In this document: piece after piece, positions 1 through 51,852 of the stretch
Layout: each line of letters starts with the position of its first letter
Numbering within the stretch: position 1 is the first letter of the stretch
Assembly (NCBI GenBank): GCA_026388255.1
Contig: JAPLKC010000096.1
Span: forward strand, 1 to 51,852
DNA length: 51,852 nucleotides
DNA from: Pseudomonadota bacterium
Lineage (GTDB): Bacteria > Desulfobacterota > Syntrophorhabdia > Syntrophorhabdales > Syntrophorhabdaceae
Reading direction: 5' to 3'
Position numbers and translations under genes: made by a program
Notes under the pieces: generated by a model
Told to the model about the DNA's origin: nothing
The model's database searches: none
The model's input: only the letters and a program-made list of their open reading frames with translations

Positions 1-2
1 TT

Positions 3-842
3 CTCCTTATCTATACCCACGGTTCAGTCTCTGCCCTTATCATCATGTACTCGATCAATGTCTTTCTCACCTTTTCTCTGTCCCAGTTTGGAATGGTCCG
101 TTTCTTTATAAAAAACAAAGGGGTTGATCGGGGCTGGAAGAAACATATAGCTATTCATATTATAGGTCTCATCCTTTGCTTAACTATCCTTATAATAACC
201 ATCTATGAGAAATTCGGAGAAGGCGGATGGGTTACGCTCTTTGTTACATCACTGGTAATAGGCTTATGTTACATAATTCGTAACCACTACAAGAGAGTGC
301 AGGTGGCTATGCGCAAACTCGGAGATATATTGACGGATATACCACCTTCCGGCCCGTTCAATAATGACCCAGTAAACCCGAAAGACATGACAGCCATTCT
401 GCTTGTAAGCGGATTCAGCGGGTTTGGCCTCCATACGCTGCTTTCTATAGTCCGGAATTTTCCCAACGTATACAAAAACTATATCTTTGTCTCTGTTGCA
501 GAGGTTGATTCCGGCACATTTAAAGGCATCGCCGAGATAGAAGCCTTAAAGAAGTCAGTTGAACAAGATCTGATTAAATATGTTAAAACAACCCGTCAAC
601 ATGGATTTCCTGCTGACTACGCTACTGATTTAGGAGCTGACGTAATAGAAACCGTAACTGATCTCGTTGAAGCTACAGTTAATAAATTTCCGAGGTCGAC
701 GGTTTTTACCGGAAAACTCGTATTCCAACATGAGCATCCATTTCAAAAGCTGCTGCACAATGAAACTGCGCATGCTATTCAGAGGCGTCTGCAATGGGAT
801 GGGATCACTACCGTCATACTGCCGATTCGGGTAACCATTTAA
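3..842 (+). CDS. APC-type amino acid permease, C-terminal part (5' truncated by window edge)
   Basis: The open frame runs to the left edge of the window, so only the C-terminal part of the protein is present; the first internal Met is at 45. The start shows the last transmembrane helices of an APC-superfamily permease, with a THGSVSALI-type loop followed by a helix and two more hydrophobic segments (roughly GLILCLTILIITI and VTLFVTSLVIGLCYI). These are followed by a soluble domain of about 160 residues, beginning near AILLVSGFSGFG, that resembles the cytoplasmic USP-like tails of some permeases. The protein probably imports an amino acid or related solute across the inner membrane. The substrate cannot be read from this fragment. 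Family assignment is by motif memory. Confidence 0.7.
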   Translation, partial: LLIYTHGSVSALIIMYSINVFLTFSLSQFGMVRFFIKNKGVDRGWKKHIAIHIIGLILCLTILIITIYEKFGEGGWVTLFVTSLVIGLCYIIRNHYKRVQVAMRKLGDILTDIPPSGPFNNDPVNPKDMTAILLVSGFSGFGLHTLLSIVRNFPNVYKNYIFVSVAEVDSGTFKGIAEIEALKKSVEQDLIKYVKTTRQHGFPADYATDLGADVIETVTDLVEATVNKFPRSTVFTGKLVFQHEHPFQKLLHNETAHAIQRRLQWDGITTVILPIRVTI

Positions 843-896
843 CATAACTTCTTTCGGAATGATAAATAATGGCGGGTTTTTACGAGAGGTATATCG

Positions 897-960
897 GGTA
901 TGGTGATACGGGCGGACATGCAGAGAACTAACTATCAAGGTGACCCCGTATCCACATACC
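897..960. repeat. Imperfect inverted repeat in intergenic space
   Basis: The arms 897-912 and 945-960 are reverse complements at 14 of 16 positions and are separated by 32 bases. The repeat lies downstream of the permease and ahead of the 3' end of the convergent small gene. No T-tract follows on either strand, so a transcription barrier or RNA-stabilising role is only an inference. A second short dyad, TTGATC-AGC-GATCAA, sits at 989-1003 and overlaps the stop codon of the convergent gene. Confidence 0.45.
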
Positions 961-999
961 ATGCCATATATAATCTGATCAATCCAAGTTGATCAGCGA

Positions 1000-1326
1000 T
1001 CAAGCATTAACGGTCAGGGGCATCGTGTCACGGTCATCTGCATTCCAATCCGGAAAGGGTTCTCTATTGATTCTCCTTATATCCTTGCCAATCTCAAGTT
1101 TTATTGCGTTGCCATCCACCAGAGAGCTGCATCCGAATATTTCTATAAGCATAGTCTCCATGGCATTTCCGGCCAGGTAAAATTCTGTTTCGATCCCTTT
1201 TATCCGGCTGATTGAATGGATTTTGGCTACCCTCTTATCGGGAGAGGTGCAACCGAATATTTCTATAAGCACTTCTTCCATTGTTTTGTTGTTTATATCA
1301 GATTCCAGATTCCATTTCATAGCCAT
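1000..1326 (-). CDS. Small protein of unknown function with internal repeat
   Basis: The protein is about 108 residues and I do not recognise the family. The start is placed at 1326 because an AAGGAGGG ribosome site ends 4 bases before it; the next codon but one is also ATG, at 1320, with better spacing. The motif LIEIFGC followed by T/S-S occurs twice, about 40 residues apart. At the DNA level a 19-base stretch (ending near 1151 and near 1271) is duplicated exactly, so the two halves look like an internal duplication. There is no signal peptide or membrane segment. It is divergent from the sigma-54 activator at 1579, with a long palindrome between the two genes, which suggests shared regulation. 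Confidence 0.5.
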   Translation of the reverse strand: MAMKWNLESDINNKTMEEVLIEIFGCTSPDKRVAKIHSISRIKGIETEFYLAGNAMETMLIEIFGCSSLVDGNAIKLEIGKDIRRINREPFPDWNADDRDTMPLTVNA

Positions 1327-1438
1327 GGCACCCTCCTTATATTCTGACTTCATTATCATACATTACTCAATAAGCAAGGATTGTGCCAAATACCAATTAA
1401 CTGTATGATCAATACGTTATGGATATAGAGACTATATA

Positions 1439-1507
1439 TCTATCATATTTAACAGATGTTAACTGACACATATCTCAGTACTGATAATATCTGTTAAATA
1501 TGATAGA
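1439..1507. promoter_or_regulatory. Long perfect palindrome upstream of sigma-54 activator gene
   Basis: Two 19-base arms (1439-1457 and 1489-1507) are exact reverse complements, separated by 31 bases. The arms carry the core ATTTAACAGAT. The spacer holds a further 10-base palindrome, TCAGTACTGA. The element ends 6 bases before a plausible -35 box at 1514, in the divergent intergenic region. It could be a paired operator or enhancer-type site for the activator itself. It could also be a hairpin, although no T-tract follows. The role is inference; the symmetry is seen directly. Confidence 0.6.
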
Positions 1508-1513
1508 ATATTA

Positions 1514-1543
1514 TTTACATAGTTATATGAAATCCTGTAAAAT
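1514..1543 (+). promoter_or_regulatory. Candidate sigma-70 promoter for the sigma-54 activator gene
   Basis: TTTACA (1514-1519) and TAAAAT (1538-1543) are separated by 18 bases. The start codon follows 35 bases after the -10 box. The palindrome at 1439-1507 lies directly upstream. Assigned by sequence match only. Confidence 0.4.
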
Positions 1544-1578
1544 GCTAAATATGACAAGGTTCTTCTGGTAAAAGTTCT

Positions 1579-3129
1579 ATGAAGATAGATGAAAACCTGT
1601 TTTTCAGAGAAACTACATTACGTATATGCGGGAGCCTCGAGATTGAAAAGGCACTCTGGCATTGTTTCCTTTACGTCCGTAACATCATACCCACTGACGA
1701 ACTTATTCTGACCGAATATAACCACAGCACGGGAACATTAGATGTAGTTGCAACCGCGTATGAGGATGGCGGCATTTCAAGTACGGATAAAATCCCCATG
1801 CCCCCGCATCTTCAGAGACAACTGGAAGACCCCTTCAAATTCCCGCGGGTAAGGACATCGGACGATGTATACAAGGATGAAATACTTGCAATCGTTGCCG
1901 GAAAGTACCGTTGGACTGACTCCTCCATTATCGTTGGACGGCTTATTGTTGAAAATAAATTTGTCGGGTCTTTAATTGGCAGGGCAACCGGGAAAGGACG
2001 ATACACGGAAGATGATGCAAAACTATGGTCACTTATAAATGAGCCTGCGGCAGTTGCCCTTGCCAATAGTCGTCGCTATATGGAATTGATGAAGCTTAAA
2101 GAGATGCTTGCAGACGACAGTAAATATTTTCAGAACGAATTACGACGTGGTTTCAGCGAAGAGATCATAGGCGCTGAATTCGGCCTGAAAGGGGTAATGG
2201 AACAAATCTTGAAAGTGGCGCCTCAGTCGAGTCCCGTATTACTTTATGGTGAGACAGGCACCGGTAAGGAACTTATTGCCAATGCAATTCACAATTATTC
2301 AACTATAAACAATGGACCTCTTATAAAGGTCAACTGCGGGGCCATACCCGAATCTCTTATCGACAGCGAGCTTTTCGGTCATGAAAAAGGCGCCTTCACC
2401 GGCGCCCTATCCCAACAAAGAGGCAGATTTGAACGTGCCGATGGAGGCACCATCTTTCTCGATGAAGTCAGCGAACTGCCTTTTCATGCCCAGGTTCGCC
2501 TGCTCAGAGTCCTTCAGGAGAAAGAAATAGAGCGCGTTGGCGGAACCCATTCCATAAAAGTCGAAATACGGATTATCTCTGCTACCAATAAGGACCTCAA
2601 GACACTTGTAAAAGAAAACCTTTTCAGGGACGATCTGTACTACCGCTTATGTGTGTTTCCCATATATATCCCGCCCCTCAGGGAACGCAAGGTTGATATC
2701 CCGGGCCTTATTGATTATTTCATGCGAAAAAAGGCAATTGAAATCGGCTTGCATTTTAAACCGGCCCTTTTGCCCGGCACCATGGAACTACTTGTTGATT
2801 ATGACTGGCCGGGCAACGTAAGGGAGTTGAGCAATGTCCTCGAGCGCGCGATTATTATTCACGGCGGGAGACCACTGAGCTTCGAAGACATTGTCGGCAT
2901 ACAGATACACAGCAATGAGCAGTCGGAATACATGGGGTACAGCCAGGAAAACAATGATCTGTCACTCAACAACATTGAAACACAGCATATCAGAATGGCT
3001 TTGAAAATGGCCGGGGGAAGGGTGGAGGGACAAAAAGGGGCAGCCGCCATCCTGGGGATAAATCCCGGTACCTTGCGGCACAGGATGAGGAAGTTGAGTA
3101 TCCCATTCGGCAGGGCAGCAAAAACATAG
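1579..3129 (+). CDS. Sigma-54-dependent transcriptional activator (GAF, AAA+, Fis-type HTH)
   Basis: This 516-residue protein has an N-terminal GAF-like sensory domain (about 1-175), a short linker, a sigma-54 interaction AAA+ domain (about 195-430) and a C-terminal Fis-type helix-turn-helix (about 470-512). Visible motifs are Walker A GETGTGKE near 224, the sigma-54 contact loop GAFTGA near 271 and Walker B TIFLDE near 293. Such FhlA/NifA-type activators remodel RNA polymerase-sigma-54 at -24/-12 promoters in response to a small-molecule signal. It has no linked kinase, and the GAF domain replaces a receiver, so it probably senses a ligand directly. The two genes that follow in the same direction are the obvious candidate targets, but I could not find a convincing GG-N10-GC promoter before them. 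The ribosome site is weak. Confidence 0.9.
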   Translation: MKIDENLFFRETTLRICGSLEIEKALWHCFLYVRNIIPTDELILTEYNHSTGTLDVVATAYEDGGISSTDKIPMPPHLQRQLEDPFKFPRVRTSDDVYKDEILAIVAGKYRWTDSSIIVGRLIVENKFVGSLIGRATGKGRYTEDDAKLWSLINEPAAVALANSRRYMELMKLKEMLADDSKYFQNELRRGFSEEIIGAEFGLKGVMEQILKVAPQSSPVLLYGETGTGKELIANAIHNYSTINNGPLIKVNCGAIPESLIDSELFGHEKGAFTGALSQQRGRFERADGGTIFLDEVSELPFHAQVRLLRVLQEKEIERVGGTHSIKVEIRIISATNKDLKTLVKENLFRDDLYYRLCVFPIYIPPLRERKVDIPGLIDYFMRKKAIEIGLHFKPALLPGTMELLVDYDWPGNVRELSNVLERAIIIHGGRPLSFEDIVGIQIHSNEQSEYMGYSQENNDLSLNNIETQHIRMALKMAGGRVEGQKGAAAILGINPGTLRHRMRKLSIPFGRAAKT

Positions 3130-3203
3130 TCCGGAAAACCTCATCGCAATCAATGAAGAAAAACGGGATATCGTATGATCCCGATAAATAATGGGGGTGA
3201 ATT

Positions 3204-4190
3204 ATGGATATGGAATTTCATTATTACATTACTTGCATCATCGCACGCAGGGCTGGTTTCAAGCCGGAAGATGCCCGGATAATCGCATACTCATCACAGT
3301 ACACCGATGACAATGATACAATATATAAAATTCACAAAGGCCACCCGGATGAATATTTAAACTATATCAGCCAAACAATGGATATCTTTAATCCGCAGAA
3401 AGAATATATGAGGATCTACCCGGTTTTTCATTTCATGCCGGGAACATTAACAGAGATTACCGGCAATACTGCCCATCGACGCGACGGCAAGCTTCATATA
3501 ATGAATACCATACCCGATAATCTTAACAGCAAACAACTGCTTCAAGCTGCCCTTTATTCTCGTAACCCTTACAGCATAGGTATAGCCACACATATGTATG
3601 CAGACACCTTTGCTCATCAGAATTTTGTCGGATTTAATGAAGGCTTCAATGAAATGAAAGGCATTATTGAAAACCTTATTCCCAATATCGGACACGCCGA
3701 TGCCAAACATAAACCGGATGTGCCGGGCTTAATTTGGGAAGATGAACGCCTTGTTCCAAGTCACTCGGAAATAGACAACAAGAAACGTTTCCTTGACGCA
3801 GCTCGATGCATCTATGAAAAATACACCAATTTTCTCAACACTCCTGATGATAGCAGCTATTTAATAGCCCAGATAGATGAAGCAATCGGCACATATGACA
3901 ACAGCAAGGAAGATCGTATTAATCAATATAAGGCCTTGATCGGCAACGATTTTATTGAATACGATAAAAAACAATGGTTTAAAGAGGCAATTGATTTTGT
4001 GAATGATGAAATCCTGTATTCAGGTGGTGAATATAATGTTCCTACAAGTGAAACAGGGTGGGTCTGGAAGGGAAATTACAAAGAAACAGACTGGTACAGA
4101 TTTCAGGAAGCCGTAAAAACTTACCAATGGTTGGCAATGGATACAGTGATCGGCCCGATTTTCGCTAAAATGGAATTTAAGGGAATATAA
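3204..4190 (+). CDS. DUF6765-like protein, related in motif to zinc-dependent phospholipase C
   Basis: The 328-residue protein begins with a FHYYITCIIARRAGF-type stretch and has an HMYADTFAH motif near residue 130. From memory this matches the DUF6765 family, whose spaced His and Asp residues recall zinc-dependent phospholipase C (H-x3-D-x3-H). It has no signal peptide, so it probably acts in the cytoplasm. A GGGGGTGA ribosome site lies 4 bases before the start. It follows the sigma-54 activator by about 75 bases and precedes a phospholipase A2-like lipoprotein, so the pair may act on lipid or another ester. Substrate and activity are unproven. Family recall is moderate, and the metal-site reading is inference. 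Confidence 0.55.
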   Translation: MDMEFHYYITCIIARRAGFKPEDARIIAYSSQYTDDNDTIYKIHKGHPDEYLNYISQTMDIFNPQKEYMRIYPVFHFMPGTLTEITGNTAHRRDGKLHIMNTIPDNLNSKQLLQAALYSRNPYSIGIATHMYADTFAHQNFVGFNEGFNEMKGIIENLIPNIGHADAKHKPDVPGLIWEDERLVPSHSEIDNKKRFLDAARCIYEKYTNFLNTPDDSSYLIAQIDEAIGTYDNSKEDRINQYKALIGNDFIEYDKKQWFKEAIDFVNDEILYSGGEYNVPTSETGWVWKGNYKETDWYRFQEAVKTYQWLAMDTVIGPIFAKMEFKGI

Positions 4191-4249
4191 ATAGACCATC
4201 CAGTTGCAAGCAGCGGGTTGTTCTTACGGGCATAATGAGGTAACAGATT

Positions 4250-4672
4250 ATGAAAAAGTTGCTCAGGTTGTTTTTATATTTATTGTGTTTCTCTATGCTG
4301 TTTGCCGGCTGTGCGGGACATTCAAACGAGGTCAGCAAAATAGCCGCTGATATTTACTCCGGAAGCAACATAAAGGAACCGCTTCCTTCTCATGCCTTTA
4401 AATCCGACGGCTGCTCATGTTTCCCTGACGGCAACTGGGTGGAATGTTGTATCAAGCACGATCTGGCATACTGGGCAGGCGGCACCCGTGAGGAAAGATT
4501 GAATGCCGATGGAGAGTTGAAAAAGTGCGTATCGGAGAAAGGCCATCCAATAACAGCTTTTTTTATGTACTACGGTGTCAGGGCAGGCGGCGTATGGTGG
4601 CTGCCGACTCCTTTCCGGTGGGGTTTCGGCTGGGATTACCCGCAGTCAGGACCTCCGAACAAGCCATACTGA
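4250..4672 (+). CDS. Lipoprotein with phospholipase A2-type catalytic motif
   Basis: The protein has 140 residues. Residues 1-20 form a lipoprotein signal ending in LFAGC, with Cys21 as the lipidation site. Further in, a Cys-rich segment contains ECCIKHDLAYW, with His70-Asp71 placed like the catalytic CCxxHD of secreted phospholipase A2; Cys55 and Cys57 may form the disulfides. The C-terminal VRAGG and PTPFRWGFGW stretches are typical of the bacterial relatives I recall. It is probably anchored in the envelope and may hydrolyse phospholipid or simply share the fold. Similar genes are often misnamed as oxidoreductases. It lies 59 bases after the DUF6765-like gene on the same strand, and its ribosome site TGAGG is 10 bases from the start. 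Confidence 0.7.
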   Translation: MKKLLRLFLYLLCFSMLFAGCAGHSNEVSKIAADIYSGSNIKEPLPSHAFKSDGCSCFPDGNWVECCIKHDLAYWAGGTREERLNADGELKKCVSEKGHPITAFFMYYGVRAGGVWWLPTPFRWGFGWDYPQSGPPNKPY

Positions 4673-4704
4673 GATCAATGGGCTTCAACTTAAATTCCCG
4701 TCTC

Positions 4705-5556
4705 TCATTTATACTGTATATCCCCAAGCCTCGGATGCATCCTGTATTGAAACCCGAACTCGACAGGAACATCCCCCGATAATTTCTTGACAATTTCTTC
4801 GATATTTTTCTTGTCGTCTATGTTGTGCACGACACCACCTGCAACCAACCCGTATTCCACAAGACCTTCTTCTTTAAATCCTACCTCAAGTGTTGATACG
4901 GACAGGTCAGAGTTTATTGCGATTTCCGCCCTTATTTTTGCTGCAAGGGCCTTTAACTGTAGCACTTTGCCTGTCTTTTCCGTATATACTTTATCTCTTT
5001 TTTCAAGCTCTTCTTTTACAATATTGATAATTTCATCATATGTTTTAGTGCTTGTATCAAAAACAAAATCGTATTGTTCAGGGTCATCCCAGGCACTTCC
5101 ATAAATCAGATAGACAGCGCCTGCCATCTCTTTATCAGCCTTTTCTATGAGAAATCGGGCGTCTTCACTGTTATTGATTTCCTGCCATCGCATTACATTT
5201 TCAATCCTCTTTTTAATTGGCGCTGTCGTCCGTATCCTCAAAGCATGTGGCATCCCGTTCAAAAGGAAATTGCCGCCTCTTCCCATAATCACAACCCTGT
5301 CATGCAAAGCATAATTAAGAATGTGACTTTGATTTAAAGCCACAAAACCCCTGTAAGACCATTCATATCTCTCGATAACAGTCGGTTGATTTTCGTCAAG
5401 ATATTTTGTCAGCTCCTCCCAACTGGCGCCCACCTTCTTCATATCCTCAAGAATCAGTTTTCTGTCAACATATCCATAATCCAAGAGCCCGGCTATGCTT
5501 TTGCCGATCTCTTTGCCACCGCTTCCGTATTCCCTTGCTATCGTCAGTATGGCCAT
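4705..5556 (-). CDS. Cytidylate kinase-like protein with C-terminal BON-like domain
   Basis: The 283-residue protein opens with TIAREYGSGGKEIG, a glycine-rich P-loop-like motif of the Cytidylate_kin2 family, then carries RYEWSYRGFVALNQS and VVIMGRGGNFLL, which are diagnostic of this subfamily. The last 70 or so residues (VSTLEVGF to GFQYR) look like a BON-type alpha-beta repeat. Whether it phosphorylates CMP is doubtful, because these relatives lack tested activity. A close paralogue with the same architecture is encoded at 12927-13727, next to a TerC protein. Here it is the last gene after an ArsB/NhaD-type permease, so both copies sit beside membrane transport genes. The AAGGAGGGGCT ribosome site fixes the start. 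It converges with the lipoprotein gene. Confidence 0.75.
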   Translation of the reverse strand: MAILTIAREYGSGGKEIGKSIAGLLDYGYVDRKLILEDMKKVGASWEELTKYLDENQPTVIERYEWSYRGFVALNQSHILNYALHDRVVIMGRGGNFLLNGMPHALRIRTTAPIKKRIENVMRWQEINNSEDARFLIEKADKEMAGAVYLIYGSAWDDPEQYDFVFDTSTKTYDEIINIVKEELEKRDKVYTEKTGKVLQLKALAAKIRAEIAINSDLSVSTLEVGFKEEGLVEYGLVAGGVVHNIDDKKNIEEIVKKLSGDVPVEFGFQYRMHPRLGDIQYK

Positions 5557-5590
5557 AGCCCCTCCTTGTAAATGTCTTTTTTGGAAGAAT

Positions 5591-6925
5591 CTATTTCTGA
5601 AATGGGATCACCCAGACCAGCATTGCCGGGATATAACAAAAAATCAGCGATATAATAACATAGGGCACTGTAATGCCCAGAAATTCTTTTAAACCGACCT
5701 TTCTCTGGTCTTCTTTCTCACCCATGCTTTTGGCTACAAATAATGCAGGGGCACCTGCAACAGTCAGGTTACTGCCCAACGTACCGGCCCATAATAACAT
5801 CCAGTACAACGGCCAGGGGTTCATCCCCGTATCTTTTGCGAGGTCTCTGATGACATAGAGCATGGTAAGGATATAGGCATCATGCTCCACAATACCCACG
5901 ATTGGGGCCGTTACCCAGTAGAGAGCTGTTGCGCCCCCTATCAGGCTTTTCTGGATCAATGGAGTAATTGCATTGGATACGAGTTTTATCACCCCGGCAT
6001 GTTCCAGACCGCCAACCAAAGCAAAAAGAGAAACGTAAAAGAATATGGCCCTCCAGTCCAACTCTGAAAATACCTGTTCAACATTGGGAATTTCCAGGGT
6101 AAAACGGTCCTTAAAAACTTCAAATATAAGCATGATTGCCATAGCGCCCCACATGGCAATAAACCCGAGGGTATAACCGAATATTGGTCTTAAGGCCATA
6201 GCAACGATTGTGAGCACAAAGATGCTGCAAGTGATTATGGCAAAGGGTTTATCCTTTATATGGTCAAGGGGTTTTTCCTCAGACATGGATGCAACATCCA
6301 TGCGTATATCCTTGTACTTTTTTGAAAATATCCAGTAAAAAGATCCGCATGTAATAATGTATGAGATACAGAGGATAAAAAATGATGAGGGCCGCCCCAG
6401 ATACCACAGGAAACCGCTGAATTCTATGCCTGAAACACTGTGGAGCATCTGTGGAGGCAAATCACCCAACAGCATTGCCGTACCCATGAAGTTTGCGCAT
6501 AAACCGACGAACATGACAGGCGCAAAAGCAGGAAAATTGAATCGTCGACATGCATGAAACACAACAGGCGCGAACATGAGGACAACTACTACATTGTCGA
6601 TCAGCATTGATACAAATCCGGCAAGCATACCAAGGACTGTTACAAAAATTGCCACGTTTCCCTTGGACATCTTTAAGATAATAGCAGCCAGAAAGTCCGG
6701 CACACCGGATTTACCGAAATAGCCCGATATAATCCATATGCTCAGGAGTATGGCTATGACATTCCAGTCAACAATCTTAAAGGCATCAATATCGCTGTAA
6801 ATGCCGACAAAGATCATCAGAATGATCCCTGAGAGCGCAGCGATGACGCTGTCAATCCAACCGGTGATTACAAGGATGATACTGGCGAGGAAGATAACGC
6901 TTGCTGCAATTTGTATAAAATCCAT
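5591..6925 (-). CDS. ArsB/NhaD-type ion transporter permease
   Basis: This 444-residue integral membrane protein has about 11-12 hydrophobic helices. Loop motifs match the ion transporter superfamily containing ArsB, NhaD and CitMHS: a MLIDNVVVVLMFAP-type helix in the first half and VEHDAYILTMLYV plus a TLGSNLTVAGAPA stretch in the second half. Transported ions could be Na+/H+, arsenite or a dicarboxylate; the sequence does not decide. It lies between oadB upstream, separated by a rho-independent terminator, and the cytidylate-kinase-like gene 34 bases downstream. It therefore probably has its own promoter in the short gap. The ribosome site AGGGGG precedes the ATG. Confidence 0.8.
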   Translation of the reverse strand: MDFIQIAASVIFLASIILVITGWIDSVIAALSGIILMIFVGIYSDIDAFKIVDWNVIAILLSIWIISGYFGKSGVPDFLAAIILKMSKGNVAIFVTVLGMLAGFVSMLIDNVVVVLMFAPVVFHACRRFNFPAFAPVMFVGLCANFMGTAMLLGDLPPQMLHSVSGIEFSGFLWYLGRPSSFFILCISYIITCGSFYWIFSKKYKDIRMDVASMSEEKPLDHIKDKPFAIITCSIFVLTIVAMALRPIFGYTLGFIAMWGAMAIMLIFEVFKDRFTLEIPNVEQVFSELDWRAIFFYVSLFALVGGLEHAGVIKLVSNAITPLIQKSLIGGATALYWVTAPIVGIVEHDAYILTMLYVIRDLAKDTGMNPWPLYWMLLWAGTLGSNLTVAGAPALFVAKSMGEKEDQRKVGLKEFLGITVPYVIISLIFCYIPAMLVWVIPFQK

Positions 6926-6954
6926 GTCTCATTACCCCCTGTTAATTGTGATAC

Positions 6955-6985
6955 AAAAAAGGCGGGAAATAAACCCGCCTTTATT
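6955..6985 (-). terminator. Rho-independent terminator after oadB
   Basis: Read on the minus strand, a 9-base stem AAAGGCGGG/CCCGCCTTT (6974-6982 with 6958-6966) has a 7-base loop and is followed directly by a run of T residues. It sits between the oadB stop codon and the next permease start, so it should end the oadG-oadB transcript. Confidence 0.85.
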
Positions 6986-7026
6986 TGTATCAAATATTTT
7001 AATTAATGTATACAATTTTTTTTAAA

Positions 7027-8166
7027 TCAAATTACTCCCATGGCTTTCAGTACGGACAGCATAACCGCTGCTGCCATAACAGAACCGACCTGGCCGCCTG
7101 CATTGGCGCCCATGGCATGCATAAGAAGATAATTCTTTCTGTTGTACTTCTGACCTTCTTTCTGGACTACACGGGCAGACATGGGGAATGCCGAGATGCC
7201 GGCTGCGCCGATCAAGGGGTTAACCTTTCCGCCTGTCACGTAATAGAGTATCTTTCCGAAGAGTACGCCGCCAACCGTATCAAGGCATATAGCCAAAAGA
7301 CCCAGTGCAAGAATAATTAAGGTTGTAGGTTTAACAAATAACGGTCCGTTCATTGTAGCACCGATTGATAATCCGAGAAATAAGGTAACGATGTTGGCTA
7401 TCTCATTTTCAGATGCTTTGGTAAGTCTGGCAACTGCGCCTGACTCCTTCATGAAATTGCCGAGCATAATCGTTGCAAGAAGCGGTAATCCCATTGGTGC
7501 AATAAGACCACCAACTATTGTGATGACAATCGGGAAAAGCAGCGCTGTGGTATCCGACACTGTCTTCTTGTGTGTCTTCATGATAGTCACACGTTCTTTC
7601 TTTGTGGTAAGCATCCTCATAATCGGCGGCTGAAGCACCGGTACTAATGACATATATGAATATGCCGCAACCGTGCAGGGACCAAGCAGCTCCTTTGCAT
7701 ATTTGGATGCAACAAAGATAACTGTCGGCCCGTCGCAGGCGCCTATAATACCGATAGTAACAGCTTCGTTATAGGGAAAACCCATCCAAAGGGCAAGAAG
7801 AAGTACCAGAAATATACCGAGCTGCCCTGCTGCCCCGAGAAGAAAAGTATAGGGGCTTTCCAGTACAGGCCTGAAATCTGTCATAGCCCCGATACCGACA
7901 AAGATGAGTAAGGGGAACAATTCCGTTATAACGCCCATATCATAGAGGGTCCTGAGAAAGCCTTCTTTTTCCATAAGATCTGCAAGGGGAATATTCACGA
8001 TAATACAACCGAAACCAATGGGAACAAGAAGCAACGGCTCAAAATCCTTTTTAATTCCCAGATAAAGGAGGATTCCACCTATTATCATCATCACCACATT
8101 TGACCAGTGCAGGGCTGAAAAACCTGCTATAAGTCCTGATAAACCACCTAATATTGCTTCAGTCAT
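7027..8166 (-). CDS. oadB: Na+-translocating decarboxylase beta subunit
   Basis: The 379-residue polytopic membrane protein matches the OadB/GcdB/MmdB family. It has the PLLLVPIGFGCIIVN start, GAMTDFRP, an IIGACDGPTVIF re-entrant segment containing the Asp needed for Na+ transport and decarboxylation, and MGANAGGQVGS near the C-terminus. Length is normal for the family. In the full enzyme it couples decarboxylation of a biotin-bound carboxyl group to Na+ export. An OadG-like small subunit gene lies directly upstream, but no alpha (carboxyltransferase) or biotin-carrier gene is visible here, so partners must be encoded elsewhere. The AAAGGAGG ribosome site sits 9 bases before the start. A terminator follows. 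Confidence 0.92.
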   Translation of the reverse strand: MTEAILGGLSGLIAGFSALHWSNVVMMIIGGILLYLGIKKDFEPLLLVPIGFGCIIVNIPLADLMEKEGFLRTLYDMGVITELFPLLIFVGIGAMTDFRPVLESPYTFLLGAAGQLGIFLVLLLALWMGFPYNEAVTIGIIGACDGPTVIFVASKYAKELLGPCTVAAYSYMSLVPVLQPPIMRMLTTKKERVTIMKTHKKTVSDTTALLFPIVITIVGGLIAPMGLPLLATIMLGNFMKESGAVARLTKASENEIANIVTLFLGLSIGATMNGPLFVKPTTLIILALGLLAICLDTVGGVLFGKILYYVTGGKVNPLIGAAGISAFPMSARVVQKEGQKYNRKNYLLMHAMGANAGGQVGSVMAAAVMLSVLKAMGVI

Positions 8167-8183
8167 CTAATTTTCCTCCTTTC

Positions 8184-8318
8184 CTATTCTTCATCTTTTC
8201 TGTACGGAAATATCTTTTTCAAAGCACTCATTATAAAACTGAATAAAATGAGTGTAGCAATTGTTCCGCCCATGCCTACTACAAGCAAGGTTAAACCGAA
8301 TGTCCATTTATCCATCAT
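8184..8318 (-). CDS. OadG-like gamma subunit of Na+ pump decarboxylase (44 residues)
   Basis: A short open frame of 44 codons plus stop reads M-M-D-K-W-T-F-G-L-T-L-L-V-V-G-M-G-G-T and continues as one hydrophobic helix with a charged tail ending RKDEE. The FGLTLLVVGMG stretch is typical of OadG/sodium-pump gamma subunits, which are single-span proteins that assemble the alpha and beta subunits. A GAGGAGG ribosome site lies 7 bases before the first ATG at 8318; the second ATG at 8315 is also possible. The stop is 17 bases before the oadB start, which places both in one operon. It is shorter than typical OadG (about 80 residues or more), so it may be a minimal version. Confidence 0.8.
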   Translation of the reverse strand: MMDKWTFGLTLLVVGMGGTIATLILFSFIMSALKKIFPYRKDEE

Positions 8319-8415
8319 AAGCCTGCCTCCTCGGGGTTTGATATTTTGTCTTGTTATTCATAAATAATTAACTAATATATTGTCAAGAGAATTATTTCAC
8401 AAATCGCCACATGTC

Positions 8416-8657
8416 TATAATCTTTATCTTTTGTCGGTCTGCAGTTTAACACTGCATCCGTTCCCTGACAATCAGGGTATTCCTGATTTTATGATTCGAA
8501 AAACCTGATTTTCCTGGTTCTAAAACTCGCAGACCATGGGCCTCATCGTTACGTACATAGCGCACAGACAGGCAACGCCTTCCCATTGCATCACTATGTG
8601 CAGAGGCCGGGTAGGAAAAACTCAGGAAACTCCGGGCCCCTCCCCTCTTGTTTTTTT
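8416..8657 (+). ncRNA. Candidate structured RNA or leader upstream of Cache-channel gene
   Basis: This gene-free stretch begins with a TATAAT (8416-8421) that could start a transcript near 8428; no good -35 box is seen. GGTCTGC (8435-8441) can pair with GCAGACC (8529-8535). GGCCTC (near 8540) pairs with GAGGCC (near 8613), enclosing an 8-base stem GTACATAG/CTATGTGC and a further GCAA/TTGC stem. A T-rich run at 8648-8660 follows GC-rich sequence. Inside the first arm, two short hairpins (CCCTGA/TCAGGG and AATCAGG/CCTGATT) are mutually exclusive. It fits no riboswitch, 6S, SRP or RNase P consensus I know. It could be an independent small RNA, a leader, or only a repeat-rich spacer. Confidence 0.3.
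8461..8506 (+). repeat. Dispersed palindromic repeat, copy 1
   Basis: A 46-base segment matches the reverse complement of 12042-12087 at 38 of 46 positions, including AATCAGG, CCTGATTTT and TTCGAAAAACCT. Both copies are intergenic and inverted relative to each other. They look like REP-type elements. A decayed REP-associated transposase occurs at 38379. Confidence 0.6.
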
Positions 8658-8665
8658 GTTTAATC

Positions 8666-8671
8666 TATAAT
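8666..8671 (+). promoter_or_regulatory. Candidate -10 box for the Cache-channel gene
   Basis: A perfect TATAAT lies 20 bases before the start codon, after the T-run that may end an upstream transcript. No convincing -35 box is seen, and there is no clear Shine-Dalgarno sequence before the ATG. Confidence 0.35.
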
Positions 8672-8691
8672 AAGATTTCAAACGGGCAATT

Positions 8692-10836
8692 ATGGAGAAG
8701 CTTTTCCCCAAGGGTAAAATACAAAAACTGATGTTCTGGTGTTTGCTGCTGGCTACCCTATTCAGCTTTTTTCTCTCTATTTTTCTTATCTATAATCATA
8801 TTTCCTATAAAAACACCATTGCAAAAAAAGTTAAAAACCAGGTGGTTCACCATACCATGGAGGGCGCAAGAGCAATAGACAATATTCTTAAAAAACGTAT
8901 GTCTATTGCTCAAAATATTGCTGATGATTTAACAGCCAACAAACTCAGCATGAAAGAGATTTTAAAGAAAATCAGGGATATTGTTGATGAGAACCTGCAC
9001 ATTCACGGTATTGCCATTGCTTATAGGCCTTATGCATACAATCCAAAGGTCAGGCTCCATGCGTCTTACTATGCGAGAAAATACGGGAAACCGCAATTAA
9101 TTCAGGTAGAATCAGTCTATGACTATACTAAATCGGAACACGAGTGGTATACCCTTCCAATGGAAAAAGGGGCCATGTGGGTCGGGCCTTATTCCGGACA
9201 GGCAGGCGGTGTCCTGATGACCACATATTCTGTCCCCTTTTACAAGGTTGACTCTGCAACAAAGGAAAAAATCGCTCTTGGCGTGGTAGCCCTTGATATT
9301 TCCCTGGATTGGGTGAAAAATATAGTGGACTCCCTTGATTTTGGCCATAGCGGTTACGGCGCGGTCATATCAAAAAAAGGTGTGTATCTTTATCACCCCA
9401 ACAGGGAGTATGTTCAAAAATCAAAAACAATCTTTGACGTGGCAGGGGAATCGAAAGATACGGGGAGGGAAATAGCAGGCATAAAATCATTGAGAGGCGA
9501 AAAAGGGGTTGTAGAACATACCGGTGTTACCACGGGACTCCCTTCGTGGCTTATTTTTGAGCCAATACCTTCCGCTGGATGGTCATTACATCTCACATTT
9601 ATCAAAGATGATATTCCGGTAAACCTTGATATTCTCAGGCGACAACTTATGGTGATTGTCCTTGTCTTAACAATTTTTGGTCTGTCGTTCTCATCGCTTG
9701 TTTTCCGCGCTTATGAAGGTGACAACGGGAATCTCTGGAGGATTTGCACCATTGTTTTCATTGTGCTTCTATCAGGGATAGGTATTCTCTGGCACATTGC
9801 ATTGTCATTTGATACAGACTTGAAAAGTAGAGGTGTAAAGATTATCGGAAAGGCCGGTCTGGATAGTTTTATGCATTCATATAGCAAGGAATTTATTCAA
9901 AGAGGTGCCGGCGAACCGAAATATGTACCAACCGGAATCTTTATACGGTCGGCTGAGTTCTCCGGGGCAAATAAGATATTAATGAGCGGATATATCTGGC
10001 AGAAATATAACAACAAGACCCACAAAGATATTTCCCGGGGGTTTATCCTTCCCGATGCCATAGGTGATATAAAAATCAGCGAAGCCTATTCCTTTATGCA
10101 AAAAGACATGAGGGTAATTGGCTGGTATTTTCAGGCTACGCTGTATGGACGTCTTGATTATTCCAGATACCCTGTTGATTACGAAAGACTTGGGATACAG
10201 ATTCGTCATCAGGATCTCGGTAAAAATGTGATTCTTATTCCTGACCTCGAGGCATATAAATTTATCAATCCGAGTACCTTGCCGGGCCTGGGGAAAGATT
10301 TTGTTATTCCTGACTGGGAAGTAAAAAATACCTTTTTCGAATTTATAATGAAAAATTATGACACAAATTTCGGGATTCAAGATTACTCAGGCCAGGATAA
10401 TTTTCCTGAACTATATTTTAACATAATGATAAAAAGGAATCTGGTTGATGCATTCATTCGAAATATGACCCCCCTTATCATTGTGGCGTTGCTCTTGTTT
10501 GCCGTTATGTTTATTATGGCTGAAGAGAAAATGTCAAAAAAGTTTGCCATGGACATTGGGGAAAATCTGGTTTTTATAGGGTCAATGTGTTTTGTTATTA
10601 TTTTTTCACATATCAACACCAGGGGTAGAATCCCTACACAGGAAATATTCTATCTTGAGTATTTTTATTTCGTTATCTACATTGCCCTTTTATGGGTTCC
10701 GATAAGCGCCATCCTGTTTGTAGGCGGAAACAAGTCATCTTTTATTCAATATAAGGGGAATCTTTTTTCAAAGTTACTATACTGGCCGGTAATACTGGGG
10801 GCGTTATTTACAATTACCATGATCACTTTCTATTAA
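8692..10836 (+). CDS. Cache domain fused to a pentameric ligand-gated ion channel (Cys-loop receptor superfamily)
   Basis: The 714-residue protein starts with a transmembrane helix (about 11-33), followed by an extracytoplasmic double-Cache sensor (about 40-310). Two more helices follow (about 318-339 and 348-372). Residues about 375-590 form a beta-rich domain with YSRYPVDYERLGI near 490, which matches the Pro-loop (YPxDxQ) of bacterial ligand-gated channels, and IMIKRNLVDAFIRN just before the next helix, as at the end of their ligand-binding domain. Four C-terminal helices (about 592-611, 623-645, 653-677 and 695-714) fit M1-M4, with RIPTQEIFYLEYFYF in the M2-M3 position. The Cys-loop cysteines are absent, as in other prokaryotic homologues. 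It probably gates an ion pore in response to a small ligand. The channel call comes from motif reading, not a search. Confidence 0.75.
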   Translation: MEKLFPKGKIQKLMFWCLLLATLFSFFLSIFLIYNHISYKNTIAKKVKNQVVHHTMEGARAIDNILKKRMSIAQNIADDLTANKLSMKEILKKIRDIVDENLHIHGIAIAYRPYAYNPKVRLHASYYARKYGKPQLIQVESVYDYTKSEHEWYTLPMEKGAMWVGPYSGQAGGVLMTTYSVPFYKVDSATKEKIALGVVALDISLDWVKNIVDSLDFGHSGYGAVISKKGVYLYHPNREYVQKSKTIFDVAGESKDTGREIAGIKSLRGEKGVVEHTGVTTGLPSWLIFEPIPSAGWSLHLTFIKDDIPVNLDILRRQLMVIVLVLTIFGLSFSSLVFRAYEGDNGNLWRICTIVFIVLLSGIGILWHIALSFDTDLKSRGVKIIGKAGLDSFMHSYSKEFIQRGAGEPKYVPTGIFIRSAEFSGANKILMSGYIWQKYNNKTHKDISRGFILPDAIGDIKISEAYSFMQKDMRVIGWYFQATLYGRLDYSRYPVDYERLGIQIRHQDLGKNVILIPDLEAYKFINPSTLPGLGKDFVIPDWEVKNTFFEFIMKNYDTNFGIQDYSGQDNFPELYFNIMIKRNLVDAFIRNMTPLIIVALLLFAVMFIMAEEKMSKKFAMDIGENLVFIGSMCFVIIFSHINTRGRIPTQEIFYLEYFYFVIYIALLWVPISAILFVGGNKSSFIQYKGNLFSKLLYWPVILGALFTITMITFY

Positions 10837-10933
10837 CGTCTTCAATACTTGCTGTTGCTATAACAAAAAAAAGTGTGCGACTGAAACAGACTATTTACAA
10901 GACAATACCAAACACTAAACAAGGGGGGTCAAG

Positions 10934-11860
10934 ATGGCAACAAAGAAAACAGTTGAAAGTCCGGAATTTTTGTATTTGCCTCTGGAAAATATTATCGTGG
11001 AAGAACAGATTCGGTCAGGCATAGATACAGAAAGCGAGTCTTTTAAATCCCTCATGGAGTCGATTAAAGATCGGGGTGTTCTTGAACCTGTGCTTGTGAC
11101 GCCTAAAGACGGCAAATACCTGCTGCTCTGCGGAGAACGCCGATATCTGGCTGTACAAAAGCTTGATCTGGAATCCATTCCGGCGCGTGTTGTTAATACA
11201 ATGACCCAGAAAGATGAGATACTTGCTTATCAGTTGACTGAAAACCTCCAGCGGGAAGACCTGAATCCTATTGATCAGGCAAAGGGGATATTGGCGTATA
11301 TCCAAGCAAAACTTCCCGATAAAAATTATGATGTGGATGGGGTGATGAACGATTTGGTCAGCGTAATGAGATCGTCCGACTACATTGCAGAGGGGTTCTC
11401 AGCAAATGTTGCTGAGATATTAGAAATCACCGGAAAATCAATAAAGACGGTGTATAACGGGCTATCACTTTTAAAACTTCCTCCTGAGATTCAGGCCGAA
11501 ATCAGGTCGGGAAACCTCCCTGTTTCCCAGGGGTACCTATTCGCTGCCAACCTTGAATGTCCCGATCGTATGAAGATATTTACCGATATTTTGAAAACGC
11601 CGGTTACTTATATTATTCTGGAAAGAATGCTCACCGCATACAAAAAAGTTAAACCTGACCCTGCCGATACAAAGCCCATAACCGTGAAAAAACAGGTTAA
11701 GGGTATTTTATCCATAAAAACAGTCTTTGAGAAGGGTCTTGCAACCTATATACGGGAAGACGTTGAAAAACTCCTCTATGAACTACAGGTTTTCTGTGAT
11801 TATGTCCAACAACATGCGCCTATGATCCCATACGGAAAGAAAAGACCGCCACAGGTGTGA
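10934..11860 (+). CDS. ParB/Spo0J-family protein, orphan
   Basis: The 308-residue protein has the ParB N-terminal domain: LEPVLVTPKDGKYLLLCGERRY, with the conserved GERR box near residue 68 that in ParB binds CTP, and ENLQREDLNPID. A central helix-turn-helix region (about 150-190, GKSIKTVYNGLSLLKLP) follows. The C-terminal part (about 225-308) is not a recognisable ParB dimerisation domain. No parA gene or parS-like palindrome was seen nearby. It may be a DNA-binding regulator or nucleoid protein rather than part of a segregation pair. The start is supported by an AAGGGGGG ribosome site 5 bases upstream. It follows the channel gene by 97 bases. Confidence 0.85.
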   Translation: MATKKTVESPEFLYLPLENIIVEEQIRSGIDTESESFKSLMESIKDRGVLEPVLVTPKDGKYLLLCGERRYLAVQKLDLESIPARVVNTMTQKDEILAYQLTENLQREDLNPIDQAKGILAYIQAKLPDKNYDVDGVMNDLVSVMRSSDYIAEGFSANVAEILEITGKSIKTVYNGLSLLKLPPEIQAEIRSGNLPVSQGYLFAANLECPDRMKIFTDILKTPVTYIILERMLTAYKKVKPDPADTKPITVKKQVKGILSIKTVFEKGLATYIREDVEKLLYELQVFCDYVQQHAPMIPYGKKRPPQV

Positions 11861-12180
11861 GAAGGGCAGTGAATAGTGAATAGTAGAAAAGATAGGCGGA
11901 CTTGTGAAGCTGGTAAAGCCATGAAGCGAGATGAAGGCAGTGAAATAGGTAAAAAGGCAGAAAATGTGATGAAGGAAGTTAGAAGTTAATAGTAAATATG
12001 TTTTTAACTATTCACTAACGACTATTCACTGGAGTTATCTAAGGTTTTTCGAAGGGGAAAATCAGGATTGCCCTGATTGACAGGAAAGAGACCTGTGGGT
12101 TATAAAATAGCACGATTATTATTTTGACCTTTAAAATCAAATAAGTATATCGTATAATGTTTAATTAAGAGGTGAATATC
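11861..12180. other. Intergenic region with short repeats
   Basis: This 320-base gap holds no convincing gene. It contains iterations of GTGAATAGT near 11868-11885 and their inverted counterparts (ACTATTCACT) near 12007-12031, which could form a long imperfect hairpin. The second copy of the dispersed palindromic repeat is at 12042-12087. A TATAAT at 12153-12158 lies 22 bases before the terC-family start and may be its -10 box. Confidence 0.5.
12042..12087 (-). repeat. Dispersed palindromic repeat, copy 2
   Basis: The reverse complement of this segment matches 8461-8506 at 38 of 46 positions. It contains the inverted pair AATCAGG and CCTGATT, so it can fold into a small hairpin. It lies between the orphan parB-like gene and the terC-family gene. 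Confidence 0.6.
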
Positions 12181-12909
12181 ATGGATTTCGGAAGTTTTGG
12201 TTATTTTAATTTTACGTGGGAATTTATCAGTGGTTTTTTAATGATTATACTTATCGACCTTGTCCTGGCAGGAGACAATGCGGTTGTTATTGCAATGGCT
12301 GTCCGTAATCTGGCGCCCAAACAAAGGGTTAGAGGCATTATGTTAGGCGCAGGCGGAGCGATTATATTAAGGATTTTACTGACAATCGTAGTTGCCCAGC
12401 TTCTCGGTATAAAGGGACTGAAGTTCTGTGGCGGCGCCCTTATTATGTGGATAGCGTTGAAACTTTTTATAGAGGGAGCGCCGGAAGAGGGCGTCAAAAA
12501 GGAGCCGAAGACCATATGGCAGGCCATGATAACCGTCATAATTGCCGATATTGTCATGAGTCTCGATAACATGCTTGCCGTAGCAGGCGCGTCCCACGGC
12601 AATAATTTTCTGATTATCTTCGGATTGGTGTTAAGTATCCCCTTTATAGTATTTACGAGCAACCTTCTTGCCATGTTGATGGATAAATATCCCATTATTG
12701 TGTATCTTGGGGCCATGGTACTTGGAAAGGTTTCAGGAGAGATGATAATCACAGATCCCTTTGTACAGTCATTCCTCCACACAGGCAAGACCACCCAGTA
12801 TATTGTAGAGGTTGTAGGCGCAATTGCTGTGGTTGTGGTAGGCAAACTCTGGATGAAGTGGAAGATAAGTAAGCAAAACAAAGAGGGGAACGAAACCCAA
12901 ACTAACTGA
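12181..12909 (+). CDS. TerC-family integral membrane protein
   Basis: This 242-residue membrane protein has about seven helices. It carries the two TerC repeats, seen as DLVLAGDNAVVIA near residue 25 and DIVMSLDNMLAVAGAS near residue 125, each with an Asp-Asn pair thought to bind metal. Family members export Mn2+ or Ca2+ or protect during translocation of metalloproteins; the ion is not certain here. I chose ATG 12181 because an AGAGGTGA ribosome site ends 6 bases before it. An in-frame GTG at 12172 lies inside that site. No yybP-ykoY-type manganese riboswitch could be recognised upstream. It is followed 17 bases later by a cytidylate-kinase-like gene, probably in one operon. Confidence 0.88.
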   Translation: MDFGSFGYFNFTWEFISGFLMIILIDLVLAGDNAVVIAMAVRNLAPKQRVRGIMLGAGGAIILRILLTIVVAQLLGIKGLKFCGGALIMWIALKLFIEGAPEEGVKKEPKTIWQAMITVIIADIVMSLDNMLAVAGASHGNNFLIIFGLVLSIPFIVFTSNLLAMLMDKYPIIVYLGAMVLGKVSGEMIITDPFVQSFLHTGKTTQYIVEVVGAIAVVVVGKLWMKWKISKQNKEGNETQTN

Positions 12910-12926
12910 AAAAAGGAGGTTTTATC

Positions 12927-13727
12927 ATGGCAACCTTAACCATATCAAGGCAGCACGGAAGCAGCGGCAGACAGATAGGACAGGAAATAGCCCACGAAAT
13001 CGGGTATGAATACATCGACAGAGAACAAATTCTCACAGATATCAGGGAAAAAGGTCAGGAATGGGAAAAATGGGAAAAGGAATTTGAAGAACATCACCCC
13101 ACAATATGGGAAAGATATGACTGGTCTTTTAGAGGGTTTGTGGCGCTGCAACAGAGCCTTATATTTGATTACGCATTGAAGGATAATGTGGTAATCATGG
13201 GCAGAGGCGCAAATTTTCTCCTTAAGGACATTTCTTATGTTCTAAAAGTCCGTTTTGAAGCACCTCTTGATAAGCGAATCGAGATGGTCCAGAATCGTGA
13301 GAATACAGACAGGGCAACAGCTCAGTGGATGATAAAGAAACTTGACAAAGAGAGCAAAGGCTTTATCGGCACGGTATACGGCGCAGATTGGAATGTCCAC
13401 ACCTACTACGATATTATCTTCAATACAGCCGTTCAGTCTACAGATATGATCATGGCCTCTCTAAAGACTACTCTTGCAGAAAAAGATCAGCTCAAAACTG
13501 AGGACGCAAAAAATATACTCAGGATGAAGGCTGCTGCATTTCGTGTAAAAGCCGGCATTTTGACAAATTCAAAATTCTTTGTCCCGACCCTTAATATATT
13601 CCCGAGCAATGACACGATTGTCCTTAAGGGGGTAGTCCATAATCCTAAAGAGTATAAGAATCTTGAGGATGAAGCAAGGCGTCTTGCCGGCAACATACCG
13701 GTAAAATGTGAACTGAATTACCGTTGA
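12927..13727 (+). CDS. Cytidylate kinase-like protein with C-terminal BON-like domain (paralogue of 4705-5556)
   Basis: The 266-residue protein has the same architecture as the one encoded at 4705-5556: N-terminal TISRQHGSSGRQIG, RYDWSFRGFVALQQS and VVIMGRGANFLL, then a BON-like C-terminal segment (VPTLNIFPSNDTIVLKGVVH). The kinase-type P-loop is present in modified form. Catalytic activity is unproven. It is probably co-transcribed with the terC-family gene, whose stop is 17 bases upstream, and has a strong AAAAAAGGAGG ribosome site. The recurring pairing of this protein type with a membrane transporter suggests a regulatory role in solute transport; that is inference. A 15-base-pair hairpin follows the gene. 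Confidence 0.78.
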   Translation: MATLTISRQHGSSGRQIGQEIAHEIGYEYIDREQILTDIREKGQEWEKWEKEFEEHHPTIWERYDWSFRGFVALQQSLIFDYALKDNVVIMGRGANFLLKDISYVLKVRFEAPLDKRIEMVQNRENTDRATAQWMIKKLDKESKGFIGTVYGADWNVHTYYDIIFNTAVQSTDMIMASLKTTLAEKDQLKTEDAKNILRMKAAAFRVKAGILTNSKFFVPTLNIFPSNDTIVLKGVVHNPKEYKNLEDEARRLAGNIPVKCELNYR

Positions 13728-13754
13728 AAACCTGTAATAATAGAGTATGGGATA

Positions 13755-13789
13755 AGCATAACGGCCAGACTAACTCTGGCCGTTATGCT
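13755..13789. terminator. Strong hairpin between convergent genes
   Basis: A perfect 15-base stem (13755-13769 with 13775-13789) carries a 5-base loop, CTAAC. It lies between the cytidylate-kinase-like gene and the convergent response regulator gene, which suits a bidirectional transcription end. No T-tract follows on either strand, so it may instead protect 3' ends. Confidence 0.6.
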
Positions 13790-13814
13790 ATGAGACTCAG
13801 CCGGAGGTCATAAC

Positions 13815-14462
13815 TTATAGCGAGGTAAGCCCTTCCCTTATTGCATATTTTGTCAATTCGGCGATACTATGCATGTTTAACTTCTCCATAACCTGCTGCC
13901 GATGGGTTTCGATAGTCTTAACACTGATATTTAAATGAGCTGCTATCTGCCTGGTCGTTTTGCCTTCTGCAAGAAGCTGAAGCACTTCCCGTTCCCTTGC
14001 GGTTAACGGTGTAAAGGCTGTAGCCTCATTTGCCGGTATATTATGAATATATTCCTTTATCACCACATCCGTTATCTTCGGGCTCAGATAGGGCTGGCCG
14101 GACATAACGGTCATGATGTCCAGTTCAAGCTCTTCAAAGGCGCTGTCCTTCAAAAGATATCCTGATGCGCCGGCTTTTAACATCTGTAGTACAAACCTCC
14201 TGTCCGAATGCATTGAAAGGGCAATTACCCTGATACCTTTTGTCTCTGAAATAATCTGGCCGGTTGCATTAATCCCGTTCATATCCGGCATGCCGATATC
14301 CATAATCACGATATCCGGCAAAAGTTTTTTGGCAAGACGCACCGCTGTTAATCCATCCTGTGCTTCTGCAACAACCTCCATGTTCGGATTCTTTTCGAGC
14401 AGGGCGTGTAATCCTTCCCTTATAATTTTATGGTCATCTGCCAGAAGAATTTTTATACCCAT
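13815..14462 (-). CDS. NarL/FixJ-type response regulator
   Basis: The 215-residue protein has a receiver domain (about 1-120) with acidic pocket Asp9-Asp10, phospho-acceptor Asp55 in IVIMDIG, and a conserved Lys in LLKDSA. A LuxR-type DNA-binding domain (about 150-212) shows LTAREREVLQLLAEG and ISVKTIETHRQQVMEKL. It is the partner of the histidine kinase encoded 25 bases upstream on the same strand and should be phosphorylated by it. Target genes are not evident. A ribosome site AAAGGAGAG sits 7 bases before the start. Confidence 0.93.
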   Translation of the reverse strand: MGIKILLADDHKIIREGLHALLEKNPNMEVVAEAQDGLTAVRLAKKLLPDIVIMDIGMPDMNGINATGQIISETKGIRVIALSMHSDRRFVLQMLKAGASGYLLKDSAFEELELDIMTVMSGQPYLSPKITDVVIKEYIHNIPANEATAFTPLTAREREVLQLLAEGKTTRQIAAHLNISVKTIETHRQQVMEKLNMHSIAELTKYAIREGLTSL

Positions 14463-14487
14463 GGCAATCTCTCCTTTTACCTATTCG

Positions 14488-16218
14488 CTAACTCTTCAAC
14501 GGTGCATTAAGGACAATCCTTGTCCCTCGCCCCTTTTGCGACCTTATTTCCACCTGGCCTCCAAGATGATGTAAACGCTCCCGGATACTGAAAAGTCCGA
14601 ACCCCTTATTTTCATCAAAATAAAAATTCATCTTTGCTGCATTAAACCCGACACCGTCATCCACAACATGAATGGATATATTGTTTTCAATTTTTCGTAC
14701 AGTCACTTTTACCTTCCATGCCCGGGCATGTTTTGCCACATTTACCAGAAGCTCGCGTACTGCCATAAAAAGAAAAATACGGATTTCATCGTTAACAGGC
14801 TTTAAATAGTTATCATTTTCGAATTCATAATCAAGGCCATGCTGTTCATGAATCTGCTCAGTCAGCCATTCAAGCGCCGCCTCAAGACCAAGATCGTAAA
14901 GAATGGGCGGGCTCAGTTCAAAGGTCAATGAACGGGTATAACGGATTGCCTGTTCTATGTATTCCCTGATTTCCTCTAATTTGTCACCGGGTGCATTCGT
15001 TTTTGCATATTCCATCAAGGCGCCCAGCTTGATCTTGGAAACGGCAAGTACCTGGCCGATATGGTCATGAAGCATGGTGGCTATGCGCCGTCTCTCCTTC
15101 TCCTCTGCCAGCGAGAGATCTGAGGCCAGAGACCTGAGCTGTTTCTGGTAAGATTGTATCTTTTCTTCTGCCTTTTTCTGCTCGGTTATATCTTCTACGG
15201 TTCCTTCATAGTAAAGAATTGTGCCATCTGTTCCACGGACAACCTTGGCGTTTTCACGAACAAAAATTAAAGGACTGCCGCGCCTGACCCATTTAGTCTC
15301 AAACCCTCTCACCTTTTCTTCTTTTTCAAGGCGCTTCTTGAGTCTCTTTTTCAGATACGTAGGTTCGTAATCCCCTCTTTTCAATTGACTCGATGCCATC
15401 TCATTAATGGAGTTATATCCGAGCATCCTTAACAGGGTAGGATTGGCCATAAATATCCTTCCATCGGGATTCGTCCGGTAAATGCCTATAGGGGAATTTT
15501 CAAAAAGATTTCTGTAACGCTCCGCGCCTTTGTGAAGCATGTCTACAATACTTTTACGCCTGTTAAGTTCAAGGGTGAGACGTTCGTTTGCATCCATCAA
15601 TTCTGCCGTACGTTCCTTTACCCGTTGCTCAAGCTCATCTTTTGCCATCTGGATTGTCTCTTCGACCTGTTTATGCTTTGTAATATCGTTGTTTATCTCC
15701 ACTATTCCGACGGGGTTGCCCTTGTTGTCCCTCCTTAAAGCCCACCTGCTCTCTACAATGATTCGCCCTCCGTCCCGCTTTGTATGGATAAGCTCGCCGT
15801 CCCATCGTCCATTGCCGAATACATCCGCCTTGATCTCTTCAAACGGTTTAGAAAATTCAGTACGCAGGAGCTTATGTATGTTTTTGCCTATAGCTTCTTC
15901 CTTTGTCCATCCGTAACGCTCTATCGCCCCGTTGTTCCAGAATGTAATCTCTCCATCAAGATTGCCGACAATGATTGCATCCTCTGCAATTTCAAGAAGT
16001 TCTGCCTGGTCTCTCAATTTATCAGATTGTCGCTGCAATTCTTTTTCAGTATTTTCCCGCGAGGATTGCTTCATTAAAGACCGGCATTGTTTCTCGCTTT
16101 CCTTTAGAACTTTTTGAATATGCTTTAACTTTGGTTGTAAATGCTCAAGCCGGGCAACTTTATTCCGTAGCATAACAAGTTCTTTTTCCATACTGTTGCA
16201 GCTTTCTTTTTTATCCAT
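14488..16218 (-). CDS. Soluble PAS sensor histidine kinase (HisKA_3 type)
   Basis: The protein is about 576 residues. A coiled-coil N-terminus (about 10-75) is followed by a first PAS/PAC unit (ITFWNNGAIERYGWTKEEAIG), a coiled linker, a second PAS/PAC unit (RTNPDGRIFMANPTLLRMLG) and the NarX-type dimerisation helix ERRRIATMLHDHIGQVLAV with the phospho-acceptor His. A HATPase domain with NVAKHA and VDDGVGF boxes completes it. It has no membrane segments, so it senses a cytoplasmic signal through PAS domains. The start at 16218 is preferred to ATG 16230 because GGAG lies 6 bases before it. It forms a two-component pair with the response regulator directly downstream. Confidence 0.9.
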   Translation of the reverse strand: MDKKESCNSMEKELVMLRNKVARLEHLQPKLKHIQKVLKESEKQCRSLMKQSSRENTEKELQRQSDKLRDQAELLEIAEDAIIVGNLDGEITFWNNGAIERYGWTKEEAIGKNIHKLLRTEFSKPFEEIKADVFGNGRWDGELIHTKRDGGRIIVESRWALRRDNKGNPVGIVEINNDITKHKQVEETIQMAKDELEQRVKERTAELMDANERLTLELNRRKSIVDMLHKGAERYRNLFENSPIGIYRTNPDGRIFMANPTLLRMLGYNSINEMASSQLKRGDYEPTYLKKRLKKRLEKEEKVRGFETKWVRRGSPLIFVRENAKVVRGTDGTILYYEGTVEDITEQKKAEEKIQSYQKQLRSLASDLSLAEEKERRRIATMLHDHIGQVLAVSKIKLGALMEYAKTNAPGDKLEEIREYIEQAIRYTRSLTFELSPPILYDLGLEAALEWLTEQIHEQHGLDYEFENDNYLKPVNDEIRIFLFMAVRELLVNVAKHARAWKVKVTVRKIENNISIHVVDDGVGFNAAKMNFYFDENKGFGLFSIRERLHHLGGQVEIRSQKGRGTRIVLNAPLKS

Positions 16219-16314
16219 TTGCTTCTCCATTCTACAACCCGTGATAATTTATAATATATCCGGTCTTATTGTCTATTAATTAAGAAAATAACTTTTTTTA
16301 AGAATATTCTGTCA

Positions 16315-16342
16315 TTGACAAAAACCGGAGGCAAGGTATAAT
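16315..16342 (+). promoter_or_regulatory. Consensus sigma-70 promoter for ispG
   Basis: A perfect TTGACA (16315-16320) and a perfect TATAAT (16337-16342) are separated by 16 bases. Transcription would begin near 16349, leaving about 25 bases of leader before the ispG start. It lies in the divergent gap between the histidine kinase gene and ispG. Confidence 0.8.
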
Positions 16343-16374
16343 ATTGGTCAAACATTTAAAAATAAAATGAGTAA

Positions 16375-17475
16375 ATGACTATCAGAAACGGTCATCAACT
16401 CTTCGACGGGTCAGAGATGAAAAGGAAAATAACAAGAAAAATAAAAATCGGTAATATTCCTATTGGCGGCGGTAGTCCGATTATTGTTCAATCAATGCTC
16501 AAAACTCATCCCGAAAATCCTCAGGAAACATTAAATCAGGCAATGGCCCTTAAAAAAGCGGGGTGCGAGCTGATAAGGATAGCATTACCCCAGGAAGATA
16601 CCTGTAATATTATCCCCTTTCTAAAAAATGGAATTGATACGCCCATTATAGGAGATGTTCACTTTAATCATAAAATTGCCATAAAGGCCATGGAACTCGG
16701 AATTGACGCGATACGGATAAATCCCGGAACTATCAATAATGTCCGAAAAGTAAAGGAGGTTGTTCTTGTTGCCAAAGAGACAAAAACTCCAATACGTATC
16801 GGCTTGAATACCGGCTCGATTGAGAAAAGAATACTTAAAAAATACTCCCGGCCATGCGCGGACGCAATGGTTGAAAGCGCGCTTTACTATGTAAAATTCT
16901 TCGAAGATCTCGGCTGGAGGGAGTTGAAGGTTTCTCTGAAGGCTTCAGATATATACCAGACAGTTGACGCATATAAAAAATTTTCAGAACAGTGCGATTA
17001 TCCCCTTCACGTTGGCATCACAGAAGCCGGTCCGATATTTTCGGGCGCGATAAAATCTGCTATAGGCATCGGTATACTGCTTTATGAGGGTATCGGGGAC
17101 ACCATCAGGGTATCTCTGACAGGCAACCCGGTTTATGAAGTTACCGCTGCTTACCATATTCTCAGGGACCTCGGCCTTAGAAAAAGAGGCATCAACATCA
17201 TATCGTGTCCTACCTGCGGAAGATGTAAAACCAATATATTCGATATTGTTGCAGATTTTGAAAAAGAAGTCGATCACTTCGAGACAAACCTGAATGTTGC
17301 CATAATGGGCTGTGAAGTTAACGGCCCCGGAGAAGCAAAAGAAGCTGATATCGGCATAGCATTCGGCGCCAACAAAGCTGTTCTATTTTCAAAAGGGGCT
17401 ATTATTAAAACAGGCATACCTAAAGAAATTGCAAAGGGCATCCTCATGGAAGCAATCTATAATATGACAACTTGA
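16375..17475 (+). CDS. ispG: 4-hydroxy-3-methylbut-2-enyl diphosphate synthase (IspG/GcpE)
   Basis: The 366-residue enzyme catalyses the sixth step of the MEP isoprenoid pathway, converting methylerythritol cyclodiphosphate to HMBPP with a [4Fe-4S] cluster. The N-terminal TIM-barrel begins with VQSMLKTHPEN and has GDVHFNHKIA and RINPGTI. The C-terminal half has ISCPTCGRC near residue 279 and MGCEVNGPGEA near residue 312, which supply the cluster cysteines and nearby Glu. There is an extra Cys in CPTCGRC. Length is that of the short, bacterial form. The exact start is uncertain: ATG 16375 has no clear ribosome site, and ATG 16417 (MKRKITRK) would also give a complete enzyme. Confidence 0.95.
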   Translation: MTIRNGHQLFDGSEMKRKITRKIKIGNIPIGGGSPIIVQSMLKTHPENPQETLNQAMALKKAGCELIRIALPQEDTCNIIPFLKNGIDTPIIGDVHFNHKIAIKAMELGIDAIRINPGTINNVRKVKEVVLVAKETKTPIRIGLNTGSIEKRILKKYSRPCADAMVESALYYVKFFEDLGWRELKVSLKASDIYQTVDAYKKFSEQCDYPLHVGITEAGPIFSGAIKSAIGIGILLYEGIGDTIRVSLTGNPVYEVTAAYHILRDLGLRKRGINIISCPTCGRCKTNIFDIVADFEKEVDHFETNLNVAIMGCEVNGPGEAKEADIGIAFGANKAVLFSKGAIIKTGIPKEIAKGILMEAIYNMTT

Positions 17476-17487
17476 ATGCTGCCTGCC

Positions 17488-17844
17488 CTATAGCCTTCCA
17501 TAATCATCTTCAATTCTCACTATATCATCTTCTCCAAAATATTCGCCCATTTGAACTTCTATAAATATGAGCGTTTCCTTCCCGATATTCTCGATCCTGT
17601 GAAATGCTTCTTTCCCTATATTAATACAATCACCGGGTACTAAAAGATATTCTCTTCCGTCTATTGTGACCTTCCCTTCGCCTCTAACAATCTGCCAGTG
17701 CTCCCCTCTCTTAAGATGTTTCTGATAACTCAGCCTTTTACCCGGAAACACTTCAATCCTTTTTACCTTAAAATCCATCTCATCCTGAATAACAAACCAT
17801 CTCCCCCAGGGAGGCATGCCTTTATGCCCGTCGTCCATTTCCAT
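17488..17844 (-). CDS. Cupin protein related to mannose-6-phosphate isomerase type II C-terminal domain
   Basis: The protein has 118 residues. It shows a PPWGRWFVIQD opening, a KVKRIEVFPGKRLSYQKHLKRGEHW segment with metal-binding His and Glu residues, and VPGDCINIGKEAFHRIEN with a further His, which is the stand-alone cupin found at the C-terminus of ManC-type enzymes. It may isomerise or epimerise a sugar phosphate, or bind one. The guanylyltransferase half is absent. A start at 17844 is chosen because GAGGAG lies 6 bases before that ATG, whereas the longer frame from 17919 has no ribosome site. It converges with ispG, with 12 bases between stops. Confidence 0.8.
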   Translation of the reverse strand: MEMDDGHKGMPPWGRWFVIQDEMDFKVKRIEVFPGKRLSYQKHLKRGEHWQIVRGEGKVTIDGREYLLVPGDCINIGKEAFHRIENIGKETLIFIEVQMGEYFGEDDIVRIEDDYGRL

Positions 17845-17965
17845 GGGTGTCTCCTCATTAAAATTATTTGGACTTATTATCTTTTTATACTTCTTCATGT
17901 AAGTATAGTCAACTGTCATCAGATATGGAGCGGCAGTTTTAAAAGTTTTTTTGAACTATACTCGA

Positions 17966-17994
17966 TTGAGTACCGGATAAAAATATTGTATAGT
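17966..17994 (+). promoter_or_regulatory. Promoter immediately before selB
   Basis: TTGAGT (17966-17971) and TATAGT (17989-17994) are separated by 17 bases. Only 13 bases separate the -10 box from the selB ATG, so the transcript leader would be about 7 bases or absent. There is no Shine-Dalgarno sequence. Confidence 0.65.
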
Positions 17995-18007
17995 TAGACA
18001 ATTGCTT

Positions 18008-19903
18008 ATGAAAAAAATAGTAGTCGGCACAGCCGGACATATAGATCACGGTAAAACCACCCTTATCAAAGCCATTACAGGCATCGACTGCGACAGGTTG
18101 AAAGAGGAAAAAGACAGGGGTATTACCACGGAACTCGGCTTTGCACATTACAAGTTCGGCAACGATTTACTCCTCGGCATAGTTGATGTACCAGGGCATG
18201 AAAAGTTTATCAGACACATGGTTGCAGGGGCCTGGGGTATTGACATGGTGCTCCTTATAGTTGCAGCAGATGAAGGAGTAATGCCCCAGACAAGAGAACA
18301 CATAGATATTTGCGAACTCCTCGGATTGTCGAAGGGCATCGTCGTAATTACCAAAAAAGACCTTGTTGATGATGTTATGGTGGAGCTTGTTACCGAAGAT
18401 GTGCAGGACCTGCTTAAAGGGAGACTGCTCGAAGGCGCAACTGTTATACCCGTATCTTCAACTACAGGTGAAAACCTGGAACAGCTAAAAAACGCAATTA
18501 AAGAAATTGCCGTTGAAATACAGGAACGGTCCGGCAGAGGCATATTCAGATTACCTGTGGACAGGGTTTTTACTTTAAAAGGGCTCGGCACAATAGTAAC
18601 GGGAACATGCATCTCAGGCTCCATCAAAACAGGTGAAGAGATTGAGATATATCCTCTAAACAAACGGGCAAAAATAAGGAATATCCAGACATACCATGAA
18701 GATACAGCAGAGGCAATTGCAGGGGAAAGGGTCGCTTTAAACTTGCAGGGTGTTGAGAAACAGGACATAGACAGAGGAACCATCATCGGCAGGCCGGGCA
18801 CCTTAGCATTATCCAACAGGATAGATGTATCATTAAAATATTTGAAACTCCCCTTCAACCCCATAAAAACCGACACAATTTTAAGGTTCCATATAGCCAC
18901 AACCCAGGAAGAAGGAAGGCTGATCTTATTAGACAAAGATACTATTGAACCGGGCGAGGAGGCTTTTGCCCAGTTTGTTTTTTCAAATCCGGTCGTTTCT
19001 CTGCCTGATGACAGGTTTATTATCCGTGGTTCATACATGATTCAGACCATCGGCGGCGGAAAGATTCTTGATATTGCACCGACAAAACATAAACGGAAGG
19101 CCGCAGAACTGGATTCCCTGTACAGTCTCTTGAAAGAAGGCACTTACAATGACAAAGCCGAATACCATATTCTGAAAGGCGGGTATAAAGGCATTGACAG
19201 ATCATTGCTTCCCGTATTTATAGGCAAAGATGCACCTTATGCTGTAAATATAGTGGAAACGTTAACACAACTCGGCAAAATAAAATCTATCGGAAAAACA
19301 ATAGTACATATGGATTATTTCACAGGCTACAAAAAAAGCCTCAAACAGATACTCGCCGATTTTCACGAAAAGAACCCTTTAAAAATAGGTATATCAAAAG
19401 AAGAATTGCGTATGAGACTGCCTGCTGTTGAACCCCAGGTATTTCAGACAGCCCTGGATGAATGTATTAATGAAGGGGTAGTTGAAACCGAAAAAGATAA
19501 AGTAAGGGCAAAAAATACCGGAAAATCGATTGACACAGAAGTTGAACGCCTTGAAAACAACATATTAAAAATGCTTTTTAGCGCAGGCCCTACACCTCCT
19601 GCATTAAAAGAACTCTCCATTGAACTGAAGAAAAGTGAAAATCAGATAAAAGACATCATGGAAAAATTGACATACAGGGGTAAGGTAATAAAAGTAAAAG
19701 GAGAACTCTACTTCCACAATGATGTTATGGAGACTATAAAGGTAAAGGTAGTCACACATTTAAAAGAAAAAAAAGAGATGACGCCTGTAGATTTCAGATC
19801 ATTTTTTGATATATCAAGAAAATATATGATACCGATACTTGAATATCTTGACGAAATCAAACTGACAATAAGGGTGGGTGATAAGAGGGTTTTGCGGAAC
19901 TGA
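18008..19903 (+). CDS. selB: Selenocysteine-specific elongation factor SelB
   Basis: The 631-residue factor delivers Sec-tRNA to UGA codons with a SECIS hairpin. The GTPase domain shows GHIDHGKT (residues 9-16), RGITTELGFAHY, DVPGHEKF near residue 59 and ITKKDLVD. Two beta-barrel domains follow, and then winged-helix repeats over the last 230 or so residues that bind the SECIS element. ATG 18008 gives the canonical SelB start; an in-frame TTG at 18002 is possible and would coincide with the predicted transcription start. No selA, selD or tRNA-Sec was found in the window, so the rest of the machinery lies elsewhere. The presence of selB implies selenoproteins in this genome. Confidence 0.96.
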   Translation: MKKIVVGTAGHIDHGKTTLIKAITGIDCDRLKEEKDRGITTELGFAHYKFGNDLLLGIVDVPGHEKFIRHMVAGAWGIDMVLLIVAADEGVMPQTREHIDICELLGLSKGIVVITKKDLVDDVMVELVTEDVQDLLKGRLLEGATVIPVSSTTGENLEQLKNAIKEIAVEIQERSGRGIFRLPVDRVFTLKGLGTIVTGTCISGSIKTGEEIEIYPLNKRAKIRNIQTYHEDTAEAIAGERVALNLQGVEKQDIDRGTIIGRPGTLALSNRIDVSLKYLKLPFNPIKTDTILRFHIATTQEEGRLILLDKDTIEPGEEAFAQFVFSNPVVSLPDDRFIIRGSYMIQTIGGGKILDIAPTKHKRKAAELDSLYSLLKEGTYNDKAEYHILKGGYKGIDRSLLPVFIGKDAPYAVNIVETLTQLGKIKSIGKTIVHMDYFTGYKKSLKQILADFHEKNPLKIGISKEELRMRLPAVEPQVFQTALDECINEGVVETEKDKVRAKNTGKSIDTEVERLENNILKMLFSAGPTPPALKELSIELKKSENQIKDIMEKLTYRGKVIKVKGELYFHNDVMETIKVKVVTHLKEKKEMTPVDFRSFFDISRKYMIPILEYLDEIKLTIRVGDKRVLRN

Positions 19904-19909
19904 CCCGCT

Positions 19910-19925
19910 ACCGGCTAAAGCCGGT
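19910..19925. repeat. Small hairpin repeat after selB
   Basis: ACCGGCTAAAGCCGGT forms a tight hairpin between the convergent selB and ExeA-like genes. A similar hairpin with a similar following sequence (GTGGTT, then a GGGC/GCCC stretch) occurs at 29793-29809, so the two may be members of one dispersed family. It may also help end transcription. Confidence 0.45.
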
Positions 19926-19954
19926 GGTTGCCCGCTGGGCTTATCCGTTAAAAT

Positions 19955-21478
19955 CTATCTGACTGACACCACAGCTTCCGATATCCAGCCATCTTTATTG
20001 CCGTATAAATGAAAACTGTACCATCTCTTTCCGGCACTATCCGTTTTTTCGTCAATAATCTTTACCGTTTCGCCTTCAAAAATCAAACCTATTCTTGCAG
20101 CATTAATATCAGGCGCGCTTCTTACATTCGCACTGCTTGCTTTGATTGAGGCCTCTCTTTCATGTTTCCTTGGACTTTCAACCTGCGGCGACTCTTCACG
20201 CTTTGCCGGCTCTGCCTGTTGTGCCTTGTTTTCCTGTGTTTCCTGTGCCGGTTTATCATCAGCCTTAATCGTAACTTCCTTTTTTACCGGCGCCATGCTG
20301 CCGGCCTCTTTCCCACCAAAAGTAAAATAATAACCTGCAGCAAAACCGGCGATTATTACGAATAGAACAGCCAGCACAGCAAAAAATGGTCTTACATGGT
20401 CTATTTTTGTCTCATATTTCACATCTTCCTTCAGGCTTACAGGGGCGACGTTGGGTATCTTTTTTTCTACAATTTCCTTTCTCTCATTAAGTCCGGCAGA
20501 ACTATCCGATACAGGTTCCTTTTTTGTCTCTCCCTCATTAATATACGCGAGGCTTTCTCCCTTGCCTGACATTGCATTTATAACCTTTGACATCTCCTTA
20601 AAACCAATCTTGCTTGAACGGTCGGTAAAACCTATCAACAAAGAAAGATCCGACATGGCAATGATCGTTCTCGGAGAGCCCATGGAATATCTCTGAATAA
20701 TTTCCAGGGCATCATCGGTAAAAATTTCCCTTTCATCGTTGAGGCCGGCTCTCATAAGCCTGTGTTTAATAAGATCCCTTGTTTCTTTAAGCTGCAAAGG
20801 AACAAAGTAATATCTCACAGGTAATCTTTGCCAGAATTCCGGTATGGATTTAACTTCGTTCCACAGCGGTCTCTGCCCGGAAAGAATGAATGTATGCAGA
20901 TATTCGTTGTTGTATGTAAGGTTTATAAGAATCCTCAGTTCCTGTAATATATCCTGCGCCCCGCATAACATCTGACCCTCATCAACAATTATGATGCTTT
21001 TACCGCCTTGTTGCTTTATCTCAATGAGAGCTTCTTTTAAGATCATAAGATTCTTCAGCTTATCCTGGTTATGACTTAAATCGGAAACAATCTGCATTCT
21101 GTTATGGATAAAATCAATCGTCAGGTTTCTTGGCTTGTTCTCTTCGTCAGGCGTGGAATCGGTGAAACATCCTGCTATATAGGCTATTAATTGATTAGAT
21201 GTTAAGGTCGGGTGGTCAACAAAGGCATATTTAAATGCATCGCCATATAATCCTTTCATTTCGTTAATAAGTTTTAAAAGAATGGTCGTCTTTCCAAGCC
21301 CGGCATCCTCCGATACTACGAGCGCACCGCCCTTGTTTGTGTTTACTGCATATTTCAACCGTTCAAGGCATTCGTAATACTGTCCGGCCATATGCATCAT
21401 ATTGCTGTCAGGCGCTAAAAGGAATGGATGCTGTTTCAGTCCCCAATACTCTATGTAATTTTCACTCATGGCTGGCAT
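19955..21478 (-). CDS. ExeA/GspA-like AAA+ ATPase with transmembrane helix and SH3 domain
   Basis: The 507-residue protein starts with YWGLKQHPFLLAPD, typical of ExeA/TniB-type AAA+ proteins. It has Walker A SEDAGLGKTT (56-65), Walker B SIIIVDEGQML near 165 and a sensor region with LSGQRPL. A transmembrane helix (VLAVLFVIIAGFAAGYYF) near 370 is followed by a charged linker and a C-terminal bacterial SH3 domain (NVRSAPDINAARIG to GWISEAVV). In type II secretion, ExeA-type ATPases help insert secretin through peptidoglycan. Here the SH3 domain would face the periplasm and may bind peptidoglycan. No secretin genes are nearby. Its start overlaps the end of the thermonuclease gene by 13 bases, so translation is probably coupled. 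No Shine-Dalgarno sequence is seen. Confidence 0.85.
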   Translation of the reverse strand: MPAMSENYIEYWGLKQHPFLLAPDSNMMHMAGQYYECLERLKYAVNTNKGGALVVSEDAGLGKTTILLKLINEMKGLYGDAFKYAFVDHPTLTSNQLIAYIAGCFTDSTPDEENKPRNLTIDFIHNRMQIVSDLSHNQDKLKNLMILKEALIEIKQQGGKSIIIVDEGQMLCGAQDILQELRILINLTYNNEYLHTFILSGQRPLWNEVKSIPEFWQRLPVRYYFVPLQLKETRDLIKHRLMRAGLNDEREIFTDDALEIIQRYSMGSPRTIIAMSDLSLLIGFTDRSSKIGFKEMSKVINAMSGKGESLAYINEGETKKEPVSDSSAGLNERKEIVEKKIPNVAPVSLKEDVKYETKIDHVRPFFAVLAVLFVIIAGFAAGYYFTFGGKEAGSMAPVKKEVTIKADDKPAQETQENKAQQAEPAKREESPQVESPRKHEREASIKASSANVRSAPDINAARIGLIFEGETVKIIDEKTDSAGKRWYSFHLYGNKDGWISEAVVSVR

Positions 21479-22086
21479 TGCTTGCAGGGAGAATACCCTA
21501 TTTTTATTGCATCAAAACGGCTTCGGAAAACAATTTTATTTTTGGCGGACATTTTGTCCGCTAATGTGCATGAAGGCCTGTGCAGAGAATATGTCCTTTT
21601 ATTTCCTACATAGGAAGCTTCTGTCTCCCTCTTTTTCTCCTGCCACAGTCCTCTTTCCTCATTCATTGCTTTCTTCTGGTGATTTAAAAGCAGATCACTA
21701 TATTTTGTATTGGGCGGCTTAATCATTACTTTTGCATAACCGAGTCTTACAAGCTCGGCATTTACAAATAAATTCTTTACAAAAACATAAGCAAGCAGTC
21801 TTCCGTAATGATCTTTTCTTTCAGCATCAAATTCAAGCTTTATTTTCTTCATAAAAACAAGCTTTTTATTGTACCTTGCAGCCTCTCTTGCATAAAATTC
21901 AGCTCCGCCTCCCTTTATAAACAACTCAGGCGTATCTATCCCCAAATACCTGACGATTTCGCCTGTATCCAACTGAACCGTATCTCCGTCAATAATTTTA
22001 TTTACCACATATTCCTTGGCAAAGGAATATCCTGCTAAAACCATTATCAAGCAAAGTAGTATTGCAAGGGCTCCAATTTTTTTCAT
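21466..22086 (-). CDS. Secreted thermonuclease (SNase) with C-terminal Ada-like zinc motif
   Basis: The protein is about 206 residues, with a signal peptide of about 23 residues. The nuclease fold carries IDGDTVQL and VRYLGIDTPE. Asp35, Arg46, Asp51, Glu54 and Arg96 line up with staphylococcal nuclease Asp21, Arg35, Asp40, Glu43 and Arg87, so the active site is intact. A C-terminal 50-residue extension, with YSLHRPSC and GYSPCKQCQP, resembles the Ada-type zinc-binding module often seen at the end of bacterial SNase proteins. It should cut DNA or RNA in the envelope or outside. The start at 22086 is chosen by the signal peptide. No ribosome site is present, but a promoter ends 7 bases before it. 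The gene overlaps the ExeA-like gene. Confidence 0.88.
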   Translation of the reverse strand: MKKIGALAILLCLIMVLAGYSFAKEYVVNKIIDGDTVQLDTGEIVRYLGIDTPELFIKGGGAEFYAREAARYNKKLVFMKKIKLEFDAERKDHYGRLLAYVFVKNLFVNAELVRLGYAKVMIKPPNTKYSDLLLNHQKKAMNEERGLWQEKKRETEASYVGNKRTYSLHRPSCTLADKMSAKNKIVFRSRFDAIKIGYSPCKQCQP

Positions 22087-22093
22087 AAAAACG

Positions 22094-22122
22094 ATTCTAC
22101 AATATTTTGCTTTCATGTTAAA
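22094..22122 (-). promoter_or_regulatory. Candidate promoter immediately before thermonuclease gene
   Basis: On the minus strand TTTAAC (22122-22117) and TAGAAT (22099-22094) are separated by 17 bases, and only 7 bases lie between the -10 box and the ATG at 22086. The -35 match is poor. The geometry fits a leaderless transcript. Confidence 0.4.
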
Positions 22123-22361
22123 CAACAAAAGTCTGCTCAAAACCGGTTTTCACCTGAAAATCCCTTCATCTTTGTTAATATTGCTGTAAAACATTTATTT
22201 GCGGTTCACTACAAAAATATCTTGCAAAAAATAGTTATTTGCCGGAAAATGATGCATGTCGGCTTTTCAAACAACCATGTATGTTGCGATGAGAAATAAA
22301 TAGATCTTTCTTTTTATACTTGCTTTTGTCCCTGGTATAAATACAAACATAGAGGGGATAA

Positions 22362-23894
22362 ATGATAATTTACGGACTAATAACACGATTCGGCATTGCA
22401 AAAAGTGCATTTTTTATGAGCGTTCTTTGCGTCCTCGTTTCTCTTCTTTTATTCTTTATCATCGCCTTTTTTGCTGGTGGCTACACTGTCCGCCCTGTTG
22501 ACATTTTCGCATCCCTTATTATTCCTGCCTTTATTGCGCCCCCTGTTTGCATTATTCTTTTGAGGATAGTTAATTTACTCTATCAGGCAAGAGCAGACCT
22601 CTTAAAGGCACAGGAGGAACTTGAAAAAAAAGTGGCGGAGCGGACAAGGGAACTTACAAATACAAACGAACTGTTGAGAGAGGAGATAGAAGAGCGAAAG
22701 AGAATGGAAGAGGAGCGAAACCAGATGGAAGCATTGCTTATACGTGCAAAGAAAATGGAAGTCGTAGGCATGCTTGCTGGCGGTGTGGCGCACGATCTCA
22801 ACAATATCCTTGGCGGCCTTGTGACCTATCCGGATTTCCTCATAATGCAGTTGCCTCCGGACAGCCCCATGCGCAAGCCTCTCCTGACGATTAAAAACTC
22901 GGGAGAGAGGGCTGCCGCAATTGTACAGGACCTTCTCGCCCTGACAAGAAGAGGGGTCGTTACTAAAGAGCCATTGAATCTGAATGAAATCATTTCTGAA
23001 TACCTGGCAACCCCGGAACATCAAAATATGCTTAAACAACATCCGGATATACAGGTTGAGGAACATCTCGATAAGCATCTCCTGAATATTCTGGGCTCAC
23101 CGGGTCATCTTCTGAAAACATTAACAAACCTCCTGTCAAATGCTGTTGAAAGTATGCCTGCCGGTGGAGTTATCTCCATCGCTACCGGCAACCGGCACAT
23201 GGACAGGCCTGTTAAAGGCTACGACTACATAAAACAAGGGGATTATGTAACTTTAATTGTCTCCGATACCGGGACAGGAATCCCTCCTGAACACAGTGAA
23301 AGGATATTTGAACCATTTTTTACAAAAAAAGTTATGGGAATAAGCGGAACAGGACTCGGGTTAACTCTGGTGTGGGGAACAGTTAAAGACCACGAAGGAT
23401 ATATCAGTGTAGATAGCGTTATGGAAAAAGGAACAACTTTTACCCTCTACTTCCCTGTTACCCGCCAGGCACAGGAAGGCAAAGATCATGCGATATCTAT
23501 TCAAGAACTCATTGGTCAGGGAGAAAAGATTCTGGTTATCGACGATATGGAAGACCAGAGAGAGATTGCCGCAAAAATACTCACCAGTCTTGGCTACTCT
23601 CCCGCAACTGTTCCAAGCGGTGAAGAAGCGATAGAATACCTGAAAGGTCATTCCGTGGACCTGATATTGATCGATATGATTATGTATCCGGGTATGGACG
23701 GACTTGAAACCTATAAGGAAATACTAAAAATTCATCCTGGCCAGAAAGCCATTATTGTAAGCGGTTTCTCTGAAACAGACCACGTGAAGGATGCCCTACG
23801 GCTGGGAGTCGGGGAATATGTCAAAAAACCCTATCAAATTGATAAAATCGGCCTTGCAATAAAGACTGAGTTGAAAAAACCCCCGACAAACTGA
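22362..23894 (+). CDS. Membrane hybrid histidine kinase with C-terminal receiver
   Basis: The protein has 510 residues. Two N-terminal transmembrane helices (about 15-40 and 48-70) with almost no periplasmic loop are followed by a long coiled coil (about 72-125). The HisKA domain has GGVAHDLNNILGG with His near 143. The HATPase domain has NLLSNAVES, VSDTGTGIPP and GTGLGLTL. The receiver domain (about 385-505) has the phospho-acceptor Asp near 437 in LILIDMIMYPGMDG. The membrane part suggests sensing within the bilayer or a cytoplasmic signal. No partner regulator gene is adjacent. An AGAGGGG ribosome site precedes the ATG. Confidence 0.9.
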   Translation: MIIYGLITRFGIAKSAFFMSVLCVLVSLLLFFIIAFFAGGYTVRPVDIFASLIIPAFIAPPVCIILLRIVNLLYQARADLLKAQEELEKKVAERTRELTNTNELLREEIEERKRMEEERNQMEALLIRAKKMEVVGMLAGGVAHDLNNILGGLVTYPDFLIMQLPPDSPMRKPLLTIKNSGERAAAIVQDLLALTRRGVVTKEPLNLNEIISEYLATPEHQNMLKQHPDIQVEEHLDKHLLNILGSPGHLLKTLTNLLSNAVESMPAGGVISIATGNRHMDRPVKGYDYIKQGDYVTLIVSDTGTGIPPEHSERIFEPFFTKKVMGISGTGLGLTLVWGTVKDHEGYISVDSVMEKGTTFTLYFPVTRQAQEGKDHAISIQELIGQGEKILVIDDMEDQREIAAKILTSLGYSPATVPSGEEAIEYLKGHSVDLILIDMIMYPGMDGLETYKEILKIHPGQKAIIVSGFSETDHVKDALRLGVGEYVKKPYQIDKIGLAIKTELKKPPTN

Positions 23895-23966
23895 TACGGA
23901 AACAAGAGAAAAGTTTTGATAACCGTATAGATTTGTGGGCAACAACCCTTTAATCAATCGTTATCT

Positions 23967-24947
23967 TTATGTAAACATGTTCCCCATCAGCCGGTTCAGC
24001 ATGTGAGTCCCTTTTACCTCGGTTTCAAATAACGGCACAACCGCCCTTACCCTGTCTCCGAATATATTCCAGATTGTAGCCATATGCTCATCCTGCATCT
24101 TAACACGGTTACGCACAAACTCTGCAGCATTTGCTGCTACCTGATCTTTCTGGATAATACCATTAACCAGCACACCGCCGACAGGGATGCCGAACTCGTA
24201 GAACCAGTTGATAAACCTCGTAATAACAGCTATTGGAAGGGCTTCAGGCAGAGTAGCAAAAAAGAAGGCGGTGAGGTTATTGTCTGTCAGGAGACTTTGC
24301 GCCTTTGCCATCCGTTCTTTAAAACTTAAGAGATAATCCATAAGCGGATCTTTCTCTTTTTTCTTTGAAAATGAAAGGGCTTCCCTCAATGTTGTTGCTT
24401 CATCCCTGCTTTTCAGCATCTTTTCAACCCATAGAGAATAGACCTTCGACATGCCAAGTAGTCGCCTTGCATTTGCAGTAGGCGCGGTATCAAAGACATA
24501 GAAATCATATTCGTCTTTAAACATAATATCCGTCATATTTTCAAACATGGCAGATTCTTCGAAGGCAGGGTTCATAGTGGCAGACTCTACAAATTCATCT
24601 GCCTTTGTCGAAAGGTCTGCAAATCTTAAAAACCAGTTGATTTTTTCACGGATTTCATTTTTTGACCGTTCAATCGTATCGTGTGTGTCAATCTCAAAGG
24701 CATAGCAGAGTTTCTCGTCGCATACGTTCACAGCCTTCCCGAAAACGTCCTGTCCAAATAAGTTTGAGAGACTATGGACAGGATTGGTAGAGGCAAGAAG
24801 CGTCTTTTTCCCCTGTTTAGCTGCCCAAAGCGCAGCAGCCCCTGCCATAACCGTCTTCCCTACCCCTCCTTTGCCGCCAAAAAATATATACTTCAAGTTC
24901 GGGTGGTCCTTCATATATTTGGTCATGCTCGTTGTTATTTGATCCAT
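23967..24947 (-). CDS. ArsA-like ATPase, half-size (second of pair)
   Basis: The 326-residue P-loop ATPase is of the ArsA/Get3 (deviant Walker A) type, with FGGKGGVGKT near residue 24 and switch II FDTAPT near residue 150. The Gly-His that normally follows DTAPT is replaced by Ala-Asn. Arsenite-binding Cys residues of ArsA are not apparent. It is a paralogue of the gene directly upstream and the same length, so the two may form a heterodimer equivalent to full-length ArsA. It may drive a membrane process with the neighbouring small protein and CstA. An AAGGAG ribosome site fixes the start. Substrate unknown. Confidence 0.82.
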   Translation of the reverse strand: MDQITTSMTKYMKDHPNLKYIFFGGKGGVGKTVMAGAAALWAAKQGKKTLLASTNPVHSLSNLFGQDVFGKAVNVCDEKLCYAFEIDTHDTIERSKNEIREKINWFLRFADLSTKADEFVESATMNPAFEESAMFENMTDIMFKDEYDFYVFDTAPTANARRLLGMSKVYSLWVEKMLKSRDEATTLREALSFSKKKEKDPLMDYLLSFKERMAKAQSLLTDNNLTAFFFATLPEALPIAVITRFINWFYEFGIPVGGVLVNGIIQKDQVAANAAEFVRNRVKMQDEHMATIWNIFGDRVRAVVPLFETEVKGTHMLNRLMGNMFT

Positions 24948-24977
24948 TTTGAGGCTCCTTATTGCCTGTTTTCGGGC

Positions 24978-25958
24978 TTAGTCAAACATGCGTTCTGCCA
25001 GCTTTTCAATCATCTGCAAACCTGTCACATCACGCTCCATCTCAGGCACATAGGCAAGAATCTGGTTTTTAAAGGTATCGTCAATAACCTTCAGGTAATG
25101 TTCCTGCATGGTGAGACGATTTTTCAGATACTCAGGAATCTGTTGATTTTTCAGTTCCTCCGGCAAAACACGGTTCACAATGTAACCGCTTAAAGGCACA
25201 TCGAATTTCGCGAAAAGACCCGCGGCCTTCAAGGTATCATTAATTACCATCTCCTCGGCAGTTACCACGAAAAAAAACGCTGTCCGCTCTTTATCGGTAA
25301 GTATCCCCGATGATTTGTTAATACGGTCTTTGATATATAGCAGTTCATTCAATATGGCATCTTCCTCTGCATTTTTCTCGTGACGCATTACGGCAGCTAC
25401 CTGGTCATATTCACGCATCTCCTGGCGGAGGCCGGTAATCTTATCAATCCATTCGTCATAAACAGATGCCATACTGAGATAATATAATGCATGACCCAAG
25501 GGCACAAGGTCATATATGTAGTAGTCAAAACCGCCCTTTACTACAATATCCACAACCTCGTCGAAAATGGCGCTCTCTTCCATAGCCGGTTCTGCCGCTG
25601 CCGCCTGTATATAGCTTTCAATCTCTTCAGGGATCTTGTCCATACCGTACATATCGAGTATTTTCTGCCTGATTTCCTGCTGATATTCCTTTACACGCTG
25701 GTCTGCGTCTATTTCCTGCGCATAGAGGTTCGGCATGATCTCTGTGGGGCCTTTTCCAAAAATGTCCTTCTGGAAAATATCACTTAACGAAGCTTGAGGA
25801 TCAACAGAAAAAACAAGAACGCGCTTACCCTGTTTTGCCAGATAATAGGCAGTTGCAGCAGAAAATGTTGTCTTGCCGAGGCCGCCCTTGCCGCCGAACA
25901 TAATGTAACGTCTGTCCGGGTACTGTTCAAATATCTTTGTTAGCGAAATGGGAACCAC
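24978..25958 (-). CDS. ArsA-like ATPase, half-size (first of pair)
   Basis: The 326-residue protein has a P-loop FGGKGGLGKTT near residue 21 and a switch II region reading IYDLVPLGHA. The DTAPTGHT motif is altered at the Thr-Ala and second Thr positions but keeps Asp, Pro and Gly-His. This is the reverse of the partner encoded downstream, which keeps DTAPT and loses Gly-His. The start is a GTG at 25958; the AAGGGGG before it is closer than usual, so initiation slightly further in cannot be excluded. It lies 30 bases before the second ArsA-like gene. ATP-dependent, probably membrane-associated; cargo unknown. Confidence 0.8.
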   Translation of the reverse strand: MVPISLTKIFEQYPDRRYIMFGGKGGLGKTTFSAATAYYLAKQGKRVLVFSVDPQASLSDIFQKDIFGKGPTEIMPNLYAQEIDADQRVKEYQQEIRQKILDMYGMDKIPEEIESYIQAAAAEPAMEESAIFDEVVDIVVKGGFDYYIYDLVPLGHALYYLSMASVYDEWIDKITGLRQEMREYDQVAAVMRHEKNAEEDAILNELLYIKDRINKSSGILTDKERTAFFFVVTAEEMVINDTLKAAGLFAKFDVPLSGYIVNRVLPEELKNQQIPEYLKNRLTMQEHYLKVIDDTFKNQILAYVPEMERDVTGLQMIEKLAERMFD

Positions 25959-26048
25959 CCCCTTTATTAATTTAGGATTTAGAATGTAAAAATTAGAATT
26001 TCAGATTTATCAACTGAAACTCTTCACTTCAAACATGGAGCCACTATT

Positions 26049-26321
26049 TTAAGCCAGTGCGTCGGTTAAATCTTTTTCCCTCAACATTCTTCTCTTCCAG
26101 GTTGAAATCTGGGGAACAACATAGGGAAGCAGTCTCAGAGAATAATATGGCGGCAGAATAGGAACACCAAGCATATCGCCCATGGTAATAAGTATGAAAA
26201 GATGCTCCATGCTTGCCCGTGTTTTCAGTGCAAATCTCGCCGAGTCATGTGCAGCCACCCCGTATACAAATTCTTTAACAGCCTGAAAGAAACCGCCTTT
26301 CTTTTTTTCATCATCGCTCAT
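26049..26321 (-). CDS. Small conserved-looking membrane-associated protein in ArsA/CstA cluster
   Basis: The 90-residue protein has a charged N-terminus (MSDDEKKK), a middle segment HLFILITMGDMLGVPILPPYYSL that may be one membrane helix, and a basic C-terminal part (STWKRRMLREKDL). I do not recognise a named family. It sits between cstA and the two ArsA-like ATPase genes on the same strand, with short gaps (42 and 90 bases), so it is probably part of the operon and could link the ATPases to the membrane. A ribosome site GGAGATGG lies just upstream. Confidence 0.65.
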   Translation of the reverse strand: MSDDEKKKGGFFQAVKEFVYGVAAHDSARFALKTRASMEHLFILITMGDMLGVPILPPYYSLRLLPYVVPQISTWKRRMLREKDLTDALA

Positions 26322-26363
26322 GGTGCCATCTCCTCTATTAATTTTTAGAATCCATAATTGATA

Positions 26364-28049
26364 CTATGCCTTTGCTGATATTGCCCGGGCTTTTATTAGC
26401 CTGTACCGGTTCAACGCTTTAATGCCTTCCACACCAAGAATCAGGGCTGCAACAACAAGAAAAAGACCGACAAGCCCCATGAGGGTGTTGCCTACAAGAG
26501 CCTCTCCCGTTACCTTCCCTGAAATAACCTTCTGCAGCAGGCTGTAAGATGTGTAAAGAAGTGCTGCAATGGTTGTAATAAACATAAAGATCATCGGATA
26601 GAATGTCCATGCGGCAGGTTTGCCTTCAGACATTAACCAGGCCGTTACCAGTAAAAGCGCAAGGGAAGCCATAAGCTGGTTTGCCCCTCCAAAGAGAACC
26701 CATAAATATTGCCACCACCCTGTTAAGACAAGTATCATGCCGAGGGCACATGCTATGAAGGTTCCCACATGGGCATTTCTGAATACAGGACTTATGTCGC
26801 TTAACAATTCCGAAGTTGCCACTCTCATAAAGCGAATAACAAGCTGCATAATAGTAACGGCCAGAACAACCATCATAACGCTGCCATAGGAATTGCCCAG
26901 ATTTAAAGGCATCCCGAGGGCGCCCATGAATTTCGCGACCCCTCCCGCAAAGATGACTCCAGGTCCCTTTGAAATTGCAGCCCCGTATTCAGCAGGGGAC
27001 GCATAAATAGTTCCGGCAATAATAAGTGCAAATAATGCAAGCATCATTTCGACAAACATAACCCCGGCAGTGACAGGCCGTGCATCCAACTCGTTTTCAA
27101 GTTGCCTCGCAGTCCCGGAACTTGATACGATGCTGTGCCATCCGGAAACAGCTCCGCAGGCGATGGTAACAAACATAATGGGCCAAAGAGGACCGATCTT
27201 TATCGAAAAATCCGTATATGCAGGCAGGGTGAAATTAGGATGAATGATAAAAACACCGATGATCCCGAAAAATAATCCGAGAAAAACAATGTATGACGCA
27301 ACATAATTAACAGGGAGTGCGAACCTCCAAATGGGAAGCACTGCTGCAAAATAGCAAAAAACAAAGGCTGCAATCGCCCATAAGACCCTGCTGTTAGAGA
27401 GGTCCGTACCGAGTATCCTGTCGGAAGGAGCGATTGTACCAAGCCATATTCCAAGAAGGGCAATAACTACCGTAACAACGGTTGTCAGGATAATATCGCT
27501 CCTCCACCGGTAAATCATCTGGCCTGCAAGGACGCCGGCAATAGTTAAAAACAGCCATGCCATAGGAGCTGCCTTAAGCCCGATGGCAGTACTCACCACA
27601 ACATTGCCGAATGCCCCGGCGATGAGAAGCAGATAGAAATAAATGAATGCGAGAAGGATAACCCGTGCTCTCGGTGAAATAAGTTTATGGCTTAGCCCTC
27701 CGAAAGAAGCACCTTCATTTCGCATTGATATTGCTGCGCTTGAATAATCCTGAACCCAGCCGATAAAGAATGCTCCGGCAAGTATCCATATCAACGCGGG
27801 AAGCCAACCCCACTGGATTGCGATAATGGGCCCGATAATCGGAGCTGCGCCGGCAATAGACTTGAACTGATATCCGAAAAGAATATTTTTGCTGGTAGGC
27901 ATAAATTCCACGCCATCCATGTACATTTTTGCAGGGGTCGTCCTTTTCGGATCAGCTTTGATAATCTTTGAATCAATATACTTTGCATAATAACGATAGC
28001 CGACAAAGGCAACAACAAAACCCATAACAAGAACAGTAACTGCGTTCAT
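26364..28049 (-). CDS. cstA: Carbon starvation protein A family transporter
   Basis: The 561-residue polytopic membrane protein has the CstA N-terminal signature (GYRYYAKYID, then GYQFKSIAGAAPIIGPI) and WVQDYSSAAISMRNEG, with many hydrophobic helices. The shorter C-terminus matches the compact form seen in anaerobes. Family members import pyruvate or peptides; either would suit a fermentative or syntrophic lifestyle. It is the first gene of a minus-strand cluster with a small protein and two ArsA-like ATPases. An AAAAGGGGAGG ribosome site precedes the start. Confidence 0.93.
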   Translation of the reverse strand: MNAVTVLVMGFVVAFVGYRYYAKYIDSKIIKADPKRTTPAKMYMDGVEFMPTSKNILFGYQFKSIAGAAPIIGPIIAIQWGWLPALIWILAGAFFIGWVQDYSSAAISMRNEGASFGGLSHKLISPRARVILLAFIYFYLLLIAGAFGNVVVSTAIGLKAAPMAWLFLTIAGVLAGQMIYRWRSDIILTTVVTVVIALLGIWLGTIAPSDRILGTDLSNSRVLWAIAAFVFCYFAAVLPIWRFALPVNYVASYIVFLGLFFGIIGVFIIHPNFTLPAYTDFSIKIGPLWPIMFVTIACGAVSGWHSIVSSSGTARQLENELDARPVTAGVMFVEMMLALFALIIAGTIYASPAEYGAAISKGPGVIFAGGVAKFMGALGMPLNLGNSYGSVMMVVLAVTIMQLVIRFMRVATSELLSDISPVFRNAHVGTFIACALGMILVLTGWWQYLWVLFGGANQLMASLALLLVTAWLMSEGKPAAWTFYPMIFMFITTIAALLYTSYSLLQKVISGKVTGEALVGNTLMGLVGLFLVVAALILGVEGIKALNRYRLIKARAISAKA

Positions 28050-28157
28050 GCTTACCTCCCCTTTTAAGCTTCACGTCAATGTTTCTTCAGAAACAATCAT
28101 GCCTTAATGACATTATAAGTAAAGTGAAGCAGTTTCAAGTTATTCTATAGATTATAG

Positions 28158-28550
28158 TTATATTTTTATAATCCGGAAGACCACAAAGTCAAATAAAAAA
28201 TATATTATCAGCAACCAGATAAAAACAATCACAGAACCGGCAATCCATCCGATTCTTTTTGCGATTTTCCGTTGAGATCCGGCCCTTTCGCGGCATTCAT
28301 CCATTACTTCTTTCGGGATCATTTTCGTGAGCAGTATGATTCCGGCAGGGATCAATACAAGATCGTCAAGATAACCTATAATAGGTACAAAATCCGGGAT
28401 AAGATCAACAGGGCTTAAGGCATAGGCAATAATAATGAGGGCGAAAGCTTTAGCATACCACGGAACCCTGGGGTCTTTTGAAGCCAGGAAGAGTGCATGC
28501 ACCTCGCTTCGTAATCTTTTTGCCTTCTTCTTCCATGACTTTATGTCCAC
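28158..28550 (-). CDS. YkvA/DUF1232 family membrane protein
   Basis: The 130-residue protein contains the DUF1232 core: WYAKAFALIIIAYALSPVDLIPDFVP, followed by GYLDDLVLIPAGIILL. A C-terminal transmembrane helix (WIAGSVIVFIWLLIIYFLF) follows. The function of the family is unknown; it is common in bacteria and plastids. The GTG start at 28550 has AAGG 6 bases upstream, but a TATAAT lies directly before the GTG, so the true start could be a little further in. It follows the secreted unknown gene on the same strand by 108 bases. Confidence 0.8.
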   Translation of the reverse strand: MDIKSWKKKAKRLRSEVHALFLASKDPRVPWYAKAFALIIIAYALSPVDLIPDFVPIIGYLDDLVLIPAGIILLTKMIPKEVMDECRERAGSQRKIAKRIGWIAGSVIVFIWLLIIYFLFDFVVFRIIKI

Positions 28551-28658
28551 ATTATACCTTAAGAACTCTAAGAAGAGATTGTACCCCTTTCAGACCTACA
28601 TTACCGGCCTGTCCTAAAAGATATTGTATTATTTATTCCATTGTCAGAAACAGGTTTT

Positions 28659-29192
28659 TTACTCTGCATCGAGCTTCTTTCTGATATCGTTCCAGAAATT
28701 CATAATCTCTCTTTTGGAAGGGGGTTTCTTCATATCAAACCCTTTTTCTCCAATATAGCTATCAAAGTGTTTTGTGATGAATGTATCGGGGATACTATCA
28801 ATAATCGTGTACAGATCCTTTTTGCCTGCTGACTGAATTTTTATTATTGCGGCAGACCTGTCCATTTTCTCATCTATCCCGTAAGCGGTCTTCACGTCCT
28901 GTGGCAACCCCTTCATGTCACTGTAAATGGCTGTATACTTGTTTGCGAATTCCTGATCATCCATCTTTTTGAGCTTAGCTATATTGGTCTCCTTTATTTT
29001 GTCAATATCAGTTACCGCAATGTAGCCCTTTGCAAAGAGCTTAACCACTGTACCGACAATAAATTCTTTTGTCTTCTGTACATCAAAGTCATTATCATCT
29101 TTCCCTTCCGTAGTACAGAATGCTTCACATATCAGGAATAGTCCGAGGATGATTGCCGTAAAACCGATAATGCATACCTTTGTCCTGTTCAT
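28659..29192 (-). CDS. Secreted protein of unknown function
   Basis: The 177-residue protein has a signal peptide (about 1-28, ending near EAFC). The mature part is charged and probably helical, with no motif I recognise (FIVGTVVKLFAKGYIAVTD, then KREIMNFWNDIRKKL at the end). Cys22 and Cys26 are close to the predicted cleavage site, so a lipoprotein is possible, though no proper lipobox is present. A consensus-spaced promoter ends 8 bases before the ATG with no ribosome site, indicating a leaderless transcript. It diverges from the EF-hand gene at 29348. Confidence 0.6.
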   Translation of the reverse strand: MNRTKVCIIGFTAIILGLFLICEAFCTTEGKDDNDFDVQKTKEFIVGTVVKLFAKGYIAVTDIDKIKETNIAKLKKMDDQEFANKYTAIYSDMKGLPQDVKTAYGIDEKMDRSAAIIKIQSAGKKDLYTIIDSIPDTFITKHFDSYIGEKGFDMKKPPSKREIMNFWNDIRKKLDAE

Positions 29193-29200
29193 ATCGGATA

Positions 29201-29229
29201 AGTTTACGCTGCTGTTGAACCACTGTCAA
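29201..29229 (-). promoter_or_regulatory. Promoter immediately before secreted unknown gene
   Basis: On the minus strand a perfect TTGACA (29229-29224) and TAAACT (29206-29201) are separated by 17 bases. Eight bases lie between the -10 box and the start codon at 29192, so transcription should begin at or next to the ATG. Confidence 0.65.
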
Positions 29230-29347
29230 TGCCTTTGATCCCTGTTAATTTTATCGTTTTAGGCAATGGTTTTGTAAAGTCATCCACTGGAAAATATATT
29301 GCAAACTTTTTTCAAAAAGTTTACTGTTTACCAAGGAGCTGCTGAAT

Positions 29348-29740
29348 ATGAAAATGATAACTTTGATATTCGCTATATTACTTATGATAACCGGCAATGG
29401 ATATGCCTCGAATGGCGCATTCGACAAAGCTGATGTAAACAAAGACGGCAAAATTGATGAAAAGGAATTTGATACGGCTGTTAATAATAAATTTAAGCAA
29501 TATGATAAAAATAATGACGGTGTTATTGACTATAAAGAGCTTAATATTGCGAAAGATGCTGATGCAGCCAAAGAATTCAAGTTTATGGACAAAAATAAAG
29601 ATGGAAAAGTAAACAAAGAAGAATTCAAGGCTGCTGCATTTGAGAGATTCAAACTTTTTGATAAGAGTAAAGACGGTACACTCAGCACGCCTGAGTATAA
29701 AGCTGAACGGGCGCTTCCTATTCTAAAATTCTATTTTTAA
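29348..29740 (+). CDS. Secreted EF-hand (calmodulin-like) calcium-binding protein
   Basis: The protein has 130 residues, with a signal peptide of about 20 residues. Four EF-hand loops are visible: DVNKDGKIDEKEF, DKNNDGVIDYKEL, DKNKDGKVNKEEF and DKSKDGTLSTPEY. The first three have Asp/Asn at positions 1, 3 and 5 and a Glu at position 12. The fourth ends in Tyr and is probably weaker. It should bind Ca2+ in the periplasm or outside the cell. The AAGGAG ribosome site is 10 bases before the ATG. It is divergent from the secreted unknown gene. No associated enzyme is evident. Confidence 0.85.
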   Translation: MKMITLIFAILLMITGNGYASNGAFDKADVNKDGKIDEKEFDTAVNNKFKQYDKNNDGVIDYKELNIAKDADAAKEFKFMDKNKDGKVNKEEFKAAAFERFKLFDKSKDGTLSTPEYKAERALPILKFYF

Positions 29741-29792
29741 TCAACAGCCGCATGAGGTTTTCAGGAATACGTCAGCCAAACCCCTGAAGCCA

Positions 29793-29809
29793 ACCCGGCA
29801 AAGTCGGGT
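29793..29809. repeat. Small hairpin repeat, related to 19910-19925
   Basis: ACCCGGCAAAGTCGGGT forms a hairpin (one G-T pair) and is followed by GTGGTTACGGGCAACAAGCCC, similar in layout to the sequence after the selB hairpin. It lies between the EF-hand gene and the helicase promoter. Confidence 0.4.
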
Positions 29810-29864
29810 GGTTACGGGCAACAAGCCCCAAGTTATATTGCAGGAACGCACATACAATCCCCTC

Positions 29865-29893
29865 TTGACATGGCATAGAGTATAAAGCATAAT
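29865..29893 (+). promoter_or_regulatory. Promoter immediately before UvrD-type helicase gene
   Basis: A perfect TTGACA (29865-29870) and CATAAT (29888-29893) are separated by 17 bases. Seven bases separate the -10 box from the ATG at 29901, so the predicted transcription start falls at the start codon. There is no Shine-Dalgarno sequence. Confidence 0.7.
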
Positions 29894-29900
29894 TTACCCG

Positions 29901-31880
29901 ATGAAAAAATACACCCTGCATAGGGATACTGCACCGAAAACACCCCTTATTGAATATGAAAAAGAACTGAATGAGGAACAATTAAATGTAGTAATGTGCG
30001 GAAATGGGCCTATTCTTGTCATAGCAGGCGCCGGAAGCGGCAAGACACGGGTTGTCACATACCGGGTTGCAAGACTTCTCGAACAGGGAGCGTCACCAAA
30101 CAGCATACTGCTCCTCACATTTACCAACAAGGCTGCACGGGAAATGCTCCACCGCGTGGAACACCTGATAAAAATAGACACCAGGTATATATGGGGCGGT
30201 ACGTTCCACCACATCGGGAATATGATATTAAGACAACATTGCGAACTGCTCGGTTTCAAAAAAAACTTCACGATCCTCGACAATGAAGATGCAAAAGACA
30301 TGATCGAGCTTGCAGTGAAAGACCTGAAGATAGACAAAAAGGAAAGGAGATTCCCGAAAAGCACATTGATAAAAAAGATACTGAGTTATTCCGTAAATAC
30401 AATGGATAATGTAGAAGCATGCATTAAAGAAAGATATCCCTTCTTCATTGACATAATCGATGAAATATCGGCAGTAGAAAAAAAATATACTGAAAAGAAA
30501 AAGGTTACGAATTCAATGGATTTCGATGATCTGCTTTTTTTCTGGCACAAGATACTATTGGAAAATGAACATTTGAGGGCGCATTATGCCCAGGTTTTTT
30601 CTCACATTCTCGTAGATGAGTATCAGGATACAAACAGGATACAGGCACAGACCGTTGACTTCATGGGGCTTATAAACAGAAACGTAATGGTTGTAGGTGA
30701 CGACGCCCAGAGTATTTACTCTTTCAGGGGCGCAAACTTTCAAAACATCCTTGAATTTCCGAAAAAATATGAAGAAACCAGGATGTTTAAGCTTGAGACT
30801 AATTACAGGAGCACCCCTGAGATACTGGAGCTTGCAAATGACTCCATATCGCAAAATAAAAAGCAATTTTTAAAAAACCTGAAGAGCATAAGGGGCAGCG
30901 GCGTAATTCCGGTTGTAACGCATTTAAGAGATGTTATGCAGCAGGCGGAATTTGTTGCGCAGAGAGTACTCGAATTGAGAGACGAGGGCGTGCCTCTGAA
31001 TCAAATAGCTGTCCTCTACAGGGCACACTACCATGCCATGGAGCTGCAGATGGAGCTTACCCGCAGAGACATCCCCTTTGAAATAAGAAGCGGACTGCGT
31101 TTCTTTGAACAGGCCCACATAAAAGATGTTGTTTCGTTTTTAAGGATTATGAACAACATATATGATGAAGTCTCATGGAAAAGGATGTTGAAGCTATTCC
31201 CCAGGGTAGGCAACAGAACTGCAGATCACATCTATGAATATATCAAAACCTGTCCTGATCCGGTTCATTCATTTATCTCAAAGGATATTGTTGAACATTT
31301 TAAGGGTATACAAAAGGAAAACATTGAAATATGGTCAAAACTATTCAATGAACTTTCCGTACTGTTGGAAGAAGAAGCATTATCCGACATGATCTCCGCT
31401 GTCCTGAAGCATGGCTATTCGGAATATCTTAAATATAACTACCCCAACTCTGATTCAAGGCTTGAAGATATCGGACAACTGATGAACTTTTCCACCCAGT
31501 ATCAGTCTCTTGAAGCCTTTTTAAGCGAGTTATCCCTGTTAAGCGGCGTCAGTGGTGAAGAGGTTGTAAGCGCCGCCATGGATGATGAAAAAATGATCTT
31601 AAGCACCATTCATCAGGCAAAGGGGCTTGAGTGGAAAGCAGTATTCCTCATATGGTGTGCTGAAGGGAGATTCCCGAACCCGAAGGCCATAGAAGAAGGC
31701 AACGATGAGGAAGAAAGAAGGCTTTTCTATGTGGCTTCTACACGGGCTATGGACGAATTGTATCTGTGTTATCCACTTCTGACTTTCGATAAACAGGCAG
31801 GCCATATCATCCTTAAACCTTCAAGATTTATCTCGGAATTAAAAGGCAGCACATACGACGAATGGCATGTATCGGAGTAA
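29901..31880 (+). CDS. UvrD/PcrA/Rep-type superfamily I DNA helicase
   Basis: The 659-residue ATP-dependent 3'-5' helicase has a Q motif LNEEQLNVV, Walker A AGAGSGKT (42-49), LLTFTNKAAREM (motif Ia), VDEYQDTN near 238 (motif II), GDDAQSIYSFRGA (motif III), LETNYRS (motif IV), STIHQAKGLEWKAVFL (motif V) and YVASTRAMDELYL (motif VI). It is a little shorter than PcrA or UvrD (about 720), with a reduced C-terminal tail. The probable role is DNA repair or replication restart. It stands alone, with its own promoter and probably a leaderless transcript. Confidence 0.93.
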   Translation: MKKYTLHRDTAPKTPLIEYEKELNEEQLNVVMCGNGPILVIAGAGSGKTRVVTYRVARLLEQGASPNSILLLTFTNKAAREMLHRVEHLIKIDTRYIWGGTFHHIGNMILRQHCELLGFKKNFTILDNEDAKDMIELAVKDLKIDKKERRFPKSTLIKKILSYSVNTMDNVEACIKERYPFFIDIIDEISAVEKKYTEKKKVTNSMDFDDLLFFWHKILLENEHLRAHYAQVFSHILVDEYQDTNRIQAQTVDFMGLINRNVMVVGDDAQSIYSFRGANFQNILEFPKKYEETRMFKLETNYRSTPEILELANDSISQNKKQFLKNLKSIRGSGVIPVVTHLRDVMQQAEFVAQRVLELRDEGVPLNQIAVLYRAHYHAMELQMELTRRDIPFEIRSGLRFFEQAHIKDVVSFLRIMNNIYDEVSWKRMLKLFPRVGNRTADHIYEYIKTCPDPVHSFISKDIVEHFKGIQKENIEIWSKLFNELSVLLEEEALSDMISAVLKHGYSEYLKYNYPNSDSRLEDIGQLMNFSTQYQSLEAFLSELSLLSGVSGEEVVSAAMDDEKMILSTIHQAKGLEWKAVFLIWCAEGRFPNPKAIEEGNDEEERRLFYVASTRAMDELYLCYPLLTFDKQAGHIILKPSRFISELKGSTYDEWHVSE

Positions 31881-31976
31881 CAACGCCTCTTTCTGGCTCT
31901 CCCTGTTTGTCTCCAGGAATAAGAGATTTCTGGGATATTTATCGTCTTCTTTATCCTGAATTTCATACCATCATCC

Positions 31977-32281
31977 AAGACTTTTACAAAACTTCATAAA
32001 CACCGTCATATCAGTAAAACCGGTAGCGAAAGTAATTGAACCTCCCCGCAGCAGAGCTGCGAGGTATCAGAGGAATGGGGAACATGACTCTTCCCCCTCA
32101 CCCTGCCCTCTCCCTCAAGGGGCGAGGGAATATGGTTACCCCTAAGCAGAGCTTCGAGGAATCAATTGATTGAATATACCGGATATCTCACCTCCCTGGG
32201 ATTACTGCCTGCTTCATTTTACTTATTCATTTACGCGGGAATAACAATAAAGAACATCATAGTGTTTTTGCAAAGGTCTCT
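31977..32281. mobile_element. Degenerate MITE-like element interrupted by another repeat
   Basis: The left end (31977-32010) matches the left end of the element at 46353 over about 35 bases (AAGAC-TTT-ACAAAACT, then CATAAACACCGTCAT). The right end (near 32264-32280) reads TTTTTGCAAAGGTCTC, matching its inverted right end. The interior differs and holds the 32038-32174 repeat, so one element seems to have inserted into another, or the two ends belong to separate decayed copies. Confidence 0.45.
32038..32174 (+). repeat. Interspersed repeat, copy 1
   Basis: This segment aligns over its full length with 40310-40447 in the same orientation, with roughly 85 percent identity by eye. Landmarks in both are CTCCCCGCAG, GAGCTGCGAGGTATCAG, CCCTCACCCT, GCGAGGGAAT, AGCAGAGCTTCGAGGAATC and a final GATTGAA. 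The second copy lies inside an element with AATTGGTAT ends. Confidence 0.7.
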
Positions 32282-32341
32282 TCTGTATAATGCTCCGATA
32301 CAAAATATATTATTCATTTCTTTACTTATGGATTTGTATTA

Positions 32342-32347
32342 TATAAT
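32342..32347 (+). promoter_or_regulatory. -10 box immediately before CHAT protease gene
   Basis: A perfect TATAAT is separated from the ATG at 32356 by 8 bases. The best -35 candidate is TTTACT at 32321-32326, with a short 15-base spacer. No ribosome site is present, so the transcript may be leaderless. Confidence 0.45.
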
Positions 32348-32355
32348 TAAAAGTC

Positions 32356-35300
32356 ATGGGCAGGATCCTCCTTATATCTACTCTGATTATAGTTACACTT
32401 CAGGCATGGACCACAACATCAGCAATATCCTTAGAAGACGCAAAAAAATTAACCGCTTCTATGACAGACGAAGAGGTCTTTGTACCCCCGCCACGGCGCA
32501 TTGACGATATAACCAATATACTGAACCAGCCCGGCAAGTTTAATAAAAGCGCCACTATGAAATTTAAAAGTAAAGCTGACTCGGTTCCGCCGGCAGGAGA
32601 AAGCAAACAAGGTCTGGCAGCCTTTTATAGAGATAGAGCTATTGCCGCATGGCAATTAGGCCGCTACAATCAGACAATAGAAGATAGTGCCATGGCAGAG
32701 CAATATGCCGAAGAGGCAGGGATCATGGATCCGGATTTGAAACATCGACTTGCAGTTGCAGAGATGGATACCGGTAAATATCGGCGTGCCATACAGTTAC
32801 TGGAAGAAAACATTAAAAAATCAAACTACATTGCCAGTTATCAGATGCTTGTATCTGCCTATACCCTCACAGGAGACATTGATGCTGCAAAAAAAACAAA
32901 ACAGGACGCCATCAAAAGCTGTGAGACAAAACAGACTGGCAGAGGGGGTGCAAAAAGGGCTAGAAGGTCAGAACTATGTGAAATTATGAAAGTCGATATA
33001 GAAGCAAGAATACTCGAATCCCAGGGCAAATATGCCGAGGCAGAGCAGTACATTCATGAAACAATTAGAAGAACTATGGCGCTTCAATTTGAAGATACTT
33101 CTCCTGGAACCATACTTCGCCGGAAATTATGGCTTGCACGAAATCTGTTTTTGCAGGAACGATTCTTCGAATCCGAGATAGCAACCCGTGATGTTCTCAA
33201 TGCATCGCTCGGTCATGGCGGACAAGAATCTTCACAGACACTCAGTTCGCTTCTCTCACTATCTTCCTGTCTTGCCGTACAGGGAAGAATAGAGGAGGCG
33301 GAGAAATTGTTCTCCTTAGCCGTTAATATCCTTGAATCATCCGGATTTTCAAACGATTCACGGATAGCGGGTCAGATAAGGAGTAATTACGGGGTATTGC
33401 TTACCGCTAAAAGTGATTTTAAAGGCGCAATGGAACAGTTTAACCTTATAAAATCAGGTTTGCAGGAAAATCATTACATTTACGAGAAAATTTTTGCAAA
33501 AAATCCGTCGCTCCTCCTTTCTCTCTTGATGACCGGCCATGCCGAAGAGGCAATGAGTTTAATAAAGCGCAGATATGAGAATCTAAAAACAGTTCTTGGT
33601 GAAAGAAACTTCAATACCGCCCTGATGCTGGCTCTTCGCGGAATGGCATATTCCCGCATGGGAAATATAGAACAGGCCGTAAAAGACCTCTCAGGTTCTG
33701 TTGATACCTTGATGGAGTATAGCACTGAAAAGGGCAGTTATCTAAAAAACCAGCAGGTAAAGATTATCATCCAGGACTATATGCAGCTTCTTGAAAAGAT
33801 TTACGGAACCCATTTTGAGACGGAACTTCAGCTTGATGCTGCCGGATTAATGTTTAAGCTCTCTGAGATGATGCGCGGTCAAACTGTACAGAACGCTCTT
33901 TTGGCAAGCAGTGCAAGGGGGGCAGAAACAGATCCTGAAATTATCAATATGATCCGCCAGGAACAGGACTCTTTGAAACAGATAGACGTTATAGAGGCGG
34001 CAATACTTGAAAATATCGCGGCGCCTTCTGACCAGCAGAATCCGCAATTAATCAAGAGCCTCCATGCAAAGCTGAATACCCTCCGGCAGGCAAGGATTGC
34101 CATACTGGAGGAGCTTAAAAAGCGTTCTAAAAAATATGCATATTTTGTCAGTCCTCAGTTTCCTCTCCCCTCTTCAATACAAAAGCATCTCCATCATCGT
34201 GAAGCATTGGTCTCGATCTATACTACAGATAATCGAACCTATATATGGGCAATTCCCCAGACAGGCCATGTACGGTATGCTTCTGTGCCAGTATCTCAAA
34301 AGGGACTTGAGAAGATTGTTGCTTCGCTGAGGGAATCCCTTGACTCGAATCCTCTCACACTAAAAGATATTCCATTATTCAACACTGACTCTGCATATGA
34401 ATTATATCGTACACTTCTTCTCCCGGTAAAGGATGGGTGGAAAGATGCCCAAAATGTGCTCTTTATTGTAAATGAACCGCTTAGCCGGATACCCCTTGCT
34501 GTCATCACCACAGAGCCTTTTAAATCCACAGAACAGGAAAAAATTCCCTTCGAACAATACAAAAAAACCCCCTGGTTCATTCGCCATGCATCGATAACCA
34601 TGGCGCCCTCTGCATCCTCATTCATCGCCCTTCGCATTTTGCCCATGGGTAAACCACACAAGAAGATGTTTGTCGGATTTGGCGACCCCATTTTTAGCCT
34701 TGATCAGTTTGCAATGTCTGAGAAAGAAAGCAGTGCAGTACAAGTACGGAGCGTACGCCTCACAAACAGGGGTGGGCTTGATAACGCTGCGATCAACTCA
34801 AGCCGGCTCGAAAACCTTCAGCGCCTTCCTGATACCGCTGAAGAGCTCAAAGCTATTGCCGCAATATTAAAAGCCGATGCTCTCCATGATGTCTTTTTAG
34901 GTAAAAATGCATCGAGAAGCACGGTGAAGACAATGGACCTTTCTGACCGCCAGATTGTTGCATTTGCCACCCATGCACTTGTCCCCGGCGAGCTGGATGG
35001 ACTGGACCAGCCGGCCCTTGCCCTCTCATCTCCTGCCGTTACCGGAAAGAAAGAGGATGGCTTACTTACTATGGGCGACATTATGAAGCTTAAGCTAAAT
35101 GCTGATTGGATCGTTCTATCTGCCTGTAACACAGGCGCCGCAGAAGGTTCCGGCGCCGAGGCTCTCTCCGGGCTTGGAAAGGCATTCTTTTATGCAGGAA
35201 CGCGGGCTGTCCTTGCAACAATGTATCCTGTTGAAACAACATCGGCGAAGAAACTCACCATAGATCTCTTCCGTAATCGGATTAACCACAAAGAACATAC

Positions 35301-35445
35301 CCGTGCACAGGCACTCCAGAAGGCGATGCTTGACCTCATTAATGACCCTGGATATATCGACCCTGGCTCCAAAAAAATTGGAGCAAGTTATGCCCATCCG
35401 CTATTCTGGGCGCCTTTTGTCCTGTACGGCGAAGGGGGAGATTGA
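32356..35445 (+). CDS. Secreted TPR-CHAT protein (caspase-like protease)
   Basis: The protein has 1029 residues. A signal-like N-terminus (about 1-23) is followed by a helical region with repeated TPR-type units (about 80-500) and a C-terminal CHAT domain (about 640-1027). The catalytic pair is intact: His873 in FATHALVPGE and Cys924 in VLSACNTGA. GLGKAFFYAGTRAVLATMYPV and HPLFWAPFVLYGEGG match the end of CHAT domains. CHAT proteases are caspase-HetF-type peptidases, usually triggered through their TPR or partner domains. Here export to the envelope is predicted. It is followed by a CHASE2 membrane protein, a pairing I recall from other bacteria. Substrate unknown. Confidence 0.88.
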   Translation: MGRILLISTLIIVTLQAWTTTSAISLEDAKKLTASMTDEEVFVPPPRRIDDITNILNQPGKFNKSATMKFKSKADSVPPAGESKQGLAAFYRDRAIAAWQLGRYNQTIEDSAMAEQYAEEAGIMDPDLKHRLAVAEMDTGKYRRAIQLLEENIKKSNYIASYQMLVSAYTLTGDIDAAKKTKQDAIKSCETKQTGRGGAKRARRSELCEIMKVDIEARILESQGKYAEAEQYIHETIRRTMALQFEDTSPGTILRRKLWLARNLFLQERFFESEIATRDVLNASLGHGGQESSQTLSSLLSLSSCLAVQGRIEEAEKLFSLAVNILESSGFSNDSRIAGQIRSNYGVLLTAKSDFKGAMEQFNLIKSGLQENHYIYEKIFAKNPSLLLSLLMTGHAEEAMSLIKRRYENLKTVLGERNFNTALMLALRGMAYSRMGNIEQAVKDLSGSVDTLMEYSTEKGSYLKNQQVKIIIQDYMQLLEKIYGTHFETELQLDAAGLMFKLSEMMRGQTVQNALLASSARGAETDPEIINMIRQEQDSLKQIDVIEAAILENIAAPSDQQNPQLIKSLHAKLNTLRQARIAILEELKKRSKKYAYFVSPQFPLPSSIQKHLHHREALVSIYTTDNRTYIWAIPQTGHVRYASVPVSQKGLEKIVASLRESLDSNPLTLKDIPLFNTDSAYELYRTLLLPVKDGWKDAQNVLFIVNEPLSRIPLAVITTEPFKSTEQEKIPFEQYKKTPWFIRHASITMAPSASSFIALRILPMGKPHKKMFVGFGDPIFSLDQFAMSEKESSAVQVRSVRLTNRGGLDNAAINSSRLENLQRLPDTAEELKAIAAILKADALHDVFLGKNASRSTVKTMDLSDRQIVAFATHALVPGELDGLDQPALALSSPAVTGKKEDGLLTMGDIMKLKLNADWIVLSACNTGAAEGSGAEALSGLGKAFFYAGTRAVLATMYPVETTSAKKLTIDLFRNRINHKEHTRAQALQKAMLDLINDPGYIDPGSKKIGASYAHPLFWAPFVLYGEGGD

Positions 35446-35642
35446 TGGATTATCAACTTTATGCTGTTACAGATAATAATCCGACCTTGTCTTATTTTTC
35501 TTCACATTTGTATTTTCACCTGACATTTTCCCCTGATTGTGCAGATTCCTTTGTTTTCTTTTGTGGCGTATGCTACTTTTTGTGAGCGTTACAGATAACT
35601 TTTCCGATTTTTATCCTTCAGGACTTAACGGAGCAGCAACAA

Positions 35643-37091
35643 ATGGATGGAGAAAATATTTATAAAAAACTGCTCAGTGCTATATCTCTTTTTTTAGCTA
35701 AGATAAGACTTTTCCCCCACTATTTAGACTGGCGGTGGTGGGAGAGGGAGCAAAAACTATCTTTTCTTATCAATATATGTATCGGATTTGCCTTGGGAAT
35801 CGCTTTCTTTTTTATGACTCACTTACAGTACATGGAAAATGTCTTCAATTCCACAGTAGACAAACTTATAAAGAAGGAAGCCGCTGCATTTTTAAAAACA
35901 TCCGAAAAATGCTTTAAGCAACCGTCTCAATATAAAGAATGCAAAAATATACGTAACAAGATATCAAACCATATAGTATTCATCGATATCGACAGCGATA
36001 CATATAGTAGATGGGGAGAGCCCTTATTCATCCCAAGAAAACAAATAGCAAAATTCTTAAGATTAGCAGACAAGAATAGAGCTAAGGTTGTGTACCTTGA
36101 TACCATATTTGACTACCCTTCGAATTATCCGGAGGAAGACGCTGAACTAAGAAAATGCTTAGAGAACATAACAAAAAGAAAATCAGAACTCAAAATTATA
36201 TTCCCGACAATTAAAGGCATCATCAATAATAAAATTAAAAAAAATATTTTTGATGATGTGATAAACAAAAATCCTAATTTTTATCGGGGGTTTCCATATG
36301 CATCTTTTTCAAAATCCGACAGGGTTGTTCGCTATATACGCTATTATGATATAGCGAAGGGCACTGATGGTGAGAATACTGTTTTATGGGGAGTGCCCGT
36401 TTTATCTGTTGCCCTGTTTACCAACGATTTCCCCAGATTAAAGGCATTAGAATCAAAAATTCTCGACGACTTTAAGTATGAGAGGACAAAAAAACATATT
36501 GTTGGATTATCAAATAATGGTCTTATAGAAATAGGAAACAATGAGCTTTTTTCAAACAGGATACGATTTGCTTTTTTACCGCCAGGTACATTAAATAGTG
36601 AAGGGAATCTGTTCGCTGAAAGGATCCTGCCGGATGAAGTTGAGGCATTGCAGCAGGACTTAAATGACAAAATAGTCATCATCGGTACATCAAGTCCGGA
36701 TAAAGAGGGTTGGTATCGAACACCTGTTGGAGATATGGCGGGAATATATATTATCGGAAATGCAATGAATGTCTTACTGGGGAATTGGCAGGTTCGTGAT
36801 GCACCGTTATGGGTTGGCTTTTTAATCAATTTATTGGTTGTCATATTTGCATGCTATATGTTCGTGCATTTTCCTCCATCGACTGCCAGAATAATTACCG
36901 TACTTTTTGCTTCTATACTATTGACACCGATAACATACTATTTTTATGTGGAATACGGGATTTTTATAAATACAATTTTTCTTTTTATGAATTTGGTTAT
37001 TCCTGTTATGGCTATGGGATGGTACAGGATTCAGAAAACTATAAAGAAAATTGTTCCAAACACAATATTAAGGTTCTTATCTCGATATTAA
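35643..37091 (+). CDS. Stand-alone CHASE2 membrane protein
   Basis: The protein has 482 residues. An N-terminal transmembrane helix (about 45-65) leads into a large extracytoplasmic CHASE2 sensor domain (about 75-385) with IVFIDIDSDTYSRWGEP near residue 112, ADKNRAKVVYLDTIF, and DKIVIIGTSSPD near its end. Three C-terminal helices (about 390-465) follow, with only a short basic tail. CHASE2 is normally an input module of kinases or cyclases; this protein has no output domain, so it may signal through a partner. It follows the CHAT protease gene by 197 bases on the same strand, with a GGAGC ribosome site, and converges with a secreted unknown gene. Confidence 0.85.
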   Translation: MDGENIYKKLLSAISLFLAKIRLFPHYLDWRWWEREQKLSFLINICIGFALGIAFFFMTHLQYMENVFNSTVDKLIKKEAAAFLKTSEKCFKQPSQYKECKNIRNKISNHIVFIDIDSDTYSRWGEPLFIPRKQIAKFLRLADKNRAKVVYLDTIFDYPSNYPEEDAELRKCLENITKRKSELKIIFPTIKGIINNKIKKNIFDDVINKNPNFYRGFPYASFSKSDRVVRYIRYYDIAKGTDGENTVLWGVPVLSVALFTNDFPRLKALESKILDDFKYERTKKHIVGLSNNGLIEIGNNELFSNRIRFAFLPPGTLNSEGNLFAERILPDEVEALQQDLNDKIVIIGTSSPDKEGWYRTPVGDMAGIYIIGNAMNVLLGNWQVRDAPLWVGFLINLLVVIFACYMFVHFPPSTARIITVLFASILLTPITYYFYVEYGIFINTIFLFMNLVIPVMAMGWYRIQKTIKKIVPNTILRFLSRY

Positions 37092-37122
37092 TGCAATATA
37101 AAATGGAATGTCTCGTTTATTA

Positions 37123-38010
37123 TTATTTTCTGTAATGATTGTAATATCGCTTTTCCAATTCTCGAATTATATCCCCCTGATCTTTTGTAAATTGTGAGGT
37201 GTTTTCTTTTAATAATTGATGACTCAACCAATACAGGTCTATTTTATCGGGGTTCGCATCACTGATAAGCTGAAAATACACCGCTTTCCTGATCAAGCTG
37301 TCAGGTATAGCAATATTCTCATTATCAATAACCATTAATCCTTTGAGGACTTCCTCTTGAGTAGCTTCATCCATCAAAACAATATCGAGCCTTCGTTTTA
37401 CGGTATCCTTATTTATGTAGACTGTGTAGCTTTCAAGTGGCTCAACCCCTATCTCTGATGGAACAAGGGATATCGCCTCCTTGCTTTTAATCGGTTTTTC
37501 ATAGACCTTTTGGCCTTTTGTGTTGATAATTGCAATTGATTTGACGTCTTCATTTGCGCCGGAGATTATTATCGGGTAATTCCGCATTAAAGTTGCCTGT
37601 AATGGAAATTGTTCTTTTTGTTTCCGACCTCTTGTTACCAGCGGAACTGCCACATGTTCTACGGGTTTGACAAAATCGTTAATATATTGTTTCAAACCAG
37701 CCGTATATGTACTGGCTTTAAATTTCTCAGTCTGGCTTGACACAATCTCCATTGATGTTTCACTCCTGGGTACTCCGTTCGCATATGGCGCCCATTTTAT
37801 CTTCAACATGTTTACTGATGGTTTTTTATTTATAATATCGCCAATGTATAACTGCTTCCTATCACCACACAGATATGTCTTGCCTGTATGAGTAAGCTGA
37901 CAATCTTTCTCGTATCCACTAAGTATAATGCCTACATGGTTTTGGGCATAGATTGTTCCCATTGGGAAGAATATGATACAGCCAAAGATAAAAATGATAA
38001 ATTTTTTCAT
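37123..38010 (-). CDS. Secreted protein of unknown function beside the CHAT/CHASE2 pair
   Basis: The 295-residue protein has a signal peptide of about 22 residues (MKKFIIFIFGCIIFFPMGTIYA). The mature part has two Cys near its start (DCQLTHTGKTYLCGD), a beta-rich middle with IAIINTKGQKVYEKPI, suggesting an immunoglobulin-like or FecR-like sandwich, and a helical charged C-terminus (IRELEKRYYNHYRK). I do not recognise the family. Envelope location and convergent position, 31 bases from the CHASE2 stop, suggest a functional link to the CHAT/CHASE2 proteins. A GGAG ribosome site is present. Confidence 0.6.
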   Translation of the reverse strand: MKKFIIFIFGCIIFFPMGTIYAQNHVGIILSGYEKDCQLTHTGKTYLCGDRKQLYIGDIINKKPSVNMLKIKWAPYANGVPRSETSMEIVSSQTEKFKASTYTAGLKQYINDFVKPVEHVAVPLVTRGRKQKEQFPLQATLMRNYPIIISGANEDVKSIAIINTKGQKVYEKPIKSKEAISLVPSEIGVEPLESYTVYINKDTVKRRLDIVLMDEATQEEVLKGLMVIDNENIAIPDSLIRKAVYFQLISDANPDKIDLYWLSHQLLKENTSQFTKDQGDIIRELEKRYYNHYRK

Positions 38011-38115
38011 TTTAACTTCTCCAATTATTATATATTCTAATCATAGATGATATTATTAAAACGTTTTGTTTTCAACTATATTCAGAGATAAACGGTTACA
38101 TTTAAAAGTAAAAGT

Positions 38116-38319
38116 TTGGTATGCCTCATCCTGCTTACTTTATGGGTCACTGCATCCATTTGCATTGCATCTGATTCACCGGTGGGCGTTGTGATAATAT
38201 ATGGAAAGGGTGGATCCCCCAGTCATTTGTCTCTAATGTGTCTTACAGGGAAACTCAGAGGTAATGGTTTCAATATAATAGCCCCGGAAATGCCCTATTC
38301 TAAAAGTCGGGCCCCTTGA
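38116..38319 (+). pseudogene. Truncated alpha/beta hydrolase (N-terminal fragment)
   Basis: An open frame of 67 codons starts at TTG with a signal-like stretch (LILLTLWVTASICIASDS). It reads GVVIIYGKGGSPSHLSLMCLTGKLRGNGFNIIAPEMPYSKSR and then stops. This is the first strand-loop-helix part of an alpha/beta hydrolase (GVVIIHGK and PEMPWS motifs); the nucleophile and remaining domain are missing. A decayed transposase begins 60 bases downstream, so the gene was probably cut by an insertion or deletion. It may still be translated but cannot be active. Confidence 0.6.
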
Positions 38320-38655
38320 GGGGGACATAGTTCAGTTGATTCCGTTGACATCCTTTTTTAATCGGGTAGAATTTATCCATGCCACGAGGGCCGGGATTCG
38401 ACATGGAATGAGCACTCCGTCATGTCATGGTAAGGGGAAAAACAGGACAGGCTGCTTTTCGGGTCGGCAAAACATCCATCTCGTGAGTTTAATATTCATT
38501 ATTTACAACCTGGGACCGCCACTTCAAGACATTTGCGTTCACATTGGACGCAACTTCTTAAATCGTCTCAAATCCATTACAGAAGCCATTTTGCACGAAT
38601 TAACTTTTAACGGCAAAGACTATGGGGTCAAATCTTTATTCTTGACAGTGCCCTT
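38320..38655. other. Gene-poor scar with transposase debris
   Basis: This 336-base gap separates the truncated hydrolase from the 3' end of the GC-rich helicase gene. It holds the decayed RAYT-type transposase described separately, followed by sequence without a recognisable coding signal. The stretch ends at the helicase stop codon. Confidence 0.5.
38379..38647 (+). pseudogene. Decayed REP-associated tyrosine transposase (RAYT/Y1_Tnp), N-terminal remnant
   Basis: From ATG 38379 the frame reads MPRGPGFDME, then a TGA where a Gly codon is expected, then ALRHVMVRGKTGQAAFR in the same frame. This matches the conserved start of RAYT transposases (MPRxPRxDxPGALHHVMxRGxxRxxIF). The frame ends soon after and the catalytic His and Tyr parts are missing. 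A TGGGGTCAAATC motif followed by TTATTCTTGACA near 38623-38647 resembles the 3' border I recall downstream of such genes. RAYTs move REP elements, which fits the small palindromic repeats elsewhere in the window. Confidence 0.55.
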
Positions 38656-39981
38656 TTATCGATATCGTCGCCTTACCGGGAGAGGTGGTGCTGCGCCTCC
38701 GGTTTTGGCAGCGGCTCCATGTGACGGCTGGGTGGGGCGTGTCTTGGGCCGGGTGCCCGCATCCGTGCGTGCACCGGTCTGCGTCGCTTTCGGCTGTGTC
38801 CGGTGGCGCTGCGGCTCGCGTGGTTGGCGTGCAAATTCGGCATCGCGTGACGGCGCTGATTTCTTATAATCAAAATCCTTCAGTATGCGGCGTTCGATTT
38901 TTTCGCCGAGCACACGCTCAATACTCTTGACCAGAGGCTCGTCCTCACGGCTGACGAAAGTGAAGGCGTCGCCGGTCTTTGCAACGCGGCCAGTACGGCC
39001 GATGCGGTGCGTATAAGCATCCGTTGTATCCGGGATGTCATAGTTGATTACATGGGATATGCTCAAGACATCAATGCCACGGGCCGCGATATCGGTGGCC
39101 ACCAAAATCTGGTACGAGCCGTTGCGGAAGCCGTCAAGCGCGTCCTGGCGTTTGTTCTGCGACAGGTTCCCCTGGAGTGAGGCAGCCTTATACCCTGCCT
39201 TCACAAGCTCTTGTCCGATGCGTTTGGCCCGGTGCTTGGTGCGTGTAAAAATAAGGATGGATTCCGTATCAGTTTGCTTCAGTATCTCCATGAGGAGTCC
39301 GGTTTTCAGATGCTGCTCGACCGGGTAAAGGGCATGGGACACGGTGTTTGCCGGGCCTGTATGACCGACCTTCACTGTGACCGGATCATGCAGCACTTCG
39401 TCCGTCAGTTTTCGGATATTATCGGCCATGGTGGCAGAGAACATCAGCGTCTGGCGCTTTAAGGGCAATTGTTTGACGATACGCCGGATATCGGGCAGGA
39501 AGCCCATGTCGAACATACGATCCGCCTCATCAAGAACAAGGACCTCCAAGCCGGCAAGGTTGATCGTCCTCTGGTTAAGGTGATCGAGTAACCGGCCAGG
39601 ACAGGCGACGACGATATCGACGCCGGCGCGCAGTTTCTGGATCTGCGGGTTCACACCCACACCGCCGTAAATTGTGCAGCTCCTCAGGTGTGTGTTACGT
39701 CCCAGTTCTCCAATCGATACGTGGATTTGCTCCGCCAGTTCGCGCGTGGGCGCGATAATCAGGGTGCGGACCTTGCCTCGTGGACCCCGCAGCAAACGAT
39801 CCAAAATCGGCAGCACAAAAGCCGCTGTTTTGCCGGTTCCGGTCTGGGCAAGGCCCATAACGTCTTTACCTGCAAGGACCGGCGGGATTGCCTGCACCTG
39901 GATAGGAGTCGGAATTTCGTAGCCGAGCGCCTTGACGCCTGCCGTTATTTGCGGATGAAGCTTAAACGAACTAAAACTCAT
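38656..39981 (-). CDS. rhlE: DEAD-box RNA helicase, RhlE type
   Basis: This 441-residue ATP-dependent RNA helicase has all family motifs: a Q motif with Phe upstream (FSSFKLHPQI, then PTPIQ), AQTGTGKT, PTRELAEQ, VLDEADRMFDMGF, FSATM, IFTRTKHRAKR, DIAARGIDV and HRIGRTGR. A basic, Arg/Pro/Gln-rich tail of about 70 residues follows, as in RhlE. It probably acts in ribosome assembly or cold-stress RNA unfolding. The gene is clearly richer in G+C than its surroundings and lies next to transposase debris and a truncated gene, which suggests acquisition by transfer. A ribosome site AAGGAAG precedes the start. Confidence 0.92.
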   Translation of the reverse strand: MSFSSFKLHPQITAGVKALGYEIPTPIQVQAIPPVLAGKDVMGLAQTGTGKTAAFVLPILDRLLRGPRGKVRTLIIAPTRELAEQIHVSIGELGRNTHLRSCTIYGGVGVNPQIQKLRAGVDIVVACPGRLLDHLNQRTINLAGLEVLVLDEADRMFDMGFLPDIRRIVKQLPLKRQTLMFSATMADNIRKLTDEVLHDPVTVKVGHTGPANTVSHALYPVEQHLKTGLLMEILKQTDTESILIFTRTKHRAKRIGQELVKAGYKAASLQGNLSQNKRQDALDGFRNGSYQILVATDIAARGIDVLSISHVINYDIPDTTDAYTHRIGRTGRVAKTGDAFTFVSREDEPLVKSIERVLGEKIERRILKDFDYKKSAPSRDAEFARQPREPQRHRTQPKATQTGARTDAGTRPKTRPTQPSHGAAAKTGGAAPPLPVRRRYR

Positions 39982-40459
39982 AGTTATCTTCCTTATAAAG
40001 AGAAATTAGTAGCTGAAGCAGGGTATGACCGAAGATTATCGTTTTACAGGAAAGTTTTTTGGACGAACTTTAAAATGACTCTCTAACACGGCTTTTAGTC
40101 AGTACTTCATTACTTAACCCATAGTATAAGCTTATTCGGCAGCCCCGTCAAGCGACTTCCAACAACCTTCCGGGAATGAGTGTTATGCGCCCCCGGCAGA
40201 GCCAGAGGTTTTCCTGATAAATACACCAATTCGGATTCATACATAGCACCCAGAGGGTACCCGGGTAACGAAGTTACCTGTCCGTCATAGCCAAGGGACA
40301 GGCGGGAATGAACCTCCCCGCAGTAGAGCTGCGAGGTATCAGCGGATTGGGGAACATGATTACTCCCCCCTCACCCTACCCTCTCCCGCAAGAAGCGAGG
40401 GAATGTGGTTGCCTCAAAGCAGAGCTTCGAGGAATCTATTGATTGAAGGCAAATTGGTA
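39982..40459. other. Intergenic region with MITE-like element
   Basis: A 478-base gap lies between the rhlE start and the MoaD-like gene end. No gene is visible. The first half (39982-40224) has no clear feature. The second half is an element bounded by CCAATTCGG and AATTGGTAT (40225-40460) that contains the second copy of the interspersed repeat. Confidence 0.6.
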
Positions 40460-40460
40460 T
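40225..40460. mobile_element. MITE-like element with ACCAATT/AATTGGT ends, copy A
   Basis: The left end reads ACCAATTCGGATTCATACAT and shares about 40 identical bases (40226-40265) with the element at 40756. The right end reads GATTGAAGGCAAATTGGTAT, nearly identical to that of the second element. The ends are inverted repeats. There is no transposase gene. The stop codon TAA of the MoaD-like gene lies at the right border. Confidence 0.65.
40310..40447 (+). repeat. Interspersed repeat, copy 2
   Basis: This copy of the 137-base repeat also found at 32038-32174 is nested inside MITE-like copy A. The segment includes a small hairpin, GCAGTAGAGCTGC, near its start. Confidence 0.7.
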
Positions 40461-40738
40461 TATCCCCCGCCAAGCAGGATTAGAGAAACTGTTATTGTAT
40501 CCCCGTCCTGGAGTCCGGTATCCAGGCCTTGTGGAAGGGTATAATAAAGTACATCGTTCAGGCGTACCTCGAAAAGGTCGTCAAGCCTTAGTTCCCCTGT
40601 ACGGGAGTCGATGATTTCCTTAACAAAATGGGTATCCGCGAGGACCTTATTAAGGAAATCCCTCAACGTGCCGGTTTCCATTTTCACTTCATCCGGTATT
40701 TCAGGGATATTTATCATCTTCTTTACTTTTAGCTTCAT
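40460..40738 (-). CDS. MoaD/ThiS-like beta-grasp protein
   Basis: The 92-residue protein has a beta-grasp outline: strands around MKLKVKKMINIPE and DLFEVRLNDVLYYTL, a helix LRDFLNKVLAD, the GLQDGDTITVSLIL turn, and a C-terminal Gly-Gly end (LLGGG) as needed for adenylation and thiocarboxylation. Such proteins carry sulfur for molybdopterin, tungsten cofactor or thiamin synthesis. It lies downstream of a molybdenum hydroxylase and a CoA ligase on the same strand, so a role in that pathway's cofactor supply is plausible. No MoeB-type partner is present. It is bounded on both sides by MITE-like elements. Start ATG 40738 lacks a strong ribosome site; ATG 40717 is an alternative. Confidence 0.75.
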   Translation of the reverse strand: MKLKVKKMINIPEIPDEVKMETGTLRDFLNKVLADTHFVKEIIDSRTGELRLDDLFEVRLNDVLYYTLPQGLDTGLQDGDTITVSLILLGGG

Positions 40739-40755
40739 GCCGGCATCCGGAACTT

Positions 40756-40980
40756 ATACCAATTCGGATTCATACATAGCACCCAGAGGGTACCCGGGCA
40801 ACGAGGAACACCCGCAAGCGGGTACCCGGGCGGGGCATACAAGGGTTTATTTAGCTCACACAGTGAGCGAGAAGGGAAGGCTCCGACAGCTTTGCTGCGG
40901 GAGGGGGCGACGTAAGCCCCAGAAATAGCGGAGCACGACGACGAGGTAACGAAGTTATATGATTGAAGGCGAATTGGTAT
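40756..40980. mobile_element. MITE-like element with ATACCAATT/AATTGGTAT ends, copy B
   Basis: Perfect terminal inverted repeats ATACCAATTCG and CGAATTGGTAT bound this 225-base element, which fills almost exactly the gap between the acyl-CoA ligase stop and the MoaD-like start. The first 41 bases match copy A; the interior differs and contains hairpins such as GGGTACCC. The ligase stop codon TAA sits at the right border, as in copy A. Confidence 0.7.
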
Positions 40981-42587
40981 TATATTTTCCTCTCGTATCT
41001 CTGCCAGTATTTTTCCCTTATCTGCCGCTTAAGTATCTTCCCCTGGGGGTTCTTGGGCAGAGATTCGACAAATTCCACTGATCTCGGGGCTTTGTACCGG
41101 GCAAGGTGTTCCTTGCAGAAAGCGATGATTTCATCGCTCCCCACCTCTTGCCCTTCTTTCAAAGTCACCACTGCATGTACCCGCTCCACCCATCTCTCGT
41201 CGGGTACACCAATGACAGCAGCTTCCAACACTGCTTGGTGTCTGTAAAGGACTTCTTCAATTTCCCTGGGAAAGACATTCTCCCCGCCTGTGATGATCAT
41301 GTCTTTCTTCCTGTCCACGATATAGATGAAGCCTTTTTCGTCATAATAACCCATATCACCGGTATGGAGCCATCCATCGATCATAACATTATGTGTTTCA
41401 TCAGGCTTGCGCCAGTAGCCCATCATCACAGATTTGCTCTGTACCACAATTTCTCCCACCACGTGAGGCTTTACATCATTACCATCCTCATCCACAATTC
41501 TTGCATGGACCCAGATGCAAGGCTGCCCGCAGGAAGCAAGCACTTTTTGTTCTTCAGGAGACATATCCGGAACCTGATGGAATTCCAGTGAAAGAATGGC
41601 TATATCAGGCCCGGATTCTGACTGTCCGTAACCCTGTCCGAAAATCGGCCCGAATCGGGTAATGCCTTTCTGCAGAAGTTCTAACGGCATGGGGGAGGCT
41701 GCATACCATATCTGCTTGAGACTTGTCAGATTGTACTTATTAATGTCGGGCAAAGCCAGCATGCCTACAAGCTGAGTGGGAACAATATGTATATCCGTTG
41801 CCCGCTCATCCTGAATGGTCTGAAGGGTAGCTGCGGGATCAAAAGACCTCTGAGTCATTATCACGTTACTTGCACCCACATAAAAGAAGGCCCAGAAATG
41901 GGACCAGCCGCCGATATGGAACAGGGGCAGGATCATGACGTGTTTGTTGTTCGGTTGAAGACCCGCTGTGAGCACCTTGGTACGTGCCTCTTCCAGCTTA
42001 CGGAAATGGTTGTAGATTGCACCACGGGGAACACCGGTGGTTCCACTGGTATAAAAGATTACGAAGGGGTCGTCCTCTTCAACCTGTACATCCGGCTCTT
42101 CTTTTGAAAATGTTTCGATCAGTGTATTATAGGTAAGCATTCCCGGAACAATCCCCTCAAGGGAGATATAATGTCTCACCCCTTGCAGGCGGGGTCTCAA
42201 CTGATCAATTATTTCCACCAACTCCGGGCCTAAAAAAAGAACTTTGACCTCGGAATAATTAATTATATAATCGAGTTCATCTGCCTGCATCCTTGGGCTG
42301 AAGGGGGATACAATGAATCCGCCCTTCATTCCTGCCCCGTAGACGTCAGTATACTCGAGACAGTTCCAGGAAAGGATGCCTATACCATCACCCTTCTTGA
42401 GTCCCAGTTCCTGAAGTGCGTGGATGAGGCTATTCACGCGGATATTATATTGAGAAAAGCTAATCCTTTGAGCGCCGTATATAAACGCATTTCTGTCAGG
42501 GCGGAGAAGCGCATTTCTGTAAATAATGTCTGCATAGGTACCTATCGGGTATCGACTGAGCTCTTTGAGTATTAATGTTTCCGGCAT
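40980..42587 (-). CDS. Acyl-CoA ligase, AMP-forming (ANL superfamily)
   Basis: The 535-residue enzyme forms an acyl-CoA from a carboxylic acid, ATP and CoA. It has the ATP-binding loop FYTSGTTGVPRG near 190, GYGQSESG near 320, GWLHTGDMGYYDEKG, the hinge DRKKDMIITGGENVFPREIE and the catalytic Lys in NPQGKILKR near 523. The gene context (molybdenum hydroxylase, Liv importer, SDR) suggests an aromatic or alicyclic acid such as a hydroxybenzoate, but family sequence alone does not separate these from fatty acids. It follows the molybdopterin subunit gene by 64 bases on the same strand. Its end coincides with a MITE-like element. Confidence 0.88.
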   Translation of the reverse strand: MPETLILKELSRYPIGTYADIIYRNALLRPDRNAFIYGAQRISFSQYNIRVNSLIHALQELGLKKGDGIGILSWNCLEYTDVYGAGMKGGFIVSPFSPRMQADELDYIINYSEVKVLFLGPELVEIIDQLRPRLQGVRHYISLEGIVPGMLTYNTLIETFSKEEPDVQVEEDDPFVIFYTSGTTGVPRGAIYNHFRKLEEARTKVLTAGLQPNNKHVMILPLFHIGGWSHFWAFFYVGASNVIMTQRSFDPAATLQTIQDERATDIHIVPTQLVGMLALPDINKYNLTSLKQIWYAASPMPLELLQKGITRFGPIFGQGYGQSESGPDIAILSLEFHQVPDMSPEEQKVLASCGQPCIWVHARIVDEDGNDVKPHVVGEIVVQSKSVMMGYWRKPDETHNVMIDGWLHTGDMGYYDEKGFIYIVDRKKDMIITGGENVFPREIEEVLYRHQAVLEAAVIGVPDERWVERVHAVVTLKEGQEVGSDEIIAFCKEHLARYKAPRSVEFVESLPKNPQGKILKRQIREKYWQRYERKI

Positions 42588-42651
42588 CTGGACCTCCCGT
42601 GGAGCTTCCTCTTCTCACTCAATGTGTGAGCAGCAGAGCAGCCCTTTATTT

Positions 42652-44958
42652 CTACCATTTTCCTTTCTCTTTCAGCGCCCTCACTATCTTCTCCGGTGTA
42701 ACAGGAAGTTCCTTGAACCATATACCCGTGGCATCGTGGATGGCGCTGACAACTGAAGGAGGAGTGCTCACATGACTTCCTTCAGAAGCTTCCTTTGCCC
42801 CGAATGGACCGTCAGGGTCGTCAGTAATAATATCTATTACCTTTATGTCGGGTACATCGGTAGAGCGGGGCATCTTGTAATCAAGGAAGGTAGGGTTAAG
42901 CGTCTTGCCCCTGTTCATGATAAAATCTTCATAAATAGCCTGTCCCATACCCTGTACAGCACCGCCTTCGTTCTGGCTCTCAGCTCCGATGGGATTCAGC
43001 GGCCTCCCACAGTCGTGGGCAATCGTAAAATCGGTAACCGTAACATGTCCGGTCTCCATATCCACGCCGGCGCGGGTCGTCTGTGCGGTAAAACTGAAAG
43101 CCGTACCGGAATTGCCTCTACCCGTCTCGAAATCGAGCGGCTCGATTCCATAGCCTGAGTACCCCTTCCCCATAATAACGGCGCCGGAACCGGAATAACA
43201 AGCAATCTTGGCCAGTTGCTCAAAAGATATCTGTCTTGACAGATTGGATTTAAGACTAACTATTGAGTTCCTGATTTCAATCTCCTCCGGCTTCACCTTC
43301 CACAGGGGGCCCAGTATATCAAGGAGCTGTTTTCTTGCATCAGCAGCGGCTATTTGAACGGCCTGACCGGCAAGGACCGTTACGCGGCTCCCGTAACTTC
43401 CAGCATCAACAGGAGTATAGAACGAGTCAACCCGCTTAAAATCAATATCCTGGAGTTTTACCCCCAATTCCTCTGCAGCAATCATGGCAAGCACCGTGTC
43501 GGACCCCTGTCCGCAGTCAGTAGCGCCGGTGATCAGATTCACGGTACCGTCTTCGCATATTCTGACAATCGCTCCGCAGGATTGGTGGCCAAGCTGACGA
43601 GCCCCGCTCATATAAGCGGTGGCCGACATTCCCACTCCATAGGAGATGCTGCCGCTTTGTTTCGGGGCCTTGTCTTTTTCTGCCCAGAGCGGGTCTCCGG
43701 CAAGGGTCTGGATCGCTTCCTTAATCCCGCAGGTCTTAATGGTTATATCGTTGATTGTCCTGTACACTGTACCAGGTTCCGGATTGTCGATTGCATTGCG
43801 CATGCGGATATCCATTGGGTCAATACCGAGTTCCTCGGCCATCATTTCCATCTGGATCTCACAGGCAAAGCGTGTGTGTGTTACACCGTGACCCCGCATT
43901 GCAGCGCAAATAGGGTTATTTGTAAATGCCCTGTAGGCTTCATGCTTAAAGTTGGGAAGTTTATAAGGCAGGGGTGTGGCACATCCGGTAAGATACATGG
44001 TGAGGGGACTCACAGCGGTATAGCCGCCACCGTCAGCTACAACACGGCTTTGAATGGCAGTGATAAGTCCATCTTTTGTCATACCCATCTTGTTGTAAAC
44101 AAGCATGGAATGTCTCCTTTTGGAAACGGTCAGTTCCTCTTCCTGTGTGTAAACGAACTTAACCGGTTTCCCTGTCTTTTTAGAAAGCATTACTGCACAG
44201 AAATCACCGGCTACAGAGTCATTCTTTGTACCTCCGAAACCGCCGCCGATGAAAGGCTGGATCACCCTTATCTTTGACAGGGGAAGTCCGAAACAGGCTG
44301 CAAGGTGCCGGTAATGGAAGTAGGGGCTCTGCTTTGCCGCCCATACAGTAATGGAACCGGAAGGATCATACCAGGCCAGCGATGCAGGCGGTTCCAGATA
44401 GCCCTTTGTTGCCCTGGAGGTCCTGAAGCGATCTTCTTTAACCAGATATGATTCTGCAAAGGCTTTTTCCACGTCGCCGAAGTTCCAGTGGTACTCCACG
44501 CTCACATTATTGGGCCGATAACTATGGATAACCGGAGCACCTTCCTGCATTGCCTCCTCGGGGTCAAATACCCCCGGAAGTTCTTCATATTCCACATCTA
44601 TAAGATCACATGCCTCTTCAGCAATATCCTCATCGATGGCTGCAACACCGGCGACACCCTCCATATAATAACGAACCTTATCCATGGCTAATGGCGGTTC
44701 ATCTCTGGTGGTTGCCATGAAACCCCAGGTCCATCCGTTAAAATCTTTTGCAGTAACAACAGCTTTTACACCGGGAAGGCGTTCTGCCTTGCTCGTATCG
44801 ATGTTAACAATTTTTGCATGAGCATAGGGTGAGCGTACCACTTTACTCCAGAGCATGCCGGGCAGGGAATAGTCGGCAGCATACTTTGCCTGGCCCATAA
44901 CCTTTTCTCTGCCGTCAACCCTTGGGACACGTTTACCGATTACATTATATTCCTTCAT
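42652..44958 (-). CDS. Molybdenum hydroxylase large subunit (4-hydroxybenzoyl-CoA reductase alpha / xanthine dehydrogenase family)
   Basis: This 768-residue Mo-molybdopterin subunit opens with GKRVPRVDGREKVMGQAKYAADY. It has QPFIGGGFGGTKND near 210, AMRGHGVTHTRFACEIQ near 350, TGATDCGQGSDTVLAM near 460 and DGPFGAKEASEGSHV near 730, which contains the expected active-site Glu. The GAKE motif recalls 4-hydroxybenzoyl-CoA reductase more than xanthine oxidase. The reaction could be reductive dehydroxylation of an aromatic-CoA ester or hydroxylation of a heterocycle. It forms the catalytic subunit with the [2Fe-2S] and FAD subunits encoded just upstream; the start overlaps the [2Fe-2S] gene stop by four bases. 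Confidence 0.9.
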   Translation of the reverse strand: MKEYNVIGKRVPRVDGREKVMGQAKYAADYSLPGMLWSKVVRSPYAHAKIVNIDTSKAERLPGVKAVVTAKDFNGWTWGFMATTRDEPPLAMDKVRYYMEGVAGVAAIDEDIAEEACDLIDVEYEELPGVFDPEEAMQEGAPVIHSYRPNNVSVEYHWNFGDVEKAFAESYLVKEDRFRTSRATKGYLEPPASLAWYDPSGSITVWAAKQSPYFHYRHLAACFGLPLSKIRVIQPFIGGGFGGTKNDSVAGDFCAVMLSKKTGKPVKFVYTQEEELTVSKRRHSMLVYNKMGMTKDGLITAIQSRVVADGGGYTAVSPLTMYLTGCATPLPYKLPNFKHEAYRAFTNNPICAAMRGHGVTHTRFACEIQMEMMAEELGIDPMDIRMRNAIDNPEPGTVYRTINDITIKTCGIKEAIQTLAGDPLWAEKDKAPKQSGSISYGVGMSATAYMSGARQLGHQSCGAIVRICEDGTVNLITGATDCGQGSDTVLAMIAAEELGVKLQDIDFKRVDSFYTPVDAGSYGSRVTVLAGQAVQIAAADARKQLLDILGPLWKVKPEEIEIRNSIVSLKSNLSRQISFEQLAKIACYSGSGAVIMGKGYSGYGIEPLDFETGRGNSGTAFSFTAQTTRAGVDMETGHVTVTDFTIAHDCGRPLNPIGAESQNEGGAVQGMGQAIYEDFIMNRGKTLNPTFLDYKMPRSTDVPDIKVIDIITDDPDGPFGAKEASEGSHVSTPPSVVSAIHDATGIWFKELPVTPEKIVRALKEKGKW

Positions 44959-45446
44959 ACCTCACCCCCGCCTTGCCGAACCTTCTCGGCAGCTACTTTC
45001 ACCGACTCGATAATCTTGGTGTAGCCTGTACAGCGGCAAAAATTGCCTTCCAATCCTTTGCGTATCTCTTCATCGGTAGGGTTATTATTCGCATCAAGGA
45101 GCACCTTTGCGGAAAGGATCATGCCGGGAGTGCAAAAGCCGCACTGCATGCCGCCCATTTCAAGAAACGCCTCCTGTATCGGGTGAAGTGTCGCCCCATC
45201 GGCAAGGCCTTCTATAGTTGTAATCTCTTTGCCGTCGGCTTCCGCTGCCAATACCAGACAGGCGTTAACCGCCTTGCCTTCCATGATTACCGTGCAGGCC
45301 CCGCATTCTCCTGCATTGCAGCCTTCCTTTGTTCCTGTTAATCCCAAATCATCCCGTAAGATTTCAAGGAGTGTTGACCATGGTTTAACCTGGAGTTCAT
45401 AATCTCTTTTGTTAACGATTATATATATATGTTCCATCTGTTCCAT
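44955..45446 (-). CDS. Molybdenum hydroxylase [2Fe-2S] subunit
   Basis: The 163-residue protein carries the plant-ferredoxin cluster motif CNAGECGACTV with a fourth Cys 11 residues on, and the second, all-alpha cluster domain with MQCGFCTPG and NFCRCTGY. It passes electrons between the Mo centre and FAD. The start at 45446 is set by an AAGGAGG ribosome site 5 bases upstream; the longer frame has no such site. The gene begins 10 bases after the frameshift-corrected stop of the FAD subunit gene and overlaps the large subunit gene by ATGA, so the three are one operon in the order FAD, [2Fe-2S], Mo. Confidence 0.95.
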   Translation of the reverse strand: MEQMEHIYIIVNKRDYELQVKPWSTLLEILRDDLGLTGTKEGCNAGECGACTVIMEGKAVNACLVLAAEADGKEITTIEGLADGATLHPIQEAFLEMGGMQCGFCTPGMILSAKVLLDANNNPTDEEIRKGLEGNFCRCTGYTKIIESVKVAAEKVRQGGGEV

Positions 45447-45456
45447 CGCTTCCTCC

Positions 45457-46304
45457 TTACCGAACAAGGACCTGCTTAAGAGCACGTTTCGTCAGGATAT
45501 ACACCATATCGCAACGGTATTCAGCCGATGCCCGATGGTCATCTATGGGATTGCACTCTGTAACGGCTGTCCGGGCTGCCTCTTCAATGATTTCAAGCGT
45601 TGGTTTCTGACCCCGGAGAACAGCTTCAGCCTTTCTCCAATCCTGATATCTTTACATATACCATCAACATATGCACCATGGGCAGCTACACCCACAATCG
45701 CCAAATCCATTGAGTGCCGTGGTGCAAGCTTCAGATAAACCCCGCGGCTCCTCGGGGGCGACTTTGGAACTACGATTTCAAGGAGCATTTCCTCTTTTTC
45801 AAGGATTGTTTCGCAGGGGCCGGTAAAGAATTGATCAATGGGAACTATACATTCTCCCTTTGGACCTTTAATCTTTACAAATGCCTCAAGCGTCAGCAGC
45901 GCCGGGGCGCTGTCGGCAGAGGGGACAGCATTGCAGATATTGCCGGCAAAGGTTCCCCTGTTCCTTATTTGAGGAGCGGCCATACCCGATGCAGCCTGTG
46001 CGATGGATGGAAAGTGTTCCCGGATAACAGGCGACTGCTCTATGGCGCTGATTGTGGTCAGAGGGCCGATCCTCAGACCGGACTGCTCATCATAGGAAAT
46101 AGCGTTCAGTCCCTTTATTGCTTTCAAGTCAATCAAATGTCGAGGTACATTAATCGCCCGTTGTTTTAACTGTGGAATCAGATCAGTGCCGCCGGCAAGG
46201 AGCCTTGCCGTCCCTTTGTGCTCGTTTAGAAGCGCTAAGGCATCATCAAGTGTCTTCGGCATAACGTAATCAAATCTTGGCAATTTTCGGTAAAACACAG
46301 CCAT
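45457..46304 (-). CDS. Molybdenum hydroxylase FAD subunit, frameshifted near the C-terminus
   Basis: The FAD-binding domain (CoxM/HcrB family) is clear: LLAGGTDLIPQLKQR near residue 36, LIDLKAIKGL, and RNRGTFAGNICNAVPSAD near 114. As written the frame ends at 45543 after 253 residues, with an atypical tail following KDIRIGERL. Adding one base in the AAA run at 45632-45634 restores EAVLRGQKPTLEIIEEAA, then CNPIDDHRASAEYR, the normal family ending, and moves the stop to 45457, about 282 residues. That stop is just before the [2Fe-2S] gene. So this is a sequencing error or a recent inactivating deletion. The 4Fe-4S insert of true HcrB is not apparent. Confidence 0.85.
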
Positions 46305-46352
46305 GATAGACTCCTTTAAAAATATATTTGACCGGCATAAATTTATAACATA

Positions 46353-46496
46353 AGACCTTTGTAAAACTCCACAAACACCGTCATACCGGCAAACACCGGT
46401 ATTTTCTCTTGCGCAGGCAACATCCAGTGAATTTAAATAGTTCTGGACTCCTGCTTTCGCAGGGGTGACGGTTTTTTAGAGTTTTGCAAAGGTCTT
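46353..46496. mobile_element. MITE-like element with AAGACCTTTG ends
   Basis: The left end AAGACCTTTGTAAAACTC and the reverse complement of the right end AAGACCTTTGCAAAACTC match over about 35 bases, including ACCGTCA further in. The interior holds ACACCGGTAT and a CTCCTGCTTTCGCAGG hairpin of a type widespread in bacterial intergenic repeats. There is no coding capacity. A related, decayed copy lies at 31977-32281. Confidence 0.7.
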
Positions 46497-46513
46497 CTTA
46501 ACTTTATACTTCC

Positions 46514-46566
46514 AGGCTGCCCTCCAGAACATTTAGAGGAAGGAGGATGCTTCTTTCGGGCAGCCT
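46514..46566 (-). terminator. Hairpin downstream of substrate-binding protein gene
   Basis: AGGCTGCCC (46514-46522) pairs perfectly with GGGCAGCCT (46558-46566) around a 35-base loop, 24 bases past the stop codon. There is no T-tract, so it may weaken read-through or stabilise the transporter mRNA rather than fully terminate. Confidence 0.4.
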
Positions 46567-46590
46567 GTACTGCTTGCCTCTATAAAAAAT

Positions 46591-47814
46591 TTACTTTGCT
46601 TTCTTCGGCCATTCAGGTTTCGGGAATTCAGGTTTTGCTGTACGTTTTTTTCCTGTATCTATAATTTCCCAGGCGCCATTTTGCCACTGACCTATATGAC
46701 CGGGGAAAGTCATATTGAAATGTATTTTATCAAATTTCATAGGTCCCATAGCTGTATCAAATGTCTTTGTTGCCATGACATCCCGTATCTTGGTCTGATC
46801 CAGAGTCCCTGCCTCTTCAATCGCTTTTTCAAAGAACTGCATTGAAGAATAATAAATCAGTTGTCCCCAGTACTCGATGCCTTTGTATTTGCTCATTAAT
46901 TTTTCAGCAAGTATTTTAGCACCGGGAGAGGTTTTTTCATTCCAGGCACCGCCGCCCATAATACCTTCAACACCGGCTGCAGTAAAGGCGTCTCTATACT
47001 GTGTCAGCATGGGTCCCACAGTTAAAAAGAAAGCTTTGGGATTGAAACCGGCTTCTATTGTCTGCCCTGTAACAAGAAAGGCTTCGTCAGGATAGAGAAA
47101 ACCTAAAAATGCATCAACATTTGCTGACTTGGCTTCTTTGATCAATGGGGTAAGATCCTTTGTTCCATGGGGGAAGCTTTTCGCTGATACGATTTTGATT
47201 CCCTTTTTCTTGAATTCCTTAAGCGCCATATCGCGGTACTCTATCCCATGAAGATCTTGGATGTATATGATCGCTGCCGTTTTTACTTTGTTTTCAGCAA
47301 GAATTTCCGCAAGCTGCGGCATCTGCGTTTCTGCCGTGTTGAGCACCGTGAAGACGTAAGGCAGTTTGGGCATAATTTCTTTAAGTTTTATGCATCCACC
47401 GGCATTCCCAAGAAGTATATATTTATATTTGTTGGCAACCGGTGCTGCCGCATAGAGCATTGCCGTGCCCCAGGGGGCAAGTACAAAATCAACTTTATCT
47501 TCTAAAATAACCTTCTCCATCAGTTTTGTCATGGTACCAACATCGCTTTTATCGTCATATTTGATAAGTTCAATAGGTAATTTCTTACCGTATTCCTTTA
47601 CGTATATTCCTCCTTTTGCGTTAACTTCCTCAAGCCATATATCGTAGGAAGCTCCGGTTGTTGCTGCTACAGAGGCGGATAACATGCCTGAGAGTGAAGT
47701 AACCCAGCCTATACGTATCTTATCCTTAGGCTGCGCCGCGCTGACATCAGCAATTAATAAAAATACGACAACCGGAATAAATACCAGTAAAGCAAAAAAC
47801 ACCTTTTTCTTCAT
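46591..47814 (-). CDS. Liv-type ABC transporter substrate-binding protein
   Basis: The 407-residue periplasmic protein has a signal peptide of about 25 residues (MKKKVFFALLVFIPVVVFLLIADVSA). The mature part shows IRIGWVTSLSGMLSASVA and YDDKSDVGTMTKLMEKVI, followed by APWGTAMLYAAAPVANKYK, typical of type I LivJ-like binding proteins (Peripla_BP_6). The C-terminus is rich in Lys-Pro (KPEFPKPEWPKKAK). It should capture a carboxylate, possibly aromatic, for the LivFGM system encoded upstream on the same strand. The start at 47814 is set by an AAGGAGGG ribosome site. Confidence 0.9.
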   Translation of the reverse strand: MKKKVFFALLVFIPVVVFLLIADVSAAQPKDKIRIGWVTSLSGMLSASVAATTGASYDIWLEEVNAKGGIYVKEYGKKLPIELIKYDDKSDVGTMTKLMEKVILEDKVDFVLAPWGTAMLYAAAPVANKYKYILLGNAGGCIKLKEIMPKLPYVFTVLNTAETQMPQLAEILAENKVKTAAIIYIQDLHGIEYRDMALKEFKKKGIKIVSAKSFPHGTKDLTPLIKEAKSANVDAFLGFLYPDEAFLVTGQTIEAGFNPKAFFLTVGPMLTQYRDAFTAAGVEGIMGGGAWNEKTSPGAKILAEKLMSKYKGIEYWGQLIYYSSMQFFEKAIEEAGTLDQTKIRDVMATKTFDTAMGPMKFDKIHFNMTFPGHIGQWQNGAWEIIDTGKKRTAKPEFPKPEWPKKAK

Positions 47815-47921
47815 TGTATACCCTCCTTTTTTTGATTTTGGTTCCAATAACACTTCTTGCCTGTATCATATACACCCCCTGGCGAAAGATTCATGCCCGG
47901 GTGAATATTTCTTTTTGCCTG

Positions 47922-48683
47922 TTAAGGATTTTCAGACTCCTTGATCAAATCGACAAGTATTTCTTCAAATTCCGCCAGATACTCCGCCTTGCTCTCATGA
48001 AAAACCATCTTTATCTCCCGCAGATTTTGCGCCACAGTTTGCAGCCATTGATAGGGAATGGAAACCAATACAGTGTTCGGCTCAAACAACTCTCTTCCAT
48101 TCATGCCATGAATCATTTCAGGTATAAGGTAATTCATTTTACCGCTCTCAAAAGGATAAATGTAAATCCATGAGCATCCCATGAAAATAGTAGTTTTTGA
48201 GTAATAGGGCTCACCCGTTGAATAGGTCATTGCTCTCATTACAATCTCTGCCTGTTTGGTTGTCGCAGTGACGATTAGGACATCCGGCTCGAATGTTAAT
48301 TTGTCTATGGGGGCAAATGCCACGTAATTAACTATACCCTTAGACAATCTTGGAACATGATGATAAAAGTTGTGGTTAACCCTTGCTTCCTGAACCATGC
48401 CCAATCTGGGTCCGATTTGCCCGGCTTCGGCAAAGGGTTCCATATCCGTCATGCCCAACAATATCTTGCCCACACAGGTCTCATTATTCTCTCTGCTGAA
48501 ATAAAAGGGTGCATCTGCAAATTGTGCTTCTTTCAGCATTTCACAGAATGCGAGATTCTTGTCCAGCGACAACTGTTCCATCCCTTCGGGCTTGAAAAAC
48601 AAGTACTTGACGCCTACCGGCGGCCTCTCAAGATTAAGCCTGCCGAAACCGGATAAGTCTGTTTGAAGAGGTCTTATCTTCAT
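47922..48683 (-). CDS. DUF169 family protein
   Basis: The 253-residue protein is recognised as DUF169 by PPVGVKYLF near the start, the conserved Cys regions (FCEMLKEAQ; ETCVGKILLGM) and a central APIDKLTFEPDVLIVTATTKQA. The function of the family is unknown. Members are common in anaerobes and often accompany aromatic or redox enzyme genes, and the Cys and His residues could bind metal. It lies between the SDR and substrate-binding protein genes on the same strand, with a CAGGAGG ribosome site, so it is probably part of the same operon. Confidence 0.82.
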   Translation of the reverse strand: MKIRPLQTDLSGFGRLNLERPPVGVKYLFFKPEGMEQLSLDKNLAFCEMLKEAQFADAPFYFSRENNETCVGKILLGMTDMEPFAEAGQIGPRLGMVQEARVNHNFYHHVPRLSKGIVNYVAFAPIDKLTFEPDVLIVTATTKQAEIVMRAMTYSTGEPYYSKTTIFMGCSWIYIYPFESGKMNYLIPEMIHGMNGRELFEPNTVLVSIPYQWLQTVAQNLREIKMVFHESKAEYLAEFEEILVDLIKESENP

Positions 48684-48728
48684 TGTATTCCTCCTGTCGT
48701 TCGTTTGGGTTGCTGCATATCGGTCTTC

Positions 48729-49553
48729 CTATTCGGTTACACCCCACTTCACACCGGACATGGTTAGCGCCGCTCCGGCAACATCAACGTTCGCCGCCCC
48801 TCCGTCGATTAACAGAACGGAGCCGGTCATAAAGGATGAGTCATCGCTCGCCAGGTAAGCGCAAATACCCGGGATCTCTTCGGGATTGGCAAAACGACGC
48901 AGAGGCATACCTGATGATACAAGGTCCAGTACTCCATCCACATCCTTTCCGAGGGCATTGGCAAGAGGACTAAGCGAGTTCTCAATCATAGCCGTCCTCA
49001 CACCGCCGGGACAAACCGCATTGCACCGGACATTGAACGGACCGTAGTCCGTAGCGGCCTGCTGAGTAAGCATGATAAGACCTGCCTTAGATGAACAGTA
49101 GGCGGGCATGCCGGGCAAACAGCGCACTCCGCCAAGGGAAGAGATATTGATTATAGATCCGCCGCCTGCCTTGATCATATGTGGTATTGAAGCCTTCATG
49201 AGCAGGAATGGACCGGTCAAATTCACGTCGAGGACTTTGCGCCAGACGTCGGGATCAATATCAACAACGGTCCCTCCGGGATCGATTCCCGCGTTGTTTA
49301 TGAGGACATCAATTTTCCCTCCGAAGGTAAGCGTTTTCTCGACCATTTGTTGTGCATCTTCATATTTCGATACGTCCCCGGGGCAGGTTGCCACCGTACC
49401 CGCAGGGAGTGAACGGGCCACATTATCAAGCATCTCCTGACGACGGCCCGTAATACAGACCTTTGCACCCTCGCGGACAAACCGTTCTGCGATTGCCGTA
49501 CCGATGCCGGTTCCTCCTCCGGTAATAAGCACCACTTTTCCTTCCAATTTCAT
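48729..49553 (-). CDS. Short-chain dehydrogenase/reductase
   Basis: This 274-residue classical SDR has the cofactor-binding TGGGTGIG (11-18), the structural NNAG near 88, the catalytic Ser in INISSLGG near 140 and YCSSK near 155. The CPGGVRTAM loop and SFMTGSVLLIDGG end are typical. It oxidises or reduces an alcohol/ketone, probably with NAD(H), since Arg residues in TGRR follow the second strand in a way that could also accept NADP. In this cluster it could act on a CoA-ester intermediate of ring degradation. An AAGGAGG ribosome site precedes the ATG. Confidence 0.92.
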   Translation of the reverse strand: MKLEGKVVLITGGGTGIGTAIAERFVREGAKVCITGRRQEMLDNVARSLPAGTVATCPGDVSKYEDAQQMVEKTLTFGGKIDVLINNAGIDPGGTVVDIDPDVWRKVLDVNLTGPFLLMKASIPHMIKAGGGSIINISSLGGVRCLPGMPAYCSSKAGLIMLTQQAATDYGPFNVRCNAVCPGGVRTAMIENSLSPLANALGKDVDGVLDLVSSGMPLRRFANPEEIPGICAYLASDDSSFMTGSVLLIDGGAANVDVAGAALTMSGVKWGVTE

Positions 49554-49574
49554 ATTATTGCCTCCTTATAAATT

Positions 49575-50279
49575 TCATAGTCCCAGATAAGCCTTTCTCA
49601 CATGGTCTTGCTCAATAAGATCACAGCACTTTCCTGTGAGAACGAGATGCCCGTTCTCCATTACACAGGCGCGATCACTCATTTCGAGCGCCTGCTTTAC
49701 GTTCTGCTCGATAAGCAGGACCGTAATCCCCTGAGTGGGTAATAGCTTGATCACCTTGAATATCTCCGATACCGCCTTGGGCGCCAGACCGTACGAAGGT
49801 TCATCGAGCATGAGAAGCTTGGGTCTGGACATAAGTCCGCGACCAATTGCTACCATCTGCTTCTCGCCGCCGCTCAATGTGCTAACGATCTGGGAAGCCC
49901 TCTCTTCAAGCCTCGGGAATATCTCGTAAACATCCTTAAGAGTCTCTCTTCTATGCTTCCAGGCATTACGTTGATATGCACCCATCTCCAGGTTTTCAAG
50001 CACGGACATGTCAGGAAAAAGTCTTCCCTCCTGAGGGACCTGCAACAGACCCTGTTCTACAATGGAGGCAGCGGAATCACGGTTTATTCTCCTGCCCTGA
50101 AACTCGATTGTCCCCGATGAGGACTTTACAATACCCGATATGGTATTGAGCAGAGTCGTCTTGCCGGCTCCATTTGCGCCGACAAGGGCAACGATCTCCC
50201 CTTCCTTAACCTCGAAACTCACATTCCACAGGGCCTGTATCTTACGATAAAAGGTGTTTACGTTATTAATGGCAAGCAT
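49575..50279 (-). CDS. livF: Branched-chain-type ABC transporter ATPase LivF
   Basis: The 234-residue ABC ATPase has Walker A GANGAGKTT, signature LSGGEKQMVAIGRGL and Walker B LLMLDEPSYGLAP. The absence of the long insert and the compact size mark it as LivF. The start at 50279 (MLAINNVNTFYRK) is chosen because GGGAG lies 9 bases before it and it removes an atypical N-terminal extension. It follows livG by four bases. With LivG it powers the importer whose permease is encoded by livM and, presumably, livH beyond the right edge. Confidence 0.95.
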   Translation of the reverse strand: MLAINNVNTFYRKIQALWNVSFEVKEGEIVALVGANGAGKTTLLNTISGIVKSSSGTIEFQGRRINRDSAASIVEQGLLQVPQEGRLFPDMSVLENLEMGAYQRNAWKHRRETLKDVYEIFPRLEERASQIVSTLSGGEKQMVAIGRGLMSRPKLLMLDEPSYGLAPKAVSEIFKVIKLLPTQGITVLLIEQNVKQALEMSDRACVMENGHLVLTGKCCDLIEQDHVRKAYLGL

Positions 50280-50283
50280 AGTG

Positions 50284-51003
50284 CTATTCTCCCAGATAGA
50301 CTTCGATGACGGTTTTGTTACAGGTGATCTCCTCAGGTGTACCTTCGGCGATCTTTTCACCGTGATGGAGTACTACTATTCTGTCGCATATAGTCATGAT
50401 GGCCTTCATAACGTGCTCGATCATCATGATGGTTATGCCTCTGTCCCGTATCTTCTTAACAAGTTCCATGGCCTGGGCAACCTCCGTAGGGGTGAGGCCT
50501 GCCATCACTTCGTCAAGGAGAAGCAGATCGGGTTTTGTGGCGAGGGCTCGGGCTACCTCAAGCCGTTTCTGATTGGCAAGAGTCAAATCAACAGCACGTC
50601 GATCGCCTAATCCGGACAACCCGACAAAATCAAGGATCGCGTCCGCATCTCCCAGATCTGCCTTGTCTTCCTTGACCTTTGTACTCCCGAACAAATCTCC
50701 CAATCGGGTATTATCCAGGACCGACAACCTGGAAAAGATTTTAACGGACTGAAAGGTCCGTGCAATACCCATCCGTGCAATCTTGTGGGGTTTAAGGCCT
50801 GTAATGTCGACACCCTTGAAGGTGATAGACCCCGTGTCAGGTTTCAATGCACCCGACACCAGATTAAACAGGGTTGTTTTGCCTGCCCCGTTGGGACCGA
50901 TGAGGCCGAGTATCTCACCCTGTCGTATATCCCCATCCACGTTAGTTGTAGCTGCTAATCCTCCAAAATGTTTGTTCAGACCCTTTGCTTCAAGTATGTT
51001 CAT
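50284..51003 (-). CDS. livG: Branched-chain-type ABC transporter ATPase LivG
   Basis: The 239-residue ABC ATPase has Walker A GPNGAGKTTLF, the LivG-type signature LTLANQKRLEVARAL in place of LSGGQ, and Walker B LLLLDEVMAGL. The FQSVKIFSRLSVLDN Q-loop region is typical. The start codon overlaps the livM stop (ATGA), indicating translational coupling. The partner ATPase LivF follows immediately. Confidence 0.95.
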   Translation of the reverse strand: MNILEAKGLNKHFGGLAATTNVDGDIRQGEILGLIGPNGAGKTTLFNLVSGALKPDTGSITFKGVDITGLKPHKIARMGIARTFQSVKIFSRLSVLDNTRLGDLFGSTKVKEDKADLGDADAILDFVGLSGLGDRRAVDLTLANQKRLEVARALATKPDLLLLDEVMAGLTPTEVAQAMELVKKIRDRGITIMMIEHVMKAIMTICDRIVVLHHGEKIAEGTPEEITCNKTVIEVYLGE

Positions 51004-51852
51004 GACTTCTCCGCATATCCTGTTTTTTTTCTTTTCAGCAAGCGTTCTATGACCCCCTCTATGCCGAGGGGCATGAACCTGACAACAAGAAGCATGGTCA
51101 AACCGAAAAGGAGCATATAGTAGTAAGGAAATTTAGTCGTAAATATCTCCTCAAGAATGGAAAAGATAGATGCTCCGGCAATAGGTGCATAGAGGTGGCC
51201 CATACCTCCGAATATTGCCATTAGAACAGGCATAAAGGAACGGCTGATGTCAAAGGCCATAGTCGGATCGACATAGGACCACCTCAGGCTCATGGCTGCT
51301 CCGGTAAGCCCCATGAAGAAGGCGCTGATGGCAAATATCACGGATTTTACCCTCGTTACGTTTATGCCCGTATGGGCCGCTGCCTCCTCCGATTCTCCTA
51401 TCCCCTGCAAGGCCAGACCGAACCTGGAGCGTTTGATGAGATAGGATGTGAGAAGAACCGCGAGAAATATACAGACCATCGTATAGTAGATGGTGGTTGC
51501 ATCCGGCGAGATGACCATTCTCCCGACAGTCCCGGTGATATTGACCTCATACCAATGCAGCAGGTTCCTGATAAGCTCAACCAGACCAAAGGTGAACATC
51601 GTGAAATACATGCCCTTCAACCTCAAGGTGACAGAACCCACCAGATAAGCAAGGCAAAAGCTTGCTATACCACCAATGAGAACCACAAGAATAAGAGGCA
51701 GTTCCGCGCTCAGGAGGGCTGTTGAATAGACACCCACACCAAAAAAGGCCGACGTGGCAAGGGATATATAGCCCGTAGGCCCCGAGAACATCGCCCAGCT
51801 CACCGTGAGAACCACATACATGAGAATATTCGCCACGAATATGAGTTTGTAC
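51000..51852 (-). CDS. livM: Branched-chain-type ABC transporter permease LivM (5' truncated by window edge)
   Basis: About 284 residues of a membrane permease are present, and the frame continues past the right edge, so the N-terminus is missing. Helices and loops match LivM: GPTGYISLATSAFFGVGVY, LRLKGMYFTMFTFGLVELIRN, ALQGIGESEEAAAHTGINV (the EAA loop that contacts the ATPases) and FGGMGHLYAPIAGA. The C-terminus ends in a basic tail. It is the first visible gene of the minus-strand uptake-and-catabolism cluster. livH probably lies just outside the window. Confidence 0.92.
   Translation of the reverse strand, partial: YKLIFVANILMYVVLTVSWAMFSGPTGYISLATSAFFGVGVYSTALLSAELPLILVVLIGGIASFCLAYLVGSVTLRLKGMYFTMFTFGLVELIRNLLHWYEVNITGTVGRMVISPDATTIYYTMVCIFLAVLLTSYLIKRSRFGLALQGIGESEEAAAHTGINVTRVKSVIFAISAFFMGLTGAAMSLRWSYVDPTMAFDISRSFMPVLMAIFGGMGHLYAPIAGASIFSILEEIFTTKFPYYYMLLFGLTMLLVVRFMPLGIEGVIERLLKRKKTGYAEKS

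What the first reader, a model, noticed from the sequence alone, without database searches (positions are those of the whole stretch)
8692..10836. Cache sensor fused to a pentameric ligand-gated ion channel
The C-terminal 340 residues show a Pro-loop (YPVDYERLGI), a pre-M1 IMIKRN segment, four helices and an M2-M3 RIPTQEIFYLEYFYF motif, as in prokaryotic Cys-loop receptor homologues. The N-terminal half is a membrane-bound double Cache domain with its own helices, giving seven predicted transmembrane segments. Cache domains bind amino acids, amines or carboxylates, so this may be a ligand-gated channel with two sensory layers in an anaerobe. Bacterial channels with extra N-terminal domains (for example DeCLIC) are known to me; I cannot say whether this exact arrangement is described.
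Basis: partly seen in the sequence, partly recalled or inferred. Interest (0 to 1): 0.8.

Follow-up and report, generated by a model that had tools for sequence, protein, structure and literature searches.

The report
Cache-fused pentameric ligand-gated ion channel
The gene encodes a bacterial relative of nerve-cell neurotransmitter receptors with a second, membrane-anchored chemical sensor joined to its front; the combination was predicted in 2004 but never studied, and this family's relatives also turn up inside toxin-injection gene clusters.

Summary
Window 8692-10836 (+) is an intact 714-residue ORF. Residues 43-310 are a double Cache domain (Pfam dCache_1 E 3e-12; VIA-align Z 27.5 to 3LI8). 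Residues 405-714 have the full pentameric-channel fold (Z 20.0, 3.1 A over 280 residues to GLIC). Pfam's channel models miss it, but a family profile reaches GLIC at E 2.5e-8 and an hhalign comparison with standard channels gives E 4e-18. Topology is 3+4 helices: the Cache module sits on its own TM1/TM2 hairpin, and TM3 aligns with the N-terminal anchor of sensor-less members.

The fusion itself is not new: Tasneem et al. 2004 described Cache-fused prokaryotic channels, and none seems to have been characterised since. What I add: it belongs to a distinct channel clade (Desulfobacterota-like, cyanobacterial-phylum and gammaproteobacterial genomes) with full, half or no Cache module; its Cache half resembles the sensor of HAMP-SpoIIE phosphatases; and in several gammaproteobacteria members lie in extracellular contractile injection system (eCIS) operons. 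The window's own genome has no eCIS_core hit.

The Cache pocket fails the amino-acid, amine and uracil motifs, so the ligand is unknown. Ion selectivity, pentamer formation and gating are untested.

The parts
8692..10836 (+). CDS, 714 aa, Cache-fused pentameric ligand-gated ion channel subunit
8734..8790 (+). TM1 (residues 15-33), N-in anchor of the Cache module
   Evidence: hydropathy; helix 7-82 in model
8818..9621 (+). periplasmic dCache_1 sensor (residues 43-310)
   Evidence: Pfam; PDB sequence hits; Z 27.5 to 3LI8
9625..9702 (+). TM2 (residues 312-337), exit helix of the Cache module
9724..9807 (+). TM3 (residues 345-372), re-entry helix carrying W367 (26 of 27 rows); aligns with the single N-terminal helix of sensor-less members
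9904..10440 (+). pLGIC ligand-binding beta-sandwich (residues 405-583)
10168..10197 (+). Pro-loop YPVDYERLGI (residues 493-502); P494 invariant in 27 rows
10441..10521 (+). M1 (residues 584-610), preceded by pre-M1 R582 (R in 26 of 27 rows)
10555..10629 (+). M2 (residues 622-646), predicted pore helix; F634 and R644 conserved in 25 of 27 rows; E624 variable
10651..10722 (+). M3 (residues 654-677) with family signature EYFYF (656-660)
10762..10830 (+). M4 (residues 691-713), C terminus predicted periplasmic

Best explanation
The gene encodes one subunit of a homopentameric prokaryotic pLGIC with two extracytoplasmic sensors. A membrane-anchored dCache module (TM1, dCache, TM2) is joined through a short cytoplasmic turn to TM3 and the canonical channel (beta-sandwich LBD, then M1-M4). 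The most likely working is that a small molecule binding the membrane-distal Cache lobe shifts TM2/TM3, and this changes the readiness of the channel to open on a second signal at the LBD interface (allosteric modulation), giving a change in ion flux across the inner membrane. Shown here: both folds, helix count, domain order, purifying selection, and family conservation. Inferred: pentamer, homomeric assembly, helix orientation, gating, and the direction of the Cache effect. Unknown: both ligands, ion selectivity, physiological read-out.
For: Cache half: Pfam dCache_1 3.2e-12 and MCP-like_PDC_1 4.8e-13, 3LIB 2.6e-12, Z 27.5. Channel half: family profile to GLIC E 2.5e-8 in register at Pro-loop, pre-M1 Arg, M2-M3 and M4; hhalign to standard cyanobacterial-phylum channels, one of which was checked to hit GLIC, probability 99, E 4.4e-18; Foldseek GLIC-type chains E about 3e-11, TM 0.68-0.74 normalised to target; Z 20.0, 3.1 A, 280 residues, model 405-714. 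Model pLDDT 89.5, pTM 0.80. The 3+4 helix layout recurs across the family. Sensor-less members keep one helix in the TM3 position with the same Trp. dN/dS 0.17-0.23 in all four segments.
Against: No Pfam channel hit and only a weak NCBIfam hit. M2 is unusual: no cationic 0' residue (79% R/K in a published set, PMC4795631), a variable residue (E/G/D/N) at the intracellular mouth, and a conserved Arg near the outer mouth; conduction is not demonstrated. The M2 register relative to GLIC is uncertain by one to four residues between methods. No oligomer could be modelled, and the relative placement of Cache and LBD could not be inspected.
Confidence: 0.8

Rival explanations
1. Channel fold kept but conduction lost: the protein is a Cache-triggered membrane sensor in which the pLGIC part serves only as a pentamerising conformational transducer.
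For: M2 lacks the usual 0' Arg/Lys, carries a conserved Phe (F634) plus further bulky residues, and varies at the selectivity position.
Against: M1-M4, M2-M3 loop and pre-M1 Arg are strongly conserved, and the TMD is the most conserved segment of the protein (76-90% identity to three homologues), as expected for a working pore. No partner gene is conserved next to it in the window's family.
Confidence: 0.12
2. The Cache domain is a structural accessory or assembly domain without ligand binding, and the channel is gated only at its own LBD or by pH, as GLIC is.
For: Cache pocket positions drift across the family: D202 is D/N/T/E, H150 is H/Y/T/N. Members with half a Cache or none exist.
Against: The aromatic pocket core (Y145, W152, Y153, W163) is kept in nearly all dCache members. 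The nearest relatives of the Cache half are sensors of HAMP-SpoIIE phosphatases. Solute-binding-protein genes recur beside Cache-channel genes in other lineages.
Confidence: 0.2
3. An artificial or accidental fusion (assembly error or recent gene fusion).
For: None found.
Against: The same fusion, in one frame with the same linker and helices, occurs in genomes of three lineages. Channel halves form one supported clade, and 19 fused Cache halves fall on one side of a branch from other Cache sensors (98/91).
Confidence: 0.01

Closest known systems
Cache/MCP-N-fused prokaryotic ART-LGICs of Tasneem et al. 2004 (Methanosarcina, Cytophaga, Microbulbifer; PMC549065)
   Same: dCache (called MCP-N + Cache there) N-terminal to a pLGIC LBD and four TMs; some prokaryotic channels next to solute-binding-protein genes.
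   Different: The passages read place the extra domains between signal peptide and LBD and do not mention the TM2/TM3 hairpin.
DeCLIC (Desulfofustis pLGIC with N-terminal domain)
   Same: pLGIC with a large N-terminal periplasmic domain about half the subunit mass (PMC12664993).
   Different: The DeCLIC NTD is two jelly-roll lobes that bind calcium, joined directly to the ECD. Here it is a dCache domain joined through a membrane hairpin.
GLIC (Gloeobacter proton-gated channel)
   Same: Same LBD + 4-TM fold, Z 20.0; top sequence hit of the family profile.
   Different: GLIC has no N-terminal sensor; sequence identity is about 16%; pore residues differ (R644 near the position of GLIC E19').
Cache-HAMP-SpoIIE (PP2C) sensor phosphatases of the same phylum
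   Same: Closest matches found to the TM1-Cache-TM2 half (profile E about 1e-66).
   Different: Output domain is HAMP + phosphatase in the cytoplasm, not a channel. In the Cache tree the channel Caches form their own side.

Membership tests
Pentameric ligand-gated ion channels (Cys-loop/Pro-loop receptors) | extracellular ten-strand beta-sandwich LBD followed by four TM helices | tested here: met
   Model and structure comparison, Z 20.0, 3.1 A over 280 residues covering 405-714
Pentameric ligand-gated ion channels (Cys-loop/Pro-loop receptors) | Pro-loop (Y/F-P-x-D) and pre-M1 Arg at homologous positions | tested here: met
   P494 invariant, R582 in 26 of 27 rows, aligned with GLIC RYPFD and SRQ
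Pentameric ligand-gated ion channels (Cys-loop/Pro-loop receptors) | sequence homology detectable by profile | tested here: met
   E 2.5e-8 to GLIC; hhalign E 4.4e-18 to standard channels; Pfam models themselves miss it
Pentameric ligand-gated ion channels (Cys-loop/Pro-loop receptors) | cationic residue at M2 0' (common, not strictly defining) | tested here: inconclusive
   No Arg/Lys at E624/N625 or in most aligned rows, but the M2 register is uncertain; the residue is present in 79% of a published set, so it is not a defining feature (PMC4795631)
Pentameric ligand-gated ion channels (Cys-loop/Pro-loop receptors) | pentameric assembly with ion conduction | not testable with these tools
   No complex prediction or experiment available
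dCache_1 sensors | two PAS-like lobes on a long N-terminal helix between two TMs | tested here: met
   Pfam above cutoff, Z 27.5, helix 7-82 and TM2
dCache_1AA (amino-acid sensors) | aromatics plus a positively charged position early in the motif and a terminal Asp | tested here: not met
   PctA Arg aligns with H150 (H/Y/T/N in family), though W152, Y153, Y167, D202 are present. Residue number R126 recalled from memory
dCache_1AM (amine sensors) | AM motif incl. R103/D133 insertion and W155 (PctD numbering) | tested here: not met
   The insertion seen in 3LIB is missing and Trp appears replaced by Y127 by sequence alignment
dCache_1UR (uracil sensors) | N178/N180 with Y176 and D205 (A4 numbering) | tested here: not met
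   Y167 and D202 present, but N178/N180 positions are G169/A171
Tasneem 2004 Cache-ART-LGIC group | dCache N-terminal to LBD + 4TM in one polypeptide | tested here: met
   against description
Tasneem 2004 Cache-ART-LGIC group | common descent with the named Methanosarcina/Cytophaga/Microbulbifer proteins | not tested

The most novel reading that the evidence does not exclude
The protein belongs to an unrecognised pLGIC clade whose subunits carry an extra channel helix (TM3) and accept a membrane-anchored sensor cassette of the kind otherwise wired to cytoplasmic phosphatases, so that a two-component-type sensor drives an ion pore through the membrane. In gammaproteobacteria the same clade has become part of extracellular contractile injection system operons, so ion flux may govern the making, loading or release of the particles.
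Probability: 0.3. Interest if true: 0.8.

Novelty: new member of a known kind. Interest (0 to 1): 0.5.

Why it matters
pLGICs carry much of fast neurotransmission in animals, and bacterial members are their structural models; the only prokaryotic N-terminal domain studied so far is DeCLIC's (PMC12664993). A Cache-fused member would allow a direct test of how a second sensor, of a type with well-mapped ligands, tunes a pLGIC. The family is missed by the curated models tried here (Pfam, NCBIfam), and the one named relative with gene annotation is labelled 'hypothetical protein', so its spread is probably underestimated. The eCIS linkage offers a testable biological role for bacterial pLGICs, a question that has been open since 2004.

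Tried and rejected
Pfam Neur_chan models as proof of channel homology: no hit in the family, so replaced by family profiles and structure. Viral contigs and phage records: no relatives; plasmids: four distant hits. Rfam on the window: nothing. Conserved operon in the window's own family: neighbours differ in each genome, so the ParB-like, TerC, cytidylate-kinase-like, OAD_beta and CitMHS neighbours are not taken as functional partners. Ligand assignment by AA, AM or UR motif: failed; the acetate site is only partly kept (Y222 and H235 fit; the other two positions could not be placed). Ion selectivity from M2: rejected as unreliable because the register differs between alignments and the inner-mouth residue varies. 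Second structure job: short-form member L067 folds as a single Cache-like lobe plus the same 3+4 helices, with the channel part matching GLIC.

Full report
WHAT IS THERE. Window 8692-10836 (+) is one open frame of 714 aa. Pfam finds dCache_1 (3.2e-12) and MCP-like_PDC_1 (4.8e-13) in the first half and no channel family in the second; NCBIfam gives only a weak ligand-gated-channel hit at 562-661 (E 0.009). Hydropathy predicts seven TM segments.

TEST OF THE CHANNEL HALF. A profile from ten homologues reached GLIC as top PDB match at E 0.002; a profile of 25 diverse family members reached it at 2.5e-8, aligned through Pro-loop, pre-M1 arginine, M1-M3 and M4. hhalign against five standard pLGICs, one of which was checked to hit GLIC, gave probability 99 and E 4.4e-18. 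AlphaFold2 on a 38-row alignment of session sequences gave pLDDT 89.5 and pTM 0.80. Foldseek matched the two halves separately to dCache structures and to GLIC and GABA-A receptor chains. VIA-align gave Z 27.5 for residues 45-310 against 3LI8 and Z 20.0, 3.1 A over 280 residues for 405-714 against GLIC.

ANATOMY. The model and hydropathy give TM1 with a long helix, dCache, TM2, a short turn, TM3, beta-sandwich, M1-M4. Alternating orientation puts both sensors and the C terminus outside (inference; Lys-rich N terminus and M1-M2 and M3-M4 loops agree). Sensor-less relatives of 375-403 aa start with one helix that aligns with TM3 and carries the same Trp (W367, 26 of 27 rows), so TM3 belongs to the channel and the Cache module arrives with its own hairpin. 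F634 and R644 of M2 are conserved in 25 of 27 rows and the inner-mouth residue varies; M2 register against GLIC differs between the two alignments, so I make no selectivity claim. Against the 85%-identical homologue, dN/dS is 0.17 (Cache), 0.23 (hairpin), 0.22 (LBD) and 0.18 (TMD).

RELATIVES. In 60 genomes around the window's (its own included), 5 have it at E 0.001, and the window's own is among those searched. Members occur in genomes drawn from the cyanobacterial phylum (20 of 292 at E 0.001, the weakest being standard or PBP-fused channels) and in Gammaproteobacteria (8 of 248 in one order, 10 of 369 in the class). The channel halves form a clade separate from standard and PBP-fused pLGICs (100/100; the ten outgroup rows come from the cyanobacterial-phylum draw only). 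Within it the sensor is a full dCache, a half-size Cache (580-620 aa forms; L067 model), or absent. The nearest relatives of the Cache half outside the clade are sensors of HAMP-SpoIIE phosphatases, but in the Cache tree 19 fused Caches stand on one side against 22 others (98/91). This is consistent with one old fusion followed by loss or shrinkage and scattered transfer; gain versus loss is not resolved because the trees are not reliably rooted.

LIGAND. The pocket keeps aromatics Y145, W152, Y153, W163, Y167 and, in this protein, D202. It lacks the positive residue of amino-acid sensors (PctA position aligns with H150), the insertion of amine sensors, and the two Asn of uracil sensors. The best PDB match, 3LIB, is itself listed as an amine-motif domain (PMC10104139), which is a lead, not a test. 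Genes for solute-binding proteins stand beside Cache-channel genes elsewhere: Peripla_BP_5 in Brasilonema and in two Kangiella-type bacteria, Peripla_BP_6 in G1076, SBP_bac_3 in a Vibrio replicon and in G788. This extends the pattern reported in 2004. The window's own neighbourhood has none and is not conserved.

eCIS LINK (outside the window). In G1071 the order is baseplate gene(s), AAA ATPase, 713-aa protein, TPR protein, Cache-pLGIC, divergent pLGIC, methyltransferase, sensor-less pLGIC, eCIS_core gene, with gaps of 2-48 bases from the ATPase to the divergent pLGIC. G942 has tail sheath, tube, spike and baseplate-type genes, ATPase, TPR, Cache-pLGIC, pLGIC and eCIS_core. G1112 has a CIS tape-measure protein, PG-binding protein, an eCIS_core hit about 2 kb from the channel, and Cache-pLGIC. 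G999 and G1076 fit the same plan with the AAA ATPase; G1192 and G764 have an eCIS_core gene next to a sensor-less channel. eCIS_core was found in 10 of 17 gammaproteobacterial genomes with a family member and 1 of 41 without (Fisher p 3.6e-6); this is not corrected for relatedness, and the two sets were drawn at different ranks. Two eCIS surveys (PMC8213781, PMC11297309) do not mention ion channels in their main text, and a full-text search pairing 'extracellular contractile injection system' with 'ligand-gated ion channel' returned nothing in the held library. The window's genome has no eCIS_core hit, so this says nothing direct about the window's gene.

KNOWN OR NEW. Cache-fused prokaryotic pLGICs were described in 2004 (PMC549065). 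The DeCLIC authors write that DeCLIC is the only pLGIC whose N-terminal domain has been (partially) characterised (PMC12664993). I file this as a new member of a known kind. The 3+4 topology, the distinct clade, its invisibility to curated models and the eCIS linkage are additions that I did not find in the literature held here.

Noticed in passing
L112/L122 (G1071), L126/L127 (G942), L125 (G999), L128 (G1112), L124 (G1076): Cache-fused and sensor-less pLGIC genes lie in or directly after extracellular contractile injection system operons (sheath, tube, baseplate, tape measure, AAA ATPase, eCIS_core).
   Followed up: partly
L112:4049-9240; L116:4397-7695: Two or three different pLGIC genes side by side (Cache-fused, divergent, sensor-less), which would allow heteromeric channels.
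   Followed up: no
L002:1739-2564, L003:2139-2925: In two close relatives the channel gene is convergent with an RsbW-like kinase and a STAS gene, while the related Cache-SpoIIE phosphatase in L086 lies in an operon with the same pair and an NMT1-type binding protein.
   Followed up: partly
L140:11445-15696; L072:4725-8614: SBP_bac_3 protein, a short unassigned (permease-like) protein and the pLGIC form a conserved three-gene run in a Vibrio replicon and in genome G788.
   Followed up: partly
L009:4909-9530: Tandem duplication of the full Cache-pLGIC gene in a cyanobacterium.
   Followed up: no
L075:1203-2764 and L130:10491-11779: DUF2589 genes with a PG-binding or a pesticin-like gene upstream of the channel in two distant genomes; G295 (L075) has eCIS_core genes about 30 kb away on the same contig.
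   Followed up: partly
window 4705-5556 and 12927-13727: Two cytidylate-kinase-like (PF13189) genes flank the channel region on opposite strands.
   Followed up: no
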